NCBI GenBank assembly: GCA_017961295.1
Contig: JAGCXL010000001.1
Coordinates: 1-45,750 of the forward strand
Length of the DNA: 45,750 nucleotides
Direction of reading: 5' to 3'
Origin: Elusimicrobiaceae bacterium
Lineage (GTDB): Bacteria; Elusimicrobiota; Elusimicrobia; Elusimicrobiales; Elusimicrobiaceae
Shown here piece by piece: positions 1 to 45,750 of the stretch. The notes under the pieces are model-generated. The model was not told the DNA's origin. It saw only the letters and a program-made list of their open reading frames with translations, and ran no database searches. A program made the translations under genes and the position numbers. Each line of letters opens with the position of its first letter. The first letter of the stretch is position 1.

Positions 1-283
1 CCACGGCGTTCATCGTCATGGAGCGAAGCACGTTATCGTTGAGTTTCAAAGCGTTATCCAATTCTTTTACAAAAGAAGGTTCGGCTTTGAATTTCAAGTA
101 GAGATAGAAACCGTCGCGAACGTGATTAACTTCATGGGTAAATTTGCGTCTGCCCAATTTTTCTTCGCTGGTTACTTCTCCGCCTTTGCTAGTGATTAAG
201 GCTTTCACCTTATTCACAAATTCGCCCACTTCTCCGTCGGAGAGTTGGGGTTTAACAATAATTACGCTTTCGTACGTTTTCAT
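1..283 (-). CDS. rpsF: 30S ribosomal protein S6 (3' end outside the window)
   Basis: The reverse strand reads MKTYESVIIVKPQLSDGE at the N-terminus and LKLNDNVLRSMTMNAV near the window edge. Both match ribosomal protein S6, which binds 16S rRNA together with S18 in the platform of the 30S subunit. About 94 codons are present and the stop lies beyond base 1. The ATG at 283-281 is chosen because an ATG 7 bases upstream runs into a stop after two codons. No strong Shine-Dalgarno sequence is seen. The gene has its own extended -10 box at 359-367 and a structured leader (315-350), so it is probably regulated separately from the DUF167 gene upstream. The family assignment is secure. Confidence 0.93.
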   Translation of the reverse strand, partial: MKTYESVIIVKPQLSDGEVGEFVNKVKALITSKGGEVTSEEKLGRRKFTHEVNHVRDGFYLYLKFKAEPSFVKELDNALKLNDNVLRSMTMNAV

Positions 284-314
284 ACATTCATTTCTTTTTT
301 GCGTTTTGTAGGGC

Positions 315-350
315 AAAAAATACCGCAGGTAAAACGTGCGGTCTTTTACC
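315..350 (-). promoter_or_regulatory. rpsF leader: terminator-like hairpin with a competing upstream stem
   Basis: On the minus strand, ACCGCA (342-337) can pair with TGCGGT (327-322), followed by a T run (320-315), as in an intrinsic terminator. GGTAAAA (350-344) can also pair perfectly with TTTTACC (334-328). The loop of that second stem holds ACCGCA, and no linker remains to let both stems coexist. The two structures therefore look mutually exclusive. They lie between the predicted rpsF start site (about 352) and its ATG (283). This could be an attenuator, or simply the terminator of the DUF167 gene. Confidence 0.5.
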
Positions 351-358
351 TTGTATAT

Positions 359-367
359 ATTATAACA
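359..367 (-). promoter_or_regulatory. extended -10 promoter of rpsF
   Basis: On the minus strand the sequence is TGTTATAAT, an extended -10 box of the TGnTATAAT type. The predicted transcription start is near 352, about 70 bases before the rpsF ATG. No good -35 box is seen. Confidence 0.55.
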
Positions 368-391
368 AAATTTGGCTGGTTTGGGGACATC

Positions 392-616
392 TTAGCGTAA
401 AAGGAAGATTTTAGCCGGGCTCGTCGCCCCTTTGATTAAGGAAAGTTTATTTTCGGCAATACCCAAATGTGCGGCCAACACCACCCGCACGGCCTCGTTA
501 GCGCGGCCCTGCTCGGCCGGGGCTTTGACCCAGAGTTCGTAAGTGTCTGCGGACTTTTCTATAAGTTTATTATGCTTTTCGCCCGCATGCACTTTTACTT
601 TGAGGTATTGTTCCAT
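392..616 (-). CDS. DUF167 (YggU-like) family protein
   Basis: This 74-residue protein has the DUF167/YggU signature: a basic N-terminal strand, the segment ELWVKAPAEQGRANEAV, a helix, and the final KGATSPAKIFLL. The family has a small alpha/beta fold and its function is unknown. The length is slightly short for the family (about 75-100). A TATAAT box on the minus strand ends exactly six bases before the ATG, so the mRNA is predicted to begin at or next to the start codon. The six bases AGGAGT resemble a Shine-Dalgarno sequence but would lie outside such a transcript. The gene runs towards rpsF and may share its terminator. Confidence 0.82.
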   Translation of the reverse strand: MEQYLKVKVHAGEKHNKLIEKSADTYELWVKAPAEQGRANEAVRVVLAAHLGIAENKLSLIKGATSPAKIFLLR

Positions 617-622
617 ACTCCT

Positions 623-631
623 ATTATACCA
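623..631 (-). promoter_or_regulatory. extended -10 box directly before the DUF167 start
   Basis: The minus strand reads TGGTATAAT, then AGGAGT, then the ATG at 616. Transcription would start at or beside the A of the start codon, giving a leaderless mRNA. Confidence 0.6.
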
Positions 632-764
632 AAACAGGCGCAGCCGAAAAGAAGCAAACCAACGCGTTTACAAAGTTCAAATTTGGAGAGACGCCATTCC
701 TGTTTTTTATCGAAAATATAGTACAATATCTGTGAATAAAAACAAGATGCAGGAGTGGTATTTT

Positions 765-1451
765 ATGAAAACAATAGGAATTATCGGCGGAATGAGTTGG
801 GAAAGCACCATTGAATACTACCGTTATATCAACGAAGAAGTAAGCCGCCGAGTAGGTGGGCTTCATAGTGCCAAAATATGGCTGGAAAGCTACGACTTTG
901 ACCTCATTGAAAAACTGCAATCTCAAGAAAATTGGGACGAGTTGGGCCGCATTATGATAACGTCCGCTCAAAAGCTAGAGCAAGCCGGGGCAGATTACAT
1001 TGCGATCGCAACTAACACCATGCACCTGTTGGCTCCACAAGTACAGGCCCATATTTCCGTGCCACTTATCCATATTGCCCAAGCAACCGCCAATACCGCC
1101 AAAGCACAGGGCATTAGCACCGTAGCCTTGTTTGGGACGCGCTACACCATGACCAAGCCCTTTTACAAAGACGTGTTACAAAACGATTACGGTATCCGGG
1201 TAATTCTACCGCAGGAAACTGACCAAACTATTATTAACGATATTATTTATAATGAACTATGCCGTGGTATCATTAAAGACACTTCCAGGACTCAATTAGA
1301 GGGCATTATACAGGAGTGTCAAGCACGCGGAGCACAAGCCGTAGTGTTAGGGTGTACAGAACTGCCAAACATTATCAAAAAGGCCTCTATCCCCGTTATA
1401 GATACTACCAAGGCACACAGTTTGGAAATTGTAAATCGGATTTTAGAATAA
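765..1451 (+). CDS. aspartate/glutamate racemase family protein (YgeA/RacX-like)
   Basis: This 228-residue cytoplasmic protein begins MKTIGIIGGMSWESTIEYY, a strong match to PLP-independent aspartate/glutamate racemases. The paired catalytic positions are Thr83 in ATNTMH and Cys197 in LGCTELP. The Thr/Cys pair is the arrangement I recall for E. coli YgeA, a broad-specificity amino acid racemase, rather than the Cys/Cys pair of classic glutamate racemase. It probably makes D-amino acids, though the substrate cannot be told. The ATG at 765 follows AGGAG at about 751; the reading frame is open further upstream but has no ribosome site there. It leads a three-gene plus-strand set with two small secreted proteins (gaps of 20 and 18 bases). 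Confidence 0.85.
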   Translation: MKTIGIIGGMSWESTIEYYRYINEEVSRRVGGLHSAKIWLESYDFDLIEKLQSQENWDELGRIMITSAQKLEQAGADYIAIATNTMHLLAPQVQAHISVPLIHIAQATANTAKAQGISTVALFGTRYTMTKPFYKDVLQNDYGIRVILPQETDQTIINDIIYNELCRGIIKDTSRTQLEGIIQECQARGAQAVVLGCTELPNIIKKASIPVIDTTKAHSLEIVNRILE

Positions 1452-1471
1452 TTCTAACTAGGAGAAACGAC

Positions 1472-1975
1472 ATGAAAAAATACTTATTACCCATACTTAT
1501 CGTCGCACTTTGCTTAACCGCAACAAGTGCATTTGCCCAAAAGAAAGGGCTTGTAAAAGGGTTAACGGAAGCCCTGTCCTCCAAAACTCCGTCCGCTGTT
1601 AGTGCACAGGTAGAACGGCAAGTGGCGCAATCTATCCTGAATGCTCAATTAAAAAGACAATTAGCCCAAGAAGTTAAAGCTCGCCCGTTCCCTTCCGGAA
1701 CTCGGCCCTTTCCGTCATCCGAAGCTCGCCCGTTCCCTTCCGGAACTCGGCCCTTTCCATCGTACGAAGCTCGCCCGTTCCCTTCCGGGACTCGGCCCTT
1801 TCCGTCATCCGAAGCTCGCCCGTTCCCTTCCGGAACTCGGCCCTTTCCGTCAGAAAATCTCAATACATTAAAAGGGAATCAGCTGAATGATCATTTGATG
1901 GTCGTCCGAACAGATGACGGCATATATCTATTTGAATACAAGGATGGAAATCTTGGCAATCGTATAAGCCAATAA
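1472..1975 (+). CDS. small secreted protein with RPFPS tandem repeats
   Basis: I do not recognise this 167-residue protein. Residues 1-22 form a signal peptide ending SAFA-Q. A polar helical stretch (about 23-69) follows. Four copies of a 15-residue unit come next, each holding two RPFPS motifs, ARPFPSGT and RPFPSSE-like, giving eight RPFPS in all. The C-terminal 40 residues are charged and aromatic (VVRTDDGIYLFEYKDG) and could form a small beta fold. There is no transmembrane segment and no cysteine in the mature part. The start ATG follows AGGAG with good spacing. It is probably co-transcribed with the racemase upstream and the secreted protein downstream. The proline-rich repeats may form an extended spacer; no function can be assigned. 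Confidence 0.7.
   Translation: MKKYLLPILIVALCLTATSAFAQKKGLVKGLTEALSSKTPSAVSAQVERQVAQSILNAQLKRQLAQEVKARPFPSGTRPFPSSEARPFPSGTRPFPSYEARPFPSGTRPFPSSEARPFPSGTRPFPSENLNTLKGNQLNDHLMVVRTDDGIYLFEYKDGNLGNRISQ
1679..1855 (+). repeat. 45-bp tandem repeat, four units
   Basis: Units begin at 1679, 1724, 1769 and 1814; the last is about 39-42 bp. They are almost identical: the second unit differs near its 3' end (SYE instead of SSE) and the third has one silent change. The period keeps the reading frame of the secreted protein, so copy-number changes would lengthen or shorten the protein without breaking it. Confidence 0.92.
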
Positions 1976-1993
1976 AATCAATCGAGGATTTTT

Positions 1994-2716
1994 GTGAAGA
2001 AATACTTATTATTTATCGTAGGAACCATGTTACTAGCCACCCTAGCACAAGCCAAAGATCTGCCCGAACTTTCTAATGCCCTTGAACGGGCCATTGCCGA
2101 ACAAGTTATACCTTTTGCCAACGAGCGCGTGCAACAGATGTGCCACGAATGGCCTACCTGCCAAGAATGGGTAGCGAATAAAGTGGGGCAAAACCCGTCT
2201 TTCAAAGTGGTAGATACAGAAGTAGAACGCTGGCTTAGTAAATGGGACGGCGACAGAGCCATTTGGCAATACCGTTTTTACGCACAAACCCAAGAAAACG
2301 GGCAAACAAAGGCATATAAGTTTTCAAGTGAAGGGCAAGGCTCTTCTTATGCGGCCCCTGTGCTTATCAAAAAGTTCCCCGGTCACCCCGGTAAGCCCAC
2401 GGAACACATATCTGCCCCTTCCTCCAATGATGCCAAGTATTCCTTGTGCAACTCCTGGCCCGGATATAAGCAGTGGTACCGTCAATTCCAAAGCCAAAAC
2501 GGTTATGTAAGTGCGGCTGTAGCTTCTCAATACATTTACAAATGGGATGCCCAAGGCAATGCTCTATGGAAAAAACGTTTGTATGTAAGAGTGGTTCCGC
2601 ATTTTGCTCTTACATATGCATTTTACTTCCAGGCCTATCAAACACAAGCCGGAGGCGATTTTACCTACCAGGCCCCTGTAAAAATGAGTAAATTCCCTTA
2701 TCGTTCTGCGTTTTAA
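1994..2716 (+). CDS. secreted protein with an internal two-fold duplication, unknown function
   Basis: I do not recognise this 240-residue protein. Residues 1-20 form a signal peptide ending LAQA-K. The mature part holds two similar halves, each about 80-90 residues: a C-x-x-WP-x-x-x-x-W motif (MCHEWPTCQEW near residue 49, LCNSWPGYKQW near 153), then a KWD motif, then a strand-rich part ending Y-x-APV-x-x-x-KFP. The first half has an extra cysteine that is Tyr in the second. The start is a GTG at 1994 preceded by GAGG; this gives the same MKKYLL opening as the upstream gene. An intrinsic terminator follows at 2736-2772. It is probably the last gene of the racemase operon. Confidence 0.72.
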   Translation: MKKYLLFIVGTMLLATLAQAKDLPELSNALERAIAEQVIPFANERVQQMCHEWPTCQEWVANKVGQNPSFKVVDTEVERWLSKWDGDRAIWQYRFYAQTQENGQTKAYKFSSEGQGSSYAAPVLIKKFPGHPGKPTEHISAPSSNDAKYSLCNSWPGYKQWYRQFQSQNGYVSAAVASQYIYKWDAQGNALWKKRLYVRVVPHFALTYAFYFQAYQTQAGGDFTYQAPVKMSKFPYRSAF

Positions 2717-2735
2717 CGATTCACAATGGAAATAT

Positions 2736-2772
2736 AAAAACCGCCCTCTGCCAAGTGTAAGGGGCGGTTTTA
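2736..2772 (+). terminator. intrinsic terminator after the racemase operon
   Basis: AAAACCGCCC pairs with GGGCGGTTTT across a loop of about 15 bases, ending in T residues. It lies 20 bases after the stop codon at 2716. Confidence 0.8.
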
Positions 2773-2938
2773 TGTGTGCCCAAAAGTATAACAAATGGCA
2801 CTAGGGAAATTATTAGTTCAAGTCCCGGTAATGGCGGTCACAAGTGTCCAACATAGTGTCCAAAAAGTGCCCACCTTTTACATAGTTTCGCATATATAAT
2901 CTTGCTAACTTTGCCAATGATTTCTCGACGAGAAAAAG
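2773..2938. other. gene-free stretch with three phased 8-mers and a tRNA-like T-loop fragment
   Basis: No credible gene is seen here. AGTGTCCA occurs at 2843-2850 and 2855-2862, and AGTGCCCA at 2866-2873, spaced 12 and 11 bases, about one helical turn. Just before them is GTTCAAGTCCCGG (2816-2828), which resembles the T-loop and 3' stem of a tRNA but lacks the 5' half. The arrangement recalls a remnant attachment site with integrase arm sites, or an array for a DNA-binding protein. Confidence 0.35.
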
Positions 2939-2940
2939 GC

Positions 2941-2971
2941 AAAAAAAGACCCGCTCTCTTCTGAGAACGGG
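2941..2971 (-). terminator. terminator of the CAT-anticodon tRNA
   Basis: On the minus strand CCCGTTCTC pairs with GAGAGCGGG (one wobble) around an AGAA loop, followed by TCTTTTTTT. It lies 15 bases past the tRNA 3' end. Confidence 0.85.
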
Positions 2972-2985
2972 CCACCGTCGAAACC

Positions 2986-3059
2986 TGCGCCCACCAGGAC
3001 TTGAACCTGGAACCCACCGATTATGAGTCGGTTGCTCTAACCAATTGAGCTATAGGCGC
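2986..3059 (-). tRNA. tRNA with CAT anticodon (elongator Met, or Ile2)
   Basis: The 74-base minus-strand cloverleaf has acceptor GCGCCTA/TGGGCGC (one G-T pair), D stem GCTC/GAGC, anticodon stem ACCGA/TCGGT with loop CTCATAA, T stem CCAGG/CCTGG and discriminator A. No CCA is encoded. It lacks initiator features such as an unpaired first base. A CAT tRNA that is lysidinylated to read AUA cannot be separated from elongator Met by eye. A separate initiator lies at 6224. Confidence 0.92.
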
Positions 3060-3069
3060 TAATATAGTT

Positions 3070-3098
3070 ATTATAACAAATTCCGCCTACGCGCACAA
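3070..3098 (-). promoter_or_regulatory. promoter of the CAT-anticodon tRNA
   Basis: On the minus strand TTGTGC (3098-3093), a 17-base spacer, then TATAAT (3075-3070). The predicted start is about 3063, leaving about 4 bases of tRNA leader. Confidence 0.65.
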
Positions 3099-3118
3099 AA
3101 ACACGCCAACTTAAAATG

Positions 3119-3127
3119 TGCTATAAT
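3119..3127 (+). promoter_or_regulatory. extended -10 promoter of tRNA-Gln
   Basis: TGCTATAAT lies 11 bases before the tRNA, predicting a start near 3134 and a leader of about 5 bases. The -35 region is weak. Confidence 0.65.
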
Positions 3128-3138
3128 ATAATTGTTAC

Positions 3139-3209
3139 TCCGGGATGGTGTAATGGTAACACGGGTGCCTCTGGAGCATTAATTCTAGGTTCGAATCCTA
3201 GTCCCGGAA
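3139..3209 (+). tRNA. tRNA-Gln (CTG)
   Basis: The acceptor stem is TCCGGGA/TCCCGGA. The D arm GTGTAATGGTAACAC is typical of glutamine tRNAs. The anticodon loop CTCTGGA gives anticodon CTG, closed by a stem with two G-T pairs. Discriminator A, no encoded CCA. An intrinsic terminator follows immediately. Confidence 0.93.
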
Positions 3210-3215
3210 CGTTTT

Positions 3216-3244
3216 AAACCCTGCGTAGTGCAGGGTTTATTTTA
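3216..3244 (+). terminator. terminator of tRNA-Gln
   Basis: AAACCCTGC pairs perfectly with GCAGGGTTT around a GTAGT loop, followed by ATTTTAT. Confidence 0.85.
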
Positions 3245-3250
3245 TATAAT
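3245..3250 (+). promoter_or_regulatory. -10 box of tRNA-Pro
   Basis: TATAAT ends 8 bases before the tRNA, predicting a leader of about 2 bases. It directly abuts the preceding terminator, and no clear -35 is seen. Confidence 0.5.
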
Positions 3251-3258
3251 ACCCTTAA

Positions 3259-3331
3259 CGGGGCATGGCTCAAGTGGTAGAGCGCCCGCTTTGGGAGCGG
3301 GAGGTTCCCGGTTCAAGTCCGGGTGCCCCGA
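3259..3331 (+). tRNA. tRNA-Pro (TGG)
   Basis: Acceptor CGGGGCA/TGCCCCG, D stem GCTC/GAGC, anticodon stem CCCGC/GCGGG with loop TTTGGGA (anticodon TGG), T stem CCCGG/CCGGG, discriminator A, no CCA. Only seven bases separate it from the ATG of the next gene, and no terminator lies between, so tRNA and mRNA probably share a transcript. Confidence 0.93.
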
Positions 3332-3338
3332 AACGCTT

Positions 3339-4292
3339 ATGCATACCCATTTACGCGCGTGCGTTTTCAATCAGTTTCACTCGCCCGCAGACGTGGTAGA
3401 GGAAACCTTTTCCAGTGACATTAAAACCGTCACCTCGGGTATTTTTCGCACTCCGTTTCCGTTTGATAAAATCACTTTATCGGCCAATTTCCGCACCGCT
3501 ACCGACGGTTGCCTTTTGTTGCAAGTGCAAGTTCGCGTAAACAATACGTGGAGTAATTTTTATAAATTAGGGCTCTTGTCGGGCAAATTTAAAACCAGTT
3601 TCCCGTCGCAAAAAGATGCGTTTGGAAAAGTAGAAACCGACGAGCTTGTTTTATCCCAACCCGCCCAGGCATACCGTTACCGTTTGCAATTTTACGGGGA
3701 TGCCGAGCTTTTGTCTTTAGCGGCCAGTATCGTGCGTGCTCCTTTTGTGTATGACGAAAAATCGGCCCTGCACTTGCCGAGCGGAACCAATATTCAACAA
3801 GTGCGCCCTCTTTCTCAAATGCAACAAGATACGCCGCACAAGCGCCGCATTTGTAGCCCCTGTTCGCTTTACATGGCGCTTAATTCCCTGGGATACGTGG
3901 TACCGCTGGCGCAAATTTTGCCGCGGGTATTTGACCAAACGGCCGACATATACGGCAACTGGCTTTTTAATATGGCCGCGGCGGCCGAGTTTGGCGCGCA
4001 GGCCTTTTTCCGTCGGTTTTCTTCGCTGGCGGAATTAAAAGAATTTGTCACGCCGGATAGTTTGGTAATTGCCAGTATCGCTTTTAAAAAAGACGAACTT
4101 CCCGGCGCTCCCCTAGAAAAAACACCCGGTCACTTGGTGCTGATTCGCGGTTACAAAGACGGTAAAATTCTAGTGGCGGACCCGGCTGCCCCCGATGATA
4201 ATAGCGTCCTGCGCGAATATGACGCCAAAGCCTTTGCCGGTGCGTGGTTGCAGAACAAGCAAGGTGCCGCGTACGTAGTGAGGCGCGCATGA
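3339..4292 (+). CDS. C39-like cysteine peptidase domain protein
   Basis: This 317-residue protein has a C-terminal papain-like (peptidase C39_2 type) domain: Cys172 in ICSPCSLYMAL aligned with the CGPTSLAM-type active site, His265 in TPGHLVLIRGY and Asp281 in VADPAAPDD. The N-terminal 150 residues look beta-rich and are not recognised. There is no signal peptide from this start. The ATG at 3339 lies seven bases after tRNA-Pro and has no Shine-Dalgarno sequence; the reading frame is open back through the tRNA, but upstream starts would encode the tRNA sequence. It overlaps the next gene by ATGA, so peptide hydrolysis coupled to peptide capture is a reasonable inference. Catalytic activity is not proven. 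Confidence 0.72.
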   Translation: MHTHLRACVFNQFHSPADVVEETFSSDIKTVTSGIFRTPFPFDKITLSANFRTATDGCLLLQVQVRVNNTWSNFYKLGLLSGKFKTSFPSQKDAFGKVETDELVLSQPAQAYRYRLQFYGDAELLSLAASIVRAPFVYDEKSALHLPSGTNIQQVRPLSQMQQDTPHKRRICSPCSLYMALNSLGYVVPLAQILPRVFDQTADIYGNWLFNMAAAAEFGAQAFFRRFSSLAELKEFVTPDSLVIASIAFKKDELPGAPLEKTPGHLVLIRGYKDGKILVADPAAPDDNSVLREYDAKAFAGAWLQNKQGAAYVVRRA

Positions 4293-6025
4293 AAAAACTA
4301 GGGTTTTTGCTACTGGCCGTTTTGTGTTTTTTTGCGTGTGCCCGGCCCGAACTTCCAGACACGCTTATTGTAATTCACAAAGGGGAAATGGAATCGTTGG
4401 ACCCGGTCTATTCGTACGACGGGGTTACGCACGGCATGCTTATTAACGTCTATGACACGCTCTTAAAATTTAACGGCAGCTCTTTAACCGAACTTTTACC
4501 CTCTATTTCCACCCAAGTGCCTACCGTACAAAACGGGTTGCTTTCCGCAGACGGATTAACGTATACGTTTCCTATCCGAAAAGGGGTCAAATTTCACGAC
4601 GGTACGGAACTTACTCCCGAAGATGTGCGTTATTCTTTGATGCGCTTTTTACTTTCGGACATTTCCGGCGGTCCGTCCAGTTTGCTTTTAGAACCTATTT
4701 TAGGGGTTTCTTCCACCCGCAACGCGCAAGGCGAAATTACGGTAGATTTTAAGGATGTAGAAAAAGCCGTACGCGTGGAAGGGGATAATGTTGTAATTAC
4801 GCTTAAACGTCCGTTTGCGCCGTTTTTATCTATCCTGGCGCGTTGGAGTTACATTGTCAGCAAATCCTGGGCGGTAAACCGCGGCGCGTGGGACGGCAGT
4901 GAAGAAAACTGGAAAGCGTTTAATAATTTTGCCAAAGACAGTTCGCCGTTTTTTCAAGACTCCAACGGGACCGGTCCCTTTAAAATTACCCGTTGGGATA
5001 TCGCCGGCAAAACGTTGGTGCTAAGTGCTAATGAAAATTATTTTGCCGGAGCACCGCAACTAAAAACAATTTTTATGCGCACGGTGGAAGAGCCCTCTAC
5101 GGTACGGCGGATGCTGGAAACCGGTGATGCGGACGTGGCGGAAGTATCGCCTAAATTTATCAATCAATTAAAGGGAAATAAACACGTAACGTTGTATGAT
5201 AATTTACCCCGCTTGCGCACCGACCCGGTGCTGTTTTTTACGCGGGATATTAACATGGATGCCAACCCGGATGTGGGGTCCGGCCAGTTGGACGGACAGG
5301 GGATTCCCGCTAACTTCTTTGACGATACAGATTTACGCAAAGCATTTTTGTACGCGTTTGATTACGACGGGTTTTTAAACCAGTCTATGGAAGGGCGCGG
5401 ACAACGGGCCATCGGCCCTGCTCCGCAAGGGTTAGTGCCTCAAGATGGCAGTTTTAAACGCTATGAGTTTGACTTAAAAAAAGCCGAGGAACATTTTAAA
5501 AAAGCTTGGGGCGGACAGGTATGGGAAAAGGGTTTTAAATTTACAATTACCTACAACACAAGTGGGGAAATGCGCCAAATTGCTGCTGAAATTTTAAAGC
5601 GAAATGTGGAAAAACTAAATCCTAAATTCCAAATTGATTTGCGCGGCGTAACTTGGCCCGCTTTCCTGGAAAAAACCGCTAAACACCAAATGCCCATTTG
5701 GGCGCGCGGGTGGGTGGCAGACTTTGCCGATGCGCACAATTTCTATTTCCCTTTCTTGCACAGTCAAGGGCGCTATGCGCTTTCGCAAGGGTACAAAAAC
5801 CCGCAGGTAGACGTATTGATTGAACAAGCCGTAGCGCAAACCGACCCGCAAGAACGTAACGCTTTATATCAGCAAGTGCATAACCTAATGTATGAAGATG
5901 CCATGCAGCTCTATACCGTCCACCCGACGGGCCTTTGGGCCATGCGCAGCAACGTGAAAGGGTTTACCGACAACCCGGTGTATATGGGAATTTATTTCTA
6001 TCCAATGCACAAAATTCCTTCCTAA
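4289..6025 (+). CDS. oligopeptide/dipeptide-binding lipoprotein (SBP_bac_5 family)
   Basis: A 578-residue extracytoplasmic solute-binding protein of the DppA/OppA type. The N-terminus is a lipoprotein signal with Cys17 (CFFAC; the lipobox is loose). Family marks include MESLDPVYSYDG, YTFPIRKGVKFHDGTELTPEDVRYS, GTGPFKITRW and a late ADFADAHNFYFPFLHS segment. It should capture peptides for an ABC importer, but no permease or ATPase gene is nearby. It overlaps the C39-like gene by ATGA, which ties the two together. Its TAA stop is the first bases of a palindromic element (6022-6130), so the end of the mRNA should fold into a hairpin. Family call is firm, ligand unknown. Confidence 0.88.
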   Translation: MKKLGFLLLAVLCFFACARPELPDTLIVIHKGEMESLDPVYSYDGVTHGMLINVYDTLLKFNGSSLTELLPSISTQVPTVQNGLLSADGLTYTFPIRKGVKFHDGTELTPEDVRYSLMRFLLSDISGGPSSLLLEPILGVSSTRNAQGEITVDFKDVEKAVRVEGDNVVITLKRPFAPFLSILARWSYIVSKSWAVNRGAWDGSEENWKAFNNFAKDSSPFFQDSNGTGPFKITRWDIAGKTLVLSANENYFAGAPQLKTIFMRTVEEPSTVRRMLETGDADVAEVSPKFINQLKGNKHVTLYDNLPRLRTDPVLFFTRDINMDANPDVGSGQLDGQGIPANFFDDTDLRKAFLYAFDYDGFLNQSMEGRGQRAIGPAPQGLVPQDGSFKRYEFDLKKAEEHFKKAWGGQVWEKGFKFTITYNTSGEMRQIAAEILKRNVEKLNPKFQIDLRGVTWPAFLEKTAKHQMPIWARGWVADFADAHNFYFPFLHSQGRYALSQGYKNPQVDVLIEQAVAQTDPQERNALYQQVHNLMYEDAMQLYTVHPTGLWAMRSNVKGFTDNPVYMGIYFYPMHKIPS

Positions 6026-6130
6026 TTTTGTCCATTTCGTTGTTGTGTGCTCGGTCGGATACCTCCGCGCTACCGCGCGCGTGCCGCCAGTATACCTCCC
6101 TCGCATCCGCCTAGAACTGGGCAAAATTAG
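6022..6130 (+). repeat. TACC-loop palindromic element, copy 1
   Basis: Outer arms CTAATTTTGTCCATTTC (6022-6038) and GAACTGGGCAAAATTAG (6114-6130) pair over 17 positions with one wobble and one mismatch. The 48-base core at 6057-6104 is shared with copies 2 and 3. Its centre, CGCGC-TACC-GCGCG (6066-6079), is a perfect stem with a TACC loop. GGATAC pairs with GTATACC around it with one bulge. The left arm includes the stop codon of the binding protein gene. Confidence 0.85.
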
Positions 6131-6189
6131 TTTAGAATTTTCTTTCATCTTGTAGGTAGATTTTTCCGTTTGAAAAAGCGTTGCGCCAC

Positions 6190-6218
6190 TTGCTCGGGAC
6201 GTTATTTTTTGCTATAAT
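6190..6218 (+). promoter_or_regulatory. promoter of the initiator tRNA
   Basis: TTGCTC (6190-6195), a 17-base spacer and TATAAT (6213-6218), extended to TGCTATAAT. The predicted start is at 6224-6225, the mature tRNA 5' end. Confidence 0.75.
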
Positions 6219-6223
6219 AACCT

Positions 6224-6297
6224 TGCGGGGTAGAGAAGCCCGGTATCTCGCAAGGCCCATAACCTTGAGATCGTTGGTTCAAATCCAACCCCCGCAA
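6224..6297 (+). tRNA. initiator tRNA-fMet (CAT) with unusual bases
   Basis: The body matches bacterial initiators: GCGGGGTAGAG start, T loop TTCAAAT, A72 and A73, anticodon CAT. Three positions differ from the usual form. Base 1 is T, which can pair weakly with A72 where most initiators have a C-A mismatch. The anticodon stem CAAGG/CCTTG has A29-T41, so only two of the three hallmark G-C pairs remain. The loop CCCATAA has C33 where T33 is nearly universal. No CCA is encoded; a run of eight T follows at once. Confidence 0.92.
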
Positions 6298-6306
6298 TTT
6301 TTTTTC

Positions 6307-6342
6307 TTCCTAATTTTCCCTATTTCGTCGTTGTGTGCCCGG
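6307..6342 (+). repeat. half copy (left arm) of the palindromic element, copy 5
   Basis: TTCCTAATTTTCCCTATTTC and the following GTCGTTGTGTGCCCGG match the left arm of copy 1 with about five differences. The core and right arm are absent. It begins ten bases after the initiator tRNA, so that tRNA is flanked by element sequence on both sides. Confidence 0.65.
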
Positions 6343-6356
6343 GTAAAGGCGCTTTT

Positions 6357-6386
6357 TTGTAAAATTTTCCCCATATTATGTAAAAT
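6357..6386 (+). promoter_or_regulatory. candidate promoter of the glycosyltransferase pair
   Basis: TTGTAA (6357-6362), an 18-base spacer and TAAAAT (6381-6386), 18 bases before the ATG at 6405, with AAAGGGGGG as ribosome site in between. Confidence 0.5.
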
Positions 6387-6404
6387 AGAACAAAGGGGGG
6401 AAAT

Positions 6405-7403
6405 ATGAAAACAGTTATTTTCTTGGGTTCGCATCGTGATTTTTCGGGTCTGCGTTTAGGCGCGGCTTTAGGGACGTTCTTAACCGGCAAAGGGGATGAA
6501 GTCCTTTTGGCGGGAGCAAAAAAAGATTTGCCGGCTTACATCGAGTTGCCTACACTTGCTTTGTCTGCTACGGCTACCGTTAAAACGCTTACTGCGACGT
6601 TAAAAAAATCGGGCGCGCAAAAAATCATTTCACTGGCTCACTTGCCTTCTTGTGAAGCGGCGGCAGCGCTTAACATCCCCTTTGTGTATGTGGAGCCCGA
6701 AAATTTAAAAGAATCCAAACCTTTCAAAAATAAAAAAGCCTTACTGGCCAAAGCAGTCCGCGTTTTTGTATTGGGAACGAACCCTAAACCTCTGGATAAA
6801 AAACGCTACGGTGCTAACGCCGTTCGGGTGAAAAATCCGGCCATTTGGGTAGAGCACTACAACTACAATAAACCCGCCTGTTTTAAGAAGGAAAACAACA
6901 TTGTAGCCGCGGGGAATTTGACCAAAGACGGTGGTTTTGATGTGCTTTTAGCTACCTGGGCGCGTTTAGCCCCGGCGCATAAAACGTGGCATTTAACAAT
7001 TGTGGGGGACGGAACCCAAAAAGCCGCGCTTAAAAAACTGATTACCAAACATCACTTGGAACCCAGCACCGAACTGGTGCCTGCAGGTACCGATCTGTAT
7101 AGCCTTTTGCGTAACGCCGATATTTACGTTTCTGCGGCGCGTGCGGCCGAAGGGCTTAATGAGCTTTTAGATGCTATGGCCAGTAAACTTCCTGTGGTAG
7201 CTACCGATGTGCCCGGTGTGGCGGAACTAGTGGCAAACGGGATTAGTGGGCTAATCGTCAATCCCGGCGAGGAAGAACCGCTTACGGTTGCTTTAGATGA
7301 ACTGATGGTCAACTGGGGCAAACGGGTGGGTATGGCGCTAGAGGCCAGCAAACACAAAGAGCGTTTTTCGTTTGAAGAATTTGCCAATTTAGTAACCAAA
7401 TGA
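6405..7403 (+). CDS. GT4-type (GT-B fold) glycosyltransferase
   Basis: A 332-residue protein resembling family 4 glycosyltransferases. The C-terminal half has the usual order: AAGNLTKDGGFDVLLATWA, HLTIVGDGTQKAALKKL, LLRNADIYVSAARAAEGLNE (with the E-x7-E type region) and AMASKLPVVATDVPGVAELV. The N-terminal domain is divergent and starts with a short hydrophobic strand, not a signal peptide. It probably transfers a sugar from a nucleotide donor to an LPS or other envelope acceptor. It overlaps the GT9 gene by ATGA, so the two enzymes probably act on the same glycan. A strong purine-rich ribosome site precedes the ATG. Confidence 0.82.
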   Translation: MKTVIFLGSHRDFSGLRLGAALGTFLTGKGDEVLLAGAKKDLPAYIELPTLALSATATVKTLTATLKKSGAQKIISLAHLPSCEAAAALNIPFVYVEPENLKESKPFKNKKALLAKAVRVFVLGTNPKPLDKKRYGANAVRVKNPAIWVEHYNYNKPACFKKENNIVAAGNLTKDGGFDVLLATWARLAPAHKTWHLTIVGDGTQKAALKKLITKHHLEPSTELVPAGTDLYSLLRNADIYVSAARAAEGLNELLDAMASKLPVVATDVPGVAELVANGISGLIVNPGEEEPLTVALDELMVNWGKRVGMALEASKHKERFSFEEFANLVTK

Positions 7404-8596
7404 TTGATTGGAACAGCAACCAAACGCGCCTGGCTTTTGAAGAAATCCGCTCTTACGTGGAAATGTACGGGCGGGGAAGCCGCGTGGTGCGTTTGGCTTA
7501 TGCGTATCGTCGGTTGCGCAACCGGGTGTATTACGGATTGCAACAACAACTGGCGGGATTTTTTCATCGGCCGCACTTACATCCCAAGCGTTTAAATGTG
7601 TTGCTGCATTTGCGCGGTGGATTGGGGGACAGCGCGGCATTATGGGTGGCGGTGCGTGCCTTGCGCCAGCAACTGCCGCAGGCTGTTTTCCATTACGTGA
7701 CCGATTCGCCCAATGCAGCCCGCTTGCTGGTTATCCCAGACGAAAATAATGTGATTTTGCCGCGCTTGCCGTATCGCCGCGCGTATGATATGGCGTGTGA
7801 GTTGTGCCTTTCTTTTAAGACGGTCTATGTAAATTTACAACGTATAGAAAAGTTAGCTCCCCACTTTATTCCTACGTTGCAAACCTCGTTAAAACGACAG
7901 CAGGAACTGGGTTTTTTCCTGAGTGATAATTATTTGCTAGATGATGCGCTCGGGCGGTTTTTATATCATCAGGGGGCCAATCGTTTGGCAGCCCTTGAGT
8001 ATTTAAGTGCGCTTACTTTTGATACGCAAGAAACGGGGTTACTTCCAACAAAAATTTTACAAAAAGATGTAAGCCGTTACGGGCTAAAAACACCCTATAT
8101 CACCGTGCATAGCGGGATTAATGCGTCTTTTCAAGTGGGCTCCCAAACACCGCTTAAATGTTGGCCGGTGGAAAATTGGGAAACTTTTTTAACACTTTTA
8201 AAGCAAAAATTCCCGCAGTTCCAAATAGTACAAGTAGGGGGGAAAAACAGTCCGCATTTTAAAAATGCGGATTTGTGCTTAGTGGGCCAAACCCCGGTGG
8301 AAGATTTACCCGCTATTTTAAACGGCGCCCGGCTACATATAGACGGCGAGAGCGGCCTAGTGCAATTAACGCGTTGGCTTCGTACCAAAGCCGTTGTGCT
8401 TTTTGGGCCGACGGCCCCTTGTTTGTTTGCGCTTTCTAAAAACGTCAATTTATCAGCGGATAAGTGCGGGCATTGTATGTGGCTTTCAGGCCCGGCTTGG
8501 CATACAGATTGCCGGTTGGGCTATCCCGCTTGCGCGAATTTGACCGCGCTTACTGCGCAAATTGTATTAGAAACTGTTTCGCACGAACTCAACTAA
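7400..8596 (+). CDS. GT9-type heptosyltransferase-like glycosyltransferase
   Basis: A 398-residue protein of the ADP-heptose:LPS heptosyltransferase (GT9) type. Marks are LLHLRGGLGDSAALWVAVRAL near residue 75, ITVHSGINASFQ, the segment KCWPVENWETFLTLLKQKFP, DGESGLVQLTRWLRTKAVVLFGPT and a final cysteine cluster (DKCGHCMW, DCRLGYPAC). The cysteine cluster recalls other GT9 proteins that end in CGHC-like segments. About 60 extra N-terminal residues precede the first Rossmann domain. The role is likely LPS core or envelope glycan assembly. The last 30 bases overlap the 3' end of murJ, read from the opposite strand. The donor sugar is not known. Confidence 0.82.
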   Translation: MIDWNSNQTRLAFEEIRSYVEMYGRGSRVVRLAYAYRRLRNRVYYGLQQQLAGFFHRPHLHPKRLNVLLHLRGGLGDSAALWVAVRALRQQLPQAVFHYVTDSPNAARLLVIPDENNVILPRLPYRRAYDMACELCLSFKTVYVNLQRIEKLAPHFIPTLQTSLKRQQELGFFLSDNYLLDDALGRFLYHQGANRLAALEYLSALTFDTQETGLLPTKILQKDVSRYGLKTPYITVHSGINASFQVGSQTPLKCWPVENWETFLTLLKQKFPQFQIVQVGGKNSPHFKNADLCLVGQTPVEDLPAILNGARLHIDGESGLVQLTRWLRTKAVVLFGPTAPCLFALSKNVNLSADKCGHCMWLSGPAWHTDCRLGYPACANLTALTAQIVLETVSHELN

Positions 8597-10078
8597 TTTT
8601 TGTGCGTCTTTGGTAACGTACAAAATTCCTACATACACCGTTACAAAAACGACTCCGCAACCCATAATTTGTACCCAATCTATCGGGGAGAGAACGTATG
8701 AAAATAGAACGGCCGGTATCAGTGCTATTGCCGCCCAAAGGACTACGCGTGCCAGCTGGTAAAACGGTTGTAAGTAATTTATTTGCGGCAACTGTTTGCG
8801 AAACAAAAACGCATTTAGTATAAACCCGATGAGAAGCCCGATTGCCAAAATATAGGGATAGCTAAATCCACCATAGCGCGGGATTAAAAAGCAAGAAAGT
8901 CCTGTCAAAATTACGCCGCTAGTTAACGCATAGGGGAACCACTCCTTAATTTTCCGCTCGGCGGCTAACACGCTATTTTGCAAATAACCGGGAACGGACA
9001 AGAGCAACACAAACAACATCGGGCGCAAAAAGTAAACCGTATTTTGCGCGGCTTGCGGACCGAATTGCCCACGTTCCAAAAATAATTCTACAATTTGCGG
9101 TGCAAAATAACAGGAAAAGACAACAAGCGGTGCCAGTAATACTAAAAGGACAAAACTCGCCCGCACAAAAGTTTGGTTGGCTAAATCAGGACGGTTTGCA
9201 GATGCATGCTCAGTCATTTCAATTTTAGCTACGTTTGCCACGCGGGCGGTAAAAACTTCGGTAGAGGAATCGGTAAATTGTTTAGCGTAGTTGAGCGCGC
9301 TTACAAGGCCGGCGTTCATGCCGCTGATTAAGTAAACGGGTAACCAACTGTTTAGCATATCTAACACGGCCAAGGTTTGCCCGGTAAGCATATTTTGCCG
9401 GGTTTGTACGCGCAGCGGTATCCATGCGGGCGCAAAGTGCCAATGAAGTTGGGTTTTAAGCAAAATTCCCAATACAACTATTTGTATAAGGTTAGCTACT
9501 AAGAAGCCATAAACCATGCTAATAATGCCTACTTGGGTACCGAACAAAAGCAAACACAAAAGCGGGCATAGCGCATTAAGCACCCCCAGCCACGCGGTTT
9601 TGAAAAACTTATACATTTCCGCTACGGCTGTTAAGTAATAGGTAATAATTTGTAGCCCCAAGAGAATAAATCCGCAAGTCAGTAATGCGTGGTCTTGCGC
9701 TAAAATGGGCCCGCTAAAGCGCGAAAAAATTTTCCACAACGGGGCCGTCCCCACCCATCCGGCAGTACTTATCAGTATTGCCAGCCCCCCATAAATAAAA
9801 AGCCACATGTTGATAAAGCGACGGGCCGTTTCCTTGTTTTCTTGTTCCAAGAACATCGCTTCGGGGATTAATATACTTTGGTTAAGCCGTTGCAAAAACG
9901 CTATGCCAAATCCTACTAACATGATGAGGTAGAAATATACGTCCGTTTGGCGGTTTGCGCCAAAATAAAGCGCCAATAAAAGTGCATTGGCAAAGGAAAT
10001 TACTTTCCACACCAGCGTAGCTCCTACAGCAAGAGCAGCCCCTTTTGGGTACGAGGTGGGCTTAAAAAGGGTCTTCAT
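8567..10078 (-). CDS. murJ: MurJ/MviN-like lipid II flippase
   Basis: A 503-residue integral membrane protein with about 13-14 hydrophobic segments. The N-terminus (GATLVWKVISFANALLLALYF followed by GANRQTDVYFYL) and the amphipathic N-Q-S-I-L-I-P motif match the MOP-superfamily MurJ group, which moves lipid II across the inner membrane for peptidoglycan synthesis. The length is usual for MurJ. O-antigen flippases of the same superfamily are the alternative, given the glycosyltransferases next door. A TATAAT box ends seven bases before the ATG, so the mRNA is predicted to be leaderless. The 3' end overlaps the GT9 gene by 30 bases tail to tail. Confidence 0.75.
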   Translation of the reverse strand: MKTLFKPTSYPKGAALAVGATLVWKVISFANALLLALYFGANRQTDVYFYLIMLVGFGIAFLQRLNQSILIPEAMFLEQENKETARRFINMWLFIYGGLAILISTAGWVGTAPLWKIFSRFSGPILAQDHALLTCGFILLGLQIITYYLTAVAEMYKFFKTAWLGVLNALCPLLCLLLFGTQVGIISMVYGFLVANLIQIVVLGILLKTQLHWHFAPAWIPLRVQTRQNMLTGQTLAVLDMLNSWLPVYLISGMNAGLVSALNYAKQFTDSSTEVFTARVANVAKIEMTEHASANRPDLANQTFVRASFVLLVLLAPLVVFSCYFAPQIVELFLERGQFGPQAAQNTVYFLRPMLFVLLLSVPGYLQNSVLAAERKIKEWFPYALTSGVILTGLSCFLIPRYGGFSYPYILAIGLLIGFILNAFLFRKQLPQINYLQPFYQLARVVLWAAIALIPAVLFSYVLSPIDWVQIMGCGVVFVTVYVGILYVTKDAQKLVEFVRNSF

Positions 10079-10084
10079 ATTTTG

Positions 10085-10091
10085 TATTATA
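10085..10091. promoter_or_regulatory. overlapping divergent -10 boxes of murJ and gatB
   Basis: The 7-mer TATTATA gives TATTAT on plus (10085-10090, for gatB) and TATAAT on minus (10091-10086, for murJ). The gatB mRNA would start near 10097 and includes AGGAG at 10099-10103. The murJ mRNA would start at 10079 or 10078, at its ATG. Only one polymerase could occupy the site at a time. Confidence 0.6.
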
Positions 10092-10110
10092 GTATTTTAG
10101 GAGAATTTTT

Positions 10111-11553
10111 ATGACCGAATTTGAACCTGTTATCGGGCTAGAGATACACGTACAACTAGCCAGCCATACCAAACTTTTTTGCGCTTGCCCTAACGGAGTG
10201 AGTGAAGACACCAAACCTAATACGGCGGTATGCCCTATTTGTTTAGGTCACCCCGGGGTTATGCCGGTGCTGACCGAAGGGGCCCTGGAACTAGCCGTGC
10301 GCGCCGGGCTTGCTATGAACTGTGTTACGAACCGCTATTCGTCTTTTTCACGCAAACATTATTTCTACCCGGATTTACCCAAAGGGTATCAAATTACGCA
10401 GTACGACGAACCGATTAACGGGGCCGGATACATCGAAATTACCTACGGACCTAAAGACAATTTGCAAAAGAAAAAAATCGGGATTCACCATGCACACCTG
10501 GAAGAAGATGCAGCCAAATCCTCGCACGAGGCCGACTATTCCTTGGTGGACTATAACCGTGCAGGCAGCCCGCTTTTGGAAATTGTATCGCTCCCGGATA
10601 TGCGCAGCCCCGACGAAGCGTATGCTTATCTTACCGAAATTAAACGCCTGATGCGTTGGGTGGGGGCTTCCAACTGTGATATGGAAAAAGGGGAATTGCG
10701 TGTGGACGTGAATATTTCCTTGCGCCCCAAGGGGCAAGAAGCGTTCGGCACGCGCGCGGAAATTAAAAATTTAAACTCCTTTAAAGGCGTGCGCGAGGCC
10801 CTCATTTACGAAATTAACCGCCAGACGGAAATTTTAAATAACGGGGGCCGCGTCAAACAGGAAACCCGCCAATGGGATAAAGTGGAACTGGTTACTAAGC
10901 CGATGCGTTCCAAAGAGGATGCGTTAGACTATCGCTACTTTCCGGAGCCGGATTTGCCCCCTGTTATTTTACAAGAAGATTGGTTGCAAAAAGTGCAAGC
11001 TGCTATGCCGGAACTACCGGCTAGCAAAGAAGCACGGTTTATGGCGGCGGGTCTTTGCGCCTATGATGCCGGCGTGCTGACGTCTTCACGCGAAATTTCC
11101 GACTATTTTGAAGAAGTTACCAAGAGCGGCAAAGTGTCCTTAAAGACGGCTTCTAACTGGATTCAAACAGATCTGCTCGGCTTGTTGCACGCCGATAACA
11201 AGGAAATTGAAGACTCCCCGATACCGGCCGCCCGTTTAGCCGAACTTTTGGAAATGACCGAGTCGGGCAAAATCAACCGCAAGCAAGCGCGCGAAGTATT
11301 TGAAGAAATTTACAAAAACGGCGGTAGCCCGGCCAAAATTGTAGAGGCCCGCGGCATGGTGCAAGTCAGTGACGAGGGGCAACTGGAAGAGTGGGCCAAA
11401 GCTGCGATTGCCGCTAACCCCAAAGCAGTAGCCGATTACCAAAAAGGCAACAAGGCCGCCATCGGCGCATTAGTAGGTGGGGTTATGAAGCTTAGTAAAG
11501 GCAAAGCTAACCCGCGTGTGATTAACCAATTGTTAGCCAAGTTGTTAGGATGA
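10111..11553 (+). CDS. gatB: aspartyl/glutamyl-tRNA amidotransferase subunit B
   Basis: A 480-residue protein with clear GatB marks: VIGLEIHVQLASHTKLFC at the N-terminus, CPICLGHPGVMPVL, the DYNRAGSPLLEIVS segment, DVNISLRP, EIKNLNSFKGVREAL and DYRYFPEPDLPP. The C-terminal helical/tail domain (GatB/Yqey type) closes the protein. GatB is the kinase subunit of GatCAB, which turns Glu-tRNA(Gln) or Asp-tRNA(Asn) into the amide forms using ammonia from GatA. The zinc cysteines C-x-C and C-x-x-C are present near residues 28-50. gatA and gatC are not in this window. A tRNA-Gln gene lies at 3139. Length is standard; AGGAG sets the start. Confidence 0.96.
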   Translation: MTEFEPVIGLEIHVQLASHTKLFCACPNGVSEDTKPNTAVCPICLGHPGVMPVLTEGALELAVRAGLAMNCVTNRYSSFSRKHYFYPDLPKGYQITQYDEPINGAGYIEITYGPKDNLQKKKIGIHHAHLEEDAAKSSHEADYSLVDYNRAGSPLLEIVSLPDMRSPDEAYAYLTEIKRLMRWVGASNCDMEKGELRVDVNISLRPKGQEAFGTRAEIKNLNSFKGVREALIYEINRQTEILNNGGRVKQETRQWDKVELVTKPMRSKEDALDYRYFPEPDLPPVILQEDWLQKVQAAMPELPASKEARFMAAGLCAYDAGVLTSSREISDYFEEVTKSGKVSLKTASNWIQTDLLGLLHADNKEIEDSPIPAARLAELLEMTESGKINRKQAREVFEEIYKNGGSPAKIVEARGMVQVSDEGQLEEWAKAAIAANPKAVADYQKGNKAAIGALVGGVMKLSKGKANPRVINQLLAKLLG

Positions 11554-11589
11554 GCACACAGAAAAAATAAAATTTTGTTTAAAAATTGA

Positions 11590-11618
11590 TTGACCCCAAC
11601 GTATAAAGTTGCTATTAT
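11590..11618 (+). promoter_or_regulatory. promoter of the pal-cpoB-tolB operon
   Basis: TTGACC (11590-11595), a 17-base spacer and TATTAT (11613-11618), extended to TGCTATTAT. The leader before the pal ATG at 11656 is about 30 bases. Confidence 0.8.
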
Positions 11619-11655
11619 TTATAGGTAGGAGTTCAAATCTATAACGGAGAAAGAA

Positions 11656-12162
11656 ATGAAAAACTTACTCAGAGTAGTACTCGTATTAGCTGTGGCCGCC
11701 GGTTTAACCGCCTGCAGCAAAAACAAAAAAAATGACGGCGCCGTTGATGGTACCGTAGTGGCCGTTTCTGATATGGTAATGGCTGAAGAAAATGTAGAAG
11801 TGCCTGCCCAAGAAGTAGCTTTAGGCGTAGTACACTTCGCTTTAGACAAATCCACCTTGTCCGCTGACAACCGCAAAATTGTGGAAGCCAACGCGCAAGC
11901 CATCAAAGCGGCTGCTTCCGCTGTATCCAACTACCAAGTAATCGTAGAAGGAAACTGCGACGATCGCGGCACCACTGCTTACAACATTGCTCTAGGTCAA
12001 AGACGTGCCGAAGAAGTAAAAGCTTATTATGTACGCTTAGGTATTCCGGCTGACAAAATCTCTACCGTTTCTTACGGTAAAGAAAAACCGGTTTGCTACG
12101 AAGCGAACAACGAATGCTGGGCGCAAAACCGCAGAGCTGATACGCTTTTACAAGCTTATTAA
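11656..12162 (+). CDS. pal: peptidoglycan-associated lipoprotein Pal
   Basis: A 168-residue lipoprotein. The signal peptide ends in LTAC with lipidated Cys20. After a short linker, an OmpA-like domain (about 57-168) follows: VHFALDKSTLSADNRKIV, VEGNCDDRGTTAYNIALGQRR and the AEEVKAYYVRLGI helix. In the Tol-Pal system Pal anchors the outer membrane to peptidoglycan. The Asp and Arg that bind diaminopimelate in OmpA domains are present in the NCDDRG and GQRR segments; the usual GHTDERG is GNCDDRG here, with an added cysteine that could pair with CYEANNEC near the end. It leads the operon with its own good promoter. Confidence 0.92.
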   Translation: MKNLLRVVLVLAVAAGLTACSKNKKNDGAVDGTVVAVSDMVMAEENVEVPAQEVALGVVHFALDKSTLSADNRKIVEANAQAIKAAASAVSNYQVIVEGNCDDRGTTAYNIALGQRRAEEVKAYYVRLGIPADKISTVSYGKEKPVCYEANNECWAQNRRADTLLQAY

Positions 12163-12193
12163 TCTAATCAGTTGACAAGGAGCCCGCAAACCT

Positions 12194-12889
12194 ATGAAGA
12201 AGATTCTTACACTTATTTTGATAGGGGGTGCGGGCTCTTTGTTGTCTGGCTGTTTACCGGCCAGCCAACAGGATATAAGCGAGCTCAAGGCGATTGTTTC
12301 CCAGATGCAGGCTAACCAGGCGGAACTGGCCAGCAAAATGGATGAGCTCAACCAAAATCTGTCTGTTTCTAACGAGAATTTATCCCAAAGTGGGGGGCAA
12401 ATTTCGGAGCTGTCGGCTAAGCTTGATGATATTTTAGCTTCCGTTCGGGGCACGAAAAGCACCTCATTAGACGGGGAAGATTCTTTACCGGTAGTACAAC
12501 CTGCCAACGCGGTACTTCCTTCGGATTTATTTGCCGAAGCAAAAAACCATTTAGACAAGGGTTCTTATGAGGCGGCTGCTACCGGTTTTAAACTCTACAC
12601 CACTAAATACCCGCAAAGCGAAAATGCCGACCAGGCCTATATTTACATGGGGGATGCGTACATCGCGGCGGGCCAAACTAAAAAAGGGGCCGTTGCGTAT
12701 GCAACGGTGCTGCAGCAGTTCCCCAAGAGCAAATTGATTCCTACCGCGCGTTTAAAATACGCGCTTAGCATTGTTCCTCTAGGTAAAACGGACGAGGCAA
12801 AGCGCTATTTGTCATCGGTGGTCAAAGATTTTCCCAAATCTTCCGAAGCTATCCAAGCCCAAGCGGAACTTGCCAAATTAACAGAGTAA
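12194..12889 (+). CDS. cpoB: CpoB/YbgF-like cell division coordinator
   Basis: A 231-residue exported protein with lipobox LLSGC (Cys20), where most CpoB proteins have a cleaved signal peptide instead. A coiled coil covers about residues 25-85 (ELKAIVSQMQANQAELASKM), as in the trimerising N-terminus of CpoB. The C-terminal 120 residues hold three TPR-like units (FAEAKNHLDKGSYEAAATGF, AYIYMGDAYIAAGQTKKGAV, ARLKYALSIVPLGKTDEAKR). CpoB links outer-membrane constriction with peptidoglycan synthesis together with TolA. The gene sits 31 bases after pal and 12 before tolB, the usual context. AAGGAG sets the start. The lipid anchor is the one unusual feature. Confidence 0.85.
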   Translation: MKKILTLILIGGAGSLLSGCLPASQQDISELKAIVSQMQANQAELASKMDELNQNLSVSNENLSQSGGQISELSAKLDDILASVRGTKSTSLDGEDSLPVVQPANAVLPSDLFAEAKNHLDKGSYEAAATGFKLYTTKYPQSENADQAYIYMGDAYIAAGQTKKGAVAYATVLQQFPKSKLIPTARLKYALSIVPLGKTDEAKRYLSSVVKDFPKSSEAIQAQAELAKLTE

Positions 12890-12901
12890 ACGGGGCCGTT
12901 T

Positions 12902-14197
12902 ATGTTAAAACGTTTTGTATTTTTAATGCTTGCCGTTGTTTTTGTGACGGTCGGCGCGTACGGCGCGCCTAAAAAAACAGATGTTTACATTGGTATTACC
13001 TCTGCGGGTAAGCACCAGTTGCCGGCAATTGCTATGCCGGTTTTTTCCGCAGATGAGGCCAGCAAAGAAGCTTCTGCTACGGTGCATGATGTACTGCGCG
13101 CGGATTTGCTCTTTGCCCGTTATTTTGATGTAAAGGAAGGCGGACCGTTTTTTGATGTTAATAAAGTGAAAGATTCACTTAAAGAATGGGCGAACGTGAC
13201 GCCGCGGCCCAGTTATGTGCTTACAGGTACGCTTAGCTACGCGGAACCCTATTACACCATCAAGATTTACGTTTATGACATGTCTACCCGTTCTGCCGTA
13301 TTTGCCAAAGCGTTTAAGGGAAGTAAAGCCAGTTTGCGCCGTTTAGCACACATAGCTTCGGACCAAGTAATCGCTTCGCTTTTGGGTAAACGAGGGATTG
13401 CCGACACGAAGATTGCGTTTGCCAATAATGCCACTAAGCATAAAGAAATTTATGTGGTAGATTACGATGGTAAAAACTTGCAACGCTTAACCAAGGATAA
13501 TTCAATTTCTCTCTTGCCGCGTTGGAGTAAAGACGGGCGTATTTTCTATACCACGTACAAGTATCGTAACCCGGATATTTTTGCCATTGACTTACGCGCG
13601 GGTAAAATTTCGCCTATTATCATTAAGAAAGGGCTTAGTTTAATTGGCGGTGTGTCGCCTGACGGCAAAGCTTTGGTGTTTACCAGTTCCGGCGGCATGA
13701 ACCCGAGTATTTATATTTACAATTTGGAAACCCAACAAAAAGTACAAATTACCAATAAAGCCTCGGTAGATGGTTCTCCGTCGTACTCACCGGACGGGAA
13801 ATATATTACCTTTGTATCGAATCGTGCCGGCAATCCGCAAATTTATGTTATGGAATTGGCCACCGGGCAAACTCGACCGCTGACCAAAAAATTTAACTGG
13901 TCCGACACTCCCCAATGGTCACCGACCGGAGAGTGGATTGTATTTTCCGGGCGCGAAAGTGCATACCACCCGATGGATATTTTCTTAGTGGACCTTACCG
14001 GTACACAAATTAAACGCCTGACCAGCGACGCCGGCTCCAACGAAGATCCTACCTGGTCCCCCGACGGACGTTTTATTGCCTTTACCACTACGCGTAATGG
14101 GCGGCGGCAGCTGTATATGATGGATATGGACGGCAGTGCGCCGCACTTGCTTGCCGATGTAGAGGGAGATTCGTTTACACCGCACTGGAGCATGTAA
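12902..14197 (+). CDS. tolB: Tol-Pal system beta-propeller protein TolB
   Basis: A 431-residue periplasmic protein. It has a signal peptide (about 1-21, ending AYG-A), an N-terminal alpha/beta domain (about 25-170) and a six-bladed propeller with repeated SPDGKYITFVSNRAGNPQIYV-like blades: for example WSKDGRIFYTTYKYRNPDI, YSPDGKYITFVSN and WSPDGRFIAFTTTRNGRRQLY. TolB binds Pal and helps outer-membrane constriction. The ribosome site is weak (CGGGGCC), so translation may be coupled to cpoB 12 bases upstream. tolQ, tolR and tolA are not in this window. The stop is followed at once by palindromic element copy 2. Confidence 0.93.
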   Translation: MLKRFVFLMLAVVFVTVGAYGAPKKTDVYIGITSAGKHQLPAIAMPVFSADEASKEASATVHDVLRADLLFARYFDVKEGGPFFDVNKVKDSLKEWANVTPRPSYVLTGTLSYAEPYYTIKIYVYDMSTRSAVFAKAFKGSKASLRRLAHIASDQVIASLLGKRGIADTKIAFANNATKHKEIYVVDYDGKNLQRLTKDNSISLLPRWSKDGRIFYTTYKYRNPDIFAIDLRAGKISPIIIKKGLSLIGGVSPDGKALVFTSSGGMNPSIYIYNLETQQKVQITNKASVDGSPSYSPDGKYITFVSNRAGNPQIYVMELATGQTRPLTKKFNWSDTPQWSPTGEWIVFSGRESAYHPMDIFLVDLTGTQIKRLTSDAGSNEDPTWSPDGRFIAFTTTRNGRRQLYMMDMDGSAPHLLADVEGDSFTPHWSM

Positions 14198-14207
14198 ATT
14201 TTTTCCC

Positions 14208-14312
14208 AATTTGGCCTAGTTCGTTGTTGCTCGCTGGGTCGGATACTTCCGCGCTACCGCGCGCGTGCCGCCAGTATTCCTCCCTCGCGTGCGCCTAGAA
14301 CCAGGCCAAATT
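14208..14312 (+). repeat. TACC-loop palindromic element, copy 2
   Basis: Outer arms AATTTGGCCTAGTTC (14208-14222) and GAACCAGGCCAAATT (14298-14312) pair at 14 of 15 positions. The core at 14241-14288 differs from copy 1 at two or three positions. Compared with copy 1, the outer arms differ at two positions where both strands have changed so that pairing is kept. It begins 11 bases after the tolB stop and has the same orientation as tolB. Confidence 0.85.
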
Positions 14313-14401
14313 TGTTTAAAATTACCCCGTACCTCGGGAAACTGGCCCTGTCAGCGACAATCTGATAAATCAGCCAATAAAATTTGAGGTTTTTGGACAG
14401 C

Positions 14402-14430
14402 AAAAAAGGGAACCTATTTGGTTCCCTTTT
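14402..14430. terminator. bidirectional terminator between tolB and the RDD gene
   Basis: AAAAGGGAACC pairs perfectly with GGTTCCCTTTT around TATTT, with A and T runs on both flanks. It can serve tolB on plus and the RDD gene on minus. The stretch 14313-14401 before it shows only a short CTGAT-AA-ATCAG hairpin and no gene. Confidence 0.85.
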
Positions 14431-14446
14431 ATTTTGTAAAACCGTT

Positions 14447-15274
14447 TTACTTACACGCTTTTAAACCCGTCGTTTCACAATCCCCAAAGGGGAAAGCCAA
14501 ACAACACGTTTGATTGGTTCCGTTTTGCAAGAAGAGCGTAAACTTGTTGTTGGAAACCGGGTCGATTACTACGGCGCGGTATCCGTCGGGTGTATAAAAA
14601 AGCGTCATCCCTTCTAAACGCATCGGTTGCGTGAGGCGCGTGCCATTTTGAGCCAACTGTTCCATACGCTCGGACGCCATTTGAGCGGCCTGCTCGGTAG
14701 GCGAGAGGCTAATTTGGGAAGACAAAAACAGTCCGCCCAGCAAGATTAAAACCCATACCACGCTTACCAGTATCAGCCATAGCGTATGACGGGGGGTTTC
14801 GGGTAATTCTTGGCCTTCTTCGTAGGTTGTTTTGACGACGTATGTTTCCGCTACAAAGTCATGCAATGCACGTTTGCGGTTGGTAAATGCCGCCATAATA
14901 AAGCCAATGTAAAAAATGAGGTAAGATAAAATTTTGGCAAAGAACCGGCCCGTGGCACGCGCAAAGCTTAGGCGCATCCCTTGAGGGCCTACTACCTTAA
15001 TGCCCAGAAGTTGTTTGCCCCAGGTGGCTTGTTTGGTGCTGCTTTCAAAGAAGGCAAAATAGAGCCACATGATGAGCAAAGAAACAATCTGCCAGCTTAA
15101 TATCGTAGCTCCCAACAGGCTTGCTTGCGTAGCGGAAATATTGCCGGTATTGTCCGATAAGGGAACCACTTGCACAGCCAACATAGGTCCAAAAATAAAT
15201 AGGACCGGAATCATCACAATGATTACATCTATAATCAGCGCAACTGCACGTCTAAAAAATCCTGCGTAAATCAT
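14447..15274 (-). CDS. RDD family membrane protein with a cysteine-rich C-terminal tail
   Basis: A 275-residue protein. The N-terminal 150 residues form an RDD domain: FFRRAVALIIDVIIVMIPVL with its Arg-Asp pair, SSTKQATWGKQLLGIKV, and FFAKILSYLIFYIGFIMAAF followed by TNRKRALHDFVAETYVV. A further membrane segment (LWLILVSVVWVLILLGGLFL) leads to an extra domain of about 95 residues that ends in NQTCCLAFPFGDCETTGLKAC. The RDD family is thought to include ion exchangers and packing-type proteins, but the function here is unknown. It is the last gene of the long minus-strand run, 30 bases after tdk, with GGGAGG as ribosome site. Confidence 0.78.
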   Translation of the reverse strand: MIYAGFFRRAVALIIDVIIVMIPVLFIFGPMLAVQVVPLSDNTGNISATQASLLGATILSWQIVSLLIMWLYFAFFESSTKQATWGKQLLGIKVVGPQGMRLSFARATGRFFAKILSYLIFYIGFIMAAFTNRKRALHDFVAETYVVKTTYEEGQELPETPRHTLWLILVSVVWVLILLGGLFLSSQISLSPTEQAAQMASERMEQLAQNGTRLTQPMRLEGMTLFYTPDGYRAVVIDPVSNNKFTLFLQNGTNQTCCLAFPFGDCETTGLKACK

Positions 15275-15304
15275 ATTCTTTCCTCCCAGTTAGTATATTG
15301 TATC

Positions 15305-15886
15305 TTATTTAGCCTTTGTTGCGCGCGGTTTACGGAAACATCGGCGGCAGCGTGCTTGGTAAGCGTCCGTTGTTCCTACCACAATGCGTTTTGTATCTTT
15401 GCTGATGCGTTGTGTAAAGCTGGCGGGATTTCCGCACTTGGTGCAAACGGCCAAGTTTTTGGTAACAAACTCTGCCTTGGCTAACAAGGCAGCCGTTACT
15501 TCAAAGGGTTCGGCGCGGTAATCGGTATCCAGGCCGGCTACAATCACACGTTTGCCGCGGCGGGCCAGTTCTTCGCATACTTCCACAATGCCTTTGTCAA
15601 AAAAATTCACTTCATCAATAGCCACCACATGGGTGTTTTTTTCTACCAAGGGCAAAATTTCGCTGGAGTGTTTCACACAAATAGCGGCCACTTTATTTTG
15701 GTTGTGGCTAATAATACTGTTGATGCCGTAGCGTGTATCAATAGATGAATTGAATAGCTGTACTTTTTGTTTGGCAATTAGAGCCGTGCGTACGCGGCGG
15801 ATGAGTTCTTCGGTTTTGCCGGAAAACATACACCCGCAAATAACTTCTATCCAACCTTGTTTGTGATAAATAAGCGGATTTACCAT
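15305..15886 (-). CDS. tdk: thymidine kinase (type II)
   Basis: A 193-residue cytoplasmic enzyme that phosphorylates thymidine in the salvage pathway. The P-loop is GCMFSGKTEELIRRVR near residue 21, the acidic motif is VVAIDEVNFFD near residue 90, and the lasso/zinc region has CTKCGNPASFTQR and CRRCF. The length is typical for the type II family. It lies 11 bases after lptD and 30 before the RDD gene. A GAGG ribosome site precedes the ATG. The deoC gene in the same run also belongs to deoxynucleoside metabolism, though ten genes upstream. Confidence 0.95.
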   Translation of the reverse strand: MVNPLIYHKQGWIEVICGCMFSGKTEELIRRVRTALIAKQKVQLFNSSIDTRYGINSIISHNQNKVAAICVKHSSEILPLVEKNTHVVAIDEVNFFDKGIVEVCEELARRGKRVIVAGLDTDYRAEPFEVTAALLAKAEFVTKNLAVCTKCGNPASFTQRISKDTKRIVVGTTDAYQARCRRCFRKPRATKAK

Positions 15887-15897
15887 ACTATACCTCT

Positions 15898-18078
15898 TTA
15901 GTTACGCACGTGGGTGTCGTTCATCCACGGATAAAAATAGGTGTCGGGTTGGGGCTCTTTTTTAGCTCCCTGCCCGCACAAAATGTTAAAGCGCACGGCA
16001 AACGATAAGTTCTCGTTGCGGTGGCGGATCGTTGCTTCCACTTTCAAATCATGGAAGGAACGCTCAAAACGTGCAAATTTGTTAAAACTGTCAAAATGTT
16101 TGCGGTAAAAAGAAAAATCAATTCCCAGGTCCGCACTCCACAGGCCGCTCGTCGGGTGAATCCCCCAACTGGTCGTGAACGTGTAACGGTCTGCTTGGGT
16201 TTTGTACTTGGAATCGGGCGAGGTATAATCAGCAAAGTTATTAAAACCGAATCCCAAAGAGTGTTGTTTTATGTTTACGTACGTTTGGGCGATAAAGTTA
16301 ATGTTCTTTTTAGTAATATCATATTGGTCTTGTACATACCCGGTAAATAAACCGGTGGGAGAAGTATAACCGGTTTCCAAAATAAGGGGTTCAATGCGGT
16401 TTTTTAAATGTTCCCAGGATAGTGCTTCCAAGTATCCGGTTTGCAAATTAATGGTGGTATCGGATAGGTTAAATCCGTTTTCAAAACGTACGTATGTGCC
16501 GGAAGTGTGCCGGAAATAATGTTTTAAGTACAAATGGTTGCGCTCAATTCCCTTGTCCAATGAATTTTGGTCCGAAGTAAGCGTGCCGGTGGAAAGGCGT
16601 TTGGTAAATTCATAGCCAATATCGGTATTGCCCAGCCAAGAGCGGGTTTGCAAATTTAGGTCTCCCCCAATACGGCCCACCCAGGCGTCTTTATTTTCGT
16701 AAGTTTTATCGGCAAAGGTAGCGGTTTGATCATAAAACACGCGGGGTAAAAGCGTAAAATGGCGGTTTAGTTTAAGGGCTCTTTCGGTGGTCCATTTGGC
16801 GTGGAGTTGCCGTTGATAAGGTCCTTCCTCGGGGATTTGGTTTGGCTCATCGTATTGCAGCTTGGAAGTATTGGTAAAATTAACTTCAAATCGGTTAGCG
16901 GTTTTTAGCCACGGGTCATTAATAGGCAGCATCATAAATTTGAGTTCCGGCAAGGTCCGTTCCTGGGCCATATACTTTTGTTTGCTCCATACGAATAAAT
17001 CTTTTTGTTGGTAGTTTACACGCCACGTTGTGCGGCGGGTTTGCCGCGAAAAAGAGAAACTGGTATCTTGGTCCGGCATGAAAATATAGGGGTTACTGCG
17101 GAAGAAGGAATCGTAGAAATACGGGTCGGACACCATACGAAATTGCGTTTGGAACTGATAGAGTGCCCCGGTGCGGTTATTAAAGTGGTTGGAAGAATCA
17201 TATAATTCCCACCAGTATCCGCCTTGTACGCCCCAGCGGTTAGAGTTGGTGAGGGAAAAATCTTGATAATCCGCATGGTCGTCAATAAAGTAAAATTCGC
17301 CGGTTCCGCGTAGTTTATCGGAAGGGACGGCTGCGAGTTCCCCGCCGATACCCAGGCCGGATTTGGTGTAGTAATCTAAATTAAGTTTAGGTTTTAAAAG
17401 CCATACTTCCGGGAACGTGGTAGTGGTTAAAATACCAAACCCGGTCTTGTTACTTTGGGTAAATTCCACGTATGTGGTCCAAAATTTTTGTGAATCTAAG
17501 GAGCGCCAAAACAGCGGCAAATACAGTACCGGTACATTGTTTAAACGCAAAACGGCATTGGTACCAAAGACGCGTTGTTGTGGGGAAATGGATAGTTTGC
17601 TAACAGACATCGTATAGTGCGGATCGGGTTGATTGCAGCAAGTTACGGTAGCTTTGCGCAGCACTTTTTTACCGTTTTTAGAAGAAATTTCACGGGCCGA
17701 AAGTACGCGCAGGGGGGGATATTCGGTCGTCATATCTTCGGCTTTAAAATCTTGCGTGGTGTAGTTGGCGGAAATGTTATTGCCGGTAATGACATTTCCT
17801 TTATTATCTTCAATACGCAGCGGCCCTTGGGAGGTAAATTGCGTGTTGAGTTGGTCCAAACTGATATTTTCCCCGGTTACGGTGCGTATAGTACCGTCGG
17901 GTGTTTTTTGGATGAGCTGTACGTTGCCGTCCAACGTGACTTTTTTATTTTGTGGTTCTACTTGTGCTTTATCGGCGGTGAAATAAACAAAACTGTCCTC
18001 TTGCGGGGCGGGCAATGCGCGCTGCTGCCCCCAAGCAGGAAGTACACCGATGAGTAAAACAAATAGTAGTTTTTTCAT
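15898..18078 (-). CDS. lptD: LPS-assembly outer membrane protein LptD
   Basis: A 726-residue protein with a signal peptide (MKKLLFVLLIGVLPAWG-QQ). The OstA/LptA-like beta-jellyroll domain covers about 30-180 (VYFTADKAQVEPQNKKVTLD, NISLDQLNTQFTSQGPLRIE), followed by a large beta-barrel domain up to an aromatic C-terminus. Two adjacent cysteines (TVTCCNQPD near residue 148) and one near the C-terminus (NILCGQGAK) could form the disulfides known for LptD. LptD with LptE inserts LPS in the outer leaflet. It overlaps the ROK gene by ATGA. lptE and the ABC transporter genes are not in the window. Confidence 0.87.
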   Translation of the reverse strand: MKKLLFVLLIGVLPAWGQQRALPAPQEDSFVYFTADKAQVEPQNKKVTLDGNVQLIQKTPDGTIRTVTGENISLDQLNTQFTSQGPLRIEDNKGNVITGNNISANYTTQDFKAEDMTTEYPPLRVLSAREISSKNGKKVLRKATVTCCNQPDPHYTMSVSKLSISPQQRVFGTNAVLRLNNVPVLYLPLFWRSLDSQKFWTTYVEFTQSNKTGFGILTTTTFPEVWLLKPKLNLDYYTKSGLGIGGELAAVPSDKLRGTGEFYFIDDHADYQDFSLTNSNRWGVQGGYWWELYDSSNHFNNRTGALYQFQTQFRMVSDPYFYDSFFRSNPYIFMPDQDTSFSFSRQTRRTTWRVNYQQKDLFVWSKQKYMAQERTLPELKFMMLPINDPWLKTANRFEVNFTNTSKLQYDEPNQIPEEGPYQRQLHAKWTTERALKLNRHFTLLPRVFYDQTATFADKTYENKDAWVGRIGGDLNLQTRSWLGNTDIGYEFTKRLSTGTLTSDQNSLDKGIERNHLYLKHYFRHTSGTYVRFENGFNLSDTTINLQTGYLEALSWEHLKNRIEPLILETGYTSPTGLFTGYVQDQYDITKKNINFIAQTYVNIKQHSLGFGFNNFADYTSPDSKYKTQADRYTFTTSWGIHPTSGLWSADLGIDFSFYRKHFDSFNKFARFERSFHDLKVEATIRHRNENLSFAVRFNILCGQGAKKEPQPDTYFYPWMNDTHVRN

Positions 18079-19046
18079 TTGTGTAAATAAGTTTGAGCTT
18101 GGTGCAACGCGTACATGGCTGCGCCTGCTCCGCCGATATCGGGGTTTTTGGAAACGAGTAGTTTTAATTTTTTAAACGGAGTTTTAATTTGTTGGTTGTC
18201 CAGCACGCGTTTTAAAGCCGGCATAAAGTAGGGTGCCGCGCCGGAAACACCTCCGGTTAAAACGACGGTGTCCAAATCCAAAATTAAAGATAAATTGGCA
18301 ATTCCCAAGCCTAAATAATATCCCGTTTCTTGCCAAATTTGCAGGGCTTGCGGACAACCCTTTTCGGCCGCCTTAGCCACTTGGTCTACTTTAAAGTCCG
18401 CCCCGGTTTTAACCGTTTTAGCTAAAATAGAATCAGGGTGTTCAACAATACTTTGCAACGTGCGGCGTTTAATGCCAATCGTACCCACAAAGGCCTCTAA
18501 ACAGCCGCGTGCTCCGCAGCCACATAATGGGCCAACGGTGGTGTCGGCAATTTTCATGTGGCCGATTTCTCCGGCAGTACCGTGTGAGCCTTGGTAGAGT
18601 TCTTTATTAATAATCAGTCCGCCGCCTACCCCGGTACCTAACGTGACAATGAGCACATTGGTTCCTTGGCGTTTTAAATCGGTTTCGTACACGCCCCACG
18701 CGGCTAAGGTGGCATCATTGACCACTTGCGGGCGCAGGCCGGTGTATTTTTCCAACTGGTCCGCAAGAGGCCACTCTTGCACGTCGGTAAATTTTAAATT
18801 GGGGTTGTAACGTAAAACCCCCTTTTCGTGGTCTACATCCCCCGGCGCACCGATGGCTACGCAAACACGTTGGTCGGTAAATTTTTCCTTAATTTCGTTA
18901 ATAAAATTACCGATCTGGGTCACAAATCCTTTGGTCCCTTTGGAAAAATCTGTTTCCAGTTTTTCCTGGCGGAAGATTTTGCCATGGTCGTTCATTACAT
19001 AGAGCTTTACAAAAGTGCCGCCGATATCTACACCGATTCCAATCAT
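18075..19046 (-). CDS. ROK family sugar kinase (glucokinase-like)
   Basis: A 323-residue ROK protein. The phosphate-binding motif is GVDIGGTFVKLYV at the N-terminus and the second is VTLGTGVGGGLIINKELYQG. The zinc motif GHMKI...CGCGARGCLEAFVG is complete (one His, three Cys). There is no N-terminal helix-turn-helix, so it should be an enzyme rather than a repressor. Probable role: phosphorylation of glucose or another hexose in the cytoplasm. It overlaps xerC by ATGA at its start and lptD by ATGA at its end. The sugar cannot be told from sequence. Confidence 0.88.
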   Translation of the reverse strand: MIGIGVDIGGTFVKLYVMNDHGKIFRQEKLETDFSKGTKGFVTQIGNFINEIKEKFTDQRVCVAIGAPGDVDHEKGVLRYNPNLKFTDVQEWPLADQLEKYTGLRPQVVNDATLAAWGVYETDLKRQGTNVLIVTLGTGVGGGLIINKELYQGSHGTAGEIGHMKIADTTVGPLCGCGARGCLEAFVGTIGIKRRTLQSIVEHPDSILAKTVKTGADFKVDQVAKAAEKGCPQALQIWQETGYYLGLGIANLSLILDLDTVVLTGGVSGAAPYFMPALKRVLDNQQIKTPFKKLKLLVSKNPDIGGAGAAMYALHQAQTYLHK

Positions 19047-19927
19047 AATGACTCCTTACTTTTGGGATGTGCTTGGTCGTACACGCTTTTAAGTTGCTCC
19101 AGCGAGACGTGTGTATATACTTGCGTAGTGGACAAGCTTTTGTGGCCCAGCATTTCTTGCAAGCTGCGCAAATCGCACCCGTGCCCCAGCAAATGGGTGG
19201 CAAAAGAGTGGCGCAGGCTGTGCGGGGTTACCCGCCGGGCCAAGTGCGAAGCAATGGCCGTGTTTTTAAAAATATAGGCCAGCCCGTCCCCGGTGAGCGC
19301 AGTTCCGTTTTTGTTTAGAAACAACGCCTCTTGCGGTTGTGGATTTTTGCGGGTGGCTAAATAATCTTTGAGGGCCTGTAGGGCGGTTTGTGTGACGGGG
19401 ACCAAGCGTTCTTTGCGCCCTTTCCCCAGCACTTTTACAAGTCCGTTAAAAAAATCTACATCACGTATTTTAAGTCCGGTTACTTCGCTGCGGCGCAGAC
19501 CACTGGAGTACATCAATTCAAAGAGTGCTACGTTACGCGGTGAAAAATGTTTGCTGTGGGCGGCCGTTTCTATTAAACGGTCGGTTTCCGGTTCGGATAA
19601 AAATTTAGGCAACAACTTTTCCTTTTTAGGGGAAGGCAGTAACTTAAACGGATTTTTAGTTAAATGCCCCTGGCGCAGTAAATAAGCCGTAAAACTACGC
19701 AAGGTAGCTATTTTGCGCAGCACGGTGTTACGTTTGGGATTATCCAGTTGCACGTTGGCCAAAAACACGCGTAAATGGGCGGGCGTAAAAGCATCCTCTT
19801 TGGCAATTTTACGGGCTTTGCAAAAAGCGGAAAACTCCTCTAAAGCGGCAGTATAGGCCCGCACGGTTAAGGGCGAGAAATTTTTATTTTCCAGTTCCGT
19901 TAAAAAGCCGTCTATCCACGTTTGCAT
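19043..19927 (-). CDS. xerC: tyrosine recombinase XerC/XerD-type
   Basis: A 294-residue site-specific recombinase with a core-binding N-terminal domain (1-100) and catalytic domain. Active-site residues are in place: Arg145 in SGLRRSE, Lys169 in LGKGRKERLVP, His236 and Arg239 in TPHSLRHSFATHLL, His262 in LGHKSLSTTQ and the nucleophile Tyr271 in VYTHVS. Length and lack of extra domains fit the chromosomal Xer enzymes that resolve dimers at dif. Whether it is the XerC or the XerD form, or a single Xer, cannot be settled. It lies one base after topA and overlaps the ROK gene by ATGA. No dif-like site was recognised in the window. Confidence 0.88.
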   Translation of the reverse strand: MQTWIDGFLTELENKNFSPLTVRAYTAALEEFSAFCKARKIAKEDAFTPAHLRVFLANVQLDNPKRNTVLRKIATLRSFTAYLLRQGHLTKNPFKLLPSPKKEKLLPKFLSEPETDRLIETAAHSKHFSPRNVALFELMYSSGLRRSEVTGLKIRDVDFFNGLVKVLGKGRKERLVPVTQTALQALKDYLATRKNPQPQEALFLNKNGTALTGDGLAYIFKNTAIASHLARRVTPHSLRHSFATHLLGHGCDLRSLQEMLGHKSLSTTQVYTHVSLEQLKSVYDQAHPKSKESL

Positions 19928-19928
19928 A

Positions 19929-22199
19929 TTATTTTTTTTCGGTTTGTTTTTGGGCGTGTGCCTCTTTGATTTGGGCTATTTCCTGCGGCGTAACCGTTAC
20001 AATCGTTTTGCATTTGGGGTAGCCCGAACAACCTAAAAATTCCCCGCGTTTGGAATTGCGCAGCACCATGGGCTTGCCGCATTTTTCACATAGGCGGTCG
20101 GTTACAATGGGGCCGGTAGAGGCCACTTTGTGCCCTTCTGCGTCCAAGGAGAACGTGTTTTTACAAGCCGGGTAGCCCGAGCATGCTAAAAACTTACCGC
20201 GCCGGCCGGTGCGGATGACCATGGGTTTGCCGCATTTATCGCAAATTTCGTCGGTTTTTTCCGGGGCTATTTTTTCGCCGGTGCTGGTTAAATTAACCTT
20301 GCCTTTGCACGTGTCGTCACTACAGACCAAATATTCCCCAAAGCGGCTGCGTTTTTTAAGCATCATTTTGCCGCAAATAGGGCATTTTTCGTCGGTTTCT
20401 TTGGCGGCCGGGCGTTGCATGCCTTTGTCAGCCGCGTCTAAATCTTTGGCAAAGTTTTTATAAAAAGAGGCCATCAGTTCTACCCATTTTTCGCCACCTT
20501 CGGCGATTTTATCGAGTTTTTCTTCTACACCGGCCGTGTAGGAAAGGTCCATAATCTCTTTAAAAAATCCCTTTAAACTGTCGGTTACCGTAATTCCCAG
20601 GTCTGTGGCAACCAGTTTGTTGGACTTGGGTTGGCGCGCAATATACTTGCGGTCAATAATCGTTTTAATAGTAGGTGCGTAGGTGGACGGACGGCCGATG
20701 CCGTGTTTTTCCAGCGTCTTAATTAAGCTGGCTTCGTTGTAATACGGAGGAGGGGTGGTTTTATGGTCTTTGGTTTTAATTTCCACCAGTTTGAGTTCAT
20801 CCCCTTCGGTCAAAACGGGGAGTAAGGCGCTGCCGTTTTCTTCGTTTGTGTTTTCATCTTCGTCTTTATAAATAGACAAATACCCCGGGAATTTAATGGT
20901 GCGTCCGGTAGCACGCAACACACATTCTTTTTCACTTTGAGCGGCAATATCAATAGAAACAGTATTAAATACCGCGTCGGCCATTTGGCTGGCTACAAAG
21001 CGCAACCAAATAAGTTCATAGAGTTTGTATTGGTCCGCCGTTAAGAACGGCTTTAAGTTTTGCGGGGTACGGCGTACGTCGGTGGGGTGGATAGCCTCGT
21101 GGGCTTCCTGCGCGCCCATGACTTTGCTTTTAAAAATATTGGGTTTAGCCGGTACAAATTGTTCTCCGTATTTTTGACCGATAAATTTTTTGGTTTGTTC
21201 TTGGAGCAGTTTAGAAACGTTAAACGAGTCCGTACGCATGTACGTAATTAAACCGACGGTTTGGCCTTCCACATCAATCCCTTCGTAGAGGTGTTGGGCG
21301 GTTTGCATGGTTTTTTGCGAAGAGAACCCCAACTTGTTGTATGCGTCTTGTTGCAAGGTACTGGTAATAAACGGCGGTTTGGGGTGTTGCTTGACTTCTT
21401 TTTTCTCTACCTTTAAAACCGTGTTGGGGCCTTTGCGCAAAAGATCACTTACCGGGGCCAGTTTTTCGGGCGCATCAAAAACGGTTGTTTTTACTTTGTA
21501 ATCTTCGGCAAAGAGTTTATAGGTTTTGGTCTGTTCCACATTTTTGCCTTGGTATTTGGTTACGCGGGCCCAAAAAGAAGGGGCGGTGCCGGGTTTTTCA
21601 AACTGGGCTTGCATGGTCCAGTATTCTTGTTCTTTAAAATCGGCAATTTCTTTGGCACGTTCGGCCAGTAAGCGCACGGCGACCGATTGCACCCGTCCGG
21701 CCGATAAACCGCGGGTAATCTTTTTCCAAAGTAGGGGGGACAACTTGTATCCCACAATGCGGTCCAATACGCGGCGGGCTTGCTGGGCGTTAACGAGATT
21801 TTCGTCAATTTTGCGCGCATGGGCAAACGACTCTTTAATCGCGGTGGGGGTAATTTCGTGAAAGAAAATACGTTGGTAGCGGTTGGCCGGTAATTTTAAC
21901 AGTTCAATCAAGTGCCACGCGATGGCTTCGCCCTCGCGGTCAGGGTCGGTAGCCAGGTAAATTTCCGGCGCGGCCTTGGCTAAAGCAGTCAGTTCCTTAA
22001 GCATTTTTTTAGCGCGTTCCACCGGTTCATAGGTGGGGGTAAAATCGTGCTCAATATCTACGCCTATATCGTGCTGGGGCAAATCGCGCACGTGCCCGAA
22101 GGAGCTACGCACAATAAAGTCACTACCTAAAATTTTGCTGATGGTTTTTTGTTTAGTGGGAGACTCCACAATTACTAATTTTTTACCGGTTGCTGCCAT
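19929..22199 (-). CDS. topA: DNA topoisomerase I
   Basis: A 756-residue type IA topoisomerase that relaxes negative supercoils. It has a Toprim domain (KKLVIVESPTKQKTISKIL, then ATDPDREGEAIAWHL), the catalytic Tyr in GLITYMRTDS, and HEAIHPTDV. Three C-terminal four-cysteine zinc ribbons follow (CPICGKMMLKK, CDKCGKPMVIRT, CEKCGKPMVLRN). The start ATG at 22199 is chosen because AAGGAA lies nine bases before it. An in-frame GTG nine bases upstream directly abuts that site and is unlikely. It sits between dprA (21-base gap) and xerC (1-base gap). Confidence 0.96.
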   Translation of the reverse strand: MAATGKKLVIVESPTKQKTISKILGSDFIVRSSFGHVRDLPQHDIGVDIEHDFTPTYEPVERAKKMLKELTALAKAAPEIYLATDPDREGEAIAWHLIELLKLPANRYQRIFFHEITPTAIKESFAHARKIDENLVNAQQARRVLDRIVGYKLSPLLWKKITRGLSAGRVQSVAVRLLAERAKEIADFKEQEYWTMQAQFEKPGTAPSFWARVTKYQGKNVEQTKTYKLFAEDYKVKTTVFDAPEKLAPVSDLLRKGPNTVLKVEKKEVKQHPKPPFITSTLQQDAYNKLGFSSQKTMQTAQHLYEGIDVEGQTVGLITYMRTDSFNVSKLLQEQTKKFIGQKYGEQFVPAKPNIFKSKVMGAQEAHEAIHPTDVRRTPQNLKPFLTADQYKLYELIWLRFVASQMADAVFNTVSIDIAAQSEKECVLRATGRTIKFPGYLSIYKDEDENTNEENGSALLPVLTEGDELKLVEIKTKDHKTTPPPYYNEASLIKTLEKHGIGRPSTYAPTIKTIIDRKYIARQPKSNKLVATDLGITVTDSLKGFFKEIMDLSYTAGVEEKLDKIAEGGEKWVELMASFYKNFAKDLDAADKGMQRPAAKETDEKCPICGKMMLKKRSRFGEYLVCSDDTCKGKVNLTSTGEKIAPEKTDEICDKCGKPMVIRTGRRGKFLACSGYPACKNTFSLDAEGHKVASTGPIVTDRLCEKCGKPMVLRNSKRGEFLGCSGYPKCKTIVTVTPQEIAQIKEAHAQKQTEKK

Positions 22200-22220
22200 A
22201 ATTTTCACTTCCTTGTAAGA

Positions 22221-23357
22221 TTAAAATTTGTTTTTACTGTATAACCCGTTTTCACAGGCTAAAAATCCTTTTACTTCCAGTTCAAACAGTAACCCTGCCG
22301 TTTCCGGCACGTCGGCCGCAATAGCCAAAGCTACTTGGTCTAAACTAAGTTGTCCGTCCGCCACTGCCTGCATGACTTGCTGTTGGCGTTCGGTCAATTC
22401 TTCCTCGGGTTTTACCGGGGTTTGCGGGTTATGTTCAAAAAATCGTTTATCCAGGCCGAATCGCTGGGCCTGTGGTATATAGTCTAGTATATCTGCGACG
22501 GTGGTGGCAACCCCTGCCCCCTGCTTAAGTAGAGAGTTGGGCCCTCCGGATGTTAAACTGTCTATCGGGCCGGGTACAGCTAAAACATCTTTTCCTTGTT
22601 CTAAAGCCAGTTTAGCGGTAATCAGCGCGCCGGATTTTACTTCCCCTTCTATTACAACGACCGGTTGCGACAAAGCCGCAATCATCCGGTTTCGGCGCGG
22701 AAAGTGGAAGGCATTGGGCGGTTTGTTAAAAGGGAGCTCGCTTATAATGGCACCGCCATATTCCAAAATCGCTTTTTCAAGCGCACGGTTTTCCGGCGGA
22801 TAACAGCGGCCGATTCCCGTACCGATAACGCCGATCGTGGGTTTTTTTTCACGCACACAAGCTGCTTGGCAGGTGCTATCCACTCCGCGAGCCAGTCCGC
22901 TTACGACGATTGCCCCGGCTTGCGCCAACTCGGCGGCCAGTTTTTCAGCTACACGCCGCCCGTAAGGCGTAATTTTGCGCGTACCCACCAGCCCCACGCA
23001 GGCTTGTGTTTCGGCGGGCAAGTTGCCCAGTACATAAATGACCACAGGGGCCTCTTTGCAGTTACGCAAAGATGGGGGGTATTCGTCATCTTCGGGCAGA
23101 TAAATATGGCCGCCCAGTTTTTCGGTTTTTTCCCACTCTTCTTGCGGGTTGATGGAAAACGCTTCTTTAAGTAAATTAGCGGCGGTAGAGGGGTTTAAAT
23201 TGGCTTCACGCGCGAGCGTTTGCGCGTCTTGCTTTAAAATTTCTTGGGCCGAACCGAAGATTTCCAAAAGCCGCGCTAACCAATCGGCCCGAAAGTATAA
23301 GAAGGCATTTAAGCGGATACGGGCTAGGCGTTCTTCGGCAGAGATTTGCGCGTTCAT
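22221..23357 (-). CDS. dprA: DNA processing protein DprA
   Basis: A 378-residue protein with the DprA Rossmann-like domain: YPPSLRNCKEAPVVIYVLGN, GLVGTRKITPYGRRVAEKLA, IVVSGLARGVDSTCQAAC, GVIGTGIGRCYPPENRAL and FPRRNRMIAALSQPVVVIEG. The N-terminal 80 residues look like a helix-hairpin-helix or SAM-like domain and the C-terminal 60 like the winged-helix DprA extension. DprA loads RecA on incoming single-stranded DNA in natural transformation. It overlaps comM by ATGA, which puts two transformation-linked genes together. Length is normal. Confidence 0.93.
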   Translation of the reverse strand: MNAQISAEERLARIRLNAFLYFRADWLARLLEIFGSAQEILKQDAQTLAREANLNPSTAANLLKEAFSINPQEEWEKTEKLGGHIYLPEDDEYPPSLRNCKEAPVVIYVLGNLPAETQACVGLVGTRKITPYGRRVAEKLAAELAQAGAIVVSGLARGVDSTCQAACVREKKPTIGVIGTGIGRCYPPENRALEKAILEYGGAIISELPFNKPPNAFHFPRRNRMIAALSQPVVVIEGEVKSGALITAKLALEQGKDVLAVPGPIDSLTSGGPNSLLKQGAGVATTVADILDYIPQAQRFGLDKRFFEHNPQTPVKPEEELTERQQQVMQAVADGQLSLDQVALAIAADVPETAGLLFELEVKGFLACENGLYSKNKF

Positions 23358-24892
23358 AGGTCGGCCACTCCTTTGCGGTCCAGCGGACGGTATTGCATCA
23401 CTTCCACCAAATGTTTGGTTTCAATGTCCGGTTTGTTTTCTAGGTCCGCAATGGTGCGGGCGGTTTTTAAAATTTTATCTAAACTGCGGGCACTTAAACC
23501 GAATTTACGCATGGCGGCTTCTAAAATGCTTTCGGCACCCGGGGGGAGCTTACAAAACTCTTTGAGTTGGGCCGAAGTCATAAACGCGTTGGCGTTGGTG
23601 GACGTACCGGCAAAGCGTTTTTTTTGGATTTCCCGCGCGGCCAGTACACGCGCGCGAATTTGGGCCGAAGTTTCGCCCTCGCTTTTTTGGTTCCAATCGG
23701 TAAATTTGACCGGGTTTAGTTGTACGGTTAAATCAATGCGGTCCAAAAGTGGGCCGGAAATGCGGTTTTTATAGCGGGTTACTTGCATGGGGCTGCACGT
23801 GCAGGGTTTTAAGGGGTTGCCCAAGTTCCCGCACGGGCAGGGGTTCATAGCGGCTACCAGTGTAAAGCGGGCCGGGTACGAAACCGTTTCTTTGGCGCGC
23901 GAAATAGTGACTTGCCCGTTTTCTAACGGTTCGCGCAGGACCTCTAATGCGGAGCGGGAAAACTCGGCAAATTCGTCTAAAAACAGAACCCCGTTATGAG
24001 CCAGGGACACTTCGCCGGGGCGCGGATTAGAACCCCCACCGATTAAAGCTACATCCGAAATGGTATGGTGCGGATCGCGAAAAGGGCGCGCCGTAAGTAA
24101 CCGGCTTTTACCCATTAAATTGCAAATGGAATAAATTTTGGTAATTTCTAAAGATTCTTCTTGCGTAAGCGGCGGCAAAATACCGGGGAAACGTTTGGCC
24201 AGCATACTTTTGCCGGTTCCCGGCAGTCCAATCATCAGCACATTATGTCCGCCGGCGGCGGCAATTTCCAAGGCGCGTTTGGCCAGTGCCTGCCCTTTGA
24301 CTTCGCTAAAATCAAGCACGGTTTGTGCGGATTCTTGCTGCGTGGGTACATAGCTAAGCTCTACCGCGCTAAGCGGAATTTTTTCTTCTAAATAATCGGC
24401 CAGTTCACGCAAAGTATGCGGCGTAATAAACGGGGCCGAAGAAATTTGTCCTTCCAATGCGTTAGCGGGGGGAATGACAGCCGCTTTGCCCAGTTTTTTG
24501 CACGATATGAGCATAGGCAATACTCCGGCACACGGGCGCAAAGAACCGTCCAGGGCCAGTTCCCCTAAGAAAAGCAGATGGTTTATTTTTTCACGTGCTT
24601 GTGCGGAAAGTTGATCCGTAGCGGCTAAGATACCCAGCGCAATGGGCAGGTCAAATTGCGTACCGCTTTTGCGCAGTTCCCCGGGGCTTAAATTGACGGT
24701 CACGCGCTTTTGCGGAAAATCAAACCCACTGTTGCGCACCGCGGCGGTAACACGCTCTTTACTTTCTTTTACTTCGGCGTCCGGTAACCCCACTACAGCC
24801 AGCGTAGGCATCCCGGGGGCAATATCCACTTCCACGGATACCGGGAACCCTTCAATGCCTTTAATCGTTGCCGTAGTGATGGTAGAAAGCAT
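23354..24892 (-). CDS. comM: ComM/YifB-type Mg-chelatase-like AAA+ ATPase
   Basis: A 512-residue protein of the YifB/ComM family. An N-terminal LonB-like domain ([40 protein letters not shown]) is followed by the Mg-chelatase AAA+ domain with Walker [21 protein letters not shown], the [17 protein letters not shown] segment, Walker [12 protein letters not shown] and the zinc-like [18 protein letters not shown] cluster. ComM is a helicase that promotes branch migration during natural transformation in Vibrio. Here it directly precedes dprA. The ATG lies two bases after the stop of the lipoprotein gene; no strong ribosome site is seen, so translational coupling is likely. Confidence 0.92.
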
Positions 24893-24894
24893 AA

Positions 24895-26001
24895 TTAGTT
24901 AAAGCTGAGCACTACCGCATTGGGTGTAATGTTAAGCACCGTAAAATAAATATTGTATTTGCGTACGATTTTGGCAGTCAGTTCTTCGGGCGTAGAGATA
25001 TTGGCCGAAATTTCAAACTGCGCGGCCGAGTTGGCATAACGCACTAAATTATAGTCCTCAATTTCCCGCAGCGAGCGCAAAATATCTTGCACTTGTTTTA
25101 GGCGTTCAATGGTATTGATGTTTTTAATCGTAACGTTGAACACTTTGGCAGAATTAATAGCGGCGTTAATGGGCTCAATGAGCTCCTTGGCGGCGGCTTC
25201 ACACGCGGCGGAAATAGATTTTTGTGCGGCAATGTTTCCCAACGGATCTAAACCGCTTTGTTGACCGGCCCCTTCGGCAATAACGGCATAATTGTTGGTA
25301 GAATAGACCGTCGCTTTGGCGCGTGCACGGTACGATTTAAACGGTGAAGACGCCCCCGGCAGCGCGGCTAGCGGGTTGGTGGTTACGTCTGCCATAATGA
25401 CAAAACGGGCCCCGTCCTGACGGGCTTTGTCAATGGTGGGGTTGGGCTCTTCCAAGTTATTTTGGCTCAAATTGTCCCCGTTAATTAGGTTGTAGGGTTG
25501 TGTTTTAAGCACGCGGTAAATAGCTTGTTTGCAATCTTGCGAAAGGGAAATATCTTCCCCGATTGTTTCGCGCGAAGTGACGAGTAATACTGTTTTTTTG
25601 GTAAAAGCGTCTTTTTCGCTTTCTTTAATTACGTCGCCAATGTCTTTAACCAGCACCATGGCTTTAATCTTGGTGTACCAGTCGTCCCCTTTGCGGTACG
25701 CTTTTTGTACGTGAGATTTGCGGATAAACCCGGCGGTTTTGGAAGTAATTTTGTCTTCTACCAGTTGTGCTTGTTCTACGGTAGTGGCGGAGGAAATAAA
25801 TACCCCGGCTACTTTCTCCACGGCCGCTTTTTGGGCAGCCAGTTCGCCGTCTTTTTTCATTTGGCGCATATCGTTTTCGTTATAAGGCACCAGCGATTCT
25901 GCCGTGACGTATTCGCCCTCGCCTTTAGGCCCAATGCGAATAGACGAGCACGCACTGGTCAGTACCAGTGCGCTAATGAGTAACCCTAAAAGTTTTTTCA
26001 T
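24895..26001 (-). CDS. LPP20-like lipoprotein, unknown function
   Basis: A 368-residue lipoprotein with lipobox LTSAC (Cys18). The first 130 mature residues resemble the LPP20/FlgT-N type domain (AVEKVAGVFISSATTVEQAQ, then ITSKTAGFIRKSHVQKAYRK and YTKIKAMVLVKDI). The later parts carry KKTVLLVTSRETIGEDISLS and two ferredoxin-like or Lpp20-like regions, with RFVIMADVTTN and a repeated NINTIERLKQVQDILRSL. Similar architecture is seen in outer-membrane or flagellar assembly lipoproteins, but no flagellar gene is nearby. It overlaps the small lipoprotein gene upstream by ATGA, which suggests the two act together. Function is inferred only at fold level. Confidence 0.6.
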   Translation of the reverse strand: MKKLLGLLISALVLTSACSSIRIGPKGEGEYVTAESLVPYNENDMRQMKKDGELAAQKAAVEKVAGVFISSATTVEQAQLVEDKITSKTAGFIRKSHVQKAYRKGDDWYTKIKAMVLVKDIGDVIKESEKDAFTKKTVLLVTSRETIGEDISLSQDCKQAIYRVLKTQPYNLINGDNLSQNNLEEPNPTIDKARQDGARFVIMADVTTNPLAALPGASSPFKSYRARAKATVYSTNNYAVIAEGAGQQSGLDPLGNIAAQKSISAACEAAAKELIEPINAAINSAKVFNVTIKNINTIERLKQVQDILRSLREIEDYNLVRYANSAAQFEISANISTPEELTAKIVRKYNIYFTVLNITPNAVVLSFN

Positions 26002-26447
26002 TTTTTCTCCTGCGGGGTGAGTCCCGCTTCTTGTAAAGTTTTGCGGCTAATACGCATGGTTACTGCGCAACCGCCGTCGTCTAAATATTCGGTATTTACC
26101 AGTTCCATACGTTGCAAAATTCCCTGGGCAGACGTATCAATGGTGCTGCCGGTACTGACGGCGTCCACAATTTGTACGTGCGATTCCAAATTGGCCCCGT
26201 AAAGCACTTCGGTCGCGCGCTGATAGGCGTGGGCAATGGCTGCCTCGCGGCTTAAAATGCGGCGTTGGGAGTCGCTTTGATGTTTCGGGTTTGCCGCCCC
26301 AAAACCGCGCACCCATAGATAGTCGTCATCTAAGAGAGTATCGTTAAAAGAAGGCGCAATTTTACCGTCTTTGACAGCGGTTTTAAGCGAAGGGCCGCAA
26401 GCAATCATCCCCAGGCAGATTCCCAGTAAAATCCCTAGTTTTTTCAT
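25998..26447 (-). CDS. small LPP20-like lipoprotein, unknown function
   Basis: A 149-residue protein with a lipoprotein signal (Cys17 in MIAC). The mature part has WVRGFGAANPKHQSDSQRR and a long helix (ILSREAAIAHAYQRATEVLY) and then a strand-rich end, as in LPP20 domain proteins. The REAAIAHAYQRA region is the typical start of that fold. It begins two bases after the AAA+ gene stop and overlaps the larger lipoprotein by ATGA. With these it forms a tight cluster of three genes that I do not recognise from model organisms. No catalytic residues are evident. Confidence 0.6.
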   Translation of the reverse strand: MKKLGILLGICLGMIACGPSLKTAVKDGKIAPSFNDTLLDDDYLWVRGFGAANPKHQSDSQRRILSREAAIAHAYQRATEVLYGANLESHVQIVDAVSTGSTIDTSAQGILQRMELVNTEYLDDGGCAVTMRISRKTLQEAGLTPQEKK

Positions 26448-26449
26448 AA

Positions 26450-29272
26450 TTACCTCATCAGTTCGGATATGATTTTGACATACGTGCTGGGCAGGCGGAC
26501 ATCCTCGTAGTTAATGATGCCGCAGCGGATGAGCATAATTTCCAACATATGCGTCAAGATATCATAAAAGTTTTCGCGCACAGAGGGATCACACGTGTTG
26601 GGTTTGGGCCCTAAGATGACCGCCCCTTTGAGCTTTTTGTTATCGCACAAGTTCGCAATCTTAAACGCAGACGAGATGATATTTTCCGTAGCGTAAGAGG
26701 AACGCACTACAATATCAAAGCCCCCTTCAATGCCCAGTTCTTGGGCGCGTTGTTGCAGTGCATAAACCATCCAGTTCATCATGTCGGAACAATTCTGCGG
26801 GTAGAAAAACCCAATGCGTCCCCATTCACCGTTGCCGACGGTAGAAAGGCTGGTAATTTCTTGCGGATCTTTGGTAATGACTTTACTGGTTTGATCCTCC
26901 CCTTTAGTGGCCAGGAGCTTTTCCAAAATGCCGGCGTAGGATTGTTTTTCCTGCGGTAAGTGCGGAAAAATGAGAGACTCAAGCACTTTTAACCGGCGGA
27001 TACTGCGTGTGATGGTTCCCAAAGTCATGTGGGATCCGCTGAAAAACTGTTTAATCTGGTCGTCGTTTAAATCCACTCCATTTTCAATGAGCATTTTTTT
27101 GACGATGCGAAAGTGGGAACTGCCGGCCGCAGGTTTTAATTCGCTAATCCAACCCGAGTCTAACTTAAATTTAATAAGTTCTTCCAATTTCTCCAAACTT
27201 TCCGGCGGATACTTGGACGTAATCACAATCTGTTTTTGCTCTTTGATAAACGTGTTTAGTAATTTGGAAATAAACACGCGGTTTTGTTCATTAATGGCTA
27301 AAAGGTGGATATCATCAATGAGCAGTGCCTTGACCGATTGCATAAAGTTTTCAAACTTATCAATATTTCCCTCGAGTACATAACGCTGAATCCCACGGGA
27401 AAGGCGTACCCCGTTGGTCATAAAGATATGCTCTTGCCCGAACTTTTGGCTAAAAGCATACGCTAAGGCGTTTAAAAAATGGGTTTTACCGGTCCCTGTC
27501 CCGCCGTGTAATACCAGCGGATTGTAGAGTTTGCCGGGGTTTTCAATAACGGAGATGGCTGTTGCATGGGCAAACCGGTTGACGGACATTACCATATTGT
27601 TTAACGTATAGGTCGGCACGAGCGGTACTTCCAAAGGCCAATTGTGCTTTTTGAGTTCCGAGAGTGGAATTTCAATGGAATGGTCAATGGCTTTTTGCTT
27701 GTTCATGCGTTCGGGAGCCATGGTGCTCTTAAGGGTTTTAGCAACAGTTTCTTGAGGCGCAGCCGGTTCCTTTTCTTTACGGCGCAAGTGCAAGATGGTT
27801 TTGGTAGCTCCAGGTACGGTAGGCTTTTTTAAGTGAAGTACGGTTTTGGATGCAGGTTGTTGAGAATCCGGTTGGTTAGGTTCCGCTTGTTGAACAGGGG
27901 GGGTAGCCCGTACGGTAATTTCCGGCAAGTTTACGTCATCAGCGGTGGAAAGAGTAGCGGGCGGCAGGGTGTCTTCCAACATTTTATCGTTAAACGAAAT
28001 CTCAACGGAAGAAGGCTGCGGAGCAGGGGTGGGTTGTGGCTCCGGCAGCGTCCCCGCGGGGAGTTCGGCCTCTTGTGAGGGAGCTTGTACATGGGGTTCG
28101 GCGGGCAATTCGTGTGAATTGGCCGAAGAGGGTTTTTGGGGTGGGATGTTGGGTTTTTCTATAAAGTCCATAGTTTTCTTAGCCAGCCTGTTTGTAATTT
28201 CTTGTACTTCGTTCACATCAGCGGTACTGCTTGGTTCTTGAACGTCCGGTTCAAAAACATTAAAGGTGCTTATATTTTCCTCTTGCAAAGAGGCTATTTT
28301 TTGTTCTTTTTGGGCCTGTGTAACTTGTGTGGAAACCGGTTTGTCGGCTTCTATAAATATATCATATTTTGTTTCGGCCGATAGGATATCCGCCAGCGGC
28401 ATCTTTTCCAAAACAGAGCCTTCCATGTCCTTAATGAGCATGTCCTTATCACTAATGGACAAAGAACTTTCCGTGGGGGATTGTTCAACGGAAATGGTTT
28501 GCGTTTGCAAATCATCAACGGTAGGTTGCGCGGGAACCTGCGCAGGAGTCTTTGGCTGTGGCGTTGCAGCTAATTTGGGCGGCGGCGGCGCCTGGACAGC
28601 GGGTTGTGCCTGTGCGGGTTCTTGCGGAGGTACCGGAGGCGGAAGGATTTCTTCAGCCAGGTTTTTGGTTTTATCTAACGTTGAAAGTGTCTCTTGCGGA
28701 GGTTGCGTTTGAAATACCTCTCGCGCGGTAGTGGAAAGCTCCGTAGAAGCGGGGGATTTTTCTTTTGTACCCGTTTCTTTTAAATTTTCGGGCATGTTGG
28801 CTTGGGGTATTTTAGGCAACTGCCCGGTCTTGGCTAAGTCCATGGTTTCTACAAAAGAAAGATCTAACCCGGGTTTTTGCTCGGCGGACAAGTCCGGTTT
28901 GCCTTTGAAACAACTGGCAGACGGATCTAGGGTTAAAAAAGTAGGGAATTCCTTTTCACTTTTAGTAAAATTGGAATTAAAAAGCGGTTCCCCCAGTACG
29001 CCGCCGGGTACAAATTGATTGACTTTGTTAGTCAGTTCCACCCCTTCTTTAACGGCGGAGTGGATTTTGTCTTGCGTACCTTCATCCATATCGGCGGGAA
29101 GTTCAAATGCATATACATATGGCGCATGTGCCCGCGTGATGTTGCGAACGTACCCGCGTAACTTTTTGGCAATCAAGCGTGCATCATGCTCCGTTCCGTC
29201 CAAAAGGAGCGTATAGTGCATCCGTCTGGTTTTGTGTTCAACCCTGCTGACAATTTCCCAATTTTTAATCAT
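26450..29272 (-). CDS. DnaA-related AAA+ ATPase with a long proline-rich linker and an unknown C-terminal domain
   Basis: A 940-residue protein. Residues 1-115 form an unrecognised folded domain ([20 protein letters not shown]). Residues about 115-545 are a Pro/Gln/Ala/Glu-rich linker with the motif KTVLHLKK repeated as KTILHLRR. Residues about 555-780 match the DnaA/Hda AAA+ domain: [20 protein letters not shown], Walker [15 protein letters not shown] (about 590), Walker [11 protein letters not shown] (about 653) and a sensor II-like [13 protein letters not shown]. The last 125 residues (RIGFFYPQ..., [20 protein letters not shown]) are not DnaA domain IV, so the DnaA-box-binding helix-turn-helix is missing. 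The start at 29272 overlaps the deoC stop by ATGA; the open frame upstream has no ribosome site. It is therefore probably not the replication initiator; role unknown. Confidence 0.72.
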
Positions 29273-29913
29273 TTTCCCTCTATAATTCGTACCCCACCAC
29301 TGGTTCCGATTCGGGTGGCTCCCGCGGATAACATTATTTGTGTGTCCGTCCATGTGCGTACCCCGCCCGATGCTTTAACCTGCATCGTAGCCGGGATTAC
29401 CTTGCGCATCAGTGCTACGTCTTGGGCGGTAGCTCCGCCTGTGCTAAAACCGGTAGACGTCTTTACAAAATCGGCCCCGGCTTTGGCTGCCAATTGGCAA
29501 GCGACTATTTTTTCGGGGTCGGTTAATTCACACGTCTCAATAATTACTTTTAAAACTTTCCCCGGGCAAGCTTTGCGCACCGCTTTGATGTCTTTTAAAA
29601 CGCCAGCCGTATCTGTGGATTTTAAGGCGCCTATGTTAAGCACCATATCTAGTTCATCGGCGCCGTCTTTAACAGCTTGCTGTGCTTCAAACGCTTTGAC
29701 GTTGGAAGGGGTAGCTCCCAGCGGGAACCCAATGACCGTACCTACTTTTACTCCACTGCCTTTAAGTAATTTTTTGGCAAGTTTTACCCAAACCGGATTG
29801 ACGCACACGCTGGCAAACCCGTAGGTGCGCGCCTCCTTACACAGGCGCTCTATTTGCGCTTGCGAAGCGGTGGGTTTTAACAGAGTATGGTCAATGAGTT
29901 TAGCTAGCTTCAT
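29269..29913 (-). CDS. deoC: deoxyribose-phosphate aldolase
   Basis: A 214-residue class I aldolase that splits 2-deoxyribose-5-phosphate into glyceraldehyde-3-phosphate and acetaldehyde. The Schiff-base Lys151 is in FVKTSTGF, Lys180 is in VKASGGVR and Asp89 is in [11 protein letters not shown]. Length fits the bacterial short form. It lies three bases after tpiA, whose enzyme interconverts the product glyceraldehyde-3-phosphate, and overlaps the AAA+ gene by ATGA. The pairing with tpiA is metabolically sensible. Identity is secure. Confidence 0.96.
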
Positions 29914-29916
29914 TTC

Positions 29917-30669
29917 TTAGTTAAAGTTAATAATGCGGGCAAATTTTTCCGCAATTAAAGACTGCCCGCCCACTAAAGCACCGTCCACATCTTCTTGGGC
30001 CATAATTTCGTCTACGTTGCTGTCTTTTACGCTGCCGCCGTACAAAATGCGGGTTTTTTGTGCAAAATCGTCCCCGTAGGTTTTGGCCAGCTGCGCGCGG
30101 ATAGCGGCGTGTACTTCTTGTGCTTGCTGCGGCGTAGCGGTTTTGCCGGTGCCGATAGCCCAAACGGGTTCATAGGCAATAATTAATCCGTTTAATTGCT
30201 CGGCGGTAAAACCTTTCAGTCCGTTTTCCAGTTGGGCGGCAATGACGTCTAACGTTTGGTTGGCTTCGCGTTGCTCCAAGGTTTCTCCCACGCAGAAAAT
30301 AACGGTCAGTCCGTGGCGCAAAGCAGCCGCTACTTTTTTATTTAAAATTTCGTCGGTGTCGCCAAATACGCTGCGGCGTTCGCTATGGCCGATAATCGTG
30401 TGGGTGGCGCCGGCATCTTTAGCTTGCACCGGGGAAACGGCACTGGTAAACGCCCCTTTGTCTTCCCAATGCACGTCTTGAGCGGCAATTTTAATTTCGC
30501 TGCCTTTGGCGGTATGGGCCGCTACAGCCAAAGCGGTGTAAGACGGAGCAATGATAATTTCGGCGTTATTTTTGTTGCCGGCTTGTTTTAAAGCGGATAC
30601 CAAAGCGGTTGCCTCGGCAATGGTGTTGTGCATTTTCCAGTTTCCGGCAATAATGGGTGTTCTAGACAT
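29917..30669 (-). CDS. tpiA: triosephosphate isomerase
   Basis: A 250-residue TIM-barrel enzyme. Catalytic residues are visible: Lys in AGNWKMHN, His in IIGHSERRSVFGD and Glu in IAYEPVWAIGTGKTATP. The phosphate loop (LYGGSVKDSN, VDGALVGGQSL) is intact. The start at 30669 (MSRTPIIAGNWK) is chosen because AAGAGGA lies eight bases before it; an upstream in-frame extension adds 17 residues unlike any TIM. It heads the 13-gene minus-strand run and has a candidate promoter at 30731-30739, leaving a leader of about 55 bases with a small CCCG/CGGG hairpin. Confidence 0.97.
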   Translation of the reverse strand: MSRTPIIAGNWKMHNTIAEATALVSALKQAGNKNNAEIIIAPSYTALAVAAHTAKGSEIKIAAQDVHWEDKGAFTSAVSPVQAKDAGATHTIIGHSERRSVFGDTDEILNKKVAAALRHGLTVIFCVGETLEQREANQTLDVIAAQLENGLKGFTAEQLNGLIIAYEPVWAIGTGKTATPQQAQEVHAAIRAQLAKTYGDDFAQKTRILYGGSVKDSNVDEIMAQEDVDGALVGGQSLIAEKFARIINFN

Positions 30670-30730
30670 AGTATGAGTCCTCTTTCTCGTAAAATAGTAG
30701 GGGCCCGCCAAACGGGACACTCTCTTCTAC

Positions 30731-30739
30731 ATAGTATCA
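30731..30739 (-). promoter_or_regulatory. candidate extended -10 promoter of the tpiA run
   Basis: On the minus strand the sequence is TGATACTAT, about 62 bases before the tpiA start. The -35 region is not convincing. Confidence 0.45.
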
Positions 30740-30791
30740 TAAAACGACGTTTAAAAACAAGAAACTTTTTGGCAAAAATCTCTTTTAGGGT

Positions 30792-30810
30792 CTCTCCCGG
30801 TAAGGGAGAG
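30792..30810 (-). terminator. hairpin after the 127-residue orphan gene
   Basis: CTCTCCC and GGGAGAG pair perfectly around five bases, 13 bases after the stop at 30824. The following T run on the minus strand is interrupted, so termination strength is uncertain. Confidence 0.5.
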
Positions 30811-30823
30811 TAAGTATATATAT

Positions 30824-31207
30824 TTATATTTCTGTCTCTGTTTCTGTCTCTGTGTCTGGTTCTGTTTCTGTTTCTGTATGCTTGGCGCTTGGGCTTAAAG
30901 CAAGTGTACCAGCGCCGCTTCCGTCGATTTGTTGTTGTTTTTGGGCGCGGTTGGCTTGTGTTTTTTTGCCGCCTTTGCGCCCGGCTTTTACGCAGGCTTG
31001 GTAGGCCTGGCGGGATTCTTCCTTCCAGGCATAGAGCATCTTAAAAAGTTGGCGTTCGGGCCCGGTTTTGTGGGAGCATTTTGAGTGAGTATTGCTAAAG
31101 GCATTTTCGCACACTTCAATTAGAGCTTGGCCCAGTTGCTCGGCGGTTACAAAGCGGTTTAGGGCCAAAATATCGGCGGTATAGAGTTTAATATAAGGGG
31201 TTTTCAT
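30824..31207 (-). CDS. small basic protein with a TE-repeat tail, phage-like flavour
   Basis: A 127-residue protein without a signal peptide. Residues 1-95 are helical and basic, with QLFKMLYAWKEESRQAY and the end VKAGRKGGKKTQANRAQ. This GRKGGKK-type segment after a helix is common in phage replication-organiser or DUF6291-like proteins. The tail is low-complexity, HTETETEPDTETETETEI, encoded by a TCTGTT/TCTGTC-like hexamer run on plus (30830-30876). It has the best promoter of the window (31249-31277) and AGGAG as ribosome site. No other phage gene is nearby. Possibly a remnant or a domesticated regulator; function unknown. Confidence 0.5.
   Translation of the reverse strand: MKTPYIKLYTADILALNRFVTAEQLGQALIEVCENAFSNTHSKCSHKTGPERQLFKMLYAWKEESRQAYQACVKAGRKGGKKTQANRAQKQQQIDGSGAGTLALSPSAKHTETETEPDTETETETEI
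30830..30876. repeat. TCTGTY hexamer-type microsatellite inside the orphan gene
   Basis: The plus strand repeats TCTGT[TC] with small variations, encoding Thr-Glu pairs on minus at the extreme C-terminus. Slippage here would change the tail length or frame. Confidence 0.75.
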
Positions 31208-31248
31208 ACAGGCTCCTGTAACATGTAAACAGATTCAAACTGCCTTTT

Positions 31249-31277
31249 ATAATAGCAAATATTGTTAGCATTGTCAA
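31249..31277 (-). promoter_or_regulatory. near-consensus promoter of the orphan gene
   Basis: On the minus strand: TTGACA (31277-31272), a 17-base spacer, then TATTAT (31254-31249) extended to TGCTATTAT. Between it and the gene lies a GTTTACATGTTAC near-palindrome (plus 31218-31230) that might be an operator. Confidence 0.8.
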
Positions 31278-31479
31278 GCATTTTGTAAGTAATGTTACGC
31301 GTTCTATGGAAATGTGTTAAGAGCGGGTGGGTACTTAAGGGGGACTTTGGGGTAAGGGGAAACGCACGGCCCGGGTGCCCAACATACCGGGGGTATGAAA
31401 GTTATCTACCCGCAAGTGGGGTAACTTGAGTGCGGCAAAAAGGGAAAACGCAACTTAAAAACGGGGTTTAGGTTCAAAG
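31278..31479. other. gene-free stretch with stacked hairpins
   Basis: No gene is seen. CATACC-GGG-GGTATG (31383-31397) is a perfect hairpin. AAGTTA (31399-31404) pairs with TAACTT (31422-31427), with an inner CCC/GGG pair. The stretch follows the helical-repeat gene on minus, so it may hold its 3' end, a terminator without a T run, or a small RNA. Confidence 0.4.
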
Positions 31480-32940
31480 TTAGCGAAATACATTTACGCG
31501 CATGAGTTCCAAAGGTAATTCTTTTACGTACACCCGTTGCCCCAAGTAAATTAATGTGGCCGTATTCCACATCCAGGGTAGTTTGAGGTATTGTTTCATA
31601 TCCTCAAATTGTTGCGGATGCCACGCCCGCAAACGTGGATTGGTTGGGTCCAGTTGCAGGTCCTGTTCGGTAGGCATTCGAAGGGGGGTAGTAGTGTGGG
31701 CCTGTTTCCACTTTTCGTAAGCACCTACAATAGACGAAACGGAATAAACGGAATTGTGGGCAAACAGAGCATAGAGTTGTTGGCGGTCCGCCTTTGAAAG
31801 AAGGCCTTGATGGTCTTTGAGGACGGTTAAATACAAGTGGCGCGCCACTTCCACATTGCCGGCCATGGGCACGATTTCGGGCCAAAAGTTGTTATTTTTT
31901 GCCATGAATTGTTGCACAACTGCTAAATCTGTATCTTGGGGTTGATAGGTAAAATCAACCGGTTCCAATGCGGCGGGTTGTGCATACTCGGTGCGTAACT
32001 CGTTAACGCGCAACGCGACCGGATCGGTTGGAACTAATTTTTTAAGTAGATTGTCCAACTCAAAATAGAATTGGTTTTCCTCGGCAGATATTCCCAACAT
32101 CGGGTAGCGGTTATTAGCGGTGATAAAATCTTGTAACTCATATAGCCACCCTTGCGGAGTTTTAAGCATGCGTAAACGGTTTTGTGCCCGTAGTTCTTCA
32201 ATGCGTTGGGAAACGGGGTGCTTGGGCCCTAATTCCACTTGAACGTTGTGTAAGTTCACATACAAGTGCTGTTCCCCGGGAGTATTGGCACGCGGGAAGA
32301 AAAGGTTTTTTTCCACAAAGTTTTCCAGTTTTTCTAAATGCTGATAGGGGTTTTTTCGGGAACGCTGTTGAGTGGCGGCTTTTAATTCTTGGATACGCAA
32401 TGCCACCGGGTTTTGCGGATCTAAATGTACCAGCAGTTTGTTCACGTTATTATAAAGGTTGGCTTCGGCAGATTGGTTGCTACGTGGAAAGTAACCGTTT
32501 TTGGCAATAAATGTTTCCAGTTCTGCCAGATAGAACTGGGAAGGTTGAATTTTGCGCGCGGTTTGGGCACGTAACTGGCGGATGCGCTGAAAGACGGGGT
32601 TTTTGCCGAGATTGTTCCTGGAAATAGTTTTGCGTAAACGGGTGTAAAGTTCCCACTCTTCCGGCACCGTGGAGCGTGGGAAGTATCCTTTTTGTTCCAC
32701 AAATTTTTCCAATAGAGCCAAAAGTTCCGGCTGGGTTTTGGCCTTCAAAGGTTGCGGTTTTTTCGGTGCAGCAGGAGGGATTGGTTTCTTAACGGCTTGG
32801 GCATGGCGCAGTGCCTCTTGAAACGCGGCGCTCTGCTTAAAAGAAAAATTCTTTTTTATCGGTGGTATTTTTTTGCCGGCGTACGCAAAGAGGTTACACA
32901 GGCACAAGCAAATACTCAAAACGGCTAACTTTTTGATCAT
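31480..32940 (-). CDS. exported protein with four to five helical repeats, unknown function
   Basis: A 486-residue protein with a signal peptide (about 1-21, ending FAYA). A basic Pro/Lys-rich segment follows, then four repeats of about 65 residues. Each has the plan L-x-x-LE-x-F[VI]-x-x-x-x-x-[YF]FPR[SA]-N/T-x-x-x-E-x-x-LY-x-x-[LV]-x(10)-P-x-NPV-x-x-RI-x-ELRA (starting near residues 70, 135, 200 and 265; the fourth has RYPM instead of FPRS). A fifth, diverged unit may start near residue 335 (QFMAKNNNFWPEI). The plan recalls helicase-associated-type three-helix repeats, but here in an exported protein. The C-terminal 100 residues are not recognised. It stands alone between the orphan gene and the lpx operon. 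Confidence 0.65.
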   Translation of the reverse strand: MIKKLAVLSICLCLCNLFAYAGKKIPPIKKNFSFKQSAAFQEALRHAQAVKKPIPPAAPKKPQPLKAKTQPELLALLEKFVEQKGYFPRSTVPEEWELYTRLRKTISRNNLGKNPVFQRIRQLRAQTARKIQPSQFYLAELETFIAKNGYFPRSNQSAEANLYNNVNKLLVHLDPQNPVALRIQELKAATQQRSRKNPYQHLEKLENFVEKNLFFPRANTPGEQHLYVNLHNVQVELGPKHPVSQRIEELRAQNRLRMLKTPQGWLYELQDFITANNRYPMLGISAEENQFYFELDNLLKKLVPTDPVALRVNELRTEYAQPAALEPVDFTYQPQDTDLAVVQQFMAKNNNFWPEIVPMAGNVEVARHLYLTVLKDHQGLLSKADRQQLYALFAHNSVYSVSSIVGAYEKWKQAHTTTPLRMPTEQDLQLDPTNPRLRAWHPQQFEDMKQYLKLPWMWNTATLIYLGQRVYVKELPLELMRVNVFR

Positions 32941-33004
32941 AGGGATAACTCTTTATTTAAAATATAAGAATATTGTAACTTTTTTTGTGTGCGGCAGAAA
33001 CGGA

Positions 33005-33031
33005 CAAAAGGCCTAATTTGAAACTAGGCCC
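33005..33031 (-). terminator. terminator of the bamA-lpxI operon
   Basis: On the minus strand GGCCTA and TAGGCC pair around a nine-base loop, followed by TTTTG. It lies about 40 bases after the lpxI stop. Confidence 0.7.
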
Positions 33032-33068
33032 TTGGTGTGTTAAAATAAAATTTTGTGACGTTGTTTAT

Positions 33069-33896
33069 TTACACCGCTACCAGGCAGATGTTTAGCTTGT
33101 TAGCTAGTTCAATGACTTCGTCTAAATCCATCACCAGCGTTTTGTCCGCTTCAAAAGCTAAAATACTAAACCCGGCTTTGTGCACGCTTTTAAGGGTGCC
33201 TTTGCCGATAACGGGCAAATCGTAGCGCATGTCTTGGTTGGGGCGGGCGGCTTTGACCACCGCTACTGCGGCATCTTTCTCAGCTGATTTTTTGTATAGT
33301 TCGCCGGCGCGGGCAATACATTTGTCGGTTCCTTCCATGCCTTCTACCGCAATTACGGCCTGCTGGCTGACCACGCACGTTAGCCCAATGTCCAGGGTGG
33401 CAATTTGCTTCGCCATATGAAACCCGTAGTCAATGGTTTTCTGTTCGTCCGCAGTAGGTTGGCGCGCAGAAAGCACGCCTTTGTGCGGGAAAAAATCTTC
33501 CAAAAACAAGGCGGAATTAACAAACGTAACGCCGTCTTTGGCGCACTCTTCTATCAGGCGCGAGAGCACATATTTGGTCTGCATGCTTTTAAGCGAGGTT
33601 AAAAAAGCAATTCCGCGCTTATCGGGCATTAAGTTGGTGAAAATGGAAGTGTGTTGTACGCGCCCGGCCATGACCACTTCGGGCACGCCGCGCTCTTTAA
33701 AAAACGCAATACCGGCACCTAGTTGGCCTAAGCGAATCATCCCAAAATCTTTGGCAATTCCTTTATAGTCGCCCGCTTTGGCGTTGCCTTTGAGGCCCAA
33801 CACATACACGTCATAGCCGCGCGAGAGTGCTTTTTTAGCAATATAGACCGGCATTTTGCCTTCGCCGGCTAAAATACCGATTTTGGGGTTACTCAT
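33069..33896 (-). CDS. lpxI: UDP-2,3-diacylglucosamine pyrophosphatase LpxI
   Basis: A 275-residue protein of the LpxI (former DUF1009) family: KIGILAGEGKMPVYIAKKAL at the N-terminus, EVVMAGRVQHTSIF, FVNSALFLEDFFPHKGVLSA, TCVVSQQAVIAVEGMEGTDK and a final GFSILAFEADKTLVMDLDEV. LpxI makes lipid X from UDP-diacylglucosamine, in place of LpxH, in the lipid A pathway. The start at 33896 overlaps the lpxA stop by eight bases; 22 extra codons upstream in frame lie inside lpxA and are not used. It is the last gene of the operon. Use of LpxI instead of LpxH fits many non-enterobacterial diderms. Confidence 0.93.
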   Translation of the reverse strand: MSNPKIGILAGEGKMPVYIAKKALSRGYDVYVLGLKGNAKAGDYKGIAKDFGMIRLGQLGAGIAFFKERGVPEVVMAGRVQHTSIFTNLMPDKRGIAFLTSLKSMQTKYVLSRLIEECAKDGVTFVNSALFLEDFFPHKGVLSARQPTADEQKTIDYGFHMAKQIATLDIGLTCVVSQQAVIAVEGMEGTDKCIARAGELYKKSAEKDAAVAVVKAARPNQDMRYDLPVIGKGTLKSVHKAGFSILAFEADKTLVMDLDEVIELANKLNICLVAV

Positions 33897-34689
33897 CGCT
33901 GTCCTCGCGCATGGATTTTTTAGCCGCCATGACCCCGCGCTCACTGGCGCGGCAGAAGTCAATCATATGTTGCACTTCCTTACAGTGTGGGGCGGCTTCC
34001 AGCTGCGCCATGGCTTCTTCCAAGCGTTTGCCGCTTCTAAACATCAGCTTGTAAGCGCGTTTAATTTCCAGCATGGCACTGCGGTCCATGCCGCTGCGGC
34101 GCAGCCCGATAATATTTAGGCCCACCAGTTTGGCGCGTTCGCCTTGCGCAATACAATAAGGGGGGACATCCACGGGAATCATAGCCCCGCCGGAAATCAT
34201 GGCCATCGTGCCCACGCGCGAAAATTGGTGTACCCCTACCATGCCGGACATCACGACACGGTCTTCAATAATTACGTGCCCGGCAATCCCGGTGGAGTTG
34301 GCAATAATGCAGTTGTTTCCCATTTGTACATCGTGCGCCAAGTGGGAGTTGGCCATCAGTAAATTGTTATCGCCCATTTTGGTGGGTTTGTCCACAAACG
34401 TAGAGCGGTGAATGGTAACGCACTCGCGGATTTTGTTGCCGTTTCCCATGACCACGCGGGTATGTTCGTCTTTATAAGAGAGGTCTTGCGGTTTGACCCC
34501 TACAAAGCAACTGGCGATGAGTTCATTGTTGTCACCCATGGTGGTGTTTTCAATCACGCAAAAAGGGCCGATGTGATTATTTTTGCCGATTTGTACGTCC
34601 GCGCCGATAACAGTATAGGGGCCTACTACGGTAGAGGGGTCAATTTTAGCACTAGGATCAATAATAGCAGTAGGGTGAATATTAGACAT
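33889..34689 (-). CDS. lpxA: UDP-N-acetylglucosamine acyltransferase LpxA
   Basis: A 266-residue left-handed beta-helix enzyme that adds the first 3-hydroxyacyl chain to UDP-GlcNAc. Hexapeptide repeats run from IHPTAIIDPSAKIDPSTVVG through VQIGKNNHIGPFCVIENTT. The catalytic His is in NSHLAHDVQMGNN, and VGLNIIGLRRSGMD marks the C-terminal helical domain. The order lpxD-lpxC-fabZ-lpxA is found in several diderm phyla. It overlaps fabZ by eight bases at its start and lpxI by eight at its end. Confidence 0.96.
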   Translation of the reverse strand: MSNIHPTAIIDPSAKIDPSTVVGPYTVIGADVQIGKNNHIGPFCVIENTTMGDNNELIASCFVGVKPQDLSYKDEHTRVVMGNGNKIRECVTIHRSTFVDKPTKMGDNNLLMANSHLAHDVQMGNNCIIANSTGIAGHVIIEDRVVMSGMVGVHQFSRVGTMAMISGGAMIPVDVPPYCIAQGERAKLVGLNIIGLRRSGMDRSAMLEIKRAYKLMFRSGKRLEEAMAQLEAAPHCKEVQHMIDFCRASERGVMAAKKSMREDSDE

Positions 34690-35170
34690 GTTTTTCTCCT
34701 AAAATAAAATTGAGGGTGGCCTGGGCGCAGAGTTTGCCGTTTACGTAGGCCTCCGCATAAATTTTGGATATTTTACCTAATCTTAATATTTCCAGAGGCA
34801 TTTGTAAAGTATCCCCGGGGCGTACCATCCCACGGAATTTAGCCTCCTCAATACTTAAAAAAAGAGGGATGGCATTTTCGCGTCCTTGGGAAATGCGGCT
34901 CATAATCGCTCCGCCAAATGACTGGGACATACTTTCCACCACCAGTACGCCCGGCATAACCGGGCTACCCGGGAAATGCCCTTTAAAATAATATTCATCG
35001 GCGTTTACGTGGTGAATGCCGATATATTTTTTGCCGTCTTCCAGCACGCGCACTTCGTCCACCAGTAAAAAAGGATCGCGGTGCGGGATAGTTTTTTTAA
35101 TTTGCTCCCGGTTAATAACTTGCAAAACAGGCAGCGTTAAAAAAGAGTGTAGACTGTTCTTAGCGCTCAT
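34682..35170 (-). CDS. fabZ: 3-hydroxyacyl-ACP dehydratase FabZ
   Basis: A 162-residue hotdog-fold enzyme of fatty acid elongation. The active site is in HHVNADEYYFKGHFPGSPVM (His near residue 69) and GVLVVESMSQSFGG (Glu). KKTIPHRDPFLLVDEV is the usual N-terminal mark. About 20 extra N-terminal residues precede it, compared with E. coli FabZ. Placement between lpxC and lpxA mirrors the LpxC-FabZ fusion of Bacteroidetes, but here they are separate proteins overlapping by ATGA. FabZ and LpxA or LpxC compete for hydroxyacyl-ACP, so joint control is plausible. Confidence 0.95.
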   Translation of the reverse strand: MSAKNSLHSFLTLPVLQVINREQIKKTIPHRDPFLLVDEVRVLEDGKKYIGIHHVNADEYYFKGHFPGSPVMPGVLVVESMSQSFGGAIMSRISQGRENAIPLFLSIEEAKFRGMVRPGDTLQMPLEILRLGKISKIYAEAYVNGKLCAQATLNFILGEKHV

Positions 35171-35991
35171 TTGTCCTCCGAATTGGCGAGTAAAATTTTA
35201 GAAAAAATCGCGTTGTGTTTGTGCCCGCCGCACTCGCACACGATTTTAAGCGGCGGCAATTTGCGCCCGGTCAGGGCAATATCGCCGATTAAATCTAACA
35301 GTTTATGACGTACCGGTTCGTCGGGGAAGCGGCGCTCGTTTATAAATTTATCTTTGCCAATGATGACGGCGTTTTCCAAATTGCCGCCTTTAGCAAGACC
35401 GTGTGCCTTTAAAAATTCCAGTTCTTCTTCAAAGCCAAAGGTGCGCGCGCGGGCAATTTGCTGGATGTAATTGTCTTGCGTAAATTCAAGCGTATATTCC
35501 AAGTGCGCCACAAGCGGGTGTTTGTGGCGATACACAAAGGTAAAAGTAAGCTGATCGGCCGGCTGTGCGCTGTAAAAAATGTTGCCGCAGCTGTACGTAA
35601 TTTTTTGCTTGAGGTTTAATACCGGCTGTTCGCTATCCAGTTCTTGCACGCCGGCTTTTAGTAGTGCGTCTACATAAACGTCGCTTGCGCCGTCGGTTAC
35701 CGGCGGTTCGGGGCCGTCCATTTCCACACACACGTCGGTAATTCCCAAAGCGTGCAAGGCAGACATAGCGTGTTCAATGGTCCACACTTCGGCGGTGTCG
35801 TTTTTAAGGTTGGTACCGCGCAACGTGGAACCCACGTTGTCCACATGCGCTAAAATGGGTTGTGCGCCCGACAAATCGGTCCGTAAAAACGTAATCCCGT
35901 TTTGAGCGGGTTTAAAGGTCATGGTAGTAGGTACCCCGGTATGAAGCCCCGGGCCTTGCACTACGGCGGTAGTTTTGATGGTTTTTCTCAT
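35167..35991 (-). CDS. lpxC: UDP-3-O-acyl-GlcNAc deacetylase LpxC
   Basis: A 274-residue zinc deacetylase, the first committed step of lipid A synthesis. Zinc ligands are His74 in TIEHAMSALHALGI, His229 and Asp233 in VRHKLLDLIGD; the catalytic His257 is in GGHKHNAIF. GPGLHTGVPTTMTFKPA near residue 13 and VTDGASDVY are the other family marks. It is slightly shorter than E. coli LpxC (305) but complete. It starts two bases after the lpxD stop and overlaps fabZ by ATGA. Confidence 0.96.
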   Translation of the reverse strand: MRKTIKTTAVVQGPGLHTGVPTTMTFKPAQNGITFLRTDLSGAQPILAHVDNVGSTLRGTNLKNDTAEVWTIEHAMSALHALGITDVCVEMDGPEPPVTDGASDVYVDALLKAGVQELDSEQPVLNLKQKITYSCGNIFYSAQPADQLTFTFVYRHKHPLVAHLEYTLEFTQDNYIQQIARARTFGFEEELEFLKAHGLAKGGNLENAVIIGKDKFINERRFPDEPVRHKLLDLIGDIALTGRKLPPLKIVCECGGHKHNAIFSKILLANSEDK

Positions 35992-35993
35992 AA

Positions 35994-37070
35994 TTAACGT
36001 CCTAACAGTTTTTTAAGCCGGCCGAAAAACGATAGTTTTTTCAGTTCGGCCGCTTCTTTTTGGAAGTTTTGAAATTCCTTGTACATTTGCGGCAGTTTAC
36101 GCAAAATGACTTGTTGTTTAAATGCTTCGCGCTGCGGCATGGCAGGGTAACCGAAGTACGTTTGACCCGCGGGGATAGACGTCATCACGCCCGATTGTGC
36201 CCCCACTTGCGCGCGGTCGCCAATGGTCATGTGCCCGGCCAAACCTACTTGTCCGGCTAAAATGACACCGTTGCCGATATCCGTCGTGCCGGCTACCCCT
36301 ACTTGCGCGCAGCAAATAGAACTCATACCGATGTTTACGTTATGGCCGATTTGTACCAAGTTATCAATTTTGGTGTTATCGCCAATAACGGTGCTGGCAA
36401 TTTTAGCGCGGTCCACGCAGGCGTTGGACTGAATTTCCACGTCGTTGCCAATAACTACGTTCCCGATTTGCGGGATTTTTTGGTGGCGGCCGTCGTGAAA
36501 GGTAAACCCGAATCCGTCACTGCCGATTTTAGCTCCCGCTTGCAAGATGACGTAATCTTTCAAAACACATTGTTCGCGGATAACCACTTGCGGGTAGATG
36601 TAGCAATTTTTGCCGATAGTAACGTCTTTGCCAATGTAGCATTGTGGAAAAATGACGGTATTGTCGCCGATTTTGGCCCCGTCTTCAATCACAGTGTAGG
36701 CACCCACGCACACGTTTTGGCCCAGGGTGGCTTTGTCACTAATTATGGCCGTAGGGTGGATACCGGGAGTGTGTTTTTGAAATTGCGCGTCCACATATTT
36801 TAAGAGGAGCACAAACGCCCACTCCGGGTTTTGCGCGTACAAGAGGACCCCGTTAAAGGGAAGTTTTTGACCTTTGGCCGCCGCCGGCACAAATACGGCG
36901 GACGCTTTGAGTTGGGCCAAGAGTTCGGGCTTTTCTAAAGACGTTACATAGCAAATGCCGCCTTCGTGCGCGTTTTCCAGCGCACAGAGCGCGGTAATTT
37001 GCAGGTCTGTTTGAGCAGATGCTTCGGTTTGTGTGATTTTGGTAATTTCTTCAATTGTAAGTGCTTTCAT
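35994..37070 (-). CDS. lpxD: UDP-3-O-acylglucosamine N-acyltransferase LpxD
   Basis: A 358-residue acyltransferase that adds the second acyl chain in lipid A synthesis. An N-terminal uridine-binding domain (1-100) is followed by hexapeptide repeats (ISDKATLGQNVCVGAYTVIE, IGDNTVIFPQCYIGKDVTIG). The family marks AGAKIGSDGFGFTF and VQIGHNVNIGMSS hold the catalytic His. The C-terminal helix is long and basic. An AGAGG ribosome site precedes the ATG, nine bases after the ompH-like gene. Confidence 0.96.
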   Translation of the reverse strand: MKALTIEEITKITQTEASAQTDLQITALCALENAHEGGICYVTSLEKPELLAQLKASAVFVPAAAKGQKLPFNGVLLYAQNPEWAFVLLLKYVDAQFQKHTPGIHPTAIISDKATLGQNVCVGAYTVIEDGAKIGDNTVIFPQCYIGKDVTIGKNCYIYPQVVIREQCVLKDYVILQAGAKIGSDGFGFTFHDGRHQKIPQIGNVVIGNDVEIQSNACVDRAKIASTVIGDNTKIDNLVQIGHNVNIGMSSICCAQVGVAGTTDIGNGVILAGQVGLAGHMTIGDRAQVGAQSGVMTSIPAGQTYFGYPAMPQREAFKQQVILRKLPQMYKEFQNFQKEAAELKKLSFFGRLKKLLGR

Positions 37071-37079
37071 AAGACACCT

Positions 37080-37955
37080 CTATTTGCCGCGTTTGCGGTA
37101 TTTTTTGGCCTTTTTAAGGCGGCTGACAAAATCTTTGGTTACGTTGACGGGTTTTTGCCCGTAGAGTACCTCGTCTTTACGCACCACGGCGCCGATGTTG
37201 CGCTTTTGGGCAAAAGACTTAATTTCCAAATAAATATCTTTTAAAATTTCTTTGACTTCTTGTTCTTCTAACTGCAAACTTTCTTCGCGCGTTTGGGCTT
37301 TGTAGTTATCTATAAAAAAGCTGCGTTCTTCAATCATACGTTTGTTGGACGCAATACGCGTGGTTAAATCTTCCAGTTGGGCCGGCGTATTTAAGGGGGT
37401 GGCATAAAAGACGTCGCTACCGGCAAAGGTAAGGCGGTTTAACAGGTTGCCCAGTTCCAGTTCGTCTGCGTCGTCCGGCGGAAGGGGGGCCAGTTCGTGG
37501 GCTTCTACCACGATGCGTTCGTAAAACGGTTTTAACTGGCGCACAAGCCCCATTAACTGTTGGTTTTCGGCTTGTAAAGCGGCAATTTTTACTTTAGCTT
37601 CGGCTACTTCATCTTCTTTGGATAGAATTTTCAGCCGGATTTGCTCTTTGACTGCCACCGTACGCGGGTGGGCATTGAACGCTTCGTCAATATCTATAAA
37701 CGCCACAGTCAGGCATTTGCGGGCGGTTTCTTCATCCAACACTTCCGGCTCTTGCTCGTCCAATTCCTCTTTGGCTTGTGCTTGGGCTTGGGCCGGGGCG
37801 GGCAAGTGGTCCTCGGGTTTTGCGGGTTCTTGCGTTTTAGCCAAAATGGCGGCTACGGCGGCGTTTTCTTCTGCGGTAAGGGCCAAATCTTCGGCCTGCA
37901 GCAGTGTGCCTGCCAGTAATAGGAATAACCCGAGTAATAAACTGCTTTTTCTCAT
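37080..37955 (-). CDS. OmpH/Skp-like periplasmic chaperone, extended
   Basis: A 291-residue exported protein (signal peptide about 1-21, ending LQA-E). Typical Skp/OmpH proteins have about 160-190 residues. Here an acidic Ala/Pro/Glu-rich segment (about 22-80) precedes the OmpH core (TVAFIDIDEAFNAHPRTVAV at about 82). The two coiled-coil arms are long and include an insert around ELGNLLNRLTFAGSDVFYAT. The end returns to the family pattern: LKDIYLEIKSFAQKRNIGAVVRKDEVLYGQ. It should hold outer-membrane proteins soluble on their way to BamA, whose gene lies seven bases upstream. The insert and the acidic segment are unusual. Confidence 0.8.
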   Translation of the reverse strand: MRKSSLLLGLFLLLAGTLLQAEDLALTAEENAAVAAILAKTQEPAKPEDHLPAPAQAQAQAKEELDEQEPEVLDEETARKCLTVAFIDIDEAFNAHPRTVAVKEQIRLKILSKEDEVAEAKVKIAALQAENQQLMGLVRQLKPFYERIVVEAHELAPLPPDDADELELGNLLNRLTFAGSDVFYATPLNTPAQLEDLTTRIASNKRMIEERSFFIDNYKAQTREESLQLEEQEVKEILKDIYLEIKSFAQKRNIGAVVRKDEVLYGQKPVNVTKDFVSRLKKAKKYRKRGK

Positions 37956-37962
37956 ACACTCC

Positions 37963-40341
37963 TTACATCATGTTGGAAATGTTGAAATAGAAGTGGGAAC
38001 GGTCTTCGCCTTGTTTGTGGTTGAGACCATACCCCCAGTCAATACGGATGGGGAGCGACGGAGTGGTTAAGCGCAAACCGACCCCCACGCCGGATTTAAA
38101 TTGGTTTTCGTTCGGCCCTAATTTGAAATCCAGGTCCGAAGCGTGATCCCACGAGTTGCCCAAATCATAGAAGAAGGCAAATTGCGCCATGTTGCGCCGT
38201 CCTTCGCGCGCAAGCGGGAAGCGCAGTTCTGCGTTGAACACGTAGTAAGTGGTACCGCCGTATTTGGGACCGATTTCCCCGGCACGTTCATAACCGCGGA
38301 TAGTATCGGCACCCCCCAGGAAGAATTTTTCGTACGGGGGCACTTCCTGCGTGCGTCCGTACGGGCGCACGGAACCGATTTTGTTAGACACCACAAACAC
38401 AATGGGGTAATTGCCGCCAATGTTAAGCACGGTGTGGTTGAAAACAGAGCGGGCATTTAAGTACCAAAGGTCCAGGTCTCCGCCTACGGGGCCGCCGGCC
38501 AGCGCAATCCCTAACGAGTTACGCCACCCGCGGGTGGGGTCCCACATATTGTCGCGCGTATCAATGGCAAAGTCGGTGCTGATGGTGGATAAATTAGTGG
38601 TTCCTTCGGCGATACAAGTGGCCGGGTCTTGGCCGGGTTGACATTTGAACTGTTGTTCAATATCGTAAATATCAATGTTTTCAAACGAATAACCAAACAA
38701 GAGTTGGTAAATATCGTCATTAAAGCGCGGGCCTATTTTGAGGCGTCCGCCGATACGTTTTTCGGTATAGGCGCGGTTTTCGGTTGAGAAAGAACGGTAA
38801 CGGCGGGTATTAAACAAATCTACACCCAGCGAAGTAGGTTTGTCAAAAATCCAGGGGGTGTACCAACTGACGGTGTAATCCAAAATTTCTTTACCAAACA
38901 GGGTGCGTAACGAAAGCCGCTGCGCGCGCCCAAACAAGTTTAGGTGATTAATGGAAACTTCCCCATACAGCCCGTCCATAGAGCTCATAGCAAGCCCGGC
39001 GGTGAACATACCCGGGCGGCCTTCTACGATGTTAAAATCCAGGTCAACTTTGTCGGGCTCGGCGGTGGGTTGCAGGCCGATTTGTACGTCGTTAATAAAG
39101 CCCAGATTCATAATTTTGGTTTGGCTGCGTTTGATTTTGGCGTTGTCGTACAAGTCGCCGGGTTTAATGGTAATTTCACGGGTAAAAACGTATTTTTTGG
39201 TGTGTTGATAGCCGGAAACATCCACGTGGTCCACATAAAAGATGTGCCCCTCGGTAATGTCAAAGGTTAAGTTCAAAATTCCGTTTTGGATATCTTTGAC
39301 CGGCACTACTTGGGCTTGCAGGTAACCGCGGTCGGCGTATTGTTCCTGGATGGCGGCGATGGTGTCGTCAAAGTCTTTTTGGTTGTAGCGGTGCCCTTTG
39401 CGAAACAGGACCTGTTTGTCCAGCTCTTCCTCTGTGAATACGTTATTGCCGTCAAAAGCTACCGTGCCGAAATCCACCTGCGGCCCTTCGGTCAGGTGGT
39501 AGGTTAAAAAGGCTTCGTTTTTCGCATCGTTGTAGGTAATTTCGGGCTGAGAGAGATTAAATTCGCTATACCCTTTGTTGCGTCCGTAAAGCATCATTTT
39601 CACCCAATCTTTTTGCAGATTTTGCGGTTTAAACACTTTGCCCGGGCGGTTGGATGCTTTTTTGATAATCTTTTTTTCAGGAAGTTCCAAGGGAACGTTG
39701 CTCGTGTCTAACGTGAGCTCTTTTACGCGCACGCGCTCACCCTCGTCAATCAAAAGTTTTACATTAACTGTGTTTAGTTTTTCGTTGCGTTCCAGTTCGT
39801 AAGCTACTTGGGCGTTGACGTACCCTTTTTCGGCGTATTTGGCAGTAATTTTAGAGAGGTCACTTTCTAATTTGGCCTCGTTAAAAGGGTCTTTAATTTT
39901 AAGGGTCATGGCCTGGGTAATGGCCCCTTTGCCCAGGTGTTTGCGGCCTTGGTAGGTCAGGCGGTCAAAAATCGGTTTTTCTTTGACTAAATAAGTAATT
40001 TTGTGGCAGGCGTACGAAGTGCCGGACTCTTTGTCCTTACGGGTGCCGGGCATGGGGGCAATGTCTATTTCTACCGAGTCAAAACTGCCCAGGGCGGAGA
40101 TGTCTTGCACATCTTCGGAAACGGTAACACGTTCGTAGAGTTCGCCTTTTTTGGAGTGGGCGGCCTTGGTAACGGTTTTTTTGCGGATATTTTTAAGCCC
40201 GTCTACGGAAATGTTACAAATCATCCACGGGCCGTTTGGGTCCAGTTCTATTTGTTCGGCGGGTTCTTCCGCGCGCGCGTACGAAAAAAAAGAAATCAGC
40301 ATGCCTAATACAACGGCAGCAGACCAGTTGGTCAACTTCAT
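37963..40341 (-). CDS. bamA: outer membrane protein assembly factor BamA
   Basis: A 792-residue Omp85 protein with a signal peptide (about 1-24). Five POTRA domains cover about 40-425 (ICNISVDGLKNIRKKTVTKA at the first, IFYVDHVDVSGYQHTKKYVF at the last), followed by a 16-strand barrel. The barrel lid motif is GADTIRGYERAG, an IRGY form of VRGY. The protein ends in a phenylalanine-rich strand (SHFYFNISNMM), with Met rather than the usual Phe or Trp last. BamA inserts barrel proteins in the outer membrane. It heads the operon with AAGGGG as ribosome site; no strong promoter is seen between it and the rpmB terminator. Confidence 0.95.
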   Translation of the reverse strand: MKLTNWSAAVVLGMLISFFSYARAEEPAEQIELDPNGPWMICNISVDGLKNIRKKTVTKAAHSKKGELYERVTVSEDVQDISALGSFDSVEIDIAPMPGTRKDKESGTSYACHKITYLVKEKPIFDRLTYQGRKHLGKGAITQAMTLKIKDPFNEAKLESDLSKITAKYAEKGYVNAQVAYELERNEKLNTVNVKLLIDEGERVRVKELTLDTSNVPLELPEKKIIKKASNRPGKVFKPQNLQKDWVKMMLYGRNKGYSEFNLSQPEITYNDAKNEAFLTYHLTEGPQVDFGTVAFDGNNVFTEEELDKQVLFRKGHRYNQKDFDDTIAAIQEQYADRGYLQAQVVPVKDIQNGILNLTFDITEGHIFYVDHVDVSGYQHTKKYVFTREITIKPGDLYDNAKIKRSQTKIMNLGFINDVQIGLQPTAEPDKVDLDFNIVEGRPGMFTAGLAMSSMDGLYGEVSINHLNLFGRAQRLSLRTLFGKEILDYTVSWYTPWIFDKPTSLGVDLFNTRRYRSFSTENRAYTEKRIGGRLKIGPRFNDDIYQLLFGYSFENIDIYDIEQQFKCQPGQDPATCIAEGTTNLSTISTDFAIDTRDNMWDPTRGWRNSLGIALAGGPVGGDLDLWYLNARSVFNHTVLNIGGNYPIVFVVSNKIGSVRPYGRTQEVPPYEKFFLGGADTIRGYERAGEIGPKYGGTTYYVFNAELRFPLAREGRRNMAQFAFFYDLGNSWDHASDLDFKLGPNENQFKSGVGVGLRLTTPSLPIRIDWGYGLNHKQGEDRSHFYFNISNMM

Positions 40342-40360
40342 TTCAAACCCCTTTTACGTC

Positions 40361-40400
40361 CAAAAAATCAAAACGCCCGCACTACAGCGTAGCACGGGCG
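40361..40400 (-). terminator. terminator of rpmB
   Basis: On minus, CGCCCG-TG-CTAC pairs with GTAG-TG-CGGGCG (two mismatched pairs inside a 12-base stem) around GCT, followed by TTTTGATTTTTT. It lies 20 bases after the rpmB stop and 20 before bamA. Confidence 0.85.
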
Positions 40401-40420
40401 TGAGTGTGGTACAAAAAGTA

Positions 40421-40615
40421 CTATTTAGCCGGTCTTTTGGCTAAACCGCTTTTAATACAACCCGTGCAAACGTAGGCGGTTTGGGTTTTGCCGTCCAAAA
40501 CGATTTTTTGTTTTTGCAGGTTGGGTTTAAAGCTTCTTTTCGTCCGCAAGTTAGAGTGGCTGTAAGAACCGCCGGAGACGGAGGCCTTGCCACAGACTGC
40601 ACATTTATAAGCCAT
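40421..40615 (-). CDS. rpmB: 50S ribosomal protein L28
   Basis: A 64-residue protein matching L28: CAVCGKASVSGGSYSHSNLR, RTKRSFKPNLQ and the C-terminal CTGCIKSGL. The two C-x-x-C pairs form the zinc-binding (C+) form of L28. It sits alone with its own promoter (40654-40682) and terminator. Neither rpmG nor another ribosomal gene is adjacent. The ribosome site is AAGGAAGG. Confidence 0.95.
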   Translation of the reverse strand: MAYKCAVCGKASVSGGSYSHSNLRTKRSFKPNLQKQKIVLDGKTQTAYVCTGCIKSGLAKRPAK

Positions 40616-40653
40616 ACTAATTCCTTCCTTACTAAGATAAATTGTGTTACTTC

Positions 40654-40682
40654 ATTATAGCAATTTGTAACGGCTGTTGTAA
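40654..40682 (-). promoter_or_regulatory. promoter of rpmB
   Basis: On minus: TTACAA (40682-40677), 17-base spacer, TATAAT (40659-40654) extended to TGCTATAAT. The leader is about 32 bases. Confidence 0.75.
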
Positions 40683-40695
40683 AGTCGCGCATTAC

Positions 40696-40735
40696 GGCAA
40701 AAATTGAAAAACAAAAGATTTTTCAATTTTTTGCC
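40696..40735. repeat. long AT-rich perfect hairpin
   Basis: AAAAATTGAAAAA (40699-40711) and TTTTTCAATTTTT (40719-40731) pair perfectly around a seven-base loop. GGC/GCC closes the base with one bulged T. It lies between terC and the rpmB promoter and could end transcription from either side. Confidence 0.8.
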
Positions 40736-40748
40736 TAACCTGCGATAC

Positions 40749-40854
40749 AATTTTCCAAAATCGTCACACTTGGCGGTGACTTGTCCTTGACGTAGCTACC
40801 GCTACGCCTATGCGGGCAACTTTTCCCCGCCAATTGTTTAGATTTTGAAAAATC
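40749..40854. repeat. TACC-loop palindromic element, diverged copy 4
   Basis: Three nested stems can be drawn: AATTTTCCAAAATC (40749-40762) with GATTTTGAAAAATC (40841-40854), 12 of 14 pairs; TTGGCGG (40770-40776) with CCGCCAA (40827-40833); and CGTAGC-TACC-GCTACG (40791-40806), perfect. The architecture and the TACC loop match copies 1-3, while most stem bases differ. It lies 41 bases after the terC stop. Confidence 0.7.
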
Positions 40855-40894
40855 ATCTTTTCTTCTACCATGCTGCGCTTGGGGCGGGGGCTGT

Positions 40895-41836
40895 CTAGTT
40901 TTTGACAATTTTGGGCGGAAACACTTTGCCTGCTACAATGGAAAGCACCAATAATCCCACAATCACCCCCAAAGAGGCTAAAATCGGGATTTTAACGTAG
41001 TGCGAAAGTAACATCTTAACCCCTACAAAAAATAAAATGACCGAAATCCCATACTTTAAATAAGGGAACTTGCCCGCCATGCCCGATAAGAGGAAATACA
41101 GTGAACGTAGCCCGATAATGGCAAAAATGTTGGAAGAATATACTAAAAACGTATCTTGTGTAATGGACAAAACAGCGGGGATGGAGTCCACCGCAAAGAT
41201 AAGGTCGCTCATTTCAATGACGAGCACGGCGGCAAAGAGCGGCGTGGCAAACCATTTACCGGCCTCTTTTATAAAAAAGTTTTCACCGTGATAATCGGTT
41301 TTTAATGGCATAAATTTACGCAAGATTTTCAGCGGTAGCGACTCACTGGGGTCAAATTCCTCCTCTTCTTTTTGCAGTAACATTTTGACCGCGGTAAAAA
41401 TTAAGAGTGCGCCAAACACGTAAATTGTCCACGAGAAAAGCGAAATGAGTTGTACGCCCACAAAGATAAAGAGGAAACGTAATAACACCGCCCCCAAAAT
41501 ACCCCACAAAAGGGCTTTAGGTTGTAAATCGTGCGGGATGGCAAAATAGCTAAAGATGAGGATAAACACGAACATATTATCCACGGAAAGGGAATATTCT
41601 AGCACGTAACCGGTGTAAAAAGCCAGCGCGTGTTGTGGGCCCTCAAAAAGCCAAATGGCCCCGCCAAACAGAAGTGCCAAGGAGACCCACGCGCATACCA
41701 TAACGGCGGCTTCTTTAATAGATACATGGCCGTGGTGTTTGTTAAGTACGGTCAGGTCAATAAACAGCGCGGCCAGCACAGTAATCCAAAACGCGGCCCA
41801 CATGGCAATCGATACGGTAGAGGTTACAGGTTCCAT
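40895..41836 (-). CDS. TerC family integral membrane protein
   Basis: A 313-residue protein with about nine membrane segments. Acidic family motifs are EYSLSVDNMFVFILIF and VIEMSDLIFAVDSIPAVLSI. A cytoplasmic loop with QKEEEEFDPSESLPL follows the fifth segment. TerC/Alx proteins are linked to manganese efflux, pH response and loading of metal on exported proteins. The start at 41836 (MEPVTSTVSIAMWAAFW) is chosen over a much longer open frame upstream that runs through repeat sequence and a tRNA. A TATAAT box ends six bases before this ATG, so the mRNA should be leaderless. Confidence 0.9.
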   Translation of the reverse strand: MEPVTSTVSIAMWAAFWITVLAALFIDLTVLNKHHGHVSIKEAAVMVCAWVSLALLFGGAIWLFEGPQHALAFYTGYVLEYSLSVDNMFVFILIFSYFAIPHDLQPKALLWGILGAVLLRFLFIFVGVQLISLFSWTIYVFGALLIFTAVKMLLQKEEEEFDPSESLPLKILRKFMPLKTDYHGENFFIKEAGKWFATPLFAAVLVIEMSDLIFAVDSIPAVLSITQDTFLVYSSNIFAIIGLRSLYFLLSGMAGKFPYLKYGISVILFFVGVKMLLSHYVKIPILASLGVIVGLLVLSIVAGKVFPPKIVKN

Positions 41837-41842
41837 AATATT

Positions 41843-41848
41843 ATTATA
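41843..41848 (-). promoter_or_regulatory. -10 box directly before terC
   Basis: TATAAT on minus, then AATATT, then the ATG at 41836. The presumed -35 region falls in the 51-bp direct repeat. Confidence 0.6.
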
Positions 41849-41854
41849 TAAAAA

Positions 41855-41905
41855 GAGGACAAAGTATGCCGTTAAAAAGGGCAGCAAAAAAGCTGAGGAT
41901 GGGAG
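41855..41905. repeat. 51-bp direct repeat, left copy
   Basis: Identical over 51 bases to 42010-42060. Its last 14 bases (41892-41905) copy the 3' end of tRNA-Thr. Confidence 0.97.
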
Positions 41906-41952
41906 AAAGGCGTGTATTTTTGCAAAGATTTTTGGCGGCAGACGCGAACGCA

Positions 41953-42000
41953 GCGAGGGAGCAATACTGGCGGCACGCGCGCGGTAGCGCGGAGGTATGC
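41953..42000 (-). repeat. TACC-loop palindromic element, copy 3 (core only)
   Basis: The 48-base core is present on minus, with the perfect CGCGC-TACC-GCGCG centre. The surrounding pair is GCATAC with GTATTGC, where copies 1 and 2 have GGATAC with GTATACC or GTATTCC. The outer arms of copies 1 and 2 are absent. It lies within the 104 bases between the two 51-bp direct repeats. Confidence 0.85.
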
Positions 42001-42009
42001 GACCCGAGC

Positions 42010-42060
42010 GAGGACAAAGTATGCCGTTAAAAAGGGCAGCAAAAAAGCTGAGGATGGGAG
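42010..42060. repeat. 51-bp direct repeat, right copy (overlaps tRNA-Thr 3' end)
   Basis: Identical to 41855-41905. Bases 42047-42060 are the T-arm and acceptor 3' strand of tRNA-Thr; the other 37 bases are its 3' flank. Confidence 0.97.
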
Positions 42061-42118
42061 TCGAACCCACAACCTACGGTTTACAAAACCGTTGCTCTGC
42101 CAGTTGAGCTACCTCAGC
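42046..42118 (-). tRNA. tRNA-Thr (TGT)
   Basis: Acceptor GCTGAGG/CCTCAGC, D stem GCTC/GAGC, anticodon stem ACGGT/ACCGT with loop TTTGTAA (anticodon TGT), T stem GTGGG/CCCAT-type with one weak pair, discriminator T. No CCA. A T run follows at once. The 3' end is duplicated 155 bases downstream. Confidence 0.93.
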
Positions 42119-42127
42119 ATTTAATTT

Positions 42128-42136
42128 ATTTTAGCA
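42128..42136 (-). promoter_or_regulatory. extended -10 promoter of tRNA-Thr
   Basis: TGCTAAAAT on minus; predicted start about 42121, three bases before the tRNA. Confidence 0.6.
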
Positions 42137-42164
42137 TTTTTAGTGCCGTCGTGCCACTGCTTTA

Positions 42165-42173
42165 TGCTAAAAT
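42165..42173 (+). promoter_or_regulatory. extended -10 box directly before the tldD-like gene
   Basis: TGCTAAAAT, then AATGCT, then the ATG at 42180: transcription is predicted to begin at the start codon. Confidence 0.6.
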
Positions 42174-42179
42174 AATGCT

Positions 42180-43868
42180 ATGAAAAAAATTTTCTTTTTA
42201 CTTTTTGTAATGGGGGCCGTTTTGCCTACAACGGCTCAGCAAAATTGCGATATTACCAAGCAAAAACCCATTGAACTTTTATCGGCACAACTTAAACGTT
42301 CCTTTAAAGTGCTCCAAAAACAAAATCCGCCTATTTACTATTTGTCTTATACATATACCGAGCAAGAGACAATAGAATTAAGCGCACAGGACGGGGCGCT
42401 ATCCAGGGAGCAAGTTTCACAAGAATCTTTTGTGCAGGTGTTCCCGCGCGCCGGCAGCCCACGTATGGATAATACGCGCACGCTTAAAAAAGACCGCACC
42501 TATTATACGCTTACTAACGTAGATGTTCCCCGGTGGCAAGAGGACCCGCACGCGTTTGCCACAGTGGTATGGAACGCCACTGAACAAGCGGTGAAAGATG
42601 CCCAACAAGATTTTAACCGCGTAAAGGCGGATACGCAAACGGCTTCCGCGCGGGCAGATAATTCGCCGGATTTTACTTTTCCGCCCCAGGAAACTTTTTG
42701 CCGGGAAGAAAAACCGTTGCACTTTGATGTGGAGCCGATTAAAAAACTACTTGTTAAAGCTTCGCGTTTGACGACGAACAAGCCGTTTGTATTAGAGAGC
42801 GAGTTTAGCTTTTCCATGCAAAATGCCCGGCGTTATTTTGTGGATTCGGTAGGTACGCGGCTTAAATATCCGGAGCGTTTGGCGCGTTTGCACTATACGA
42901 TTTCCGGCCAATCTGCCGACGGAGCTAACTTTGTGCGTGCCGGTTTTTACGATGTACTGGATTCCACTCAACTACCTAGCGAAGAAAAGCTGTTAGCCGA
43001 CGTTACGCAAAGTATCCGCGAATTGGAGGCTTTATCGAAAGCACCGGAAGCACAGCCCGCTACCGTTCCCGCCATTTTGAAAAACCGTGCCATGGCGGTG
43101 TTTGTGCACGAAGTGCTCGGCCACCGTGTGGAAGGGCACCGTCAAAAAGAAGATGCTTTTGGCAAAACATTTACAGATAAAATGGGTCAGCAAGTTGTGT
43201 CACCTTTGCTTACTATTATAGATGATGCTACTTTGCCTTCCTTTAATCATATTCCGCTGCGTGGTTTTTACTATTATGATGACGAAGGCGTCCAAGCACG
43301 CCCGGTGGTGCTGGTGGAAAACGGGGTACTTAAAAACTTTTTAATGAGTTCCAGCCCGGTAAAGGGATTTGCCGCTTCCAACGGGCATGGACGGGGAGCG
43401 GAGGGGAAACGCCCGGTGGCGCGCATGGGCAATACACGCGTGCTGGCCAGCCAAACCACTTCTTACGAACAGTTGGAACAACAACTTTTGGAAGAAATAC
43501 GCAAACAGCGCGCCCCCTATGGGGTGATTATTGAAGATTTATCCGGCGGATTTACGATTACGCAAACCAGCTTTCCGCAAGCGTTCAAGCTCACGCCTAC
43601 GTTGATGTACCGCATGTATCCGGACGGACGCAAAGAATTGGTGCGCGGCGTAGATATGGTGGGCACACCCTTAGTGAGTTTTAAAGAAATTATCGCCGCC
43701 GCTGATGATTATGATGTGTTTAACGGTTCTTGCGGGGCCGAGAGCGGTTGGGTGCCGGTATCGGGGATTGCCCCTAGCGTACTGCTACGCCGTTTAGAAT
43801 TGGAAAAAACGGGGAAGGCCGAAAGTAAGCCGCCCTTGTTACCGCCGCCGTTTGCGGAGGGGAAATAA
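42180..43868 (+). CDS. exported TldD-type metallopeptidase
   Basis: A 562-residue protein with a signal peptide (about 1-19, ending TTA-QQ). The TldD/PmbA fold is seen in the later half: the zinc motif HEVLGHRVEGH (His near residue 310), LRGFYYYDDEGVQARPVVLV, NGHGRGAEGKRPVARMGNTR, IIEDLSGGFTITQT and GTPLVSFKEIIAAADDYDVF. TldD with TldE cleaves peptides in the cytoplasm (microcin B17 maturation, CcdA degradation). Here both members carry signal peptides. The N-terminal 200 residues are poorly conserved. The mRNA should be leaderless. A short gap (one base) separates it from the partner. Confidence 0.82.
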   Translation: MKKIFFLLFVMGAVLPTTAQQNCDITKQKPIELLSAQLKRSFKVLQKQNPPIYYLSYTYTEQETIELSAQDGALSREQVSQESFVQVFPRAGSPRMDNTRTLKKDRTYYTLTNVDVPRWQEDPHAFATVVWNATEQAVKDAQQDFNRVKADTQTASARADNSPDFTFPPQETFCREEKPLHFDVEPIKKLLVKASRLTTNKPFVLESEFSFSMQNARRYFVDSVGTRLKYPERLARLHYTISGQSADGANFVRAGFYDVLDSTQLPSEEKLLADVTQSIRELEALSKAPEAQPATVPAILKNRAMAVFVHEVLGHRVEGHRQKEDAFGKTFTDKMGQQVVSPLLTIIDDATLPSFNHIPLRGFYYYDDEGVQARPVVLVENGVLKNFLMSSSPVKGFAASNGHGRGAEGKRPVARMGNTRVLASQTTSYEQLEQQLLEEIRKQRAPYGVIIEDLSGGFTITQTSFPQAFKLTPTLMYRMYPDGRKELVRGVDMVGTPLVSFKEIIAAADDYDVFNGSCGAESGWVPVSGIAPSVLLRRLELEKTGKAESKPPLLPPPFAEGK

Positions 43869-43869
43869 T

Positions 43870-45543
43870 ATGAAGAAGATTTTGTATGTAGCGGTTTTAT
43901 TAGGGTTATTTAACACGGCCGGAGCTACAAAATTGCCGGAGAATATGTATTTTAAGGCCATGAAGCAAGAAATGGACCGCTCGCTCAAAAAATTGCGTCA
44001 CCCCGGCAGTCCCAAGCCTTTTTATATCGCTTATAAGTTGGAAAACTTGCATCTTTATCCTACGGTAGCGGCTTTGTTGGGGGCTTCTTATCCCAGCCGT
44101 AAGCGCGATGATGTGCTATCTGCGTATGCTTGGGTAGATGTGGGTAATGCCCACCAAGATAGCATGGGGTATGTGCATGATGCGTATTATGCTCAGCACG
44201 CCTACCGGGCACGCCGTATGGTTGAAATTCCCAAGGGGTATGAGGCAATCCGCCAAAACTTATGGCAGCTCACGGACCAGGCATATGTATTTGCCACGGA
44301 AGTATTTGAACAAAAGCAAGCCTATCTGCGCACCAAAGCGGCGGATTCTAAAACCCAACTGCCCGATTTTGTACCGCAAAAGCAAAGTTCATATATACAA
44401 GAAATTCAACCGGCACCGGTTATGGATGAAAAACAACTTACCCAATGGGTGGAAAAGTTTTCCGCACGCGGTAAACAATACCCGTTTTTGGAACAGTTTT
44501 ATTTGTCCATTACCCCGGTGCAACGGGAAGTGTATTACTTAAATAGTTTAGGTGGCTTTTACCAAGTAGCTTTTTTATCCATGCACGTACAATGGAAAGC
44601 GAAACTGCGTAATAAAGACGGTTTTAAGCAAACACGGACCAAAACGTTTTGGTTGCCGTTAGGGGAAGATACGGAAAAATGGGAAGAATTTTTGTCCGAC
44701 CGAACTCAGGAATTTTTGGACGATTTGCAAACGATTTATGATGCGATACCCGGACAAAATTATTTAGGGCCGGTACTCTTAGCTTCACAGGCGGCGGGCC
44801 CGTTTTTAGAATCGGTATTTGTTAAAAATATCCAAAATCTAAAGAAACTCCTGCCCGAAGATGCCGAAACACTTGAAAAATCAGGATCATTTAATGACAA
44901 ACTGAACCAACGGGTTATTTCTAACGTCATTGATTTGTATGATCGGCCGGATTGGGATATGTACGACGGATGGCCGTTAGGGGGATTTATGCCGGTGGAT
45001 GATGAGGGGGTTGCGGCACAAACCTTGCAACTGACACAAAACGGAAAGTTAGTAGATTTGCCGCGTTCCAGCCGTCCGCTTGAAAAAGGTGCTCACAGCA
45101 ACGGGCACGCCCGTTTGACACCTACGTCTTTGCCGCGGGAACGACTTACTAATTTGTTTGTGGAGGCAAGGGCTCCTAAAACCTGGGAAGAATTGCAGGA
45201 AGAACTTATCCAAAAATGTAAAGAATTGGGTTTAGAATACGGATACATTTTGTATGATTTCCCTACCGGGGACGACAAGACGCTGGCTTGGGTACAACGG
45301 CTTTATGTGGACGGTAAAACGGAGCCCGTCTACGGATTGCAAGTTAATGATTTGACACCGCGTGCTTTGCGGGATATTCGCGCAGCCGGAGATAAGGCTT
45401 TTGTGATGCACACCGCCCCGGGACTTTTCAAAGAAGTGTTACCTACGCAAAGTATTATCTCGCCCGCACTTTTGTTAGAAGAATTAGAACTGAGCCCGGA
45501 TAATAAAAAAGCGGACCAAAAACCGTTTGTACCAAAACCGTAA
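43870..45543 (+). CDS. exported TldE/PmbA-like partner lacking the zinc motif
   Basis: A 557-residue protein with a signal peptide (about 1-19, ending AGA-T). It follows the fold of the gene upstream (GGFMPVDDEGVAAQTLQLTQ, HSNGHARLTPTS, YGYILYDFPTGDDK, SIISPALLLEELELS), but the HExxxH region reads FVKNIQNLKKLLPED, with no zinc ligands. This is the relation of TldE (PmbA) to TldD, where the inactive subunit helps build the tunnel of the heterodimer. A GGAGGGG ribosome site overlaps the end of the partner gene. The two probably work together in the periplasm. Confidence 0.8.
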   Translation: MKKILYVAVLLGLFNTAGATKLPENMYFKAMKQEMDRSLKKLRHPGSPKPFYIAYKLENLHLYPTVAALLGASYPSRKRDDVLSAYAWVDVGNAHQDSMGYVHDAYYAQHAYRARRMVEIPKGYEAIRQNLWQLTDQAYVFATEVFEQKQAYLRTKAADSKTQLPDFVPQKQSSYIQEIQPAPVMDEKQLTQWVEKFSARGKQYPFLEQFYLSITPVQREVYYLNSLGGFYQVAFLSMHVQWKAKLRNKDGFKQTRTKTFWLPLGEDTEKWEEFLSDRTQEFLDDLQTIYDAIPGQNYLGPVLLASQAAGPFLESVFVKNIQNLKKLLPEDAETLEKSGSFNDKLNQRVISNVIDLYDRPDWDMYDGWPLGGFMPVDDEGVAAQTLQLTQNGKLVDLPRSSRPLEKGAHSNGHARLTPTSLPRERLTNLFVEARAPKTWEELQEELIQKCKELGLEYGYILYDFPTGDDKTLAWVQRLYVDGKTEPVYGLQVNDLTPRALRDIRAAGDKAFVMHTAPGLFKEVLPTQSIISPALLLEELELSPDNKKADQKPFVPKP

Positions 45544-45545
45544 GG

Positions 45546-45558
45546 ACCTGCTACAGGT
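45546..45558. terminator. short hairpin between convergent genes
   Basis: ACCTG-CTA-CAGGT. It spans the seven-base gap and overlaps the stop of the gene on minus. It lacks a long T run, so a terminator role is weak. Confidence 0.35.
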
Positions 45559-45750
45559 AAATTTCAAATTTGTCTAATTGTTTGCCGCTGTCACTGTAGA
45601 CGGTGAACGTAAGTTTGCGGTCTACAATTTTTACCAAGGCATAGTGGCGGGCCGCTACAAAGCGTGCGGTATAGGGGGCGGAAGTCCCGCGTTTAGTGGG
45701 TAGCGCAGCCGCAGTGCCTAGGGTAACATAGGGTACCCCGCGGGGGTGAC
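45551..45750 (-). CDS. C-terminal part of a calcineurin-like phosphoesterase (5' end outside the window)
   Basis: The last 65 residues are readable on minus. They start HPRGVPYVTLGTAAALPT, continue with HYALVKIVDRKLTFTVY and end in SGKQLDKFEIYL before TAG. The GVPYVTLGTAA segment, the HYALVKI strand and the D-S-G-K-x-LD-x-F-x-I ending are typical of the C-terminus of metallophosphoesterases of the purple acid phosphatase or exported calcineurin-like type. Metal ligands would lie upstream, outside the window. It converges on the TldE-like gene with a seven-base gap. Confidence 0.65.
   Translation of the reverse strand, partial: HPRGVPYVTLGTAAALPTKRGTSAPYTARFVAARHYALVKIVDRKLTFTVYSDSGKQLDKFEIYL

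Follow-up and report, generated by a model that had tools for sequence, protein, structure and literature searches.

The window analyzed here (45,750 nucleotides, the whole of contig C27 of an 897 kb, 67% complete genome of an Elusimicrobiaceae bacterium) contains several palindromic repeats with a TACC-type loop at gene ends. Small palindromic repeats are common in bacteria, but statements on their mobility and choice of target mostly rest on guesswork. The question raised by this locus is whether such repeats are REP-type sequences, structured 3' ends or non-autonomous mobile elements, the three possibilities offered by a sequence-only reading of the window. The main family, denoted family A, is a short, mobile DNA hairpin of rumen Elusimicrobium bacteria.

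Palindromic elements of the window and their distribution

The three full copies proposed by the sequence-only reading are all recovered by the covariance model R1, run with the filters off, and the 48-base core that these copies were said to have in common is 94% shared. The half copy after tRNA-fMet is also real and comprises only the left arm. The palindrome at 40749-40854, in contrast, had been taken for a diverged copy of the same element but belongs to a separate family B. The location of the copies downstream of gene ends holds for tolB, tRNA-Thr and tRNA-fMet but not for copy 1, which begins inside its gene. The features are as follows (scores are those of R1).

4244..6025, + strand: periplasmic binding protein, host gene of copy 1; the frame terminates within the element
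6011..6143, + strand: family A copy 1, 133.8 bits, at the 3' end of the binding-protein gene
6223..6298, + strand: tRNA-fMet, host gene of the half copy
~6299..6342, + strand: half copy, consisting of just the left arm, immediately 3' of tRNA-fMet; absent in relatives
12902..14197, + strand: tolB, host gene of copy 2
14195..14327, + strand: family A copy 2, 137.9 bits, directly 3' of the tolB stop codon
40749..40860, + strand: family B palindromic element, ~35 nt downstream of the terC stop and in the opposite orientation to terC; 15.8 bits, E = 0.3
41855..41883, - strand: left-arm remnant after the second CTCCCATCCTCAGCTTTTTTGC repeat, part of the 51-bp repeat D10; G017 has the remnant alone
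41884..41905, - strand: second copy of the 22-bp direct repeat CTCCCATCCTCAGCTTTTTTGC, behind copy 3, a likely target duplication
41914..42046, - strand: family A copy 3, 69.9 bits, directly 3' of tRNA-Thr(TGT), starting from its final base
42039..42060, - strand: first copy of the direct repeat CTCCCATCCTCAGCTTTTTTGC, made up of the tRNA-Thr 3' end and the element start
42046..42118, - strand: tRNA-Thr(TGT), host gene of copy 3

Copy 1 starts within the final codons of the binding-protein gene and supplies its stop (6023-6025, TCCTAA); the encoded protein terminates with K-I-P-S*, compared with ...MYKE* or ...MYK* in most relatives, which are element-free. At the tolB site of copy 2, the element is also present in G017, and is missing from G066, G069, G073 and G063.

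By the covariance model, the genome of the window carries 12 copies of family A, and many more are found in the genus. In the rumen Elusimicrobium genus, 38 of the 66 genomes contain the element, at 0-20 copies per genome (20 in G066 and 15 in G017), with a total of ~150 among the matches listed. Across the phylum sample, there are matches at E <= 1e-5 in 50 of 295 genomes, among them further genera of the family and a single family from a different class, in which the copies also sit at the 3' ends of tRNA genes (tRNA-Val, -Ser, -Arg and -Gln). Matches in public genomes come from Elusimicrobium or Elusimicrobiaceae assemblies, mostly rumen-derived; the DNA-pattern matches in Clostridia, Verrucomicrobia, Mediterranea, Patiriisocius and one viral contig fail the covariance model, and phage and plasmid collections yielded no family A match. 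Nearly all of the genomes are metagenome assemblies, and many contigs stop at copies of the element. In the open-licence literature, no earlier description of family A was found, and one may exist elsewhere.

Other repeats were noticed at these loci. The element at 40749 aligns with five family B members, and this family is seen in at least five related loci (L035, L061, L289, L296 and L298), with the layout ATTTTCCA, variable stem, TACC-type loop and CTCAAATCTGAAAAATCAT, the ends being also given as ATTTTCCA and TCTGAAAAATCAT; the look of the TACC loop is common to families A and B. Family B sites lie tens of nucleotides past gene ends or behind terminators. A third repeat at tRNA ends, family C (AAAAACCGCGAGCCCGGCC...CCGTCAGG), was found at L226, L235, L236, L239, L309 and L314, after tRNA-Pro and tRNA-Thr; it holds the reverse complement of the T-arm of the host tRNA, ends with a copy of the 3' end of that tRNA and has repeated gene ends on both sides as well. 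The window itself contains a tandem repeat with a 45-base unit (AAGCTCGCCCGTTCCCTTCCGGAACTCGGCCCTTTCC...) at 1677-1851, overlapping ORF 1316-1975, and a 12-base tandem repeat (TCTGTCTCTGTT) at 30819-30877, at the reverse-strand ORF 30824-31207.

The hairpin and the maintenance of its pairing

Family A is an imperfect hairpin of ~130 nt in which the internal loops are conserved, and the stems vary freely yet stay complementary. In the direction of the gene, the 5' half consists of a T-rich start with TTTC, an internal loop, the variable stem P1 (~10 bp), the conserved CGTTGTTGC, the variable stem P2 and the conserved GAATACCTC; the apex is a short G+C stem carrying a TACC-like loop, and the 3' half runs through the conserved ACAGTATACTTC, the partner of P2, the conserved GCGCCTAG and the partner of P1 to GAAA. 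Two pairs of conserved internal loops are opposed in this fold, CGTTGTTGC facing GCCTAG and ATACCTC facing GTATACT. The element as a whole, ~140-146 bp, has no gene of its own, its terminal sequences are not conserved like normal terminal inverted repeats, and there is no visible conservation in the final ~20 bp of the insertion.

Alignment A1, of 28 copies, gave a model of 133 positions with 37 pairs. The first fold came from a plain MAFFT alignment and agrees with that of the covariance-fitted alignment, which leans towards its own structure. Among the 111 copies of alignment A2, standard pairs occupy 94.9% of the pair cells, both sides have changed in 857 pair cells, and the covariation score is 0.546, compared with 0.150 for shuffled data and no more than 0.115 for slid partners. 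The identity of P1 arms between copies is 42% where the cores are at least 90% identical and 39% for distant copies. Near-identical cores carry unrelated P1 stems, but the idea that P1 is remade at each insertion was dropped, given that the core is more conserved everywhere and orthologous sites can retain P1. Concerted evolution of the cores within genomes was likewise rejected, with an identity of 0.655 within and 0.660 between genomes.

A fold under selection as RNA would be expected to accumulate more G-U than A-C mismatches. This is not the case for family A, in which both kinds are equally rare: the stems contain 46 G-T and 53 A-C mismatches when the two conserved loop columns are left out, and 56 and 57, respectively, on all rows. 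The acceptor stems of 68 distinct tRNAs from the same loci, which had been chosen for pairing, contain 27 G-T and no A-C mismatches. The stems are shown to be free in sequence but complementary, and the counts give no sign of RNA wobble, so the pairing is most likely maintained at the DNA level, and the suggestion of a structured 3' end, in the RNA sense, is not supported. Pairing could be kept by either of two routes, selection for a DNA hairpin or correction of one arm on the other, and such arm-to-arm template correction could likewise yield the symmetry of G-T and A-C. A search of Rfam 15 at gathering and relaxed thresholds produced no match for family A. At copy 1, a terminator-like site was looked for and none was found; termination may still take place at copies whose P1 has A/T tracts.

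Insertion at gene 3' ends with duplication of the end

Placement was counted for the 101 distinct copies that have 300 nt or more of upstream sequence, with genes called by simple ORF rules. Forty of these copies follow a tRNA, 38 of them beginning 0-5 nt past its 3' end, and 24 follow the end of an ORF, 17 of them beginning 0-2 nt past the stop. Altogether, 55 of the 101 copies start within these distances of a tRNA 3' end or a stop codon and are oriented as the gene is; among random non-ORF positions taken from these loci, a co-oriented ORF end lies 0-3 nt upstream in only 1.5%. Neither of the outcomes that the sequence-only reading had named as refuting it, a lack of further copies or a random spread in both orientations, was observed. 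About a third of the copies (37 of 101) adjoin no recognized gene end. One copy (L104) adjoins RNase P RNA, beginning at its 3' end, another (L048) lies after a complete terminator-like hairpin, and in a group of four (L040, L038, L068 and L123) a small transcript ends with a terminator-like hairpin, and the element begins at the T tract of that hairpin. The transcript-like region of this group, with a promoter-like sequence and the terminator-like hairpin, is conserved, with the element at its end, in four species, and has no match in Rfam.

Mobility is apparent from the comparison of filled and empty sites. At tRNA-Glu, the close relative G017 has a filled site and the genome of the window an empty one; the two differ by exactly 161 bp, including a 21-bp duplication of the gene end (ATCTCGTACGGGACGTTTTTT). 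The reverse holds for tRNA-Thr(CGT), filled in the genome of the window and empty in G017, with a difference of 158 bp and a 12-bp duplication (CCCGTCTTGGCT). At tRNA-Pro of G027, an 18-bp duplication encloses the element together with part of another repeat. Copy 3, at tRNA-Thr(TGT), is flanked by a 51-bp direct repeat that consists of 22 bp of the gene end and 29 bp of the left arm; in G017, this site lacks copy 3, has a single left-arm remnant and is 155 bp shorter, a state that can be read as either preceding the insertion or resulting from a deletion between the repeats. The element is missing in related species at the orthologous sites of xerD, tolB, EtfA, HIT, ArgS and CysS, and a close relative is element-free at a gene that is filled in the other genome, the native downstream hairpin being kept in both. 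Because clean pairs of filled and empty sites with duplicated gene ends are found, family A is a mobile element that targets gene 3' ends; these sites bear out the earlier suggestion of a non-autonomous mobile element.

The duplications are not limited to these pairs. A strong repeat of the upstream flank (score >=13) is present downstream of 33 of 105 copies, compared with 2 of 312 mismatched controls, and in the simple class, with the chance match L024 left out, the second gene end is usually 29-38 nt past the hairpin. The comparisons thus show family A inserting, in gene orientation, just past the 3' end of a gene (a tRNA, RNase P RNA, terminator end or stop codon), and leaving behind a second copy of the last 12-21 bp of the gene, which ends ~34 nt beyond the hairpin. 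Since these last 12-21 bp are copied, the gene stays intact and the site remains open to further insertion. The second gene end is often followed by a further left half-element, in many cases from an element unlike the first, and one gene end thus seems to have received more than one insertion. Other copies lie downstream, in many cases as remnants of the left arm. Tandem arrays with a truncated final unit also occur. Truncated copies mostly retain the gene-proximal end, and fragments that consist of the right arm alone exist as well. The duplication length, variable between 12 and 21 bp, is unusual for a cut-and-paste transposase.

Mobilization and relation to known systems

Taken together, family A is probably a non-autonomous mobile DNA element that acts via a folded DNA hairpin and inserts at gene 3' ends. 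A putative enzyme supplied in trans would recognize the folded hairpin, for which we infer a single-stranded DNA substrate, through the conserved internal loops, make staggered cuts 12-21 bp apart and join the left end of the element to the gene 3' end. The search for a mobilizer covered four enzyme families, and the candidates, namely Y1 transposase, reverse transcriptase, Cas1 and an extra tyrosine recombinase, were rejected as absent or not enriched in the element-rich genomes. Most of these genomes, several of them with a completeness of 95-99%, lack the first three enzymes.

The RNA-level reading, under which family A would be a structured RNA or a terminator or processing element of transcript 3' ends that was multiplied by duplication and retained for stabilizing or ending transcripts, agrees with the strongly conserved fold and with the exact, gene-oriented location of the copies at gene 3' ends. 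It is nevertheless unlikely, considering the equality of G-T and A-C mismatches against the exclusive G-T of RNA stems in the same loci, the lack of an Rfam match, the close relative that is element-free at the same gene with the native hairpin present in both, and the several copies (L048 and the L040 group) that lie beyond a complete intrinsic terminator. We find quite improbable a SINE-like retroelement, in which an antisense RNA with an A-rich 3' end would prime on T-rich nicked gene ends and so generate variable duplications and truncations: reverse transcriptase (PF00078, RVT_1) is found in 10 of the 66 genomes, mostly element-poor ones (G026 and G071 are exceptions), and is missing from most of the element-rich genomes, including G011, G073, G064, G063, G019 and G027, which are 95-99% complete; furthermore, there is no RNA-level pairing signal, and right-arm-only fragments exist, even if the T-rich left end, the 12-21 bp range of duplication lengths and the retention of the gene-proximal end in most truncated copies are in line with such priming.

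A further rival is recombination of the folded hairpin, as at integron attC sites, by the host XerC/XerD or a different tyrosine recombinase. The recognition of attC likewise relies on a hairpin bearing conserved unpaired bases, and XerC and XerD are the sole tyrosine recombinases found in G066 (20 copies) and G017 (15 copies). Both enzymes, however, are present in zero-copy genomes too, the attC core sites RYYYAAC and GTTRRRY occur at the element ends in 0 of 111 and 2 of 111 copies, respectively, and duplications of 12-21 bp are not known from Xer recombination; this scenario, too, has a low probability, similar to that of the retroelement. Integration by a Cas1-type integrase, casposon-like or CRISPR-like, would involve the same kind of target, duplications of a similar order of length and insertions stacked beside the target, but no Cas1 (PF01867) was detected in the element-rich genomes, several of which are incomplete, and the carriers of Cas1 have mostly few or no elements, which makes this route very improbable. 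The scarcity of elements in Cas1-bearing genomes could be a lineage effect or an exclusion effect.

The preferred reading, a mobile DNA hairpin, can be set against the known classes of small repeats. As with REP/REPIN sequences and their RAYT transposases, family A comprises short palindromic extragenic repeats present in many copies between genes. A REP unit, however, is ~20-40 nt long, whereas family A is ~130 nt (133 model positions), is attached precisely to gene 3' ends and makes long target duplications. The Y1 transposase (PF01797) is absent in G000, G066, G017, G069, G064, G073, G011, G027 and G006, with one weak match in G026; with the element of this length and Y1/RAYT missing from most element-rich genomes, the REP-type assignment of the sequence-only reading is not upheld. 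MITEs are small, non-coding, multi-copy elements with target duplications and empty sites (PMC10969869), and family A is likewise short and non-coding, with empty sites and insertions of 161 and 158 bp that include 21- and 12-bp duplications. In contrast to MITEs, the arms are complementary within a copy and not conserved between copies (the P1 identities given above), the duplications are of variable length and the target is strictly a gene end; no parent transposon was found for family A, none of the four enzyme families tested being associated with it. The Rickettsia palindromic elements, described as in-frame insertions inside metabolic genes (PMC10969869), are similar in being palindromic, ~150 bp long, divided into several families, able to extend reading frames and carried by a host-associated bacterium with a small genome, but family A abuts gene ends instead of lying in-frame within ORFs, and copy 1 merely replaces the last codons.

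In function, family A comes closest to the casposase, an enzyme whose targets are the 3' ends of tRNAs or the 3' regions of protein genes and which produces duplications of 14-15 bp (A. boonei; PMC6614799). Gene 3'-end targets, target duplication and stacking at the target are shared by family A with casposons and CRISPR spacer integration; unlike casposons, family A lacks Cas1 and coding capacity and has a hairpin in place of terminal inverted repeats around genes. The attC sites of integrons are hairpins located just after genes, with variable stems kept by structure and with conserved unpaired bases. Apart from the near-absence of the core sites, by which attC was rejected, family A differs in its association with tRNAs and housekeeping genes instead of cassette arrays and in leaving target duplications.

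The spread across the phylum, combined with the absence of the tested enzymes, points to an unrecognized mobilization system. It is conceivable, if short of an even chance, that family A represents a new class of mobile elements, a DNA hairpin recognized by shape and mobilized by an enzyme without a prior link to transposition, which would insert at any gene 3' end with a 12-21 bp duplication and stack there. In family A, both mobility and target choice are visible through the comparison of species: insertions occur at the ends of genes for tRNAs, RNase P RNA and proteins, the copying of the last bases preserves the gene, and the same end is used again. An insertion activity that is specific for gene ends and spares the gene would have use as a tool, and family A raises the question of how an enzyme may recognize the end of a gene irrespective of its sequence.
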